Assembly (NCBI GenBank): GCA_034638255.1
Contig: JAWPGT010000016.1
Location: 496,001 to 560,000 of the forward strand
Direction: 5' to 3'
From: Coprinus comatus
Taxonomy: Eukaryota > Basidiomycota > Agaricomycetes > Agaricales > Agaricaceae
DNA: 64,000 bases
This document shows positions 1 through 64,000 of the stretch, one piece after another. The notes beneath the pieces are model-generated. The model ran no database searches, was not told the origin of the DNA, and saw only the letters and a list, made by a program, of their open reading frames with translations. The position numbers and the translations under genes were made by a program. How positions within the stretch are numbered: the first letter of the stretch is position 1; every line of letters starts with the position of its first letter.

Positions 1-2
1 GA

Positions 3-425
3 AGGAAGTTGATTTCGGCGGAAGGAGGGTGGGCTCTTTACGGTCAAGGCGAAGATGGCAGGGCTTTAGCGAACAACGGCGACGAGGAAAGCGAAGAGTT
101 CGGCATTTGGGAGAGTGACAGGGTAGCTAGAGCGGTTTCAAAAGCTGGTGTATCAGGTGTAATAGATCTGCCAGTGGGGAATTTGAAAGGAGGGAATAGG
201 AAGGGGAAAGTGATGAGAATGGATGCTAATACTAATTTAATGGTTGCGAGATCGGTATTACCTCTCCTTATGGGTGAACATTATCCGACAGACGAGGATG
301 AATGGATTGCAGTTGGCGTTTTTGGGTTACCTGCCGAAGGACACGAAGGAGCCAAAGGATGGTTGGATGGGTGGAAGAAGAGGCCGGTTTTGTCTCGGGG
401 TCTTGACGAGTACCTTGGCAATTGA
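3..425 (+). CDS. 3' end of a DUF2264-like protein (5' end outside window)
   Basis: The frame is open from the window edge to a TGA at 423-425, giving about 140 C-terminal residues. The stretch around DANTNLMVARSVLPLL followed by WIAVGVFG resembles the C-terminus of fungal DUF2264 proteins as I remember them, where an ADANSNLM-like motif is followed by a TWLxxAVF-like motif. That family has no settled function. No intron, signal peptide or membrane segment is visible in this part. The family assignment is from memory and moderate at best; a truncated unknown protein is the fallback. The start codon is outside the window. Confidence 0.5.
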   Translation, partial: RKLISAEGGWALYGQGEDGRALANNGDEESEEFGIWESDRVARAVSKAGVSGVIDLPVGNLKGGNRKGKVMRMDANTNLMVARSVLPLLMGEHYPTDEDEWIAVGVFGLPAEGHEGAKGWLDGWKKRPVLSRGLDEYLGN

Positions 426-1699
426 GGTGATTGTGTATTCCAAAGTGTATAGGTATTGGGAGAATAAATCATTGTCTGAGAAACTCTGGAACTATTTCAT
501 CTCTGATTGGTCATGGTGAGCATGAGGAGAGAACAAGGAGAGAAGGACACATCAACTTCGGCAAGCTCTTTGATAATGATACATGTTGGGTGTGGCGTCT
601 GCTGGGCGGTGGGGGGAGTATTATTCGGCATAAACAAAACATAACAGGGGCATCAATTAATTTGTTACAAATAGGAGTATACGCCCAAAATGGAAAAGAG
701 GACATGGAATTCCATTAGTTGGGTAAGGAGTATGGGGATTTTGACCAGCTCCTAAGGAGTTTTAACTTGATGGTTGAGCTCAAATATGATTCTAGTGGTG
801 ATAACTCATTTATTATTGTCGAGAAGTGATGGGATCCGAGGAATCATGGCAACCGATCAAGATGTGATTGTCGAGGAAGTCACAACGACTCACCAATTGG
901 GGTAGACGGGCAGCCTGGCATACTTAGTGCACGTTTCCAGGGACAGTGGTACAATACACAAAATGCTACAATACGGTCACCACCTGTCACCACTGACAAC
1001 AAGGTCGGCCTAAAGCGATGTTTCCGGGTCCCGGGGTGCAGAGAAAATGCAGGTAAAACTTTTATCATATACTATACACGCTGTCGGAGTTCAATAATAA
1101 CTGGCAAACTTCTATGCGTGTGGTGCGAGTGTTCTCCACAGATCAATAAACGTCACAAACGTAGAAGAATGATGTGATTGAGTTCGTCATCGTGGACGAA
1201 TGGGGATGAAGAGAAGCAGAACAAGGGTAGTTTTTGTTTTTTTTAGGCAGGAGTAATGCAGGGTCGCTGATCGGACATGGGATTTAATTATGCGCTGGAG
1301 AGTCGACGCTCGGTTTCCTTGCTTGATGGATTGGGACTTCTCTAAATCGAAAACGCTGGTCGAAAGCAATTGATTTGCGCACATTCATCTTCTGCAGCCA
1401 GGAGAACAACTTGTGAGTTAGCCTCAGTCTCGTTCTTTCGATTTCATTGACGATGGCAGGGCACCTAATAGTTGCTCAACGTTCATTCTTTGAGTCTTCC
1501 ATTCTACCAAATTTCTACCATCAGTCGGGCCTCGCAAAGTTAGCTCTTGATCTTTTACGGTTATTTCGCCGCCCTGCTTATCCACGACCATAACTAGCTT
1601 TTTCATTTCCACTCAATCCAACGTCGGCGGGTGCGCTTTTTCTTTCTGCGCGAAGTTTCTGCACGTACTGATAAAGCTCAACTAGCCTTGTCCACGCCA
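426..1699. other. Intergenic region, no gene recognised
   Basis: This stretch separates the DUF2264-like gene from the mucin-like gene. Reading frames on both strands are short and lack recognisable domains. The part nearest 1700 must hold the promoter and 5' UTR of the downstream gene, but I see no clear TATA box or other site. No repeat or tRNA was noticed. Confidence 0.5.
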
Positions 1700-4600
1700 A
1701 TGGACTCCTCGACAGGTGTGTTTTGATTCTTACCAGTCATACCTTTTTCGCTTCCTTACGTTGTTTCTTTTCTGTTTCATTGAACGATACTCCACCCCGT
1801 GTCTCACAGGTGTCCCGATTTCTCCGAGCGATAACCAACAAAGCTCTACAGACTCCTTCACCATTACCAGTTCTATCGTAGGGGATGGAACTGAAGCCTC
1901 TGTTTCACTTCCATTTGCATCGTCATCACCATCATCGTTCCCAAACATACCACCAACTTCAGTTGTATCCTCGGTTCCCATACTGACATCGCTATCGACA
2001 TCTCCAAGCCCGTCCCAAACACAATCACAACCCGAATCTACTCAACTCTCTCCTGCATTTACGTCCTGGTCTGCATCTTCAAGAACAAGTTCAACTAATT
2101 CTAATTTCCCATCTTCTCCACTTACTTTGTCCTCTACTGATTCCTTCTCGTCAACGTCAACACTGGGTTCTTTTTCAATAACCAGTCCACAATCGCCTGA
2201 ATCGGGTTCAATACCCGATATAACCACGACAAGTACCCTTTCCCAAACTCCCTTCCCATTTCCCTCGGTACGTACAGGTGTTTACGTTAGGTTTCGTAAA
2301 ATACGATGCTTATGTTTGAGTTTCATTTCATTCTTTATTTTAGTCTACAGATTCCACTCTTATTACTTTCTCAAGTTCTAGCATCCCCACAATTACTATA
2401 ACATCGGTTTCCATGTCTGAGACACTTTCCACGAGATCATCGTCTTCTGACTCTGACTCCGGGATATTCACAACAACGACTTCAATTATTCTCCCTTCTT
2501 CCCAACTGCCTCTACCTACATCAACTGAGACGACCACAACTATGTCATCGGAGGTACCGTCGGAAGGAACGACGTCGACTTCAAAGACATCATCGGGCTC
2601 GGAAGAATCTACATTTATATCTTCTACATCAACACAAAATCCAGAACCAACAGAAGTTCCTAAACCAACAGACACGACAGACACGACCACGCCTATATCT
2701 ACTATATCCAAAACACTGACAGAGAATACGACGATAATCGAATATACTACGACAAGTACAATTATGACGACAATTATGACCAGTGATGACCCTATACCCA
2801 CTTCTACCGATCGGGAAACTTCGTAAGCTTATTATTGAACTTCTTTGTGAGGACAGGAAAGAAGTTCTGATTTCATTATACTATTTCTTATACAGAACGT
2901 TCAATACCCCGTTTCCTCTTCCACTTACAGAGACTACCTTTACCTCTGATGAGTCTGAGCCGAACACCATTTTCAGCTCTAGTACCAGTATGTTTCCATT
3001 ATTCTTTTAGTATACCGTCTTCATTGACAAAAATCTTTTTTTAGTCCGCTCCCGTCGTACAACATCAATCTCGACATATACAACAACAAAATATTGGACC
3101 GCTTCATACCCCTCCACAACAATAACCTACAGCACCATAGTCACAATTGAAACTGGAATCCTAAGTGATGATGACAAGCCTCACCTCGGCCAGAACGCAT
3201 TTGCCAGGAACACAGGGGCTATTATCGGTGTCTCAGTTGCTGGTGCTATTGTTGTATTACTTTTGCTTGGGGGCTTTGTTTGGGTATGTGGGCGATGGAG
3301 GAAGAGAAGGTTTGGTAATGGAGGTTGCACTGAGGTGTTCTTTGGAGGAAGAGGCTTTGGTGGTGGAGGGGGTAATAGGAGTGGTGGATCATCTAGAGAG
3401 CAATTAAACTTCTTTCCTAGAAGTAGTGGGCATGGATTATTTTCTCCGACTCATAGTGGTGATAGAGAGAAGGCACAAAGTGAACGAGAACGAGAATGGA
3501 AACCTCCCTTGGATGATGAGGATTTTGGTTCTGATCCGTTTATGGTTCAAAGACCAAATACTTCTCCGAATCTTGCAGGATATCACAATGATAACTACCA
3601 TTTACCTGGACCCATTGCTGGAGATGAAGCCGCCGCTCAGGCGCATCGGCTCTCAAATCCGGACTCTAAAATGCCGGCTTATCTCACCGTCCGACGTGCA
3701 ATCCTTTCACCTCAGCCTCACTATTCCATGGATCCGGAGATAGCAAATTCATATGTGCTAGGTCAGGGGTATGGTTCGACCGGTATGAGTCCTTCTTTGA
3801 CTTCTCCTGCTGGTCCTTCGATACGTCCCAGAATTCCTGGGGAGGATGTTCATACAGAAGCAATAGAAGCAGAAAGGGAACGCGCGAAAAGTGTAAAATC
3901 CTATCAGTCTCAGCAACTCGAAATGGGTCAATGGACGAATGGGAGCATTGATCACCACCATCAGACGCAAGTCTACCTGCACCCCCCTTCATCTGACGGA
4001 CATTATCCACCTATTGCTTGGAATACCCCAGAGCCATTGAGTACAGATATGCAATGTGTACCTGCTGCATCAATGTCTGCTCCTGCGTCTACAAGCGAAC
4101 ATGGTACATGCACAACCGTAGTTGGGACATGGTCTATGACTTCTGTGGGTCATACATACGGACAGGGATGTACACCATTGATACCGGCCTCAACTCCGAT
4201 GAAAATAAGGCAACTACCAGCTCCACCTTCAAGTTATGCTCCACCTGCTGTTCCTCCTCCATTAGTACGAAGTGGGGAAACGTCAAGTGAAAGTGAAAGT
4301 TCGAAAAGTAATGGAAGCGGAAGTGGTTGGAAATCTGGAATATTGGGAAAACTGAAACACAAGAAGGGTATATGGAAAGGGAAAGGAAGAGGCTCAGACG
4401 ACGAGGAACAACAAAGGAGCTCATTAGAGAGCTCAAAGAGTGCTGGTATGAGAAGGTCAAAGAGAACTTATAGTCACGGTCCCGGACATCGTCCGTATGC
4501 CAGTCTGGGGAGTCATGGAGATATGAGAGGTTATAGTGGGACATACGCTGGTTATCCAAGTTCACTGTTGAACCCGCCAACTGTTAGATATCCCGAACCA

Positions 4601-5041
4601 GCACAAACCCTACCTGTCACTCCTGTCACTTCTGCGGGTTTAGGATACGCATATTCGACTAAAGAGGAACTTTATCAATATCAATACCAACAAGGATTAT
4701 ACCCGATTCCAAATCGTAGTACCAACGCCAGTGAACTCGAATTTAGAGATAACGAAAGCTTAGATGTTTCGATTTCGAACGACGGTTTACTCAATCCCAG
4801 AATGTTACCCCAAGCCTCACGGAATCGTGGTAGAACTTGGTCTCTTACAGAGTCTATAGGAGCTGTTAGCATGATGCGAACAGCGAGTGGGAAACTGTTA
4901 ATGAAAACCGGGAGTGCACGAGGAGAGGCTAGTGAAGGTGGGAGTGTGATGAGTTTGAGAGATTATGTGGATTATTCGAGACCGATTAGTAGTGGTGCTG
5001 TTTTGAGTGGCTGGAATTGGGAGAGAGGGGTGAGTGGGTGA
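1700..5041 (+). CDS. Ser/Thr-rich mucin-like single-pass membrane protein (five exons, about 1,013 aa)
   Basis: I infer exons 1700-1715, 1810-2267, 2344-2822, 2896-2987 and 3045-5041. All introns have GT...AG ends and the joined length is an exact multiple of three. The first exon is only 16 nt (M-D-S-S-T). About 420 Ser/Thr/Pro-rich residues follow, as in fungal wall-sensor or mucin-like ectodomains. A single hydrophobic segment (near 3210-3280, IIGVSVAGAIVVLLLLGGF) is followed by a basic stop-transfer RWRKRR and a cytoplasmic tail of about 580 residues rich in Ser, Pro and Gly. No N-terminal signal peptide is visible, so it may use the single membrane segment as a reverse signal-anchor. A wall-stress sensor or surface adhesin role is inference from architecture only. 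Confidence 0.75.
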
Positions 5042-5285
5042 TTGCTACTAGAAAATGAATCGAGAGATCATTATACATGCCGTTTTTTTTTCATGTTCGT
5101 TGCTTTTATACTACATACTTTATGTCGGTTTTTCTATTTTCTTTTGCTTTCGCATGTATTTTCTTCTTTGCATTTTTTCCTGTCTTTACACACCTTTTTC
5201 CTGTTCACTACTACATTTTTTGCTCTATTTTATCATATATGTGCCGTAGTCCGTTACCACATACCAGCTCGATCAATGGGATAAA

Positions 5286-6107
5286 CTTAGTATCAAAACC
5301 GAAGTTATTTCTAGGGAAGAAGCTTGGCCTGCTTTTCTAAATTCTAATCCTAATACCCAATCACAACCATTCCAACATGATCATCTCGAATCCCTAAAAC
5401 TCACATACTCACAATCAATACTGCCACTCAAATTATATCAAAATGCGACCTTTCCACGACTTCGTCAATTCTGTCATGCTTTAATCGATAGTGAAGAAGA
5501 AGGGACAGAAGATATTCATAAAGCATTAATCGATATGTTAACTTGATCCAATTGTTCACTCGAGATCGTTGATATTCAGGATTTTGGATTTGGAGGGAAG
5601 GTACTTGACGATTTTATTAATCATCCAACGGTACAAAGTGTTAAGAGAATTCGATTGGGAGTTACTGTTACTGAAGATTTTTTACGTCGTCTTACTTTCG
5701 ATTCATACCTACCCCCAACAAGGAACGCGGCAAATACTCAGAATGATAGGAACATTATTGGTAGGATTACACACCTCCCCACTGAAAAACAGATGGTCCT
5801 CCCAAAGTTGGAAGCGTTGTTTATATATGGAGGAATGACAATTCGTCGTGCAAGTACTCTATCAAATATGTTGATGTCTCGGAAACATCAATTAAAGAGT
5901 ATTGATATTGTTCTTGAAATAGGAGAAAGTTGGGACTGGGATAGGAGATATGAAAGATTGGATTGTGATCATGATGATGATCTTGGTGATGATATGTTGG
6001 CATTGTTTCATAAAGATTGGCAAGATTTTTCGCATATACGTATCTATAATATTAGAACTGGTGTGGATGTTGTTTGGAATCATCCTCTTCCACTTTATTT
6101 GTACTAA
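5286..6107 (+). pseudogene. 5'-truncated F-box protein copy
   Basis: This is the 3' half of the F-box gene found complete at 26661-28286 on the other strand. It begins abruptly at the duplication breakpoint, so the F-box and the first half of the protein are missing. It also has an in-frame TGA at 5544-5546 where the intact copy has CGA (Arg). A 12-nt Gln-Ser repeat tract is shorter here. The C-terminus (ending in Leu-Tyr-stop at 6107) is otherwise the same. It sits 245 bp downstream of the mucin-like gene in the same orientation and has no promoter of its own. I judge it non-functional. Confidence 0.88.
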
Positions 6108-7639
6108 GTAGATGATATTGTGTACCTTGGTAATTCAAGTTGGTGTATTGAATGTGTAACTCGCAACTCGGATTGATTGTATTCGTTGAACATTCTGTAC
6201 AGATGATGCACTGAGTAATGAAGCTTTAAAGTACAGTACAATACTACAGTTGTAGTATAGGAGTAAACTCTAACCACCCTTCAATCACTTCCACCCATCC
6301 TGAATCGATCTGTGACGCCGATATAGCGTTGATCATCCTTTCAAGGTAGTAAACGTTGTTCTTGACTACTGGTGCAATTTTGACTACTGGTGTAATACCA
6401 ATAACCCTGCTGTCCCGATAACTGACCCTTTTAACCCTATTCTTACGCAGATGGTGCTGATATGGTTTCGGTGCATCTGCATCTAGTTTGAATGGCTCCA
6501 GTGGGCCCCTTGGTTTCTGGATCTCCTCTGCCCATGACTTCATCCAGTAATGCAGGAAGTCCCATACCCCATAGGCTTTCCACACTGTCTTAGGCGTAGA
6601 CACCACATCTATATTATGTGGTGCTAAGAGGCTTCTTTTAAACTCAAGTGCCGCAGTAAGGGTCTGGCATTTTTCTGACATGTATCCTGGGGGAAAGTCA
6701 GTGCAATGCCAGAAGAGACACCAAGCAAACGACTCCAAATCGTGGCAATAACGTTTGTAAATAGTTCCATCGTTATGATGCAGCATCTCAACCGCCATAA
6801 AAGGTAAGGTTCCGGTACGCTGAAACCCGTGTCGTGGTGGAGAATCGTCCCCAGGATTCATGATTGTTGCGAGATCGAAATCATTCAGGACACCTTGTTT
6901 GGTTTCAGGGTTCACCATTAGGTTGGTTGAACTAACGTCGCCATGTGCGATACCAATCTTCCAAAGAAGAAAATGACCTGTGTTAAGCAGTGAGTAAGCG
7001 AAGATAATATTATAAACCACGGTTAACTTATACCCGACTGTGTCCATAAAAGCCTGAAAGAAGTCTTTTGGTTCTAGGTCTTTCATCAATTGAAGTTTTT
7101 CAGACACCATCCATACCAAGGAACGTGCTCCCTCTGAAACTTTTTCAGTATCAAGTCCGAGCAACTGACGGGTGAGCGCAGTGGATGATCCTGGAACTTC
7201 TCCCCAATTACGGACAGTTGGAATGTGGTTTAGCACATAGGGTTTTAGATCTTTAGGTAGGTAATTCTTGGCTCTGGACCTCGCCTCTTCTAAGATGACT
7301 GGCTCCTTTACACAACAAACTTCTGGCCAGTAAGCCTTGAAGATGGCATCTGGAAGTGTAGGCAATTCTCCATCCCTTGTCTCCGATTTATCCTCTATCC
7401 ATTCCACTGGTGCCGTATATGTACCGTCTTCACTCCGAGCTCTAGCATTGTTCGGACAGAATGTATGGGGCGCTCCATCAAAATCCGCAGAAAGTGAAAT
7501 ATTGGGTGTACCCCATGTCATCGGGTTGAAGTGTTGCAAAACAACAAACATTGAAACAAGAAGGGAAAGATGATGGACGATGTGGATGGGTTTAGTCTGG
7601 ATTGTCCCTTGGGCATCGTGATATAACAAAGCAAGGTTT

Positions 7640-9638
7640 CATCAGGAAATCACGCATTTGCTTGGGTCTACCTTAGGGTTGCTTAGACTACTTGTTGTAC
7701 TTGTACATCCTTGGTGAAAAATGTCCCAAGGTACTCTGAGGAGCTTTTTAGTTCCAAGTTAGGTCAAGGATAGAACCAAGTAAATCCTCAAGCTTTACTT
7801 GCTCACGAAAAATGTTAAACTTTAGTTTACATTATTAACACTATTTGTTTTTGTTCTGATCAATGATTATTGATCATCACATATGTTTTGAAACTTTTGA
7901 TGTTATCAAATTTGGACTTTGCAAAAAAAGCGGATGAGTGTGACATCCTACTCTCCTTGTCACACATCACTCACTCCACGTCACATCCCAATGGCAACAA
8001 TCTCACGAGATCATAATACCTCTGCCACATCATTACATCCCTATTCACTCAATTCCTAACAAAATCTCACGTTTTTAGGCTCTCTAGAATCGTCTCACCG
8101 TTTTGCTTCGAATGACGGCAGTTACGCGTTGCGTGGTTTAGTACTTGTACTATAACAGCCACTTTATTGAACAAGGTAAGCATACAATGTTTTTGGTCTG
8201 TTGTACTCATTTCATCACGCTTTGGCACGCGTCTTGGCTCTTTGGAACCGGCTCTTTTTTCCGCTTCGAACAAGCCTAGCCACACGTGCTATGGTCTAAT
8301 TCTCATGGTATGGCATGAATAATATTGGTATGTCATCACTCTGTAGTATCCTGAGGCTGTCTCACTCATTTCTTCACATAGAGACATTTACCTAGGCTCG
8401 TTTAGACCATTCGTAACTCCTCCATGACTGACCGAAGTTGATTGCGCTGTGGGGAAGGATTGGAGGTGTAGTGAGCAATACTCTGGTACTAGGTCCCAGG
8501 TGAGTCACTCTAACTAAATATGTAATATTTCGCTTGATACATGTTTAATCCTTATGATTTTAGGCTCATTACAACCGTCTTGACAACGCCGTCCGAACAG
8601 TGCCATTCGCACTCCGCACCACCCAAAACTCCGGTGCCGACACACTCCTCTCTGGTGAGTTACCATATATGTTCCTCCCCAACTAAATATTTAATATGTC
8701 ACTCAATATCTATGCACTCCTTTTGTATCTAGGCTCATTAAAATCACCTAAATGACGCCGTTCGAACGATACCATTTACACTGCACACTGTCCAAAACCC
8801 CTGTGCCGACATGCACATCTCTGGTAAGTTACCACATATGTTCCTCCCCAACGAAATAACTGATATATCATTCAATATCTGTGCACTCCTCCTGTACTTA
8901 GGTTCGTTAAAACCGTCTAAACGGCGTTGTTACAACGATACTATCCGCACCACGTACCCCTCAAAACTCATGTACCGACATGCAGATCTTTGGTAAGTTA
9001 CTATATATATATTACTCTCCAACTAAATAACTAATAACTCGCCCATTTCTTATCCAATCCTTTTGTGTTTAGGCTCGTTATAACCACATTAACCGCCCCT
9101 TTCCAACGCTGGTACTCGCACGCCGTACGGTCGAGTATCATGCTTCGTGTGATGTGATCTTTGTAACACATCATCCAAGGTTCGCTTTTTCTCTCCATTT
9201 TATGTTAATAATTACTTATTTCACTATTACAGTCTCTATGCTGATACAAAGGTATAAGAATGTATTAATACTGTAGACTAAGTTAGTATATCACATGTAT
9301 TATTACAACTTCAATGATATTTTTTTTTATTGTCCTTATTCCCTTACTTGGTGTGACCTTGAGAGTACTTGAATTATCCCGAAAATGCAAATAAAATCCT
9401 GTAAAATATAATTACAAGGTAGAAAAGTAACTTTTATGTGCTGTCCAAGTATGTTCAAAGCTATTCAAGTACACCCAAGTTAGAGGGACCTACTTGGAGC
9501 TCCTTGGGACAAATTTTCCAAGGAACTCCAAGGATAATTTTACTCTTCTTTGAATTCTATTGGGGTGTACTTGGAGCTCCTTGGATGCCTTTCTAAGTAA
9601 CTTCAAGTACCTCCAAGGACATGCGCGAAATCCTGATG
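7640..9638. mobile_element. 1,999-bp terminal-inverted-repeat element (element A)
   Basis: It is present in the left arm and absent at the matching site of the right arm, so both ends are exact. The termini are inverted: CATCAGGAAATCACGCAT at the left, and CATCAGGATTTCGCGCAT reading inward from the right. The flanks share TT (empty site GGTTTGGCC), consistent with a 2-bp target duplication. Subterminal regions at both ends are full of degenerate CCTTGG/CCAAGG motifs, suggesting long decayed inverted repeats. No transposase frame was recognised, so it looks non-autonomous. Its centre holds a tandem array described separately. Superfamily not assigned. Confidence 0.85.
8078..9110 (+). repeat. 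Tandem array of exon-like units with splice-site motifs inside element A
   Basis: Units of about 155-169 bp repeat with the same internal order: a GGTRAGT donor-like site (at about 8500, 8655, 8824 and 8993), about 75-80 AT-rich bases, a TAG acceptor-like site (8571-8573, 8730-8732, 8899-8901, 9070-9072), then an 80-91 bp GC-richer block beginning GCTCRTTA. Two more degenerate GGCTC blocks start near 8080 and 8395. The exon-like blocks are 81, 91 and 91 bp and contain no shared long reading frame. Whether they are spliced is unknown. Confidence 0.7.
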
Positions 9639-10476
9639 TTGGCCCTACAACGTCATCAGTATAACGATTCGGCCGGAAAATTCCTTAAACATCACCCTTG
9701 AATTGTAGTACTAGGCTGTGTGTAACGTTCCAATGACTGCGAAAATGATGTTTCGCAAGTTTCAATGTATTCCCTGGACAGAAAGGAATATTTAAAGCTA
9801 ATCATGTCCATAGAAGGAATGGACATACGTGTAGAAACAGAGATTTGGTTCAGTGGAGTATCCCAAGCCTTCGTATCAATCTCCACCAAGATACTACACA
9901 ACACATCCTTCCACTCGAGTTTGTGTCTAGTGTGCATTAGAGCAATCCCTCCCTCCTCATACACAGTCCAGTCCTCCGAGTCAAAGTTCATGTAGTTGTG
10001 TTGCTTTAAAGAGTTGGTAGGAGTTATGACTATATCTGGTTGGAATGCTGGCAAGCTTGGGTATCCAAGAGAGTCTTTTGCAGCCGAAATAATTGAATCA
10101 TGGATAGGGAGCTCATCCAAGGGGTAGAAATGACATGAAGAAAACTGCAGAAGGATTTGATTGATGATGTAGCTCAAAGTAATTCGAAAATGCGCCTTGT
10201 TTTTACATGTCGGACTATTCCATCAGAAGTCATTTACATGCATTTGAAGATATACACTTACAGTTGACTTAGACTTTCTTGCATAGCACGAGATCTCCAG
10301 TGCACATGTGGTACTGAAGAAGTGTCCGCATTGCAAAAGGTCGTGGCTTCGGTGAGGATTGCTTCAAATACATCTTTGGCGGTCTTGAGCATACTTTTGG
10401 TGTCAGAGAAAATTCTTCTTCCAATAAGGGCTCTAAGCAAAGAAGAGAGATTAACAGTAGTGATAGTGTCTGTCAT

Positions 10477-10743
10477 AAACCGGTGTTGAGAATGTTTATA
10501 GGATCGGAGCAGGTTTTAATCGAATGTCCGAGGATGTTTGCAAACTGAGGATTGTGACGTACGAAGGCGTCGGAGTGTGAAGTAATGCAATGACGTCTGC
10601 TTATTGTACTTATTGAAGGTTTACCAACATTTAGGTCAAAAACTCCATCTATACAAGATTGTTAGTTTGATCACACGGGGATTGAGTGTCAAGTCAGCTT
10701 GCAAGAGATTCTTCAATAATAATATAATTAATATACTAAACCT
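10477..10743. promoter_or_regulatory. Divergent intergenic region between FunK1 and CoA-transferase copies (left arm)
   Basis: The FunK1 copy starts at 10476 and reads left. The CoA-transferase frame starts at about 10744 and reads right. The 267 bp between them would hold both promoters. It is duplicated nearly unchanged at 23122-23395. No specific factor site is recognised. Confidence 0.45.
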
Positions 10744-13069
10744 ATGCGAATGGGACCGACATTACATGAGCATTACTCATTCCACATAGATGTAGAGTAA
10801 GATGTCATTCAGACTTCCAACTTCACGGGGCAAGAAGAAGAAGAAGAAGAAGAAGAAGAAGACTATCACCGTGACCATTCTCATGAACATGATGATGATG
10901 ATTCATCAGTGTATACTATTATCATTCCATCATCTCCATTCGGATATCTTCCTTGGAGGATTCTGGATGCTGCATTGTAGCACTCACTCGAAGCGCTCTT
11001 CCACATGTCCCCACTCCTTGAAAACTACTCAGTTCCCAAAGAATCTGAGAAATTGTTATGGAACGGGATACTTCACAACCCTCAACACCAGGGCACTCTT
11101 CCACATGGTATCACCACTGCTGCAAGGCTCACTTCATTCACTGGAAGCAAACTCCCATGTATACCCAATAACTGGCGTTTCGCAGAGAGTATCTCTGCCC
11201 TCAAAGCCTTTCAAGCGGCAATGCTCAATGTTTTGACTCACAGAAAATATAACATCGATTATCAGACAGTCGAGATTGATACGTACGTCTTTTTCCTTAT
11301 TTTCATTAACCTGTGATTTCTGAGACGCATATTCTCTCCAAGTGATCATGCTCAACTGTTCATAGTATCTCCAGCACATCCGTGGATCACGATTGACCCA
11401 GAGGGCGAAAATATTGCTGCGGGTGTGGGAGGTGACAAGTTGGGTATGAAAGGTATTTTCCTAATTGTGATTTACATCGCACCCTGGAGGACTCTTCGGT
11501 CCTCGATGCTGCTACAACAAACATATATCGATTGGGAGATGGGAGATTCTATCACACGCATGGTATGAATTCACTCCCACCGTTTTTCATGGCTCTATCC
11601 TCATCTTCAACAGGAAGCATGAATCCAATACCAACCCAGATTGCGATAGGCATCTCTGAAGCGGATTCAAAGTCCATCTCTTCCTTCCAATCTGCTTGCG
11701 ATCTAATCGAAAACAAGTTGTCAACTTTCTCTGCTGAAAGACTCGACAACCTAATAAACAATAATTATCATCAAGCGGGAACTATATGCTACTCAATTGA
11801 TGAGTATCGTACAAGCGAACATGGAAAGGCCAATGCACATGTTGGACTATATGAGGTTCACCACATTCCCAACTCAAAACAGGTTCCTATGTGGTGGAAC
11901 GACATTCCCACATTGACATCTCCTAAACGTCCTCTTTTCGGACTCAAAGTTGTTGATCTGACACGGATTATAGCGTCTCCTACCATTGTTCGAGATTTAG
12001 CAGAGATGGGTGCAAATGTTATGCGTGTTACGGCCCCTCATATCTCGGATATGTCTCAACTTCAGCTTGACCTTGGTTGGGGAAAATGGAATGCACATTT
12101 GGATTTACGAAGGGAAGATGATAGAGAAATGTTGAAGAACTTGATCTTAGAGGCAGATGTGGTGGTTGATGGGTATCGGCCAGGTGTCATGAAGAAATGG
12201 GGATTTGGGAAGGAAGACATTATTGAGATGTGTCGAGAGAGAGAGAAGGGTATTATATATGCGCATGAAAACTGTTATGTACGTTCTTCACACTGTAATT
12301 GTGTTGACTTTGTGTGTTTATTTAATCCAAGGGATGGAACGGTCCCTGGTCCTATCGTTCTGGATGGCAACAGATTAGTGACGCAGTAGGTCTTTTGACA
12401 CTGGCTGGCCAGCAACACAACTCATCACGGGCGACTAGAACACTGGTGTTTCACTTGAGTTTGGAAGTGCAATGGGAAACGACGAACCGGTAACTCCTGT
12501 AATGCCAAACACCGATTTTTGGTGAGTTTATTCTGTAAACCTCTACATGTCATCAATGTTTCTCACACGTTCTAAAAGTACGGGTGTTGCTGGTGCGACC
12601 GGAATACTCCAAGCGCTTATTGAGCGTAGTGAGAAGGGAGGATCATACATTGTAGATGTGAGTTCTACTCCTTACCCCTCATTCCCTTCTCAAGTAATGG
12701 GTATTTTCCTAGATTGCCTTGAATTACTACACACAATGGCTTACAACCTCATGTGGCTCATATCCTAAAGAAATCTGGGATCATACATGGACAAAGTACA
12801 ACCGTTTCATCTTTCGACACACTGATAACATGCTAGTTACGATTCCAAGATTCTTCAAAATGTTCCAGGAACATAACACACCTATATTCAACGAGGAATA
12901 CTTTGAAATACGGGAGAATAAAGCGTTAGGGGTCCCTATCAAGACTCTGAAGCCTGTGATTCGCTTTAAAGAAGGCGGTACTCTTTTGGAATTTAATGTT
13001 GGTTCAAGGCCGAATGGAACAGATGTGGCGAAGTGGCCAAAGGATTTGACGGTCGAGATTATTGTATGA
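10744..13069 (+). pseudogene. CoA-transferase family III (CaiB/BaiF) copy, left arm, disabled
   Basis: The family is recognised from NWRFAESISALKAFQAAML, GLKVVDLTRIIASPTIVRDL (the conserved family motif with its nearby Asp) and GGSYIVD. These enzymes move CoA between carboxylates or racemise 2-methylacyl-CoAs. Exons are separated by short introns, for example after VEIDT at about 11281 and after AHENCY at about 12276. In the frame used by the N-terminal exon, a poly-Glu tract encoded by (GAA)n is preceded by a TAA at 10798-10800 and followed by a TAG at 10978-10980; both stops are shared with the right arm. A single base is also missing near 11445 relative to the right arm, shifting frame. 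The protein might instead start at the downstream Met near 11005. Confidence 0.78.
10832..10861. repeat. (AAG)n trinucleotide microsatellite
   Basis: About ten tandem AAG units lie within the 5' part of the CoA-transferase copy; in the gene frame they read as a poly-Glu tract. The same tract, as CTT units, is at 23003-23033 in the right arm. Confidence 0.9.
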
Positions 13070-13680
13070 TTGTGTTGGCAACTGCAGTTAATCAAAATCC
13101 CGAATTAGTTGTTAACTGTAATTTCTGTGTATTAGTATGCACAATGTGCTGTAGTCAACACGGAATCCTAAAGCTCAGTGTTTAAATACAGGCCATTTTC
13201 TTCTTTGGAAGGTTGGTATCGCACATGGTGATATTAGTACAAATAACCTGATGGTGAACGTTTGAACCCTAGAACCAAACGAGGCGTTTTGGGTGGTTTC
13301 TACCTTGCGGCCATTACAAATCCTGGGGACGATTCTCCACCACCACATGGGTTTCAGCGTAGTGGGACCTTACCTTTCATGGCTATCGAAATGTTGCATC
13401 ATTCGGGCGGGACTGTTCCCAAAAGATACTGTCATGATTTGGAGTCATTCGCTTGGTGTCTCTTCTGGCATTGCGCTGACTTTTCCTCAGGACGCATACG
13501 GTAATACCAGAATAATGCGTGTCTCTCGACGCCGCAAAGTTCAAAGGTCATATATTTGCACCACTTACAGTAGTAGATCGCTAGAATAACAAATATGTGC
13601 CGAGTCGGGATGAACTAGACACGGCGGGTGATATTTGTGATTTGTGAAGGGTGAACGGACAATGATGGCTCGGATCATGG

Positions 13681-13976
13681 TGTCCGTGGAATCGGATGAT
13701 TTATTTCTTTGTGTCTAAGTTTCTTTGATTATTTGCGACACGGACATTTTACTAGACAGCATTATTTTGTATATAAACTGTACCAGTTCGTCTGGAGCAC
13801 CTCACTCTCTTTCTGTATCTTCGAGTGTGAGGTGAGACTTTTCCTACTTCTATAATCTTACTTTATACTGATGATGTACCTATAGCCTAACGTTACTTGA
13901 CTTCTTATAGGTACTTAATAATAGACTCTCTTTCTGTATCTTCGAGTGTGAGCCTAACGTTACTTGACTTCTTATA
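13681..13976 (+). mobile_element. LTR-like sequence with an internal intron and a spliced duplicate (locus 1; ends approximate)
   Basis: This segment interrupts the third FunK1 copy. It has a TATATAAA box (13770-13777). About 27 bp later is GCACCTCA, which opens a 28-nt block A (13804-13831) whose ends can pair. A 54-nt intron-like segment follows (13832-13885: GTGAGA donor, CTGAT branch-like, TATAG acceptor), then block B (13886-13909). After a 15-nt linker (13910-13924), A (13925-13952) and B (13953-13976) recur joined exactly as if spliced. The 5' end was chosen at TGTCCGTGG by comparison with the LTR at 39147. I could not confirm a target duplication here. The inserted DNA may extend to about 14415. 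Confidence 0.65.
13770..13777 (+). promoter_or_regulatory. TATA box of the LTR-like sequence
   Basis: TATATAAA lies 27 bp upstream of GCACCTCA, the start of the conserved block. That places a likely transcription start at the 5' edge of hairpin block A. Confidence 0.5.
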
Positions 13977-14777
13977 TAGATTTCCCCCTGAAGATTGGGC
14001 TCTGAATTTCCATGTATATTAGGTCCACGGCGTCTTAGCACTATAGATTGCTTGTAGCGGAATATAAATGCTGAATTTAAATAAATAAAAAATTGACGGC
14101 GTGGAAGAGTGCCCGTTATGGTGCTTCTTGACTCACCGGATGATTACATGGACTGATGAGTGGGCGAACCGATTACCGCTCTGACATTGGAGGAAGAGAA
14201 TGGATTCGACATTCCCGTTGTACATTGCGGAGTATTGGACTGATATACTACTCAGTGTCTGAATTGAAATGACAACTGAGGGAAAATGCAAAACGAATGA
14301 AATGAAGTTTAAGTAGTCGTGCGTGACCGTGGGAGAATATTGACATCTGTAGTATATGGTATACTCAACACGGAGGAGGATGAAGAAACAAAAGACCAGG
14401 TCGCGTTGGGCGACAGGTAACGTACATTTACACCACTGAAATTCCCAAGAATGATGCTTATTATCTTGAAAAGATGATTGGTGCTTTATCAAGTGCAAAG
14501 ATTCCCACCGAATGGGGAGTGCTGATTAGGAAGTGGATGAAAGTTACTGTCAGTAAGGATACCATAAGTCCTTGATGCCCAGGTATCTAACAAGGGTATT
14601 GATCCAAGTAGAATAGTTAACGGTGAGCAAGGTGGCTTTTCATGTAGAGCTACAAAAATGTAGAAAATATATAAATAATTATCTTGGGGCCTATATATGA
14701 CGTCAACCCCCGACACCATAACCATTTTAAAACCTTTTACCATTACCAACTCTCTTAAACTCTAATCACACGAGAGA

Positions 14778-17700
14778 ATGGCTCAGGCTAACAACCATTC
14801 AACGAGTCATTCAAATTCAAATTCACATTCAAAATCTTACGCCGACAAAGACAAGGACCATCCAACAGGTTTATCCTCATTTTCATACATCTGTCCTGGT
14901 GGCAATCACAATTCCAATCCAAACGATTCTGCAGAATCTAATGCTGTTGCTACTTCTAATCCTGAAGAAAGAAAACAAAAAAATAAATACATTTGTAGTA
15001 ACGAACGAGAAGTCTTAGATCCTACAACTCATCTCCTCATAACAATCCACGACATAACCGATATCGAACTCGAACAAATTCCACCCCCTAGATCAATTCA
15101 GGAAGAACATACACACCACGACTCGAATACTCATTTTCTCAGACAAGGAAGTAGAGGGAGGCGAGGAGTTACCAAAAGTACTACATCAGAGTCCAACCGA
15201 TGTCATAAAGGAGTCGAAAAAGTCATTGAAGACGTTACTCAACAAGGATGGTGGAATGATCCTAGAGCTGATTCTGATCGGATAAGACTTCAAACTGCTT
15301 TAATTGCTGGTCTTGCTACTTGTATAGGTGGTATTGGCGGTTTGATTGTTGGCGTGAAGAGTCGATTTGGATGGTTGGATTTACTTTTACTTCCACTTGG
15401 ATGTTTGGTATTTTCTTTACTAGTTGCGAGCGCCACATTTTCACTTCGTATTTTCACGACGAACGAGAAATCACCCTGCTCATCTCATCATCACATTGAT
15501 CAGTCCCATACTGCTAATGGACACTCAGGTCGATGTAACCTTCCTGAGAACCTGGTATGTACCAACAATCAATTCCATTCTTTCTCTAACTATGTTTTTA
15601 TAGCTTCCACAATTGGACATATCTGAAGAATCCGATACTCCAGAATCCACTCTATGGCTAAACTCTTTCCTATATTCCATTTGGCCAATCATAAATCCAT
15701 CCCTCTTCACCTCCATAACCGACATACTCGAAGATTCACTTCAATCTTCCCTTCCAAAACTAATACACGGTGTACGTGTAACGGATATGGGACAAGGAAC
15801 AGAACCTATACGTATCCTAGGTATCCGTTATCTATCACAAGGAGAACCTTTAAGCGAAGTTGATGGAGCGAAAACCAACGAAGACGAAGCCGAAGGTGAC
15901 TTCGTAAATCTAGAAGTAGCTCTATCATATCGAGCTAACCTACGGCTACAAGTGGAGGACTAAAAGGACGTTCAGCAAACATGCATCTCCTAACCGAATT
16001 ATATTTCTCTGGTCTTTCGGGTGGTGGAATAATGGTACCAATATGGATTGAAATCACTGGATTTTTAACTATAGCACGAATTAAAATCCAATTAACACCC
16101 GACCCTCCTTTTGTGGCGTTAATGACTTTAACACTTTTGGGACAACCAAAAGTAACGTTTAGATGTACACCGTTGGCGAAGAAGAATTTTTTAAATGTGA
16201 TGAACGTTCCAATGTTGTCGAGTTGGATTCAAGAAAGGATTGATTTAGTTATGAAGGAATATGTTGCTCCGAAATCTATTAATTTGGATTTGAGGGAATT
16301 GTTGATGGGTGTGAAGAGTTTGGATGTAGAGGCTTTGGGGGTGATCATTGTTACAATTAGGTGTGCAAGTGGGTTTGTTGTTAGTGGGAATTGTATGAAT
16401 ACTTTGAAAGTGGGTGAGGACGATACGAGAAAGAGGAGGATTCGTATATTACACTTAGTTGGAGTAAATGGGGGAAGATTATTTGGGCTACGAGGTGTGT
16501 TCTTGCATTATTTATACGCGCATTAGGTTAACTAAAATGTCTATTTTACAGAATTATTAGCAACGATTCTGATCCAGTATGGGAAGAAACAACCTCGATG
16601 CTGGTTACACCAGAAGAAATAAATGCACAAGAATCTCTTCGTTTACAATTATGGGATGCAGGTTCGCCTTTCACCTAATACTATCAACAAAGATAAATAA
16701 ATTAACACTTCGTTTTTCTATGTTTTTAACAACAGATAGACTCACAGCAGATGATTTAATCGGGACAATCGACGTCCCACTTTCCCAATTAATGAATTCC
16801 TCAGAGACAAAAAACCAAATATGCGTACGGCAAGATCAACTTTTACGCTTATCATCTCATTCTTCGCCTTCGTCCTCTGCTCCCTCTTCGTCACCTCCGC
16901 GCCCTTCCTCATCTCCCCCTTCTTCAAATAACAGCTTCTATCCAGTCCCAGGTCAACTTCTCTGGGAATGTGGATATTTCGCTAAAACATCTCTTCAACA
17001 ACATCTCGAACATAACTCGGACAACAAGCTTAAAAACTATGATTTTGAAGAAATTAGAACAAATGTTGAAAATGAAGTCGAGAGGAAATTGAGAGAAGCT
17101 AAAACTAGGGAATTGTTAGATCAACAACAGGAGGAAGTTGAGGAGGAGGGTGACTATGGGTTTAGGATGAGTTATCAACAAGCCGAAGATAAAGTTAAAT
17201 CTGAGCTTGGGAGTGTTGAATACTTCGAAGTCATGAATCATGACCACGAAAACGAAGATGAAGATGAAACGGAAGGTTCGAGTATTGGCGTGGACGTAGT
17301 TGGAGGATGTAGAGTAGCTGGACGTAGCCAGCGGGACAGAGATAACGAGAAACAGAAAGAAAGAAGTGAAAAGGAACTAATAGGAAAAGTAGAACAGCAA
17401 AAGAAAGAAGATTTTAAAACCAGAGGAGACAGTATAATCGCAAATTCAAAACCGACAACAGAATTCCCATCTGGAATTTTGGGTATCAGAATCGAAAAGA
17501 TAACAGGATTAGGTATTCAAGTCAAAAACATTAGAAAGACGGGAGAAAAAGTGGAAATCGATGGAGAAGACGATGATGCAGATGATTTACCAAGTGCTTA
17601 TTGTACCATCATCATCAATCATCAGAAGGCATATAAAACTAGAACGAAAATGAAGAGTAACAACCCTTTCGTAAGTGTTTTCCCATTTATTCTTCTAGAC

Positions 17701-19105
17701 CATCATCATTAACATGATCTTTCCCGTACAGTTCAACGCATATACTGAACGATTTATCCGAAATTGGCAAGACACCAATCTCATAATCGCAGTCAACGAT
17801 AACCGGGTGCACGAAAAATCACCAATCCTAGGTGTTCTAGTCCTCCCATTGAAAGACGTCTTCCACAATCGTTCCAAATTCACCCGTTCCCTACCAATCG
17901 TAGGAGGAATAGGATATGGACGCATAAAAATTTCTCTTCTCTTTCGCAGCGTTCAAGTCAAACTTCCACGTCGACTTATTGGTTGGGATCTTGGTACGTT
18001 GGAGATCCAACCAAAGATTTATGTCACAGGGAATCAAGCGCTGAACGAAGATGCAGATGGGAAGGGTAAAGCGAAGGCGAATACCGAAGAATCCTTCCCG
18101 AATGATTTGAGTTCATGTCGACTAGTTTTACGAACCCGGTTTGGGAAAGGTAAAATGGTTCCACACAATCCATCCTGTCTCCCTTCCCATTCTCAATCAA
18201 TTCCTTACAACAATGCCGACCGTTCAAATTCATCACCATCCCCATCCCTTGGTTCCTCTATGACTGCGGAGGCAGATACACTACAAGCTGAATGGGGTAC
18301 CAAGAATGGTAGACCTATCCGGTTACCCATTCTCAAACGTTATGCTTCACATCTATGTATTCAATTCAGGAAACATGCTCTTGGTCCAGATTTGACACCC
18401 GCAGACTGCGTACTTGGGTTAAAGGATATACCGGACGAGGAAGAGGTGACTATCCAATTACCGATTCGGAGACATGCTAGAAATACGATTCTTGGTACGG
18501 TTATCCAGACAAAACCCTTCTCGAGCAAGAATAAAGATGCTGGTAATGGAGGAGTGAATGTGAAGGATTCCTTGAAAGATGAGTTGGAGAGTAGCAGTGA
18601 TACTGGTGTTTCTAGTGGTGATGTCATTCCTGGCGCGATGTTGGTCGTAAAGTTGAGGTTTTGGCATGGTTTAGGTGGATATCATCAAGCATTGGCTAGT
18701 CATGACAAGAATTTGGCGGACGTGATGGATGCATTAGATTCTGCCGAGGAACAGATGGATGTTGGCTATGAGTTGTTGGACAACGAGCATACTGACGAGA
18801 CTGACGGAGAGGAGAGTGACGACGAGGTTGTTGATGAACAAGATGAAAAGCCAAAAGGAGCTATGCAGGAGAAGCGGCGTCATGAGCAAGGAGTAAAACA
18901 GCAGTTTGTAGACGATTCGAAAGCACGTCGAAAGAGACCGAATGAAGTGCATCGCAAGCACCGTGGGTTGATGCAATGGAAAGGGATGAGAAACGTGGCA
19001 TGGGTTGGGCATAATGTAGAGAATAAAATCGAGAAGTTAGGACACAAGATCAAAAGCAATTTCAAGCATGAGGACAGGTCAACTGGACTTGATACCGAGG
19101 TTTGA
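14778..19105 (+). CDS. Mug190/tricalbin-like SMP and C2 domain protein (two apparent frameshifts)
   Basis: The start is the ATG at 14778. Two hydrophobic segments at roughly residues 172-193 and 199-221 look like an ER membrane hairpin. An SMP lipid-binding domain follows in exon 2 (STLWLNSFLYSIWPIINP, then IRILGIRYL). A first C2 domain contains DSYITLSWSKWGK and DRLTADDLIGTIDVPL. A Pro/Ser and acidic linker and a second C2-like domain (from about 17470, NNPF across an intron to FNAYTERF) complete it, ending at TGA 19103-19105. Such proteins move lipids at ER-plasma membrane contact sites; S. pombe Mug190 is the named relative. The frame must change near 15940 and again near 16400-16435 to keep the conserved domains, so the gene is either damaged or carries sequence errors. 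It lies tail to tail with mL44, 212 bp apart. Confidence 0.78.
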
Positions 19106-19317
19106 GGGGCTATTTGTATTAATTAGTAGAACTTAACCGGTTTACGAATAATTTAATACGAATTGTGTCTCGAAAAAAAACAAGTCCAATTCCTATTCTT
19201 AGAATAGTGACAATACGAGAAAGCAGTGGATATATATTAAGGCTATGCCTGAAAGGGGGTTAGCACGTTAAAACTCACGGTGGGGGAAAGGCTTACATTA
19301 AGTAGAAAATTTTGGGA

Positions 19318-20348
19318 TTAATGGTTAACCTTAGCCTCAACATCGGCTACTGGCTTCGTAAGGTCGCTCTCAGCACCGCCCATCCGCTCACAAATCTCCC
19401 TAACTTCATCGTGGAATACTGTAGGGAGGCCACCGTTCGTGCCATCTAGAAGTAAGTGGGGTAATAGTCGGGTATGGAACACACGATGGGCAGTAGAAGC
19501 TCCCTATCGAATAGAATAAGCGAGATAGGAAAGGAAGGGGAGATTATAAACCTACGAATTGCTCATAAATAGCACCCATAACTGCCGCAACACAATCTCC
19601 CTGGACCTTGTAGAGCCCCACGCTCTTGAGAAGGGCATCCTTCTCTTCCATCCTAGCCAATGTCTCCTTGTTTACCGTAGGAACCCATCGCATAATACGG
19701 CCAAGACCCCATTTGGACCCAACATGTTGACCGAGGGTGTATGTATTGAGGGTCCAATTTGTGATGAAGTTAAAGTCGTGTGTTGGTTTGAGGTTTTTGC
19801 TGGATGTAAGAAAAAGGAGGAGATAGGATTCAATTACACGGCGTCCTGCAACAAATTCCGAATTAAATAAGCAGGAAATACATATCAAAGAAAGTCATAC
19901 CAAGGAATGACATTCCAGCATTATGGCCATTGACTGACGTCGGGTGACTTCCATGTGTCAGGCAGCGTCGAGAAACCTCCTGGTTGAATTGCAGAGGGTT
20001 GAACAGACCATTCAGGTGTGCTGCAAAATGTGGCTCTGGCGTAATTTTCCACAGCGGAAGCGGTTGTGCTGCCTCCCCGAACTTTTCCCTCGATCCCCAT
20101 GCTGAATTTCCGGAATTCGAACGCGAGGAGTGTGCCCGAGTCGTTGTCCGCGGTGAATACGACGACGAAGACGAGTCCTCACGCGCCTTCATAACAGCCT
20201 GCGCGTATGCTCGCGTACCTACGGATATATGTGAGTCCGCAATTGATTGCGAAATACCAGCTCTTCATAGCTTACCTCGTGGACATGTGGTAGATGGTGT
20301 GGTTACTGTGGGGAGCGATAAGCGCAGACAGCGGAGTGAACGAGACAT
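19318..20348 (-). CDS. Mitochondrial large-subunit ribosomal protein mL44 (MRPL3/MRPL44-like)
   Basis: Four exons read leftward from the ATG at 20346-20348: exon 1 is 20276-20348, exon 2 starts at 20218, an intron ends with TTGCAG before GRRVIESY, and the last exon follows a GTAGGT donor and a GATAG acceptor. The protein has a Ser/Arg-rich N-terminus typical of mitochondrial import. An RNase III-like fold follows: TLNTYTLGQHVGSKWGL, then IMRWVP, then SVGLYKVQGDCVAAVMGAIY, then STAHRVFHTRLLPHLLL. mL44 is a structural ribosomal protein that uses a catalytically dead RNase III fold. The predicted joins are all in frame. It sits in the spacer of the inverted duplication and appears intact. Confidence 0.85.
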
Positions 20349-20447
20349 GGTAAGCTGAATGTCGTCGCCGTCGCGCGCATCACATTTCGGCTGTGGCAAA
20401 AAATTGGCAGATGTCACGTGGACCTTAGAACAGGTATTGGCAAAAAA

Positions 20448-20519
20448 TTCGGATACGGGGAATCGAACACTGAGCTATCGCGTGGGAGGCAATAATGTTA
20501 GCCACCATACCATATTCGA
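20448..20519 (-). pseudogene. tRNA-Glu pseudogene (anticodon position CCC)
   Basis: Its overall sequence and 3' poly-T tail match the tRNA-Glu(CTC) gene at 29137-29208. The anticodon loop reads CTCCCAC instead of CTCTCAC, which would give anticodon CCC. The acceptor stem has one mismatch, and the T stem (CAGTG against CCCCG) no longer pairs properly. I judge it a decayed copy. Confidence 0.8.
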
Positions 20520-20559
20520 TTGGTATATTTGAAGCAATTTTTCACATCAATTACAGACT

Positions 20560-20678
20560 ATCTGAATGATAATGTTCATGGCGAGCATTGTTTCATAAAG
20601 ATTTGAAAGATTTACCACACACACAGATCTATAATCTTCGCAAGAAACTAGTATGGATGTTATTTGGAGCTTGAACAG
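20560..20678 (+). pseudogene. Fragment of an F-box gene 3' end
   Basis: The translation ALFHKDLKDLPHTQIYNLRK matches the C-terminus of the F-box gene copies (ALFHKDWQDFSHIRIYNIR). It covers only the last 30-40 codons and is more diverged than the two arm copies. It ends about 15 bp before the inner junction of the right arm, so an F-box remnant lies exactly beside the rearrangement point. Confidence 0.75.
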
Positions 20679-20790
20679 TCTAGTGGTGTTTTAGGATTCC
20701 GTGTTGACTATAGCATTGTGCATACTAATATACAGAAATTACAACTAACAACTCATTCGGGATTTTGATTAACTGCAGTTGCCAACACAA

Positions 20791-23121
20791 TCATACAATA
20801 ATCTCGACCGTCAAATCCTTTGGCCACTTCGCCACATCTGTTCCATTTGGCCTTGAACCAACATTAAATTCCAAAAGAGTACCACCTTCTTTGAAGCGGA
20901 TCACAGGCTTCAGTGCCTTAATACTGACCCCTAACGCTTTATTCTCCCGTATTTCAAAGTATTCTTCGTTGAATATAGGTGTGTTATGTTCCTGGAACAT
21001 TTTGAAGAATCTTGGAATCGTAACAAGCATGCTATCAGTGTGTCGAAAGATGAAACGGTTGTACTTTGTCCATGTATGATCCCAGATTTCTTTAGGATAT
21101 AAGCCACATGAGGTTGTAAGCCATTGTGTGTAGTAATTCAAGGCAATCTAGGAAAAATACCCATTATTTGAGAGAAGGGAAATGAGAGAAGAAGTAGAAC
21201 TCACATCTACAATGTACGATCCTCCTTTCTCACTACGCTCAATCAGCGCTTGGAGTATTCCGGTCGCACCAGCAACACCCGTACTTTTAGAATGTGTTGA
21301 GAACCATTGATGACATGTAGAGGTTTACAGAATAAACTCACCAAAAATCGGTGTTTGGCATTACAGGAGTTACCGGTTCGTCATTTCCCATTGCACGTCC
21401 AAACTCAAATGAAACACCGGTGTTCTAGTCGCCCGTGATGAGTTGTGTTGCTGGCCAGCCAGTGTCAAAAGACCTACTGCGTCACTAATCTGTTGCCATC
21501 CAGAACGATAGGACCAGGGACCGTTCCATCCCTTGGATCAAATAAACACACAAAGTCAACACAATTACAGTGTGAAGAACATACGTAACAGTTTTCATGC
21601 GCATATATAATACCCTTCTCTCTCTCTCGACACATCTCAATAATGTCTTCCTTCCCAAATCCCCATTTCTTCATGACACCTGGCCGATACCCATCAACCA
21701 CCACATCTGCCTCTAAGATCAAGTTCTTCAACATTTCTCTATCATCTTCCCTTCGTAAATCCAAATGTGCATTCCATTTTCCCCAACCAAGGTCAAGCTG
21801 AAGTTGAGACATATCCGAGATATGAGGGGCCGTAACACGCATAACATTTGCACCCATCTCTGCTAAATCTCGAACAATGGTAGGAGACGCTATAATCCGT
21901 GTCAGATCAACAACTTTGAGTCCGAAAAGAGGACGTTTAGGAGATGTCAATGTGGGAATGTCGTTCCACCACATAGGAACCTGTTTTGAGTTGGGAATGT
22001 GGTGAACCTCATATAGTCCAACATGTGCATTGGCCTTTCCATGTTCGCTTGTACGATACTCATCAATTGAGTAGCATATAGTTCCCGCTTGATGATAATT
22101 ATTGTTTATTAGGTTGTCGAGTCTTTCAGCAGAGAAAGTTGACAACTTGTTTTTGATTAGATCGCAAGCAGATTGGAAGGAAGAGATGGACTTTGAATCT
22201 GCTTCAGAGATGCCTATCGCAATCTGGGTTGGTATTGGATTCATGCTTCCTGTTGAAGATGAGGATAGCGCCATGAAAAACGGTGGGAGTGAATTCATAC
22301 CATGCGTGTGATAGAATCTCCCATCTCCCAATCGATATACGTTTGTTGTAGCAGCATCGAGGACAGAAGAGTCCTCCAGGGTGCGATGTAAATCACAATT
22401 GGGAAAATACCTTTCATACCCAACGTTGTCGCCTCCCACACCCACAGCAATATTTTCGCCCTCTGGGTCAATCGTGATCCACGGATGTGCTGGAGATACT
22501 ATGAACAGTTGAGCATGATCACTTGGGGAGAATATGTGTCTCAGAAATCACAGGTTAATGAAAATAAGGAAAAAAGACGTACGTATCAATCTCGACTGTC
22601 TGATAATCGATGTTATATTTTCTGTGAGTCAAAACATTGAGCATTGCCGCTTGAAAGGCTTTGAGGGCAGAGATACTCTCTGCGAAACGCCAGTTATTGG
22701 GTATACATGGGAGTTTGCTTCCAGTGAATGAAGTGAGCCTTGCAGCAGTGGTGATACCATGTGGAAGAGTGCCCTGGTGTTGAGGGTTGTGAAGTATCCC
22801 GTTCCATAACAATTTCTCAGATTCTTTGGGAACTGAGTAGTTTTCAAGGAGTGGGGACATGTGGAAGAGCGCTTCGAGTGAGTGCTACAATGCAGCATCC
22901 AGAATCCTCCAAGGAAGATATCCGAATGGAGATGATGGAATGATAATAGTATACACTGATGAATCATCATCATCATGTTCATGAGAATGGTCACGGTGAT
23001 AGTCTTCTTCTTCTTCTTCTTCTTCTTCTTCTTGCCCCGTGAAGTTGGAAGTCTGAATGACATCTTACTCTACATCTATGTGGAATGAGTAATCCTCATG
23101 TAATGTCGGTCCCATTCGCAT
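20791..23121 (-). pseudogene. CoA-transferase family III (CaiB/BaiF) copy, right arm
   Basis: The gene reads leftward from an ATG at about 23121. The same family motifs are present as in the left copy, and from about 22445 onward the exons join in frame: SDA joins NTGVSFEFGRAMGNDEPV through a GTAGGT...GACTAG intron, then NTDFCTGVAGATGIL, then DIALNYYTQWL, ending in VEIIV-stop. It lacks the one-base deletion of the left arm. It keeps both shared in-frame stops of the N-terminal exon (a TAA upstream of, and a TAG downstream of, the poly-Glu tract). A shorter protein starting at MSPLLENYSV (about 22860) remains possible, so the gene might still be active. Confidence 0.7.
23003..23033. repeat. 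(CTT)n trinucleotide microsatellite
   Basis: About ten CTT units, the mirror copy of the AAG tract at 10832-10861; poly-Glu in the gene frame on the minus strand. Confidence 0.9.
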
Positions 23122-23395
23122 AGGTTTAGTATACTAATTATATTGTGATTGAAGAATCTCTTGCAGGCTGACTTGACACTCAATCCCCGTGTGATCAAAC
23201 TAACAATCTTGTATAGATGGAGTTTTTGACCTGAATGTTGGTAAACCTTCAATAAGCATGAAGTACAATAAGCAGATGTCATTGCATCACTTCACACTCT
23301 GACGCCTTCGTATGTAACAATCCTCAGTTTACAAACATCCTCAGACATTCCATTAAAACCTCTTCCGATCCTATAAACATTCTCAACGCTGGTTT
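23122..23395. promoter_or_regulatory. Divergent intergenic region between CoA-transferase and FunK1 copies (right arm)
   Basis: This is the mirror copy of 10477-10743. It separates the leftward CoA-transferase start from the FunK1 ATG at 23396 and should contain both promoters. No individual element is identified. Confidence 0.45.
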
Positions 23396-26300
23396 ATGAC
23401 AGACACTATCACCACTGTTAATCTCTCTTCTTTGCTTAGAGCCTTTATTGGAAGAAGAATTTTCTCTGACACCAAAAGTATGCTCAAGACCGCCAAAGAT
23501 GTATTTGAAGCAATCCTCACCGAAGCCACGACCTTTTGCAATGCGGACACTTCTTCAGTATCACATGTTCACTGGAAATCTCGTGCTATACAAGAAAGTC
23601 TAAGTCAACTGTAAGTGTATATCTTCAAATGCATGTAAATGACTTCTGATGGAATAGTCTGACATGTAAAAACAAGGCGCATTTTCGAATTACTTTGAGC
23701 TACATCATCAATCAAATCCTTCTGCAGTTTTCTTCATGTCATTTCTACCCCTTGGATGAGCTCCCTATCCATGATTCAATTATTTCGGCTGCAAAAGACT
23801 GTCTTGGATACCAAAGCTCGCCAGCATTCCAACCAGATATAGTCATAACTCCTACCAACTCTTTAAAGCAACACAACTACATGAACTTTGACTTGGAGGA
23901 CTGGACTGTGTATGAGGAGGGAGGGATTGCTCTAACGCACACTAGACACAAACTCGAGTGGAAGGATGTGTTGTGTAGTATCTTGGTGGAGATTGATACG
24001 AAGGCTTGGGATACTCCACTGAACCAAATCTCTGTTTCTACACGTATGTCCATTCCTTCTATAGACATGATTAGCTTTAAATATTCCTTTCTGTCCAGGG
24101 AATACATTGAAACTTGCGAAACATCATTTTCGCAGTCATTGGAACGTTACACACAACCTAGTATTACAATTCAAGGGTGATGATGTTTAAGGAATTTTCC
24201 GGCCGAATCGTTATACTGATGACGTTGTAGGGCCAAACCTTGCTTTGTTATATCACGATGCCCAAGGGACAATCCAGACTAAACCCATCCACATCGTCCA
24301 TCATCTTTCCCTTCTTGTTTCACGTCAGTAGAAAGGGCGATTACATATATGTACATGTAAGGAATGTATATTAATAATGTTCGGGTGATGTCATACTTGA
24401 TGATGAAATGACGAGTGTAAGACATATTTTCATTGACATGGTACGTACCTGATAAGTGACTCTCGTACCTGCAGTGTAACTGTATAGCAGATGTATACAT
24501 GTAGTATACATTTATTTTATGACCATGCATGGTATATACAAGGAAAGTAAGAGAAATATATGTTTATCACCAGAATTTTAATTGTCTTCTATGTAGTATA
24601 GTATTCTGGTGGACCTAATACCCGTCCATACACATTTGGTGATGCATATATGCTCAATAGCATAAAAGTAAGCTGCATATATCATGTAGGTATGGTAACA
24701 AGGCCAGATGTTTTATTGAATGATTTTAGTACCTGTACTGTGTACATGGTATTTACATGTTTAAGCAACAATCTAATGTAATGTCAATTCCGCTCCAACA
24801 GGTTAGATGATGGTATATTGTTTTGAAGTGCTCTCATCGCCGTGGATAAGAAAAGCAGATTGTTGACGAGTTCAAACATTAAGTGACACTGAGTACAACG
24901 TCTTTGTAGTGTAGTGGTATCTTTAATTATCAATTGATGTAAGTAGTGAGAAGTATAGGGTTCGATTCCAGGCTGTTGTAAATAAATTATGTACGTGTGT
25001 GTGTATATACCCGAGTCAATATGATGAATAGAAAAAAAAAACCAGCATAAGAAAAAGAAAGATGATAAAGTGAATTAAGACAATAGCAATTTCTTTTGTC
25101 AGAATCATTGATAATCTTAAAATCTATATATTCTACATGTATTAGAATATATGACTTACAAGGTAAACATTTCGAGTGATACATGTATGCTAACCTGAAC
25201 AGAGATATTTGAAAATATGCAGTAATACCCGAAAGGTAATAATGGTAAACCTTGTGACACATGGCAAACAAGGTAACTACATGTATTCTGCATGTATTAA
25301 ATCGCCCTTTTTGCTGACGCAATGTTTGTTGTTTTGCAACACTTCAACCCGATGACATGGGGTACACCCAATATTTCACTTTCTGCGGATTTTGATGGAG
25401 CGCCCCATACATTCCCAGATGCCATCTTCAAGGCTTACTGGCCAGAAGTTTGTCGTGTAAAGGAGCCAGTCATCATAGAAGAGGCGAGGTCCAGAGCCAA
25501 GAATTACCTACCTAAAGATCTAAAACCCTATGTGCTAAACCACATTCCAACTGTCTGTAATTGGGGAGAAGTTCCAGGATCATCCACTGCGCTCACCCGT
25601 CAGTTGCTCGGACTTCATCCTGAAAAAGTTTCAGAGGGAGCACGTTCCTTGGTATGGATGGTGTCTGAAAAACTTCAATTGATGAAAGACCTAGAACCAA
25701 AAGACTTCTTTCAGGCTTTTATGGACACCGTCGGGTGTAAGTTAACCGTGGTTTATAATATTATCTTCGCTTACTCACTGCTTAACACAGGTCATTTTCT
25801 TCTTTGGAAGATTGGTATCGCACATGGCGATGTTAGTTTAACCAACCTAATGGTGAACCCCGAAACCAAACAAGGTGTCCTAAATGATTTTGATCTTGCG
25901 ACAATCATGAAACCTGGGGACGATTCTCCACCACGACACGGGTTCCAACGTACCGGGACCTTACCTTTTATGGCGGTTGAGATGCTGCGTCATAACGATG
26001 GAACTATTTACAAATGTTATTGCCACGATTTGGAGTCGTTTGCTTGGTGTCTCTTCTGGCATTGCACTGACTTTCCCCCAGGATACATGTCAGAAAAATG
26101 CCAGACCCTTACTGCCGCACTTGAGTTTAAAAGAAGCCTCTTAGCACCACATAATATAGATGCGGTGTCTGCGCCTAAGACAGTGTGGAAAGCCTATGGG
26201 GTATGGGACTTCCTGCATTACTGGATGAAGTCATGGGCAGAGGAGATCCAGAAACCGAGGGGCCCACTGGAGCCATTCAAACTAGATGCAGATGCACCGA

Positions 26301-26524
26301 AACCATATCAGCACCATCTGCGTAAGAATAGGGTTAAAAGGGTCAGTTATCGGGACAGCAGGGTTATTGGTATTACACCAGTAGTCAAAATTGCACCAGT
26401 AGTCAAGAATGATGTTTACTATCTTGAAAGGATGATCAACGCTGTATTGGCGTCACAGATCGATTCAGGATGGGCGGAAGTGATTGAAGGGTGGTTAGAG
26501 TGTACTCCTATACTACGACTGTAG
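23396..26524 (+). pseudogene. FunK1-type fungal protein kinase, right-arm copy, split by a TIR element
   Basis: Exon 1 (23396-23610) starts MTDTITTVNLSSLLRAFIGR. A 47-nt intron ending AATAG joins exon 2 at 23658 in frame (LTCKNKAHFRITLSYIINQ). A further short intron lies near 24160-24235. The coding frame then continues to LSLLVS at about 24320, where the 997-bp element B starts and quickly introduces a stop. It resumes at 25322 with MFVVLQHFNP. The catalytic half has GIAHGDVSLTNLM, NDFDLA and CHDLESFAWCLFWH, with a normal GTAAGT donor for the 54-nt intron near 25738. It lacks 105 bp (35 codons) present in the left copy after the APHTF motif. The catalytic half is open, but no intact kinase is encoded unless the element is spliced out. 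Confidence 0.8.
24323..25319. mobile_element. 997-bp AT-rich terminal-inverted-repeat element (element B)
   Basis: It is present in the right arm only. The left arm has the uninterrupted site CTTGTTTCAATGTTT, which defines both ends. The termini are inverted: CGTCAGTAGAAAGGGCGATT, and CGTCAGCAAAAAGGGCGATT from the other end. CA flanks both sides, consistent with a 2-bp target duplication. The interior is AT-rich with many ACATGTA-like words and no recognisable protein, as in a non-autonomous MITE-like element. Confidence 0.87.
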
Positions 26525-26660
26525 TGTCGTACTGTACTTTAAAGCCTCATTACTCAGTGCATCCTCTGTACAGAATGTTCAACGAATACAATCGATCCGA
26601 GTTGCGAGTTACACATTCAACACACCAACTTGAATTACCAAGGTACACAATATCATCTAC

Positions 26661-28286
26661 TTAGTACAAATAAAATGGAAGAGGATGATTCCAAACAACA
26701 TCCACACCAGTTCTAATATTATAGATACGTATATGCGAAAAATCTTGCCAATCTTTATGAAACAATGCCAATATATCATCACCAAGAGCATCGTCATCAT
26801 CACAATCCAATATTTCATATCTCCTATACCAGTCCCAGTTTTCTCCTATTTGAAGAACAATATCAATACTTTTTAATTGATGTTTCCGAGACATCAACAT
26901 ATTTGATAGAGTACTTGCACGTCGAATTGTCATTCCTCCATATATAAACAACGCTTCCAACTTTGGGAGGACCATCTGTTTTTCAGTGGGGAGGTATGTA
27001 ATCCCACCAATAACGTTCCTATCATTCTGAGTACTCGCCGCGTTCCTTGTTGGGGGTAGGTATGAATCGAAAGTAAGACGACGTAAAAAATCTTCAGTAA
27101 CAGTAACTCCCAATCGAATTCTCTTAACACTTTGTACCGTTGGATGATTAACAAAATCGTCAAGTACCTTCCCTCCAAATCCAAAATCTTGAATATCAAC
27201 GATCTCGAGTGAACAACTGGATCGAGTTAACATATCGATTAATGCTTTATGAATATCTTCTGTTCCTTCTTCTTCACTATCGATTAAAGCATGACAGAAT
27301 TGACGAAGTTGTGGAAAGGTCGCATTTTGATATAATTTGAGTGGCAGTGTTGATTGTGAGTATGTGAGTTTTAAGGATTCGAGATGATCATGTTGGAATG
27401 GTTGCGATTGTGATTGTGATTGGGTATTAGGATTAGGATTTAAAAAAGCAGGCCAAGCTTCTTCCCTAGAAATAACTTCGGTTTTGATACTAATCAATTG
27501 AGGAGAATATTCCAAAAATATAACAAGATCTTCGAGTATCATGTATGACCATTTCACTTCTTGCAAGTTTCGGTGAGGAAGGAGAGTTGGGCATGGAGAG
27601 AATTCCCAGAATGTTTGACGAAGATTTGGACTGAGATGGAATTGTTGCCATGTTGGCGTTGGATTAATTAATGTACCTTGATGCCAATTCATAATTGCGA
27701 ATGATACGGATTCCAATATTGGGAATGGTGGAGGTGAGGAGGTATTCTTATTGGAAGCGTATATTAATGAAGGTGGGATGGAAGTTGAGAAGTTGAGATC
27801 GATTGATTTCCACGTGTGAGAGTATTGCATGAGAAGTGAGATGAGATTCCATGTTGGTTCGCGATAATCTTTCTCAATATCGTTACTTTCGTGAACGAAT
27901 ATAGCAAGTGGTCGTCCTCGAGCTCGATCAAGCCAGGTTTTGATTAAAGGGAGGAAGTTGTTGCGAGGAAAAGCGATGTATATTGAAGACCAGAAGGAAG
28001 GAAAGTCGAGGATGATACGACGCCAGTATCGACATACTTGAGCGAGTTCCCATGGTCTTGTACAGCATTCCTTACTGTAGCGAACGACAGAGCATTCAAC
28101 GAGGCTTGATGTCGTGGTGGATTGAATTCGTAGGTACCATTGGAATATTTGTAGAAGTACTTCTGCGGGTAACTTTGTAGCGCCAACCAAATGATAGTCC
28201 TCGTCTAGAGCTTGCGCGATCTTTAGAAAACGCGAACGTAATGTAGAGGATAAGGACTCTGCTAGGTGGTTGGGAGAAATGGGCAT
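26661..28286 (-). CDS. F-box protein, single exon, 541 aa
   Basis: One uninterrupted frame starts at the ATG 28284-28286. An F-box lies at about residues 37-100: LPAEVLLQIFQWYLR, an insert, then PWELAQVCRYWRRIILD and FPSFWSSI. F-box proteins bind Skp1 in SCF ubiquitin ligases and bring substrates through their C-terminal region. Here that region has irregular leucine-rich segments and ends in an acidic and then hydrophobic tail. Large, fast-evolving families of this design are common in mushroom genomes. The gene is convergent with the right-arm FunK1 copy, 136 bp apart. It is the intact parent of the truncated copy at 5286-6107. Substrate unknown. Confidence 0.88.
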   Translation of the reverse strand: MPISPNHLAESLSSTLRSRFLKIAQALDEDYHLVGATKLPAEVLLQIFQWYLRIQSTTTSSLVECSVVRYSKECCTRPWELAQVCRYWRRIILDFPSFWSSIYIAFPRNNFLPLIKTWLDRARGRPLAIFVHESNDIEKDYREPTWNLISLLMQYSHTWKSIDLNFSTSIPPSLIYASNKNTSSPPPFPILESVSFAIMNWHQGTLINPTPTWQQFHLSPNLRQTFWEFSPCPTLLPHRNLQEVKWSYMILEDLVIFLEYSPQLISIKTEVISREEAWPAFLNPNPNTQSQSQSQPFQHDHLESLKLTYSQSTLPLKLYQNATFPQLRQFCHALIDSEEEGTEDIHKALIDMLTRSSCSLEIVDIQDFGFGGKVLDDFVNHPTVQSVKRIRLGVTVTEDFLRRLTFDSYLPPTRNAASTQNDRNVIGGITYLPTEKQMVLPKLEALFIYGGMTIRRASTLSNMLMSRKHQLKSIDIVLQIGENWDWYRRYEILDCDDDDALGDDILALFHKDWQDFSHIRIYNIRTGVDVVWNHPLPFYLY

Positions 28287-29136
28287 TTGGAGTTCTGGTA
28301 GCTTATGACGCGTTTAGTATTGTACGACACGAGTTCGGCTCATTCAACACTCACTATTTAGGTTATGGGGGATTGTAGTGGACAAGGTGATGTACTAGGT
28401 CATACGCGTCGACCCCTTTTTCAACATACAAAATGCAAAAAACAATGGTCGTTGCCTTGGAACCGTCGTCTTTTTCTAGCTTCAATCCCATGTCATTTTA
28501 AGTTCGAACAATTGAAACTTGATAGACAGATAAGTAGTAAAAGTTCTCAAGCCTGTCTCAAGCTCTCCACTAAAAATTGATCTCTTAATCACCTTCCATT
28601 TTAGAACACAAGGGCCAAATACACGTGTTTTCCGGCGGCAATCTCGAGGATGGTCTTGGAGGGTCTTGGCCACTTCTTGGTATTCTGTCCCTGAAATTAA
28701 TCCTCCTGATTTGAGGTTGATTTAGCTCTATTTCAAATCCTGTGGTAGGGTACCGGTGCTGTAGTTATCCGTAGTTATGGTCATGTTGCTGAAATTCATT
28801 GGAGTAGTTGAGAGCACTTCGCAGTACATCACATTTACATGTTGGGAGTGGCACATTTCATCGATGAATAATTCGGTTCGTGCTATCAAAAAAAGAGATC
28901 TGAATAGATTGTGGTGATAGAATGTACATAGACTTAGAGGGTGATCAGTGATGACGAGATATCACACCCAAGTCGCCGGAACTCCTGGTGAGAATCAGCT
29001 CGTTTATCATTTTTGATAAAATAGCAATCAGTCCCGAAAGAACTCAGAGAATCATGCTTACTTACATCGAGTGAGCGGGACACCGTGAGGGCGAAACAAC
29101 GCAGATATCATTTTATGCAAAGCATATCTGTAACAG
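28287..29136. other. Intergenic region, no gene recognised
   Basis: Short frames only. It contains the presumed promoter of the F-box gene at its left end. I see no repeat, RNA gene or conserved site here. Confidence 0.5.
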
Positions 29137-29208
29137 TCGGATATGGTGTAGTGGCTAACATTATCGCCTCTCACGCGATAGCCCGGGGTTCGATTCCCCG
29201 TATCCGAA
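29137..29208 (+). tRNA. tRNA-Glu (anticodon CTC)
   Basis: 72 nt, no intron. The acceptor stem TCGGATA pairs with TATCCGA (29201-29207), the discriminator base is A (29208), the anticodon loop CTCTCAC (29168-29174) gives CTC, and the T arm is GGGG-TTCGATT-CCCC. A T-run pol III terminator follows at once (from 29209). It is the likely parent of the pseudogene at 20448-20519. Confidence 0.95.
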
Positions 29209-30051
29209 TTTTTTGCCCAAGACCCATCTGGCCTATTCAATTCAGCCTCGCAAAAACCGAAAGGCAGGAATTTGCGTAATTTGTTGGTTTAAGTTTTTCA
29301 TCCTGTAGAATCAGTCGATCTGTTATTTATATAGCAGGGTCCGTCTCGGTGCGATTTTCTGGTATGGATACCCTTCAACTCCCGGTATGATAGCAGGCTC
29401 TGCTCCACTGGCGATATGGCCGGAGTAGGACCATGGTCAAGATATACGATTGGTGTGTTTGTTTTGGAGATATCTCAATTTATTTGAAACTGCTGGGTGT
29501 ATTGTCTGGAACTGTGTTGATGGTCGTTTGCGATTAGTGCTTGGAGGTGCTTGGACACCGTTTTCGACCATCTGGTCTTTTATTCATCACCGAGTGGAAT
29601 TGTTACAGAAATATTTTTTCAATACACTCGGGATCCAGGAACTCCAGATACGAGTAGTTTGTGTCTATACAATATCACAATCCAACGGTCATTAAGATGC
29701 ATTTGCGCAGAGAAACTGGGTTGGAAGGTGGTCCAGGGTGTGTCATTGGATTGATCAACAAAAGATCGGCATCCGGTGTGCATCTACGCGAGGTTGATAT
29801 ACTCGTTGTTGTTTCCGGGCAAAGGTGATATACCGACATTAATAGGTATTTTAGAATAATAATTCCGATGGCTACCCCAAGTTTTATGGACTGATATGTG
29901 GATTTTGCATGTGGCCTGATATGGTCCTAAAGAATTCATAATATATTTATTATTGGGGAGATCACATCCAATCCGGACCAGGGTCTTCAGATTTCCTCTT
30001 AATCCAACCAGACCATCTTCTGCCATCTGACATTCCTTTCCTTCTCCCATC
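29209..30051. other. Intergenic region upstream of ATP-citrate lyase
   Basis: No protein-coding gene is recognised. The 3' part, closest to 30052, should hold the ATP-citrate lyase promoter and leader. No clear TATA box or repeat was noticed. Confidence 0.5.
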
Positions 30052-33000
30052 ATGTCTTCCAAAGGTAAGGCCGCTTCCTCCTCGCCTAGCACACCGCATA
30101 TACTCACCCACAACATCCTCCAGCCATTCGCGAATACGATGCCAAGTTGCTCCTCGCGTATTGGCTCGAGCGCGCTCCACCTGTAGCTGCCCATGCCCAG
30201 GTCAAGACCAACTTCCAGTACCCTCTTGCGCGAGTGGCTCAGGTCGCATGGGACCCCGAGACAAACTCCATTACCCCCGACAACAAGATCCCCTCCTGGG
30301 TCCACACACCAAGCTCGTCGCAAAGCCTGATCAGCTCATCAAGCGTCGCGGAAAGGCTGGTCTTTTGGCCCTCAACAAGACCTGGCCTGAAGCCAGACAA
30401 TGGATTGCCGAACGAGCCGGAAAGCCCCAGAAGGTGAGTAGATTGTACGGTCAGAGGTTCTACGCCGTGTGTTTTATCCATCATCGATCGATATTGGTGG
30501 CAACTTTAATCATGGTTCGCGATGGATTATCGAGAGATATCTATTACTCCAGGCCTGCAGGGGTTGACGCGTCCATCGGTTGCTATTTATGGATCACACG
30601 TGATTGGATATATTGATTTATTCCGCTTATTTTAATCCCAAGAACCGGTCATTGACACATCGCTTCAGGTCGAGGCCATCACTGGAACCCTGAACAACTT
30701 CATTGTGGAACCCTTCCTCCCCCATCCCTCAAACACTGAATACTATGTCTGCATCAACTCTCAGCGTGAGGGCGACCGTATCCTCTTCACCCACGAAGGT
30801 GGTGTTGAAGTTGGTGACGTCGATGCCAAGGCTCTCGTCCTCGACATCCCCGTCAACAAGCCCTTCCCTACCCGTGAGGTCATCACCTCAACCCTCCTTA
30901 CCCATGTATCCGCAGAGAAGAAAGAAACTCTCACCGACTTCCTCATCCGCCTTTACTCCGTCTACGTCGACCTTCACTTCGCATACCTAGAGATAAACCC
31001 CCTCGTCTGCCTCGATGCTGTCGATGGCGGAGAGCCCACCATCTTCTACCTCGACATGGCTGCCAAGCTTGACCAAACTGCTGAGAGCATCTGTGGACCC
31101 AAGTGGGCCATCGCTCGTGACTTGTCTGTGTACGAGTCCTCCAACGCTACCACCACTACTGGCGCCAAGGTCTCTGCTGACCGTGGACCACCTATGGTAA
31201 GTCGTTCATGTCCACACTCCGATGGACATATTTAACACCTGACTTTGCTAGGTTTGGCCCGCTCCTTTCGGTCGTGATTTGACCAAGGAGGAGGCTTACA
31301 TTCAAAAGCTCGATGGTTCGACTGGTGCTTCTCTCAAGTTGACTGTTCTCAACCCTGAAGGACGCATCTGGACTATGGTTGCTGGTGGTGGTGCCAGTGT
31401 TGTCTACTCTGATGCCATTGCCGCTCATGGTTTCGCCGATGAATTAGCCAACTACGGTGAGTACTCCGGTGCTCCTACAGAGGGTCAAACCTACGAGTAC
31501 GCCAAGACTATCAGTGAGTTTTACTTTTATGCAGGGTTCGTTCAAAATATAATAATTTACCACAGTCGATCTCATTACCCGTGGAACCCCTCGCCCTGAT
31601 GGCAAGATCCTCATTATTGGTGGTGGTATTGCTAACTTCACCAACGTTGCCGCTACTTTCAAGGGTATCATTCGTGCTCTCAAGGAGTACAAGAACCAGC
31701 TCATCAACCACGGTGTCAAGATCTTCGTTCGTCGTGGCGGTCCTAACTATCAGGAAGGTCTCAAGGCGATGCGCCTCCTCGGTGAGAGTCTTGGTGTTCC
31801 CATTCGCGTCTTTGGCCCCGACACCCACATCACCGAAATCGTTCCCCTTGCCTTGGGCATTGACATCTCCAAGTCCAAGCCCTCTATTGGTGATGGTTTA
31901 AAGAGTGTACAACCTGGCACTCCTCCCCCTCAGGTCGCCCTGCTGGCAACACCGACCCCGCTGTTGGCTCCATCCATGCTGATGGCCAACGCACTCAACC
32001 TAAGGATCAAATCGTTCACTTCGAGGCTGAATCCAGCCCTTCCACCCGCCCCTGGTTCAGGCCCTTCGATAGCAGCACCCGCTCCTTCGTGTACGGCCTC
32101 CAACCCCGCGCTATCCAAGGCATGCTCGATTTCGACTACTCTTGCGGTCGTGCTTCCCCCTCCGTGGCTGCAATGATCTATCCTTTCGGTGGTCATCACA
32201 TTCAGAAGTTCTACTGGGGAACTAAGGAGACTCTCCTTCCCGTCTACACCAGTGTTAAGGATGCTATCGCCAAACACCCAGATGTCGATGTCGTCGTGAA
32301 CTTCGCATCCAGCCGTAGTGTCTACTCTAGCACTCTCGAGTGCTTCGAGTTCCCTCAGATCAAGGCCATTGCTCTCATTGCTGAGGGTGTTCCTGAACGT
32401 CACGCTCGTGAGATTCTCTGGAAGGCCAAGGACAAGGGTGTCCTCATCATTGGCCCTGCTACTGTCGGCGGTATCAAGCCCGGTTGCTTCAGGATTGGTA
32501 ACTCTGGTGGTATGATGGACAACATTATCGCTTCCAAACTTTACCGCGCTGGATCGGTTGGTTATGTCTCCAAGTCTGGAGGCATGTCCAACGAGTTGAA
32601 TAACATCCTGTCCCTCGTCACCAACGGTACTTACGAAGGTATTGCCATCGGTGGTGATCGTTACCCCGGATCCACTTTCATCGACCATCTCCTCCGCTAC
32701 GAGGCCGATCCCGAGTGCAAGATGCTCGTCCTTCTTGGTGAAGTTGGTGGTATTGAAGAGTACCGTGTTATTGAGGCTGTTAAGACTGGAAAGATCACGA
32801 AGCCAATCGTCGCTTGGGCTATCGGTACTTGCGCCAAGATGTTCACCACTGAGGTTCAATTCGGTCACGCTGGTTCCATGGCCAACAGTGATCTCGAGAC
32901 TGCCGATGCCAAGAATCGCGCCATGAGGGATGCTGGTTTCATCGTTCCCGAGACCTTCGAAGAACTTCCTCGTGTTCTCAAAGAGGCTTACGAGTCTCTC

Positions 33001-34116
33001 GTCAAGTCCGGTGTCATTGTTCCCAATAATGAGGTTGAACCTCCCGTCATTCCTATGGACTACAAATGGGCTCAGGTAAGCACTTTTCGTTCTTCTATAT
33101 TTCGATTCTGACCTTTGTAATAGGAACTCGGTCTCATCAGAAAGCCTGCTGCTTTCATCTCTACAATTTCTGATGAGCGTGGTCAAGAACTTCTCTACGC
33201 TGGCATGCGTATTTCCGAGGTGTTCAAGGAGGAGATTGGCATCGGTGGTGTTGTTTCCTTGTTGTGGTTCAAACGCCGTAAGTGACGCGTTTCGTTTCTT
33301 TTTTCCTTTCGAAATGCTCAAATTTTCATAGGCCTACCACCTTGGGCGACCAAGTTCATTGAGATGGTTCTCATGCTCACCGCTGATCACGGCCCCGCTG
33401 TCTCTGGTGCCATGAACACCATCGTTGCCACCCGTGCCGGAAAGGACCTCATCTCTTCCCTCGCTTCCGGTCTTTTGACCATCGGTTCCCGTTTCGGTGG
33501 TGCCCTTGACGAAGCCGCTTCCATGTTCTCACAAGCTCGCGATACTGGTCTCACCCCTCGCGAGTTCGTCGATTCCTGCAGGAAGGCCAACAAACTCAGT
33601 GAGTAATAGTCTCGTTTACCCAACACCTTTCTGATTATTATTTTAGTTTCTGGTATTGGCCACAAAATCAAGAGCGTCAACAACCCTGATCTCCGTGTTG
33701 AACTCGTGAAGGAGTATGTTATCAAGAACTTCCCCAGCCATACCTTGCTTGACTACGCGCTTGCCGTTGAGAAAGTTACCACTGCTAAGAAGGATACTGT
33801 AAATAATTCCCACTTATTTTTCTTGTGCCTTGTGCTTACATTGTTCTAGCTCATCTTGAATGTCGATGGTTGTATTGCCGTCTGCTTCGTCGACCTGCTT
33901 CGTGACAGTGGTGCCTTCACCCCTGACGAGGCTGATGAATATATCAAGATCGGTACTCTCAACGGTCTTTTCGTTCTCGGTCGTAGCATTGGTTTCATTG
34001 GTCATCATCTTGACCAGAAGAGACTCAAGGCTCCTCTCTACCGTCACCCTGCTGACGATATCTTCATCAACATGGCTGATGTCAACCAACCTCGTGTCTT
34101 GGGTCGCATGCAGTAA
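30052..34116 (+). CDS. ACL1: ATP-citrate lyase, single-chain form (two apparent frameshifts)
   Basis: This enzyme makes cytosolic acetyl-CoA and oxaloacetate from citrate, CoA and ATP, feeding lipid and sterol synthesis. Nine exons run from ATG 30052 to the stop at 34114-34116; boundaries include 30434-30668, 31197-31251, 31514-31565, 33076-33123, 33278-33331, 33599-33646 and 33799-33849. Domain order is the ATP-grasp/succinyl-CoA-synthetase-beta-like part ([37 protein letters not shown]), the citrate-binding part, the CoA-binding part with the phospho-His motif QFGHAGSMA (near 32865), and the citrate-synthase-like C-terminus. A CA-rich tract at 30303-30310 and the CTCAGG at about 31929 each need a 1-2 nt correction to keep frame. 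Conservation is otherwise complete, so sequence error is more likely than gene death. Confidence 0.93.
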
Positions 34117-34447
34117 GGGATGTAGTGAATTTGTTAGAAGGAATGAATTTGAAGAAAAGAAAGAAAAATATCTTGATGTTCAAAAATACTAATCCGTCAT
34201 CCCTCCTGGTCCCTTGTACTACCTGCTGTCGTTGATTGTGTCTCTATCCCCTTTTTTGTTAGCCCTTTGCATTATCACTACATTTGTTTTATCATACATG
34301 TATACACAATAGATTCCTATTACTCTGCTATCATATAATGTAGTCAGAATTGAGTTCTCAACCTGAAGCCCTAACAAGCAGTGAAATCGTCTATGCTCGA
34401 AGTGTCTCTTACCCTATGATACCCCATTAAGGCACTGTCACCATAAC

Positions 34448-34519
34448 TCCGATATGGTGTAACGGCTAACATTACCGCCTTTCACGCGGTAGCTCGGGGT
34501 TCGATTCCCCGTATCGGAA
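34448..34519 (+). tRNA. tRNA-Glu (anticodon TTC)
   Basis: 72 nt, no intron. The acceptor stem TCCGATA pairs with TATCGGA (34512-34518), the discriminator is A, the anticodon stem is ACCGC/GCGGT, and the loop CTTTCAC gives TTC. A T-rich terminator follows. It lies 330 bp downstream of the ATP-citrate lyase stop. Confidence 0.95.
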
Positions 34520-34791
34520 TTCTTTTTGTCGGCATATAATAACAAAAGTGTGATAAATTAAATTACATTATTAGTCCTACTATGTAGTATGAACATGCAC
34601 TACTACTGCCTATCATTGCCATTGTGAGTACATACAGGGGGTGTGTCGTTAAATCAACTTCAGGAACTGTGCTCGGCACCTGCATAAATGAGATTCTCGG
34701 CCTCTTTGGAACGAGATACAATAGAACACTTGAATGAGGACGGGAGTCTAGATATTTGATCAGTTAAATTTCGCAACCTTTTTCTTCCTAC

Positions 34792-36941
34792 TCACGCAAC
34801 AATGGACGTTGATTTGAAAGAATAGGTTGGTTCAATGATGTTCCCGGATTCGTCTTTAGCTTTTCTGATGTTGAATGTTGAGAGTATTGAGACCATTGCT
34901 CCCCATACGATTGACTCGGCGATGTGTGTACCAACACATCTCCTAGTATAGTTTGTAAATGTAAGTCAATATAGAAGCAAGTTTAAATTACTAACCGGCG
35001 ACCAAAACCGAAAACGAAGTCGTAGGGATCATGTGCTTCGGGATTGAGTTTGCCTTCGGGCGTTAAGAATCTTTCGGGTTTGAAGGATTCGGGATCTGGA
35101 TAACGTCTTTCATCTCTTGACATTGCCCTAACATCACGTTTTCAGTTTTAGTCTTCATATTGTATTTGTATTTATCTCTATTAAAAAAATTTAATAGAGA
35201 TAAATACTCACCAAACGTTACCGATAACTAAAGAGTTTTTGGGAATGTGATACCCACGATAAGAATCTTCTTCTGTCACTAGATGAGGAATAGCTATAAA
35301 AAGAAGAAAAGATATGAATCCGGGTCATTGTCCAAATTAAGTTTCCTGTCTATTTTTGTGGCATAAAGAAATGAAGCTACGTACCAAGTGGATTTGGTGG
35401 CTGCCATCTGTCACAAAAGCATAGCATGTCAATTATCATATTTGATGACTCGAAAAGCTGATACACACCTCATGACTTCTTTCATCAAAGCTTTACAGTA
35501 AGGCATGGATTCTTCATCTCTGAATTCAGGTAATCTTCTATTCTCGAGAACGCGATCGATTTCGGCTTGAGCTTTGGCTTGTACATCAGGATGGAGAGTC
35601 ATTGCTAAGATGAAGTTGACGAGAGTAGCTCCGGATGTATCCGCACCAGCTGAGATGGATTACATTCGTCAAATTCTTGCTAAATGGGCTTGTGATAATG
35701 ACTCACCAGCGAAGAATGTGGCAGAGGTATCTTGGATATTTTCTTTTTGCTCTTGAACATTTCCAGTCTCCTCAATTGAATCCAAACATGAACTCAAGAA
35801 AGATCTTTGTCCATCTCCTTTAGCCTATGTAAAGAGTCGTACATCATTAATCCGTTTCCCTCAGAATCCCAGCAAAGGTGTATCTTGAAGAATCAAAAAA
35901 GAAATACGTACAATTTTTTCCTCTGCGGCCAAGAATGGAGCAACTCGGAAGCGAGTCCACAATTCCTTCCACTCTCTCGCTTGTCTTTTGAAACCGGCAC
36001 CAGGGAACCATTCAGGTATGTGCCTGAGCCATGGCATAACGTCAACCAAAAATCTTCCAGGGACGGCAGCAGATGCGCTTGCAAGCATAGCTTCTTCAGC
36101 GAGATTAATCCAGGGATCATTTGATAGCTTGGTTTCCAAGCCATATGCGAGTGAAATCAATATACCTCCAACGACGCTATATGGAGGAGGACAGTAATTA
36201 ATGAATGAATGGAGATAAGTAATCGAAAGTGGAGATAATAACGAAAACACTTACTGTCTGATGATTGACATGAACTCATCAGGAGATTTGAGGAGACCAG
36301 GAAGTAATCGAGTTCGTATGAGTTCCATTTCTTTAGGTTGATGAATTGTAGGATTGGAAGGAGGGAAATGTTGAACGAAAGTTCTTCGTCGTTGACGCCA
36401 CTGTTCTCCGTATGGCATTATGACGAAAACGTTTGCTAGACCCATTCTATATTCTCTGAGTTAAAGTAATTTCATGATTTGAGGGAGACATACAAATCAT
36501 GGAGGAATGTGAAATATGGTCTATGTTGTGTATGTTCAGCGCGGGGTATTGAAATAAGCTGGCAGTGGAAAGACAAAGACATACCTACAAGAATATATGT
36601 GCCCTCTTTTCTCAAAAAGCTCAAATGCCATATTGTAATCATTGAGAACAATAATATCCCTCCCAGGTGCGCCAAGGTGAAGTATATCCGACTCTACTAT
36701 GGAATCAACACCAGTAACATTCTTCATAGAGAATAGGCAGCCCACCAAAGTCTTTTGACCATTTCGCGTATGTTTGGGGAATGTTTGATGTAGGAACGTC
36801 AAGCAAATTCCCAATAATTGGTCGTTTCCGAGGACCAGGTGGGAGGGGTAAGGACAAGCTGCCTGCTCGCTTCTTCCATCGAGAAAGGAGAACCAGAACC
36901 AATATAGACAGTGATATCTCGCAAATGCCAATTTGAGCCAT
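34792..36941 (-). CDS. Cytochrome P450 (paralogue A)
   Basis: A multi-exon microsomal P450 reading leftward from ATG 36939-36941. It has an N-terminal membrane anchor ([11 protein letters not shown]), a proline-rich hinge (LPLPPGP), the I-helix AGADTS (near 35645), the K-helix KEVMR (ExxR), a PERF-type PERFL, and the heme loop FGFGRR joined across an intron to RCVGTH with its cysteine ligand. It ends at TGA 34792-34794. Intron joins at the key motifs are in frame and I see no disabling change. It shares [24 protein letters not shown] sequence with the P450s at 46.5 and 50.7 kb, so all belong to one expanded family. Substrate unknown. Family number not assigned. Confidence 0.87.
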
Positions 36942-39146
36942 TACTGAATGCTCAGATAGTGTTTTGAACGTTAGGGCGTTGGGTGGCGAGAATCAGAGGA
37001 GGGGAGGGATGAAGGGAAGGGAATGAAAATAAAGCGAAGCATACATATACTGTTTCCGCCGACATGATCTAGAGCCCTGATACTACGGCAACTTTGCCAT
37101 GTTCTTCCGATCTCCACTCAATTGAAGCTATACCAACTCTTTTTGTTCGAAGTACCCTCTTAGACGTATCATGTATTCGGCATCAGATCGAGAACGAACT
37201 CTAAGAAGTATTCAAACATACTTAGAAACCCACTTACAGGTGGAGCTGAGACTGTAGCCATCTTCATGCGCGACTTGTACACGACCATAACGGAACGGAG
37301 GATGTGAGCCGGTATAATAACTCAACAGGGTTAGTTGTGACCCTGGGGCGTACCTAACCCTGGAACGCATATCTCCACCCTGAGCGCTTGGAGAGATGTT
37401 CGGTTAAAGTATATGTTAATTTCCGCATTAAGTATATGAAGATGGTATTGCTCGGCTTTATCCAAAGACATAGGAGAAAATTGATATGTTATATCTGTCC
37501 TTTTTGAGATTGTAATGACATGGATGTTGTCAGTTGTGAAGCTCAGAAGGATCTACTGTGCATTAAGTTTTAACGGGAACTGATCACGTGGTAAATTGTA
37601 TGATAATGCTTGCTCTAGAATAGGACAGATTGGTACCTCGCTTCACACTTCTCGTGCAACACGAGTTTGCACTCGACCCGCCCTCCGGCGCGATATCTTC
37701 TACATTCTTGACTAACCCCGCAGATATATATTCAATCGACCAGACTTAAGCTTCATTACTACCCAATTTCATTCAATATGATTTGCAATGTACACCTCAA
37801 ACAACCTTTGAAGTCAGATCGGAGAGGTTGAATATTGAATGCGTGCACGATACTACTCAGACAGACAAAGGAACGTTTACTACACGCATTAATTAGTGCC
37901 GTGCTTGAATCTTCTACGGCACGGAAAACAAGGTCAACTCCACCGATATAGTACGTGAACAAGTTAACCCCAAAGTAATCAGATACGTAAGGCGATCCTT
38001 GAGCCCAAAGAAAACAGTCGAAATCGGGACATCATTAATTATCTACCAATCGGGCTGTTTATCCGATATTTGAAGCTGGTTTGAAGTGCATATATGTGTA
38101 CGTACAAAGAATATTACGGTATGTACACCCCATCCATTCTCTTTCAATTGTTGGTGACAGAATTAGTGCTGTTCTAGACAGCCGTGGAGATCAATGTATC
38201 TTTTGAGGCAGTGGATATACCATACCCTAAGGCCCACATATTATAATACAAAGGGCTTACATCGAAAAAAACATAGCCCGATATATGTATAAAATTACAG
38301 GGAATATTGGTATCTTAGACAATATTGTATATGTGTGTAAAGGTATATTTGTAAGAGATTTCATCTTCTGGAGATGCCACATGCGGCGTTGTAGTAATAG
38401 TCGACAGCTGAGTAATGAATATTTACTATCTGGCGTAACAGAAATTCTCATGACCTTTCCAGGTACCCGTGTTTGTAAGATGGTATTTCTACGAACCAGA
38501 AAACCAGGTCGATCTCTCCCTAGTGAACATGTAGTCACAATCATATTCATATATGTTTATCGGAATGGGGGAACAAGAAGCAGATGTGATTGAGGCGTCG
38601 AAATGTAGTTCTTGAAAAGAGTAAGCCCAGACTTGGCAACTTGGCAACTGTAGTCTCTATCCTGGCATGCACGAGACACAAGGTATCAGATCATTCTGAA
38701 ATAGATGGGCAACGATTTGAAGGATCACTAAAAAATATGAACTACTCCTGATCATCGATCATCCCCGAGAGCTAATGATGATCGCTCCAAAAATAACTTT
38801 CCATTCAAGCACTCAAAGTGGATGTCCTCCACTTACCCATGTGGCGAACGAAATTGCTGTATTGGTACTTAAAACCGGGCTTGAAATGTACCGTTCCATT
38901 ATCATATCATATAACCTTAGGATTGGATCATCTCATGATTCCCGTAGTACATGATCCCTTTTTGGAGAACGATCCTTACCGCCGGCGAGACAGATAGTAA
39001 TTAATGCTTACTAGTAGTTATTTCTTCAGACTAAGCTTGCCTCTGTCGTACACATCTACATAAGTATTCATAAACTTAATATTCTTTCTTCCAATTTGGA
39101 TTCAGGCCTAATACTGCTTTAAGCAAAGCGGACAGTCGGGGAGACG
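36942..39146. other. Gene-poor region
   Basis: No coding gene is supported. The left end should carry the promoter of the leftward P450. The remainder has short scattered frames without domains and may be decayed repeat DNA. A GACAGTCGGGGAGACG stretch abuts the solo LTR at its right end. Confidence 0.45.
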
Positions 39147-39429
39147 TGTTGGAGGATGATGTCTCGAACGTTTTATTTCCTTTTATATCAAAAACATATG
39201 TTCATCTATGTTTGTGTTCCGCGCATTGTTTGGTTTCCAGAGTAGATAAATTGTAAAATTTTTCTTTTTGCACCTCAGCGGTTATTTACTTTCTAACGCT
39301 GAGGTGAGACTCTTACCTTTCATGTTTATCGCTTCGCGTAGCTAACTCTTGTATCGTAGCGTATCCTTTCAGGTTAGATTAAATCAAATCAGCGGTTATT
39401 TACTTTCTAACGCTGAGCGTATCCTTTCA
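39147..39429 (+). mobile_element. 283-bp solo LTR with internal intron and spliced duplicate (locus 2)
   Basis: It begins TGTTGG and ends CTTTCA, with a perfect 5-bp direct repeat AGACG at 39142-39146 and 39430-39434, so it is a solo LTR. Inside, after GCACCTCA, block A (39275-39303) is followed by a 56-nt intron-like segment (39304-39359: GTGAGA donor, GCTAAC branch, GTAG acceptor) and block B (39360-39371, CGTATCCTTTCA). A 17-nt linker (39372-39388) follows, then A (39389-39417) and B (39418-39429) joined with no intron. The second B is the LTR end. The arrangement is the same as at 13.8 kb although the block sequences differ. No internal retrotransposon genes are attached. Confidence 0.85.
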
Positions 39430-42400
39430 AGACGATTATGAAGTTGATAAAAATATTAATATATTCAATAATTAACGATTAGAATGGACTAAAAAAAAAA
39501 AAACGCAAGGCAGACGTGGCAAAAGCGCAGATCATTCTAGATTATATCTGTGAATACTCGGATGCACGCCTACTATATCCCGAGCGTAACGGAGTTACGT
39601 GAAGTGGCCGGTTATTACCTAAACCTTTTCAGCTCTCTCCATGTAATATTACAAGGAAAATTGGAGGAGTTCAAAGTCCAAATGTTCAAGTTCAAGGGGA
39701 TTTATACTATGTAGTAGTAGCAGTAGTATGTATAGACAGACTAATGTATCTACAGCGGTCATAGCGAAACGACTATCATATTGAGCCATGGCTCGGCATT
39801 ATCTTGAAGTATTTCAGGGATATCGTGCGTTGTATTCCAGGTCCATCGATTTACTTACAACCCCACGTTCTGGACCTGGTCGGGAAACATTGCTCCAGTC
39901 ACTCGTGAAATTCGCCCATACTTACATATAATCTACTGACTTCTCAACCACAACTAAAGAATCTTCAAGCATCTAGCCGCTGATGGACCCTCCAAGAAAC
40001 ACTACCAACCCTACATAGGAGTTGGAATTGTATTATTATTATGTTTTGGCGGGGTATAGTTTAGGCTTAAATAAGTGCGTAGGGATTAGTAGGGTGTGCC
40101 ACCGTCCTGATAGTTTTTTCACCTACACACTCCCTGTCATATCAGCGATTAATTGATTGCTCAGAATCTAGTTTTCAACAAATGAAAATTTCAGCTTCAT
40201 GTCGATTAAGTAACAGCCCTCGAACGCTGAGTACTGGGTATTAATTCCAGAATAATTTGTTTGTGTCAATCCCCTTAAAATTTTCTTAGTATTAGAATAG
40301 ACGCACGAACTTTATAATAATCCCGAGAACCACGGGGCTACTACTACATGGGGTGTTAATCGTCCTTATCATGTGTACATAAGTTTATGATGTTCTAAAA
40401 AAAATTGTGGGACTCATAGTCTCAAACACATGGTTACTAGAATGTTAGTACGCAGCCGGGTTAACACTTTTTAACTCGAACCTGCTGTGGGTCAGTTTAA
40501 ATCACTGTCTAGTATTTTCCAGGGCCACTACGAAGTTTGGTCTACACATAAACAAGTATTGGCTTCCTGGGTGATTTTCTGGGGTGATCGACTTACGTGT
40601 ATATCTATCTTTGGACAATCAATCGAAGAAGGCCCCAATGCCAGCATTGCTTATGCTTACAGTAGTTCTTGGCGATCAAGTACGTTTATCTCCTGGTAGG
40701 TGTGCTTACCTAGTACCGCACACATATGCATACTGTATGAATACTTTTTTGACTTTGAAGTCTTTGAGGGGGACTTATTCAAGTTGTAGGATTCCAGATA
40801 ATAAAATGAGTTAAACATGATTAACATCGTCTTCGGGTGCTGTCACATTAAGAACTTTTTGACTAATACGTTGAAGATTCAGATCTCCAGGCTATTACTT
40901 ACTAGAAACGGCCTCAGTAAAACGATAAAATGTTACGTCTACGAAATTTTCAACATCTGAATAACTTGACCTTTTATTCGCCTTGTATTGTAGTTACTAC
41001 TTCTGGAAGCTATGTACCCCATCAGCCACCAGTGATGGATTGTTGACGGAGTCCGTGACTCCGCACAGGTAGGTGCCATAGAATTCTTTTTTATGAAACC
41101 GTAAACTTACCAACTTTATTTATTGAGCGTATAATGAACATAGCACTTGTAAAAATTAACGTTCGAGAACGGAAAATCCATTATCCTTGACTTATCCAAA
41201 GATGTATCTCTTTTTTTGTTTTGTTGTTGAAGTGGTTCAAGCGCACTACGACTCGCCGTGGAGCAGAGTTCAAAGTTTATCTAAAAATGTACTTCTATTG
41301 AAAGGTATGGCATGTAATGTAGTAAGTAGTTTTGAAATGCGTTCGGGGAGACTCCAAAAATGTCACAAAATAAGGTTAACGCGGTCCGTGAAGCCGTATC
41401 GTACGCAATACGATATTAAAAGCAATACAAAAGTGTGTGTACGTACTACCATATTCCTTCAGATTGTATGCAAGTCAAGTAGATTCGTTCTATGTTGGTT
41501 CTAAGTATGTAAATTGTGGGAGTCCGTGTCCGGACAACCAATTTTAAAAAATCACTTACGGATGATGTTGAGGTACAAGTAGATACAGTTAAACCTTAAA
41601 CCGTAACCCACAAAAGTTGTTTGCGGGGTGGAAATGCCTCATTGTGTGCGGTAGAAGTCGGGATAATTTGGAGTATCCTCCAACCCACTCGAACGAATAT
41701 GTAACAAAATCATCACACTAAGCAATTTCAAGTTAATTTTTTCAACGGCACAGTGGATGCAGTCATATTTTGCACTTCGCCGCGCCTTTTTTTGTTACCG
41801 GAAATCCCGCCGCTAACAACCGTTGTAGGTTAGTTGAAACTCTGCTTGAAAACCTTGTTTCTTACATGTACGGCTATGATACTCGTTACAAATATTTCGA
41901 AATTTTACTTAAGTATTGTATTGTGCTCCAACGGTTTTCAATTCTTCACACCCCAACTCATCGCCAAGAATCATGCATACGTACTATATAGTACAGGTGA
42001 GACACTTCCATTTGTTGTCCAGACTCCAGAATAAATCAAAGTCTAACGACCAGACGAAGTTATGCTTACTACAGGAAAACGGTACGTGACGGTATTTCTG
42101 GTAGAAATCGATCGTTTCGTATCAAGTTTTAAACAAAATGCAGTAATTATTCGGTTTATGAATTTGATTCTGGAGTGACGTGTACAACTTGAATTTATTC
42201 AATCAAATAGTGGAGAATATTATTCAATAGACAAACAGTGAAAATGTTCATGATCGGGTGCGGCAGGAATGGTATATGTATATCATTTCAATTCTCAACC
42301 CCACTTGAAGCTTGAAGCTTGATGAGCGCAACTCTCGTCAAACGGTCTTTCGGTTGAAGTTGCGACGATGAGATATCCGTGTTTCCATTGCCTAAAGTAA

Positions 42401-42970
42401 TCTATTCAGATGAGACGCTAGAGTTGGTTCCCCACTTGTTCCAGTCATGTGGTGACAACAACAATAAAAGTCAAAACATAAATGTATTTACGGTGACAGT
42501 ACTTACGATGCGACAATTACTATAGTAATACCTATAGTAGTCATATGTCTTCTCGCATTCTACTCAGTTAACTAGGTTGATTTTAGATTGCTGGGAGCCA
42601 AGACAACCAATTATCCATTCAAGCATTATTCACACGTATGCGGCAATATAGCGATGAAACCGTCAATTTGGAATTTGTAGTTTTACTAGGTCTTGTGAAA
42701 TTGTGCATATAGCCATTTGATTTTACCACCAGATTTACAATAGTTGCTAATTTTGAGTATTAAGCAAGTGAAACATCTTCGGGGACGGTTGTGATGTCCG
42801 CGATTAATTTAACTTGGAAAGTTTGCCAGTCAGACGAAGAAGCGAACCACGTTTTTATGCGTACGTAATTTCATCTCAATTTTAACCAATGTCAGCGTCA
42901 TTACGCTGAATTTGAAGGAGAATCTCCTGTATTGAGAAGGCAAAGACAGACGAATAGTTGTGTGCATTAA
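39430..42970. other. Gene-poor region
   Basis: AT-rich, with only short frames and no recognisable domain on either strand. I see neither a tRNA nor a clear repeat between the solo LTR and the initiator tRNA gene. Decayed transposon sequence is possible but cannot be shown by eye. Confidence 0.45.
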
Positions 42971-43042
42971 AGCAGCATGGCGCAGTGGTAGCGCGCGGGG
43001 CTCATAACCCTGAGGTCACTTGATCGAAACGAGTTGCTGCTA
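42971..43042 (+). tRNA. Initiator tRNA-Met (anticodon CAT)
   Basis: 72 nt. The acceptor stem AGCAGCA pairs with TGCTGCT (43035-43041), with the initiator-type A1-T72 end and discriminator A. Three G-C pairs close the anticodon loop (GGG-CTCATAA-CCC). The T loop is ATCGAAA, with A54 and A60 in place of the elongator TTC pattern. These are eukaryotic initiator features. Confidence 0.93.
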
Positions 43043-43277
43043 TAGTATTATATTTGTGTTATTTTTTGTGATAATTTCGATCGTTGGATCGGTTAAAGGT
43101 TAGCGGAGTGGGGATCGTGGGAGGATCGGCTCGGAGAGATGAGTGTTCTGGAATAAAGGCATATGGGACAGAAGAGGGATGTTAAGGAAAAAAGATGTGA
43201 CGAGGGAATGTGTGCTAAGTATAATTCTCTCCTTATTGATATATCGTCCCTTGTGATCTTCCTTCTTCCTACCTACC

Positions 43278-44243
43278 ATGGCCCATCCTCTGCTCCCACC
43301 TCAGCCCTCAACACCACCCTCGTCCTCCCCGCTACTCTCCACAACCCAGCTCACGACCTCAAACATCGTCTCAGACATGGCCCCTCACGACAGCACAGCA
43401 TCTCTCGTTCCCCCTCCACGGCCGTATGCTGCAACAGGAACAGATGGCATATCTTTCGCCTCTCCCTCTGCACGGACATCGTTCACACGAGTTGACCGTA
43501 CTAGTGACGAGGAAGGCATACATCCTGCCATGTCACAAGACCTTCACAACGCCGAAGAATCCCCTTCCCCGGAACAGGGACAGTCTCAAGAAGTAGAAGC
43601 TCAAACCCCAGCTCAGGCAGCTGACGAACCAACACCCGTACCCGCAGAGAACCAGCCACAGCAGGAACCTCCGGTACCGCAGACACCGCAAGCGTTTCTT
43701 ACGTTTCTGCTTATTACGGGGAAAAGGAGGACAATGTCATTCGAACCTGGCACTACCGTTGGTCGAGTAAAAGAACTCATGTGGAATTCTTGGCCAAATG
43801 GTGCGTTGTAGCTTTGATTCAGTGTGAGCTTGTAGGCTAATATATGCTTTAGAGTGGCAGAGTGAGCGCCCGCCAGCACCTTCGTATCTACGTGTGCTGT
43901 ATCTGGGCAAAATGCTCCAGGACGACGAAACACTAACAAGTATGTCGTTCCTTCACTTGATTACATCCAAAACACTAATTATATGCGCATTATAGAGCTC
44001 GGAATACCCTCGTCGTTGCCCTCGGCACCTCAGGCCATTATTGTACATCTGTCTATTCGTCCCTCTAATGCTGGTAGTGATGACGGTGGCATGAAGAAGA
44101 AGCGTAGGAAAAACGATGGTGAGTACGGGATCTACAACATGAGAATGCGACTAAATATATGTGCATATAATTACTCTGTAGGATCAAGGCTTCCAGACGA
44201 AGGGGACTCGAATTCTGGATGCTGTGGATGTATTATTTGTTGA
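43278..44243 (+). CDS. UBL3/MUB-type ubiquitin-like protein with C-terminal CaaX box
   Basis: Four exons start at ATG 43278, and all joins are in frame (PN-EWQSERPP, LT-KLGIP, ND-GSRLP). A Pro/Gln-rich N-terminal region of about 140 residues precedes a ubiquitin-like domain (FLTFLLITGKRRTMSF, VGRVKELMWNSWPN, YLRVLYLGKMLQDDETL, PQAIIVHLSIRP). A basic patch (KKKRRK) and the end SGCCGCIIC follow. The last four residues CIIC fit a CaaX prenylation box and neighbouring cysteines could be acylated, as in membrane-anchored ubiquitin-fold proteins. Members of this family act at membranes, where they recruit E2 enzymes or serve as modifiers in vesicle sorting. The N-terminal extension is long for the family. 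Confidence 0.85.
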
Positions 44244-46473
44244 TCAATGTACGTCTCACAGACCATCTCAGGGCATATGCATTCCTGACGCTCTGATAGC
44301 CCTCCGAGTGTTAGCTCGCTTTCCTGTTTCTGTTGACGACTAACGGCCCTCACAACCACCACAACTCACTCCTCGGACTCCCTAAAATCACGCATGGAAC
44401 TTTTGTTATTCTTGTCCTCATTACCGACAACGCTTGTTTCCGTCCTTTCTGACCCAACCAACGGCCTCAGCATCTACGCGTCACGCGATTCCATGGCGTG
44501 CTAACCGTTTCCGCACAAGACTATTCCACATATAGTCACCTTCTCAGCACCGCTTATCCCCTCGTCCCACTTCCCTCGTTCTACTATAGGAGTACCCGCC
44601 AAGAATCCTAAAATAGCTTGGTATATTTTGATCGTGTTGAGGGTTTCGGTACCTATACCCGAGTACCCACTAGTCGGTCCCGGTTTGTGTTTCCCATTCT
44701 GCCAGACTTGGAAAGGTCTACAACTCATCTCAAGCTACCTGCCTCTTTTTTCTCACAAGCTTTGTGGAGGGGAGATAAGAAGATGAATTTCTTTGTCGAA
44801 TTCTTTTATATCATCCCCATACCATGATTTACTTCCTACCATTCATCAGTTCCTTTTTAAAAATACTGGTCTTCTTTTTGTGTGTTTTCTGCTTTGTATA
44901 TATAACCCTTGGCTTTTTGTTGGTTTTTTGTCTCTTTTTGTAATGATTAGGTCGCTTTTGGGGGGTGATAATGTTTTCAAATATTGATATGGTCACGGGT
45001 GAGCCGGTGGAGTTGAGACCTGGAGATAAGAACTTTTGGCTTGGAACTTCTTACGGCGGAGCAAGTTTGGAGTGGAGAGGGAAAGGGAAGGGAAGGAATT
45101 TTTCTATGTCATGTCATAGTATTATATAATATGATCCTGTGCGCGTGGGTTGGACCGCTCAGGATTTGGAACGGATTAATTGGGGGAGATGAACTACTAT
45201 ATGGTAGTAGTAAAGGAAAGTTGTAGATAGTTGTGTTTAAACGTTCTTATCTGGGTGTTGGGACTATTGTAGTACTCAGCGTTGCAACATTCAACACCTA
45301 CAAGTTCCTACAGGGGGATGTTTTTGAATACGGTGTTATTCGCTTCCAGATTTCCGATATTCCAAGTTACTTGACCTCGACTTGACCAATCATAACATCA
45401 TAGTAACATACGTCATATCTCACGCACACGTCGCCACATAGCCTTAAGGCCAAGGTTCTATTAAATTTCACCAGTGTCAATAATTCAATTCATCGAATTA
45501 TCCCATCGGAATCGGTAAAAAAAAATGATTCTCGGTTCTCGTTGGTCCGGGTTCAAACGTTCAAAGTTGGGACTGAGGTATTGTTAATACTATAGATACT
45601 AATTTTTCCTATGATACCCTTTTCAATTTGTAACCTATTGTCGCTCTGGCTGTCTCTGGCTGTCTTTTAAGCAAGTTGGTTTATGTGATACTTACAGGTA
45701 ATTTTGTATTGAAAAGGCTGAACTTAAAAATGGGTCGTGAAAGTATGATGATGTGAACATAGTTATCATTCGAAGTATGATTTAGGTAGAGGGTAGTTGT
45801 GAGAAATTCGCATATGTTCAAACTGTCGCTTAACCTGGACAATGCATCATGTCCGATATGATGCATGATGTCATTTAATGTTCGCCACAAAGAGGACCCG
45901 GAGTTCTGATACTTACTCTACATGTAAAAGTTGAAGCTAGAATCTTGAAGTTATTAGTGGGTGAAGGACTAGACCATATTAAGATCCGCATCCTCGTGTC
46001 TTAAGTAGTCGTAGTTCATGATAAATGTGATATTTCTATGTGTAATTTCCATCAGACTTCTCGCCATTTTTCTCGAGCACACTCTTTCTTCTTGAACGTA
46101 ATAAAATAGGCGGCAATATGGTTGAAACGTGTTTATAATCTTGCAAAGAGTCATTTGAATTGCTTTGAATGAATCATGGTTTTTTTTACTGTGTATTAAA
46201 TACACGAGTATGATAATGGTTTCCCCTGGTGCGCCGTAGGGAGCGCGCATGGTACATCGCGGGGCGCTATAGGCTGTTAAGGTGTTTTTATTTGGTAAAT
46301 ATCAATGGGTTCTGAAATAGGGAATGATCAAGACCCAGAACCCAGGAACTTCTGAGATTACTGATAGCATAAAGCCGGATGAACATTGACTCACACGACT
46401 TCGGAAAACGACCCCACTGCAGCGGCCCACCCATATTACTTTTCTACTGAACAACAACAACAACGACTCAAAT
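44244..46473. other. Intergenic region, no gene recognised
   Basis: The left end is the 3' UTR of the ubiquitin-like gene and the right end the promoter side of P450 B. Frames between are short and without domains. No repeat was noticed. Confidence 0.45.
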
Positions 46474-48753
46474 ATGTCCTTTGACGATAGTTCTGGAAAA
46501 GCTACATACTACACCTACCATTATTTGCTTTCTACAATCTTCGTCTTTCCGATTTTGACGTGGGTACTTACGAGAAGATTCCTTCAACAAGGACGAAGGA
46601 GAAGAGAGCCATTACCACCTGGACCTCCTAAACTTCCTATTCTTGGAAACTTATTCCAGTTTCCTTCCAGTTATCAATGGTTGACATATACGAAATGGTC
46701 AAAAGAATATAGTGAGTGGTTATTGGGGAGATTGCCAGAATGATTTACTTGTTGCATTACCACAGACTCAGATATCATTCACCTCAGTGGTGCAGGACAA
46801 AGCGTTGTTATTCTTAACACACTCGATGCTGCGAAAGAGATATTGGAAAAACGTTCTGCTAACTATTCTAACCGGTACGTATTACTTACTACGGTGGCAA
46901 TTCATGTTCATATTTATATGATCTTTTTTGGTCTTTTGATGATGATGATAGTCCTTCTTTTACTATGAACAAATTGATGGGTTGGGACTATTTATTTAGT
47001 AGTATGCCTTATGGTGATGCTTGGAGAGAACGAAGGAAGCTTTTATTGATACATTCTAATCCATCAAAACCTCAAAGTCATAGGCCTATCGAAATCGATT
47101 ATGTTCGAAAAGTGCTTCCGAAATTGTATGAGAGTCCAGAGGATTCTATGGATTTGCTCCGACAGTAAGTTTCCCGTTCTCTTCATTTTATCACTCGCAT
47201 TTCTTCTCTTTCTTTTTTTCTTTTCTTCATTCCGGTTATTAACACAAATGTTCGGTATAACATTATGTACTATGTACTGACATCATACAAAAGTTTGATA
47301 GGCGCAACGTTCCTAACTGTCGCTTATGGATTAGATATCAAACTCGTTCAAGATCCCTTTGTTCAACTTGCTGAAGATGCTTTGAAACCACTTGTTGAAG
47401 TTATAGTTACTGGCGCGTTTTTGGTGGACTTGATACCTGCTTTACAATATCTTCCTACTTGGTTTCCTGGTACTGGATTTAAAAGGAAAGCTCAAGCATG
47501 GAAGAAATTGGCGATGAAGTTTCGGGATGTTCCTTTTGAAGCTGCTAAGAAAAGTATTGTATGTCACTTTTTATCTACATGTTTTTCCGACCCTTCAATT
47601 TCAGACTTCTTTTTCTGATTTTCTTAATGGCATTTTTGAAAGGATAATGGAACTGCCAAGCCTTCGTTTACATCAACTTGTCTTGAAGAAAGAATATATG
47701 ACGAGAAATTGATTCGCGATACTGCTTCCATGTTTTTTGCTGGTATGTTAATAACCTGACTAATGTCATGATCCTCGGTTATAAATCCTCACACCTATAA
47801 TTCATTGTCGAAATCTCAGGAGGTACCGATACTACACTTGCCGCGGTATACACGGTTGTTCTTGTCGTAATGTGTCATCCGGAAAAACAAGAAAAGGCGC
47901 AAGAAGAAATGGATCGTGTACTTGGTCATGGTCGTTTACCTGAACATGGTGATGAACCGAATTTACCGTATTTGACTGCTCTTATTAGAGAATGTATTCG
48001 GTGAGAACAATTTTCAATGTGATGATTGTTGCACTCTGACTTATGGTATTTCTCTGTAGGTGGAAATCGGTCACTCCAATAGGTTGATAGATAATGCTCA
48101 TCCAGATGAACAAAAGTACTGATGAACGTTTGTAGGTGTACCTCATAGTTCCGAGGCGGACGATGTCTATAAGGGTTATTTGATCCCTGCGGGTTCAATC
48201 ATCATTCCAAATATGTGGTATGTGGAGCACCCAGGGATGTTGAACCAAATTTGATCTCTGAAATAAAACCTTATCTCTTAGGAATATGTTGCATAATGAG
48301 GCCGACTATCCACGGCCTAATGAATTTATCCCGGAACGTTTCTTAAACGAGGATGGACAATTAAACAAGGAAGTTAGAGATCCATTGACATTCGCATTTG
48401 GTTTTGGAAGGAGGTGAGTTTTTTAGAGACTGTCTATCTGTAGCTTAGATTTAAAATTAATTTTACCACACATAGATCGTGTCCCGGAGAACACCTCGGA
48501 AAATCAATTTTATGGCTTACAGCTGCTTCTCTACTTGCTGTTTTCAAGATAGTAAGGCCTGTGAGGGATGGTATTATTGTAGAACCTTCTATGAATTATA
48601 TTTCGGGACTGGTTCTGTATGTAACATCAATTTATCTTTTGCCGATCTATCAGACTGATTAAAAAATTTACTAGACATCCTGAAGCTTTTGAATGTGATT
48701 TCCAACCCCGTTCGAAGAGTACGGAAACTTTGATCAAGTCTCTTATTGACTAA
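46474..48753 (+). CDS. Cytochrome P450 (paralogue B)
   Basis: A multi-exon microsomal P450. It starts MSFDDSSGKATYYTYHYLL with a membrane anchor at about residues 17-34, then the hinge PLPPGPPKLPILGN. The I-helix AGGTDTT is assembled across an intron near 47820, followed by RECIR (ExxR), PERFL, and FGFGRR joined across an intron to SCPGEH with the heme cysteine. The stop is TAA 48751-48753. All joins I checked keep frame, so the gene looks intact. Key segments such as WFPGTGFKRKAQAW match paralogues A and C. It lies upstream of an isochorismatase-family gene in the same orientation. Substrate unknown. Confidence 0.88.
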
Positions 48754-49343
48754 GTATTACTGTATTTTGACTTTTCTCAGTGAATGATGACATTTATGAT
48801 TTCTGATATGATTACCAGCGTATTATACCTGTACGTTCATGTAAAACTAATATTTTGTGTTTGTTTATCTTCCGAAATGAAGTTTATCTATCCCGGACAG
48901 GCTGTGGCGATGCCTAATGGATTGGAAAATATTGCGAGCGGGCACACGCGGCAAAAAAAAACTATGTAACTCTGTGGCGTGAGTCCCCAAAAATAAAGTG
49001 ATACCATACCGATCTTAGGAGATTATATGATAGCCAAGAGCACTAGTGGCTTCAACATGTACTTCTATTGGGGTAAGACTGAACCGAAGCATAGCCGTAA
49101 ATGCTGGAAATTAATTCTTCGGCCTCAAGCGGGGGTTTATTCGAAACGTTTGACAAAATATTCGTGCTATAAGCATACCAAACATTCCCATGCATTACCA
49201 GGACTATATCCCTTCGCCAAAGAGCGACATATTATTGGAACACAAGTTTAGCTATATAAGCTAGTTAATACACTCATTATCTCTTTAGCCACCTCCGCTT
49301 TCACTGCTTCTACTCAGTCAACAAAGCTATCTTCTATCCTATC
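48754..49343. other. Intergenic region between P450 B and the isochorismatase-like gene
   Basis: No gene is recognised. It contains the terminator side of P450 B and the promoter of the hydrolase gene. The sequence TATATAAG lies near 49253-49260, about 84 bp upstream of the ATG, and is a possible TATA box. Confidence 0.45.
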
Positions 49344-50181
49344 ATGTCAAGCAATTTCGAAAGAATTGACAAGGATAATGTCATGTTGCTTGTTGTTGAC
49401 CATCAAGTTGGCTTGTTCCAACTCGTCAGGGACTTTAGTCCTGAAGAATTCAGAAACAATATCCTCGCCCATGCAGCAATCGGAAAGATTTTCAACTTGC
49501 CAACTATTTTGACCACCAGTGCAGAGACGGGTGTGTACTACAAACAGAATCACCAATTCAATGTTTTAATGATCTCGCTACAGGTCCAAATGGTCCGTTG
49601 CCAAGAGAAATCACGAAGATGTATCCAAATGCTCCGTTCATCAAGCGTAGTGGAGAGGTCAATGCCTGGGACAGCGCAGAGTTCCGTGATGCTGTCAAGG
49701 CCACGGGAAAGAAGCAGGTAATTTTAGCTGGTATCGTAACCGATGTAAGCGAATCGTTACTATCATACACCGATCGTAATCATCACCTTACTGACTTGGT
49801 CTTCAACCATAGGTCTGTACTGCGTTCCTTGCTATTTCATTGGTAGAAGCTGGTTATACCGTTTATGCCAATGCAGAGGCATCTGGCGCCTCTTCCAAGA
49901 GAGTAGCGGATGATGCAAATGACCGTATGAGAGCAGCAGGCGTCCATGTGTATTCTATGTTCGCTGTGGTTTGTGATTTGATGAGAGATTGGAGGAACAA
50001 TCCAGGGTCAAACGAATTGATGCCATTCTTTGATAAGTAAGTCAACTATGTAACCCTCGCTTCGCTTCACATGCTTTAATCCCGAGACATTTTTAGATAC
50101 TTCCCGGTATATGGGTATGTTGCGCGTGCACATGCCGCGGCGGTTGAACGTGGTGTTATCCAGCCTGGGGAAAGCGAGTAG
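49344..50181 (+). CDS. Isochorismatase-family cysteine hydrolase (YcaC-like)
   Basis: Four exons, with joins in frame at TG-PNGPLPREI, GIVTD-VCTAFLAIS and FFDK-YFPVYG. The family fold is recognised from NVMLLVVDHQVGLF near residue 12 (the Asp of the catalytic triad), a central Lys region, and GIVTDVCTAF with the catalytic Cys. MRDWRNN follows, as in YcaC-type proteins. The C-terminal tail (HAAAVERGVIQPGESE) is slightly longer than bacterial YcaC. Such enzymes cleave amides or small ester-like substrates; the substrate here is unknown. Its position between P450s B and C, same strand, suggests but does not prove a shared pathway. Confidence 0.88.
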
Positions 50182-50721
50182 ATGATGTCCCGAGTCGGAG
50201 ACTGTACCTTCTGTTTTAACACCCCAGATTCTGTTTAGCTACCCTGAAAATATTGAAATGAAAGTAGTGACCAGGGACGAAAGATTTGCATGGGGTCACC
50301 CAATCATTCCCACGCACAGTGTAAATCAAGCGCTTATATAAGTGTTGGTAGACTGTCTGAGTGCCGAATCCCCATTATGTTTTAAACGTTTACACTCATG
50401 ATCATACAATTCTCCAAACTATTGTGCATCAGACCTCCATAGGAACAGATTTTCCCTGCGGCGCATCAGAGAGAATGGTGCTGGAACCAATAATAAGCGT
50501 CCAGTAACTCCTACTTCTGATGAACGAGTGGTTCGTCCCATCCTGAGCTATTGCCTCTCTAGTGCCGACTGGTTACGTTCCCATACAACCACAACCCTCA
50601 ACACCCAACATCAGGGTGGAACTAACTGGGGCTCACAATGAGAGCATAAAAACTCCGCAGTGTGAATAGATATAACTGTTAGGCTTTTACTTCTATCCGG
50701 CTCTCTATAGCCCCTCATCTC
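50182..50721. other. Intergenic region upstream of P450 C
   Basis: No gene recognised. It should contain the promoter of P450 C. No repeat was noticed. Confidence 0.45.
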
Positions 50722-52817
50722 ATGCGTTCACTCGACGTTCTGGTAGTATTTTTCGCCTTGGGATTATTTCGTTACCTTTCACGCAAAAGGCGACTGCCGC
50801 TTGCCCCAGGTCCCAAAGGATATCCCATCATCGGTAGTTTGCTTGATATACCTAAAGAACATCCTTATCTTCAGTACACACAATGGGCGGAGGAATATAG
50901 TATGCTCGGTGGTTTTTATAATGACGCATATATTCACATCCCGATTAGAAAGCGAAATATTGAATCTCAATGCCTGTGGGACGAATATCGTCATCCTCAA
51001 CTCAGTCCGCGTGGCGACCGAGCTTCTTGACAAAAGATCCTGTATATATTCTAGCCGGTAGGTATTTAGGAACTGCATATGGTATATCCATTTATGACGA
51101 ATTCATTCTAGCCCTCAGTTCACAATGGTTTCTGAACTCATGGGATGGGGCTTCTTATTCTCTGTTATGCCATATGATGACGAATGGCGAAGGCGACGCC
51201 GTCTATTTCAACGGTTCTTCCCCTCTTCAAGAGCTAAAGATTTCCAACCGCATCAGCGATCCTATATTCGTCAGCTCCTTCCAAAACTTATCGATCAGCA
51301 GAATTATGTCCAATCTCTTCGCCAGTAAGCCTCAATTACCCTTCTTTAACCTTCTACTTTCTCACGAGCTCTATAGCTTTGTTGGGGGGATTGCTCTGAA
51401 TCTTGGATATGGTATTGATATTAAGCCAGTAGATGATCCCTACGTCAAGATATCAGAGTATGCGATCTCTCTCCTAAATGACGCATGCATGCCTATGAAA
51501 TATCTGGTTGATGCTGTCCCACTTTTAAAGTTTGTGCCTAGTTGGTTTCCTGGCGCCAAGTTCAAACGAGACGCCGAGGAGTGGTATAAAGCAACAATGG
51601 AGTTTCGAAATAAGCCGTTCGAAGTAACTAAAAGGGATTTGGTGAGTGAGAATGACTTAACTTCATCATCAGTGACCTACCTAGCATATAACCAACGTAG
51701 GAAAATGGAAAAGCTACCTTGAGCTACACTGCAATATGTTTAGAGAGCATAGCTTCATGCTCTTCGCAGGAACGACTCTCAAAAGAAAACGATATCAAGG
51801 ACACAGCCTCCCTCTTTTTCGGCGGTAAGTACTCAAGAGTTTAAGCTCAGCCTTTTGCGATCACGGAAATGCTCATTTACGGAGAAAGCGGGCGCCGATA
51901 CGTCCATGGTCGTGTTACTATCGTTTGTTCTTGCTATGGTTTGTTACCCCGAAGCACAAAAGAAAATACAACAAGAACTGGATGCTGTGGTTGGTCCGGA
52001 TCGTTTGCCAGACTTCTATGACGCACCAAAATTACCTTACCTCGAGGCGGTGATACGTGAAACAATGAGGTATGTTGGATTTGGGTTATTAAATTTTAAC
52101 TGTCCTCCTGCTGACAGTAATTCACAAGGTGGAAACCCCCTGCTCCTGTCGGTTCGTACCTATTATCATCCGGATGTAGCCTTTTTTCTGATGGTCTCTT
52201 GGGGTAGTCGTCCCGCACAGCACGACATCAGACGATGTCTTTGAAGGGTACTTTATCCCTAAGGGCTCAATAGTAATGCCAAATGTGTGGTAAGCAAAGC
52301 CTTGATACCCATGACGCCGTGGACACTGAGCGAAGGTACTAGGGGTATGCTACAGGACCCTGACGTTTATCCCGATCCTTCTCTTTTTATTCCCGAACGT
52401 CATCTCACATCAGATGGAAAGATTATAGAGGGGCCTAACGCAAATAATCCGTTAGATCTTGTCTTCGGGTTTGGCCGGCGGTGGGTGTTTAGCAAGACTA
52501 TGCAGACTCCGAGGTGACGCTAATTCTCTCGACAGTAAATGTCCTGGTATCCATATGGCTCTAAGTACACTATATATCGTTGCATCAAACATTCTACATA
52601 CCATGGACATATGCCCTAGTGTCGATAAAGATGGTAACGTAATTCTTCCAAGTCAAAAATGTACTGACGGCCTCTTCTTGTGAGTTGATTTGTATTACTG
52701 GTATTGGAAACATTACTTTTTCTCAATTGATATTACAGATTACCGGAACCTTTCGATTGTATTTTCAGACCACGTTCCGAAAAGGCAGAGAGTCTTGTTA
52801 GAACCGAGGCTTTGTGA
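50722..52817 (+). CDS. Cytochrome P450 (paralogue C)
   Basis: It starts at ATG 50722 with a short membrane anchor (VLVVFFALGLF) and the hinge LPLAPGPKGYPIIG. The I-helix AGADTS lies after an intron near 51890, followed by RETMR (ExxR), PERHL in place of PERF, and FGFGRR joined through an intron to KCPGIH with the heme cysteine. It ends TGA 52815-52817. Joins at WKPPAPV, VVPHSTTSDD and MPNVW-GMLQDP all keep frame. It appears intact despite His replacing Phe in the PERF motif. It belongs to the same family as A and B. Product unknown. Confidence 0.86.
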
Positions 52818-53229
52818 AATAAGACACAGGTTCCACGATTAATTTATTACCCATAGATGTATATATGTAGTTATCTAGGTAAAGTACAAGCGACTGTAGA
52901 TGATTGATTATGTAGATAAATCTCGTATCCTAAGGGCTCGCAGTAGTGGCAGTAGCGTTTCAGATATCTATCCGGGTAGAGCTGAGAGAACAATTGAAGC
53001 AGCAACGGTGCTCAATGAAATTCACGTGAAACCATTGAATATACCTTTCATCGTGTAGCATCTAGTTCAATTAAGGCACAGTGCTCTAATATGGGAACGA
53101 TTTGTGCCGGGGCTCTTCTAATTTTCGATATTAGTTCAGATAATATCGTCCATCAGAAATCCAATGATCGTACGTCTTTGGGTAAAAGAAATGACATCGA
53201 GGCAAGAGGATTTCCCAGGGACATTCTCT

Positions 53230-54402
53230 CAGTGCGACGGACGGAAACTGGAGATGATATCGAATATCTTGAACCTAAATGGTAGATTGGGGTACACACT
53301 ACAAATAAATGAGTGGAATAAGCTGGTTATGTTCTTTAAACATGGGCCGTATAACGAAGCTAAACGATTGATTGTAAGACGCGTTTTTCCCCCCATTTTC
53401 TACTCATTTACTTACTTCTTTGACTTAGAGCGAACCTTGTGTCTCGATGACTTGAGTGAATCCAAAAATCTGGAACAGGATGAGGTCATTGTCAGAGAGA
53501 CTGCAGGAATGTTTTTGCTGGTGGTGTTGATACAAGCTTTGGCATTTGTGTGCAACTTCATTCTCGCAATGGTGTTTCACCCGGATAAGTAAGCTAAGGT
53601 ACAAGAAGAGTTAGATAGGGTGATCGGTCATGGAACACGGTTGCCCGAATGGAGTGACGAAGCAACTTTACCTTACCTGACTGCTGTGATAAAGGAAGTT
53701 GCAAGGTACGTATTCTACTTTCGCAGGTCCTTTATTAGAGCTGAAGCTTCTTGATTTAGATGGAGACTGGTGGTCCCCTTAGGTAAATTATTATGTGTAT
53801 AAAGACTACTATATTCCAAAGAACTCAATTATAATCCCTAACGTCTGGTGGGTGACTTTTATTTGCCAATGTAACCAAACTTACAGTTGCAATCCATACA
53901 TCTTAGGCTTATCTTCCGTAACGAGAAAGACTATTTAAAGTCAGACGAATTCATTCCTGAGAGATTCCTTGATGAAAAGGCCCAGCTAAATTCAACAACT
54001 CCCGACCCTATTCCAATTCTCTTCGGATTTGGTCGAAGGTCTGTCTCTTATCTCTGCCTCTACTGGTAAAAGATTGCATTGCTCATCTAGCCCACATATA
54101 CTATTCAGAACTTGTGCGGGGATTCATATTACGCAATCTACGATTTTCCTTTTCGCATCCACTATTCTCTCTATGTTTACTGTGTCCAAATGTACCAATA
54201 AAGATGGAAACGTGAAAGAGCCCTCGTTGGATTGGCCTGCTTTGGTCATTTGGTAAGTCCTAGAATATTTGTGGTATTTATTCAAGTTCGCTGCTGAGTC
54301 CTCACAATTGTTTCAAGTGCACCACTCCCGTTCGGATGCAACTTTACCATACGATCTGAAAGGGCTAAGAAATTAGTACAGTCGCTGGCTTTGGATCCTT
54401 GA
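53230..54402 (+). pseudogene. Cytochrome P450 (paralogue D), 5'-truncated and decayed
   Basis: Homology begins about halfway through the protein (EYLEPKW, then EWNKLVMFFKHGPYNEAKRLI). The N-terminal half, including the membrane anchor, is not seen. The intron before the I-helix seems to be missing, with frame loss around GGVDTSF near 53520. A TAA at 53590-53592 replaces a residue after FHPDK. The segment after WRLVVPL has lost codons before YKDYYIPKNSIIIPNVW. PERFL, FGFGRR, TCAGIH (heme Cys kept) and the C-terminus remain, ending at 54402. It is a tandem relic of paralogue C. Confidence 0.85.
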
Positions 54403-54840
54403 TTTTTTCGATGGAGTGTTCCCAAGCGCCCTTATAGTACAAGATGGTTGTTACGAATTATTTTGCGTGACCGATGTGACTGGTGCTTGTTCCAACTTCC
54501 AACATATCAAGTTCACCGTTGACTTCACAATACCCATGATGTTGGAGAGGCAACCATATATTTACCATGGCCCAGGTTATTCAGCAGTTTTATTTTATAC
54601 ATCCACCGTATCGTCCGGCGAAAAATGTGGGCTCGCTGACTTATCCAATCAACTCCCCAGTGAGCTTACTATGAGGAGTTTCAGTTTACAATTTAGTGGT
54701 GTATGGTCAGGTATGATCCGTTTTCCCACCAACATCTCGATATTTAAGTACTGGACAGGTGAGAGTACTCTCATCACCCAACGGTCCCAGCATTGAATAT
54801 TCTTAACAGACTATATCAGAAAAATTCTTCCTCGTTTATC

Positions 54841-56635
54841 ATGAGTGTTCAAGACGCGCTCAGATTACCTATCAACGTCAATCCCAACGTTACCCCCGAC
54901 TCTCCACAGCATTTTCAGCCGATAATTGGGCTTATCGGCATGGGTGCTATGGGCCGAATGTTCATGAAATACTTCAGCCAAGCTGGATGGAAGAGGTTTG
55001 CACCGAATATATGCGTCGTTTCCATCCTGTATTCTGACTCTTGTGTAGGATCTACATTTGTGACCGACCTGAGAACTACGATAAACTCAAGGCTGAATAT
55101 AACGGTAGGTCATGGACCAGGATACCTTCATTCTGTACTAAAGCTAACTCCCAGATACACCGGGCGTGCTTATTCAACGAGATGGATACGCAGTTTCTCG
55201 GTCGTCGGATTTCGTTATGTATTGTGTGGAAGCCGAACATATTGATAAAGTAGTTGCTCAGTACGGCCCTTGTGAGTATTTACTTTCAGCCTGTAACCTC
55301 GATCCTGACACTATTTAGCAACAAAGTCTAATGCTATCGTCGCTGGACAAACTTCAGTTAAAGCCCCAGAAAAGATTGCATTCGAGGCACATCTACCTAA
55401 GGATGTTCACATCCTTTCCTGTCATTCTTTACATGGACCAACTGTTAATCCATCTAGCCAACCAATGGTAAGTAAATTCTTTTTACAATTGTAAGGAATA
55501 TCATCACGAGCTTTGTAGGTAATCATTCGACACAGAGCGGCGAAAGATGCCCTTACGTTGGTTGAGACCATTTTCCGGCCGTTGTGCTCCCGTTTTATTT
55601 ACCTCTCGTACGAGGAACACGATCAAGTGACTGCTAATACTCAAGCCCTGATGCACGCTGCGTTCTTAAGGTATGGTTCTCTTCTGAGACCCGCGATTCT
55701 TATGGTTTACCAAGAGCTTCTCCAGTATGGGTTCTGCATGGGCATCCACAGAAACATATCCATGGGAACGGGGCATTTACGTTGGAGGTATTGAAACTGC
55801 CAAAGTCAACATCACGTTGCGCATATATTCCAATGCGTGGCACGTCTACGCTGGTCTTGCTATTCTTAACCCTTGTGCACACGCTCAGATTCATCAGTAT
55901 GCTAGAAGTGCATCTGAGCTCTTTAAATTGATGTTGGGCGGGGGCAGAGGATCAATCGAGGATCAGAATCAGTTGAGGGAACGCATCGAATGGGCTAGAA
56001 AGTCCGTTTTTGGGCATTGGAATAGTGATCCCAACCAGTTTGAGGAAGGGGAAATAACCGAACGACTGACCACTACGCGAACCCAAGGATCTTCTGGTAG
56101 TAAACCAATCCTACTTACGACATCTATTCTTGATCGTTTCACTCTTGGAGCAATGCCCAAACCAAGTTTAGCTTTGCGAGGAAGTCGTATCAGCACATCA
56201 ACTCTTAGTCTTGGGAAAGATATACCTTCTTCGGATTACCGACCAAATTCCCATCTCTCCCTTCTTGCTATGGTTGATTGTTGGACCCATTTGAACATTG
56301 ATCCTTATAAACACCTCCAACTTGCAGCCACGCCCATATTCCGAGTGTTTTTGGGAGTAGCTGAGCATGTCTTCCGTTCTCCTACCCTTTTGGAAAGTAC
56401 AATTCATTCGGCGATACATAACCATCGGTATCGCTCTGATGATTTGGAGTTTGTTATTGCGGTACGAGATTGGAGCCAGTGTGTCAGTTTTGGTAGTTTT
56501 GAGGTTTATAGAATGAGGTTTGAAGAAACCAAGAAGTTTTTCGAACCACAATTTGATGAGGCTAGGAAAATTGGTAATGAGATGATTGAAGTGATTATGG
56601 AGAGTGAATTGAGGAGAGGAGGAGAAATAGAATAG
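54841..56635 (+). CDS. TYR1: Prephenate dehydrogenase (NADP+), tyrosine biosynthesis
   Basis: It oxidatively decarboxylates prephenate to 4-hydroxyphenylpyruvate, the step before tyrosine. The start is ATG 54841. A Rossmann motif GLIGMGAMG lies at about residues 29-37. Five introns are inferred, with in-frame joins at WKR-IYICDRPENY, AEYN-DTPGVLIQRDGY, YGP-STKSNAIVAGQTSVK, SSQPM-VIIRHRAAKDA and AAFL-SMGSAWAS. The substrate-binding helical domain includes SCHSLHGP and the long C-terminal part ends at 56635. The length (about 500 aa after splicing) suits fungal TYR1. It appears intact and is the one clear primary-metabolism gene next to the P450 group. Confidence 0.9.
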
Positions 56636-58268
56636 ATAACAGTGATGAGCCGGTGATATACTCTTGACCGGAATTTTTAGTTAGCGTGGTTGGTCTTTGT
56701 TTCATTTTGTTTGATGCCCCTTTCACTGCTAAATTATTGAATTTCGAGTCGATAACAGACGATGGAACGATTGAGAGAGACTGGCGAATTTGGGTTCAAC
56801 CACAGAAAAAAACTAGGAGAAAAAAAGCTTACACGTGACTCTTACCCCGGGTTGTTTTCTGTCGCGACATAATGAACGAATATCACGACCATCTCACATC
56901 TCTCATTCAAGGACAAGAAGCACATATCCCAAGGGTGATATGTACTAACGTTGCTTATGACGAGTGCCAATGAACATCTAGCTTTACTTGTCGAATGGGC
57001 GATGACGCTGCAGGACGTCTGGCATCGTTTTTTTAATACTATTTTACTGCGCTTCGTAGACTATGATTGGGTTGCACTCATTGATGCAAGGGAAAATGTT
57101 TTAAAATGGAAATTTAATGTATAAGAACGGGACGATATACGGTTATCCAGAGAAATTCTAGAAATATCCCCGAGATAACAATTGGGGAGATTTAGAAGCT
57201 TGAACGTTTGAACCCTTTATGCGTCATGACAACTCAAACGGCATCTTTGGACCTTGCTTCCTTGCTGAGGGCCTTCATTGCAAGAAGACTATTGACATCT
57301 CACGGTCTCTTGTGTTTAAATTACTATGTACTTCAAAAATCCATTCTACATTCAAATCATCCCCTTCCTCTTCCCTTTCCCTATACATCCTCTCTATCAA
57401 AGCTTTAATCAAACCTTTAGGTTTGACGTTGAAAGTCTCTGTCTTCGTCTTCGTCATCCCAAGCCCTTCAGCTCTCAAGGCTTTCAAGTTCGATATGACG
57501 TAGGAATAATTAGGTAGGCAGGGTTCTAAGATAACAAAAACCCGGTGTTCAGTGTTCAAACGTGCAGTGTTTGCTTTGAATACGTTTTTTGTGTTTCGTA
57601 TTTAGTGTTTTGTATTAGTTGCTGTGCTCAAGGGTTGATTACAGAAAAAACGAAGTGTATGACAAAACGTGTCAGGGGTTCCTTGAATAACAATGGGTGA
57701 GAACGTGTCAATGAGAAGTTGTGAATACCGAAGACAGAAATTGGGTAACCTTTAGGCCTCGAACGCGCGTAGGTGAATATCCGGTGGTAGTAAAAATGAA
57801 GCTTAGCGTGCCGGTGAACCCCGGAGCCCAGATAATATACAGCCTTGAGGCCTTGTGAGGGTTACCGGTTACCCATGACATCATTATGAACAAACTCGTC
57901 AGACCAGAAACGAATATTAATGATAGTTGCATTTACATTTATTTACCATTTTTATTTATTCATTCTTTGTGCTCTTCAACTTTATCTCACCTCGTCTATT
58001 CAAAATGTCACAATCATCTAAACAACAAATCAATTTTAAGCACAAAAATAATACATAACAGAAGACGAATGAACTGGAAGGAACATCTTCCTTACAACGG
58101 ACACAGCTCTGCCATGGTACCAAGCCTACAGTACATGTACTTAAGTACGGGAGAGAGTGGGTAGCCCATAAGTACAACAAGGATGTTCATTCATGTCATC
58201 CCGTGTTCATAAATTCACTGGAGAGCGTGCTGTGAGCACGCCCTTACACGAACGTAGCACAGCTCCAA
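56636..58268. other. Intergenic region between TYR1 and the kinase gene
   Basis: This lies between convergent genes (TYR1 ends at 56635, the kinase stop is at 58269). Apart from a possible FunK1-like 5' fragment at 57226, I recognise nothing coding. Confidence 0.45.
57226..57300 (+). pseudogene. Possible FunK1 first-exon fragment
   Basis: An ATG at 57226 opens MTTQTASLDLASLLRAFIAR, which resembles the first exon of the arm FunK1 copies (MTDTITTVNLSSLLRAFIGR). Similarity fades after about 25 codons and no kinase body follows. It could be a relic or chance resemblance of a short amphipathic stretch. Confidence 0.35.
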
Positions 58269-61200
58269 TTACCCCTCTTGTAAGCTTACAACAGCTTGCG
58301 TTGTATTTGCATTTTCCCCATAATGTAACGTCGACCGGTATTTTGAAGGTGTCCACATTTCCTGATCCTCCAACCGTGTATCAACTACCCGACTAAGAGG
58401 TTCTGAGCCGAGAAGTTCTTGTGCTGACGGTCTTTCCCCGGGTAGCACTTCCCAGCACGACGTAATAATGGACCACACCTCGTCAGTGAGACCCCATTCA
58501 GATGGGGAAACAAGCGCTGTTGGTCTTTGTGGTCTCTCTCCTCTCATAATCTTGGTCATGGCAGCATAAGGAGAAGAGATCTCATAGAAAGGTACGAGTC
58601 CTGTGTAGATCTGTGAAACCGTGACGTCAATACATTTGGATACCTCAGAATCGATAGAAACTGCAGGAGTATATACCTCATAACAAATGCATCCAAAAGC
58701 ATACATATCACTTTCGGTTGTCCTGTAGATTCTACTCTCTGTATCCGCCAGAAGTTCCGGCGCTTCATAACGAGGTGTTCCTCCCTCTATTCCCGAGCTT
58801 TCCAGACTTAACACTTTGATGGTTTCGTTACGGTCGACAGAGGAGAGTCCGAAATCTGCTATACATGCGCGACCACAAACTGTAACCAGGATATTAATCT
58901 GTTTAAGGGTTTAAGAAAAATGGTAATGATTAACCTCCTTTGAAGCACATTAAACAGGTAATTTATACCAACCGATTTGAGGTCTCCGTGAACTATCATA
59001 TTGCTGTGTAGGTAATCCAACCCACAAGCGACATCTTTCACCTACAGAAAGAATTCCGTCAGATATCAGATATTCAGAAGATTATGCGAGTAGAACAATA
59101 TTGCTCACCAGAAGTAAACGATCCGTATCAGTATTCGCATTAACATATTCTAACAACGTTCCATTCTCCATCCAAGGCGAGACCAAACATATTCTTTCCG
59201 ATTTATCTCTGAGGCGGTATACTCCATAAAACGGTAATATATTCGGATGATGGAGTTGACCCCATATCACAATTTCCCTCACAAATGACTACCAGGGAAG
59301 AAAAACCATTAGAAATGAAATAAAGTTACAAGAAGCTAGCTTACTACTCACCTTCAATAATCTTTTATTTTTTGCCTTTTGAGTTTGATGGTAAGCTTTT
59401 ACAACTTTAACACAAACACCCTGATCCTGAACATAGCCCTTCAAAATATCTCCAAAATGACCACAGGTAACAGGCTCTTTATCAACTTGAGGATCATTCG
59501 CAAGTGCCAATGATTGAGGGTAGAGAACCGAATCGGACGAAAAACGAACTAGATAAGTTAACAATTCAATCCTCTCCCTTCCTGTGATTTGAGGGAATGT
59601 AAGTAACTGTATGTATGCAGATCAGATCGGTATAACGTATAGGATATGAATTCACTTACATGTTGTAACAAGTCAACTAGACTTTGTATTTCATCATTTC
59701 CTAACCCGGCAATCTTTTTATGATTCTCCTCGTTTCGTAAAATTGAAATCAATTGTCGATACAGTGAATAGTCATCCTCTGGTAACCCCAACATATCCTG
59801 CCTCTCCATCCCATCCCAAGGCTGTTTAATCTCCGAAACCGAGTCCAAAGCTGAAGCCTTGGTGCATCGACCATCCTGTGATATTGAAAGCAGAGAGTCA
59901 CCGTCTACACTCAATTCCCCGACTTCACTATCACAATCGCTCTCATATCGTTCAAGACCGGGGGACTGAGCACGTTCCGAACTGAAATGGCTGTGTACCA
60001 TAATAACTGCCCTGGCGTAAGACGTCAGATCCTCGATAGGAAGACCATTCAAAGTCCCATCCCTCGCATAACGCAATGAATCCCCACCAACATTATTGAT
60101 GGACCTATACACCCTAATAAACCTGTAAAAATTGATTTTTCTGTTAAGTGGGATAGGTCGGTATGAAGGAGTCATGGCGCTTTTCAAATTTGGTGCGAGA
60201 CTCATCATCAACCTGTCAGAAGAAGAAAGTTAATACAAATCACCTGCGTACAAGTCTTGCTTCGAGTCACTGACCGGAAGAGTAAGACACCATCATTAAG
60301 AGCTTCCCTAAATAGTTCTATACCTTCAATCGCAGTCAGACTATTATCAGGCCAGGGTTGAGTCAATCGATTCATTAAACCGAGTTGTGGAGGTTGGTCA
60401 GTATAACCACTGAGTTCACCATAAATTAATAATGCAGCCATTCGAATAAGATCTACAATTTCTGTCACGTCTTGAGGGAAAGGAGGTGGCGCTTCACATC
60501 CATTAAGCGGCGCGGGAAGATCAGCATCAATGTATGGAGGAGGGGTAATCTGTTTTTTTTTAATGTCATAGGTAAGACTGACTCATTCAAGCATCCTAGG
60601 ATGTGCAACGCATACCTCGTATGGTAGAGGTCGAATATCTCCACGCGGATTAGAAAGACGCGTGGGAGAACGGTTCATTGTCCTTATTTTTGGTCGAGTG
60701 ATCGGTGACAAGCCTAAAGTTGAAAGGGTCTCTAGATCAAGATCCTGTATTTGTGAAATTTAAGTTTAAGTACAAATACCAGCGTCAGAAGGAAAATGAG
60801 TTTCTTACAGGTGGTGCTTGTAAAGGAAAATCTGCAAATGATATGATTCCCAAACACTCATCCAACATGTCTTCTAGAATCTCCTCCAATACCACACCAG
60901 CACAATCATCATCCTCTACACAAAGTCCGCGGTCAACATTCGCAGTATCATCCACAGTGACGCTAGTGGGACAAGTTTCTTGTTCACTAGCTGCGTAAAA
61001 ACTTGTCAACGATTCTACCGAGCTCATTCCATGTGAATGGTAATCGTAAAATGAATGAGTACCAGGAAATATCTTATATCAATACGGCAAATGTTACGAT
61101 GTATAATCTAGGAATTTATGAGAAGCATACCTCCGAGTCATCGACTTGGATGCCTGAACCTTCGCATATATGGCCGTGAGGATACAGGGAATGAAAACTG

Positions 61201-62055
61201 AACTTCGATGCATTAAAAGTCCCATAGGTTTGACCATTTATCTACAACCCCAAGTCCAAGGGTTAACAAATTGTATCCATAAGCACAACAATCTCATAGA
61301 AACACTCACCCAGCATTCATTCCCATATTGTTCTCGTATACCACACACCAAAGGTACCGATTCATTTGAAGTAAAACTTATATCTTCAATCGATCCTTCT
61401 TTTCCCACCGAGTCATCATCAACGAACTTCCAAACATACATAACATGATTTGTCTCCATCTCCATCCTAATCTCAACCGCATCCACGATGTAGGATTTCG
61501 AGTTCCCCACATCTTCAAAATGACACAAATCACTTCCATGTAATTTCCTCAATGGTTCAAATTCAGGTTTCGGTTTCTGCATATGTCCCTGGTAGGTACA
61601 AGTAGGAGCCTATCAACAAAACCACAATGTCAATGTAATGCAACCTATATTAGCTTTTCCAATATGCAAACAATGATTGTGTAACGCACTAATGTATTGA
61701 AAGACGCCAGTAACGGTTCAACTACTTTATCCTTTTGCCAACTCGTCAGCCCTTTCAAGCCATTCCAAATCACGCCATGCCATTTTTTGGAGGGACTTGC
61801 TCGATCTCGAGTCTCCGTAGACTTTGGCTTTCTGATAGAAGTAGCTATTCGTGGAATACCCCTGAGTAGTCTCATACTCATACATACACTTATGATATAC
61901 TTGCAACCACTAGCGGCGCGGTTGCTGGTAGTGGGTAGGAAGTAGGAATCTCGAGAAGATGGGGGATACTGAAGAGTTCTCAGGTGAAGCGGGTCACTAA
62001 ACGGCCTTAGATACAATGGTCGGGCTGTGCTGTTCAGAAATAACAATGACAGCAA
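58269..62055 (-). CDS. Multi-exon TKL-type serine/threonine protein kinase with long N-terminal region
   Basis: It reads leftward. The start is uncertain: ATG at 62055 or an in-frame Met further in, such as the one beginning MRLLRG. N-terminal exons join in frame: FNTL-APTCTYQGH, NECW-INGQTYG and DDSE-IFPGTHSFYDYHSHG (near 61070), linking what could be taken for two genes. A middle region of about 450 residues has no recognised domain. The kinase domain follows: GHFGDILKGY (Gly loop), VCVKVVKAY (ATP-binding Lys), HHPNILPFYGVY, IVHGDLKS (HGD for HRD), IADFGLSS (DFG), GTPRYEAPE and SDMYAFGCICYE joined to IYTGLVPFYEI. The C-terminus ends at 58269. Features match the TKL-like kinases common in mushrooms. 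Key residues are present, so it is probably active. Confidence 0.78.
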
Positions 62056-64000
62056 TGACGGTATATCATTGTGCTACTTGCCTGGGGCAGCGTAGGTGGT
62101 CTCAAGAACTTTTGATAACAGACACAGCCTCCACTAGACAGCTGCTATCAAGTTGGTATACAATTGTCTAGGGAGCGTACACGGGTGTTGCTACCATGGA
62201 CACGTTTATTCAGGGTCGATGTAGGAGTTATGAAAGATGACTAGGCTATGAGAGGTTATGTATGAGGAGGAAAAGAGGTTTGTAAGTATAAGGTGTTCAT
62301 TCATAGCATGAGGGATATGCGCTTTGTCCAGCTGAATAATAATAATCAGTGGTGTTCAGGACCGTGGAAGGAAGGAAAGTCACTGGAAGGACGTAATACA
62401 ATCTTTGATGGCACCTGTGGTTCCCACATGACCCCACTAATTAGGCTGGGAGACAAAGCCCATCACCCAGCCTAGTTAGTGGCAATTTTGGTTACTTCAC
62501 GGTCCTGGAATAATCACGCAAAAAGCGACCATACTTTGTAACTTTTTTATATACAATAATCTAAATTACAGCTATTTCTTATCTGGTTCATTTGATAAGA
62601 TTTCAATCTTATTCTTATCAAAAGATAAGTATATGATCATTGATGAACAGAGTTGTGGCATCATATGTCGTGTGACTCTGATCAGTGATCACATCAAATT
62701 CCTGTTTCCGGACATCAATTCATGTGTGTCGGATGAACATACCCAATGATATGTTTTAATGCTTATAACTTTCCTCCTCTATTTCAAGTGTATTTACAGT
62801 AGACTTCAATAACAACAAACATGTATTAGTTAAAACAATGTATTTGTCATTTAACTCATATATATATATCAATGAGACATGACCCGAAATCCCAATGCTA
62901 AATTCTAAGTCAGCTTGAAGTCTTCATATGATTTCCATATGTTAAAAATTACTGTAACAGACAACTCATTGCATTGTGCTTTGAGTTGTCCACCCATAGT
63001 AATTCTTTCCCCAACTTCTATAAGGAGCCTGTTGCACAGAGAGTGACAGCTCATGAATTTTGACTTGTGATTCACATCCGAAATTGAGAATCATGGCGGT
63101 TGCCCAATTCTGAAGAGAAATAGATATGTTGTTATTCAAACATTCATTGCCCAACCTCTGTGAATTATCAAGGGGTTGGGATTGACTTTGGGTAATGAAA
63201 ATATGATTATATATATTACAAACATATCAATTTAAATTTATCATATGAAGCAAAATGGCAATGGTGGTTGCGACCTCCAGCTTCTCGTGTCTGACACTGT
63301 CAGATACATGTCACACCCCTGTCCTTACCCAGCGGCATTCATAATCCTTCAAAAACTCATGCCAAATTCATGAACCCACAGCCATAAATAGATTAGCAAT
63401 CTATCCAAGTCAGGAAGAGCCCGAAGAACTCCAGAATTCGAAGGCAGAAACATCATAGAATAGAAAGGATCCTATTCTATTATATATATACAACATATGA
63501 ATGTATAAGTTGTACCAAAAGAAAATACCAAAAGATCTGGAAACTACACACCAACGTGTCAGCCATTTGGAGCACAAGTTTTCTTTCAAATTAGATGTTC
63601 GAAATTAGATGTTCACTGAGTATAGTCATGCATTACGGAATGAGCTGCCATGGGTATCTTAGTGACATCAGGAGAACCGGGAACAAAGCTTTGGCACCAA
63701 CATTACATCATATTCTACCAGTACATACACAATACAAAACATACCAATATCATATCACTACTTGTTCAGGGAGAGGCAGGAATAACATGTTAACAAATGG
63801 CTGAAGTTGCTCCACTAATTCATCTGGCTCTGAAATATGAATAATTGTTTCCAAATCCCTACATAACTGTTATGACCACAAACCATTAAGCTGAACACTC
63901 CTGGAACTTAAACGCTAGAGTGCAGTCGTGTAGGAACGTGTGTTCAATAAACACTCTGCTGCAATCTCAAGGCCTTTCAACCTAGTGACTGAGAGGTATG
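62056..64000. other. AT-rich intergenic region, no gene recognised
   Basis: Low-complexity AT-rich DNA with TATATA runs (for example near 62860 and 63481). No coding gene or tRNA is seen. One 150-bp fold-back repeat lies at 62357-62508. A GATAAG/CTTATC-rich inverted patch occurs at about 62579-62630. Confidence 0.5.
62357..62508. repeat. 152-bp nested fold-back repeat
   Basis: The outer arms, CAGGACCGTGGAA (62357-62369) and TTCACGGTCCTGG (62496-62508), are inverted copies. Inner arms of 17 bp, CCACTAATTAGGCTGGG (62434-62450) and its complement with one mismatch (62466-62482), enclose a 15-bp loop. This suits a small MITE or an RNA-like hairpin. No target duplication was established. Confidence 0.65.

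Follow-up and report, generated by a model that had tools for sequence, protein, structure and literature searches.

Putative leader introns and a pre-joined copy of their exons in the LTRs of Ty1/copia elements of Coprinus comatus

Several LTR families of the basidiomycete Coprinus comatus probably carry spliceosomal leader introns within the LTR, together with a device that regenerates them. The last intron would close with a duplicate of every exon upstream of it, and it seems reasonably likely that each cycle of reverse transcription rewrites this duplicate from spliced RNA. Such an intron would be self-renewing, and the design would be old and general, with one-intron and two-intron forms. 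Two solo LTRs of this kind lie in the window, the whole stretch of 64,000 nt analysed here (contig JAWPGT010000016.1, positions 496,001 to 560,000 of the forward strand).

The LTR at 39147-39429 (+ strand, locus 2) is a Ty1/copia-type LTR of 283 bp (TG...CA). It belongs to family F2, has relatives that carry gag-pol and a primer-binding site (PBS), and is flanked by the target-site duplication (TSD) AGACG at 39142-39146 and 39430-39434. The first copy of exon A (A1, 39275-39303) is followed by intron 1 (39304-39359, 56 nt, GTGAGA...GCTAAC...GTAG, where GCTAAC is the branch site) and by exon B (39360-39372), composed of the 12-nt block B1 (39360-39371) and the G preceding a second donor. A linker of 17 nt (39372-39388) separates B1 from A2B2 (39389-39429), in which exons A and B are already joined and which closes the LTR. 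A1 and A2 (39389-39417) are identical (29/29), as are B1 and B2 (39418-39429, 12/12). The first-pass annotation had described this LTR between its AGACG repeats and the succession block A, 56-nt intron, block B, 17-nt linker and A joined to B; all of its coordinates proved correct and the succession was confirmed. The second-intron reading, the PBS that follows the LTR end in complete elements and the TATA-like box about 32 nt before A, all set out below, go beyond that annotation. The region 39373-39429 (donor GTTAGA, linker, A2, B2) can be read as a putative intron 2 with GT/AG boundaries, its closing G being base 1 of the PBS in complete elements (..TTTCA/G-GTTATGGG). A TATA-like box GATAAAT (39245-39251) lies 32 nt 5' of the A at the likely mRNA start (39277). 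An inverted repeat places its left arm CACCTCAGCG (39271-39280) around this likely start site and its right arm CGCTGAGGTG (39297-39306) across the 5' splice site. Apart from the TSD, all these features are on the + strand.

The other solo LTR, at 13579-13976 (+ strand, locus 1, TSD TAGAT at 13574-13578 and 13977-13981), belongs to family F1 and has the same design: A1 at 13804-13831, intron 1 at 13832-13885, B1 at 13886-13909 and A2B2 at 13925-13976, all on the + strand. This locus, cited earlier as locus 1, is real, with the block order of locus 2 in different letters. With A and B each at least 8 nt, a gap of 35-160 and A+B at least 24 nt, the window has two instances of A and B followed by joined AB, each on the + strand (41 and 52 matched nt); the arrangement is absent from both strands of 20 dinucleotide shuffles of the window. 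The window also contains a 169-nt unit repeated three times in tandem (8512-9018; units 2 and 3 are 75% and 65% identical to unit 1) and a segment (~30001-34000) with a G+C content of ~0.50-0.53 vs ~0.39-0.46 elsewhere.

A search of the organism's own 35.7-Mb genome returned at least 32 matches to locus 2 and at least 16 to locus 1. Complete elements are represented by L025 (LTRs aligned 311/311, TSD GATGG), L026 (306/309, TSD TACCT) and L041 (411/413, TSD GACCT), the LTR of the last ending in TATA, not CA. Their ORFs encode a copia-type gag, an integrase and then RVT_2. In the L025 ORF, rve (582-680) precedes RVT_2 (993-1229), placing the integrase N-terminal to the reverse transcriptase; the first ORF of L041 includes rve (569-654) and RVT_2 (944-1056), its RVT_2 match being split between two frames. 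In family F5, RVT_2 is found ~3.1 kb behind the PBS of L075 (C7:22584 and C7:25675). Pol was read for F1 and F2, and RVT_2 was located for F5. Domain order, LTR pairs with a 5-bp TSD and the adjoining tRNA PBS all agree in assigning these elements to Ty1/copia. The named fungal relatives scoring best against the L025 protein are from Agaricomycetes (Laccaria, Sphaerobolus, Leucocoprinus, Agaricus), and arthropod and plant relatives are found at lower identity.

The PBS, GGTTATGGGCCCCG, stands immediately 3' of B2 and of the LTR and complements the anticodon stem of tRNA-Met, two genes of which (in L094 and L100) contain its exact complement CGGGGCCCATAACC. The 12-mer GGTTATGGGCCC occurs 191 times in the genome vs 2 for the reversed pattern. 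The window itself includes a host tRNA-Met(CAT) gene (42971-43042, + strand), whose CGGGGCTCATAACC pairs with the PBS of the elements with one G-U. This complementarity points to priming by half of the initiator tRNA-Met, as in Drosophila copia. Priming at B1/GGTTA was considered and rejected, the tRNA match there being only 3-5 nt. In viral contigs the PBS pattern gave two matches, with surroundings unrelated by eye.

The design is present in at least six LTR families. F1, F2, F3 (L098) and F4 (L052) are of the two-intron type, while F5 and F6 (L032, L056) have a single intron, 52-61 nt long, that repeats exon 1 at its 3' end. In each of the six families, the sequence expected after splicing equals the contiguous LTR-end sequence except for scattered differences. 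F6 is an LTR-like family (TGTAAGGGG..CCCTTACA) inserted in two different copia LTRs near the PBS (L032, L056). F5, the CTGCAG family, is the largest, with about 200 copies, and exhibits 198 exon/GTGAGT joints and 190 exon/B joints genome-wide, against 0 in reversed controls. Among the first 100 listed of these 190 exon/B joints, 73 have an intron unit 47-55 nt upstream and 27 lack the exact intron motif at that distance; one joint has two units. Conversely, 18 of the 92 exon/intron joints compared lack an exact exon/B joint within 120 nt. The first-pass annotation had suggested a heritable property of an LTR family rather than an accident, and this is borne out by the complete Ty1/copia elements that share the design and by its recurrence in six or more families of different sequence. 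The outcome that it named as refuting, a lack of the duplicate in nearly all copies, disagrees with the 73 unit-bearing joints of F5, and in the representatives read the duplicates terminate at the splice sites.

The design is not universal among the copia elements of this genome. Sixty of the first 62 PBS sites, in list order among 100 listed of 191, were read: in 17/60 an exact repeat of 13 nt or more lies directly upstream, its first copy followed by GT; six belong to F5, five of them without the unit and one (L058) with an odd repeat; two are reduced F2 forms (L064, L087) and two are tRNA genes. The remaining 33 show no exact repeat of this kind directly upstream, although one of them (L056) has a nested F6 LTR further upstream. 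The design is therefore not needed for copia replication here.

The boundaries of the repeated block indicate how it may be read. In F1, F2 and F3, B1 is followed by GT (AG/GTACTT, AG/GTTAG. and AG/GTTACT, respectively), and B2 together with PBS base 1 reads AG/GTTATGGG. The segment formed by linker, A2 and B2 therefore has intron boundaries. In F4 (L052), GTATTT follows B1, and B2 ends with TTTAG, then come a 39-nt exon C and the PBS; with 39 nt between it and the PBS, the A2B2 boundary does not simply result from the position of the LTR end. The linker and A2B2 thus look like a second intron ending at the PBS, and not like a copy set off by a simple linker. Removal of both introns would leave A-B-PBS, or A-B-C-PBS in F4. 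A direct splice from A1 to the end of A2, skipping B1, was rejected for the two-intron families: it would not keep B1 identical to B2. Acceptors fitting the A-B joint are found within the LTR or where it meets the PBS, not far downstream as in retroviruses.

The 14 introns of the representatives measure 47-66 nt and ten of them carry CTNAY 11-22 nt before their end, the motif being absent from intron 2 of F3, both introns of F4 and the F6 intron. When intron 1 of six representatives is taken with the F5 intron of three, the lengths are 47-57 nt and CTNAY lies 11-17 nt before the end in 8/9, F4 being the exception. The donors of intron 2 are weak (GTTAG., GTACTT, GTTACT, GTATTT). Intron 1 consequently has the GT..AG boundaries, branch point and length predicted of a fungal intron, while the signals of the putative intron 2 are weaker and modest.

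Transcription probably starts at the first base of A. A TATA-like motif is located 30-34 nt before the A where A2 starts matching A1 in 9/10 representatives of F1-F3. With this spacing, A2B2 therefore looks like a copy of an mRNA from its first base. The inverted repeat (8-11 bp) is found in F1, F2, F3 and F5, where equal length is reached in 0 to 3.7% of shuffles, and is absent over the 5' splice site of F4 and F6 under the same strict test. One arm is placed at the likely start or upstream of it, and the other spans the 5' splice site; the letters of the arms vary by family yet still pair. A hairpin masking the 5' splice site in the 3' LTR transcript only was considered but not supported by folding, the unpaired probability of the site not being consistently below that obtained with shuffled U3, and stays an idea.

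Exons and joined copy evolve together: the design is shared between families while the exons differ. Over 13 representatives of F1-F5 (two F5 representatives among them carry identical exons), the summed within-copy difference is 15, whereas permuted pairings give a mean of 253 and a minimum of 88, and 0/20,000 reach so low a value. Among five F2 subfamilies, the true pairing gives 3 vs a mean of 23.4 and is the single lowest of 120 arrangements. The 17 F2 LTRs parsed show subfamilies varying in A and B, indels included, with matching changes in exons and copy; many of the leftover within-copy differences are C to T or G to A at CpG, as judged by eye. Exons and copy are identical in L025, the 5' LTR of L041 and L098. 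The worst fits are L044 (F1), with nine differences between exons and copy, and L052, with three; L026 has two between A2B2 and A1B1, common to both of its LTRs. As the copied unit has no intron, the copying must go through spliced RNA. The two main pieces over which the Pol of F1 and F2 align are 27% and 38% identical, therefore the process is long-running, and the design, being common to such families, would be old.

This pattern also bears on the idea that repeated AB has a structural role, as a packaging, dimer or translation element, and that purifying selection keeps its copies alike. The inverted repeat around A in F1, F2, F3 and F5 agrees with such a role. However, A and B differ strongly between families while being near-identical within a copy, indels included, and selection on structure would not impose letter-by-letter identity; we give this idea almost no credence.

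A route by which the introns may renew themselves can be proposed from the sequence. The transcript of a complete element would begin at base 1 of A in the 5' LTR, and removal of intron 1 (A to B) and intron 2 (B1/GT to B2 AG/) would yield an mRNA A-B-PBS. Half of the initiator tRNA-Met would prime at the PBS behind B2, giving a minus strong-stop cDNA complementary to A-B. If the introns of the 3' LTR remain in the RNA at least part of the time, this cDNA could pair with the contiguous A2B2; A1 would not serve as landing site, being split from B1 by the intron. The minus strand would then copy the linker, B1, intron 1, A1 and U3. The introns would be kept in the new LTR, and A2B2 would be a fresh copy of the spliced exons. 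For reverse transcription the spliced mRNA would be equivalent to one starting at A2, making the introns invisible to the cycle. Single-intron families would follow the same route, with the 3' end of their intron repeating exon 1. Landing on A1 would cause intron loss, and landing of an unspliced 5' end on A2 would cause unit gain. Both reduced and doubled forms exist, as such events predict. The landing step fits because most F5 copies compared have kept their introns, because these reduced and doubled forms occur and because of a foldback (L111) described below.

Alternatively, the genomic RNA may be unspliced, spliced RNA serving for translation only, the introns passing on by ordinary inheritance and A2B2 being corrected against A1B1 now and then through spliced strong-stop cDNA or template switching. 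Unspliced genomic RNA has a precedent in retroviruses, and the two A2B2 differences present in both LTRs of L026 look as if correction did not occur in every cycle, but they could equally stem from a CpG-decayed parental 5' LTR. Moreover, this alternative gives no reason for an A2B2 in six families that begins at the likely +1 position and ends at a splice acceptor, and exons equal copy in L025, the 5' LTR of L041 and L098. We regard it as rather unlikely and retain renewal from spliced RNA at each round.

Reduced forms are of two kinds. A-i1-B forms are found in L020, L040 and L087, and in F4 as A-i1-B-C without intron 2 (L107); A-B forms are found in L064 and L110, and F5 LTRs have 0, 1 or 2 units. 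Over the A-B part, exactly intron 1 (59 nt) separates L064 from L040; the two are identical at 152/161 aligned positions, with two more gaps, of 6 and 31 nt, in U3. L109, another candidate for an A-B-only copy, was rejected as an internally deleted F2 copy. Three of 21 LTR pairs, matched by spacing only and some sharing an LTR, are discordant between 5' and 3' LTR (0/1, 0/1 and 2/1): C4:1168667/1173572, C7:34294/29387 and C3:1424519/1428781 have 0, 0 and 2 units in the 5' LTR and 1 in the 3' LTR, the 5' LTR being the odd one in all three. Units can therefore be lost or gained by misalignment, and loss is no proof of splicing. Intron-less copies were accordingly dropped as such a proof: slippage between direct repeats yields the same product.

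These observations suit a reading in which nothing is spliced, A2B2 arose once, reverse-transcriptase slippage keeps the repeats alike and the GT/AG boundaries are coincidences or PBS relics. The F5 unit numbers, the 3/21 discordant pairs and the linker of F2 and F3, which starts with GGTTA like the PBS, all agree with it. Slippage, however, cannot join A to B without the intervening intron; the A-B joint falls on GT..AG in F1, F2, F3 and F4, and the second boundary of F4 (AG/GT) lies away from the PBS. This reading is very unlikely. It is also hardly credible that only intron 1 is spliced, giving A-B-linker-A-B-PBS, with A2B2 kept by template jumping between the AB repeats of the leader, although intron 1 generally has stronger signals than intron 2. 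If strong-stop cDNA of A-B-linker-A-B landed on A2, every cycle would bring one more unit, but two units are seen in just 1/100 listed F5 joints and an extra unit in 0/17 parsed F2 LTRs. The F4 copy without intron 2 (L107) also speaks against it, though deletion between repeats could produce this copy as well.

The foldback at L111:223-284 (C9:980822-980883) accords indirectly with the proposed removal of introns from RNA, as do the A-B joint and the comparison of L064 with L040. It is a perfect 62-bp structure with a 24-bp stem made of the F3 A-B sequence without U3, starting at base 1 of A and running 7 bases into the PBS, with inverted B joined to A. On one side it includes CATAACC, which is the 3' end of the primer tRNA; its flanks have no LTR features. 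The foldback fits a spliced template, since cDNA from an unspliced template should continue past A2 into the linker. This single case is possibly the fossil of a spliced strong-stop cDNA that snapped back and integrated, though a different rearrangement may have produced it.

Passage through RNA normally strips introns, and intron loss is the classical proof of retrotransposition. If the proposed route is true, a retroelement RNA is spliced and yet hands its intron on, with a repeated R at different places in the two LTRs. This would be a new route for passing introns through reverse transcription, within the known Ty1/copia kind of element. The start site, splice sites and strong-stop landing site would be readable from genomic DNA, and unit numbers (0, 1, 2) would record past strand transfers. 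Any fungal genome can be screened for the design, which also has a bearing on the benefit of a leader intron to a transposon: export, expression or escape from splicing-coupled RNAi.

LTR introns combined with a spliced copy of their exons have no description in the open-licence literature searched, including the available portions of PMC7175516, PMC12786077 and PMC5542766, and no record for the Ty1/copia group as far as that literature was searched. Self-priming is mentioned for S. pombe elements (available portion of PMC7175516). The plant LTR elements Ogre and EVADE are alternatively spliced to make subgenomic RNAs and so resemble the present elements in having spliced retrotransposon RNA; however, the available portion of the source mentions no spliced duplicate in their LTR (PMC12786077). 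The Ty1/copia (Pseudoviridae-type) elements of Agaricomycetes share with those described here gag, an integrase before RVT_2, LTRs starting with TG and a 5-bp TSD, but here the LTR has one or two introns and the spliced copy of their exons. In HTLV-1 and foamy viruses, the splice donor lies in R, the acceptor is far downstream and the genomic RNA is unspliced. The likeness is a 5' splice site within the transcribed region of the LTR, whereas here the putative introns fall inside the LTR or close at its edge and are followed by a joined-exon copy. In Tf1-type self-priming, the mRNA 5' end is important to reverse transcription, as it would be here; in the present elements, by contrast, a tRNA would prime and the mRNA 5' end would set the landing place of the strong-stop DNA.
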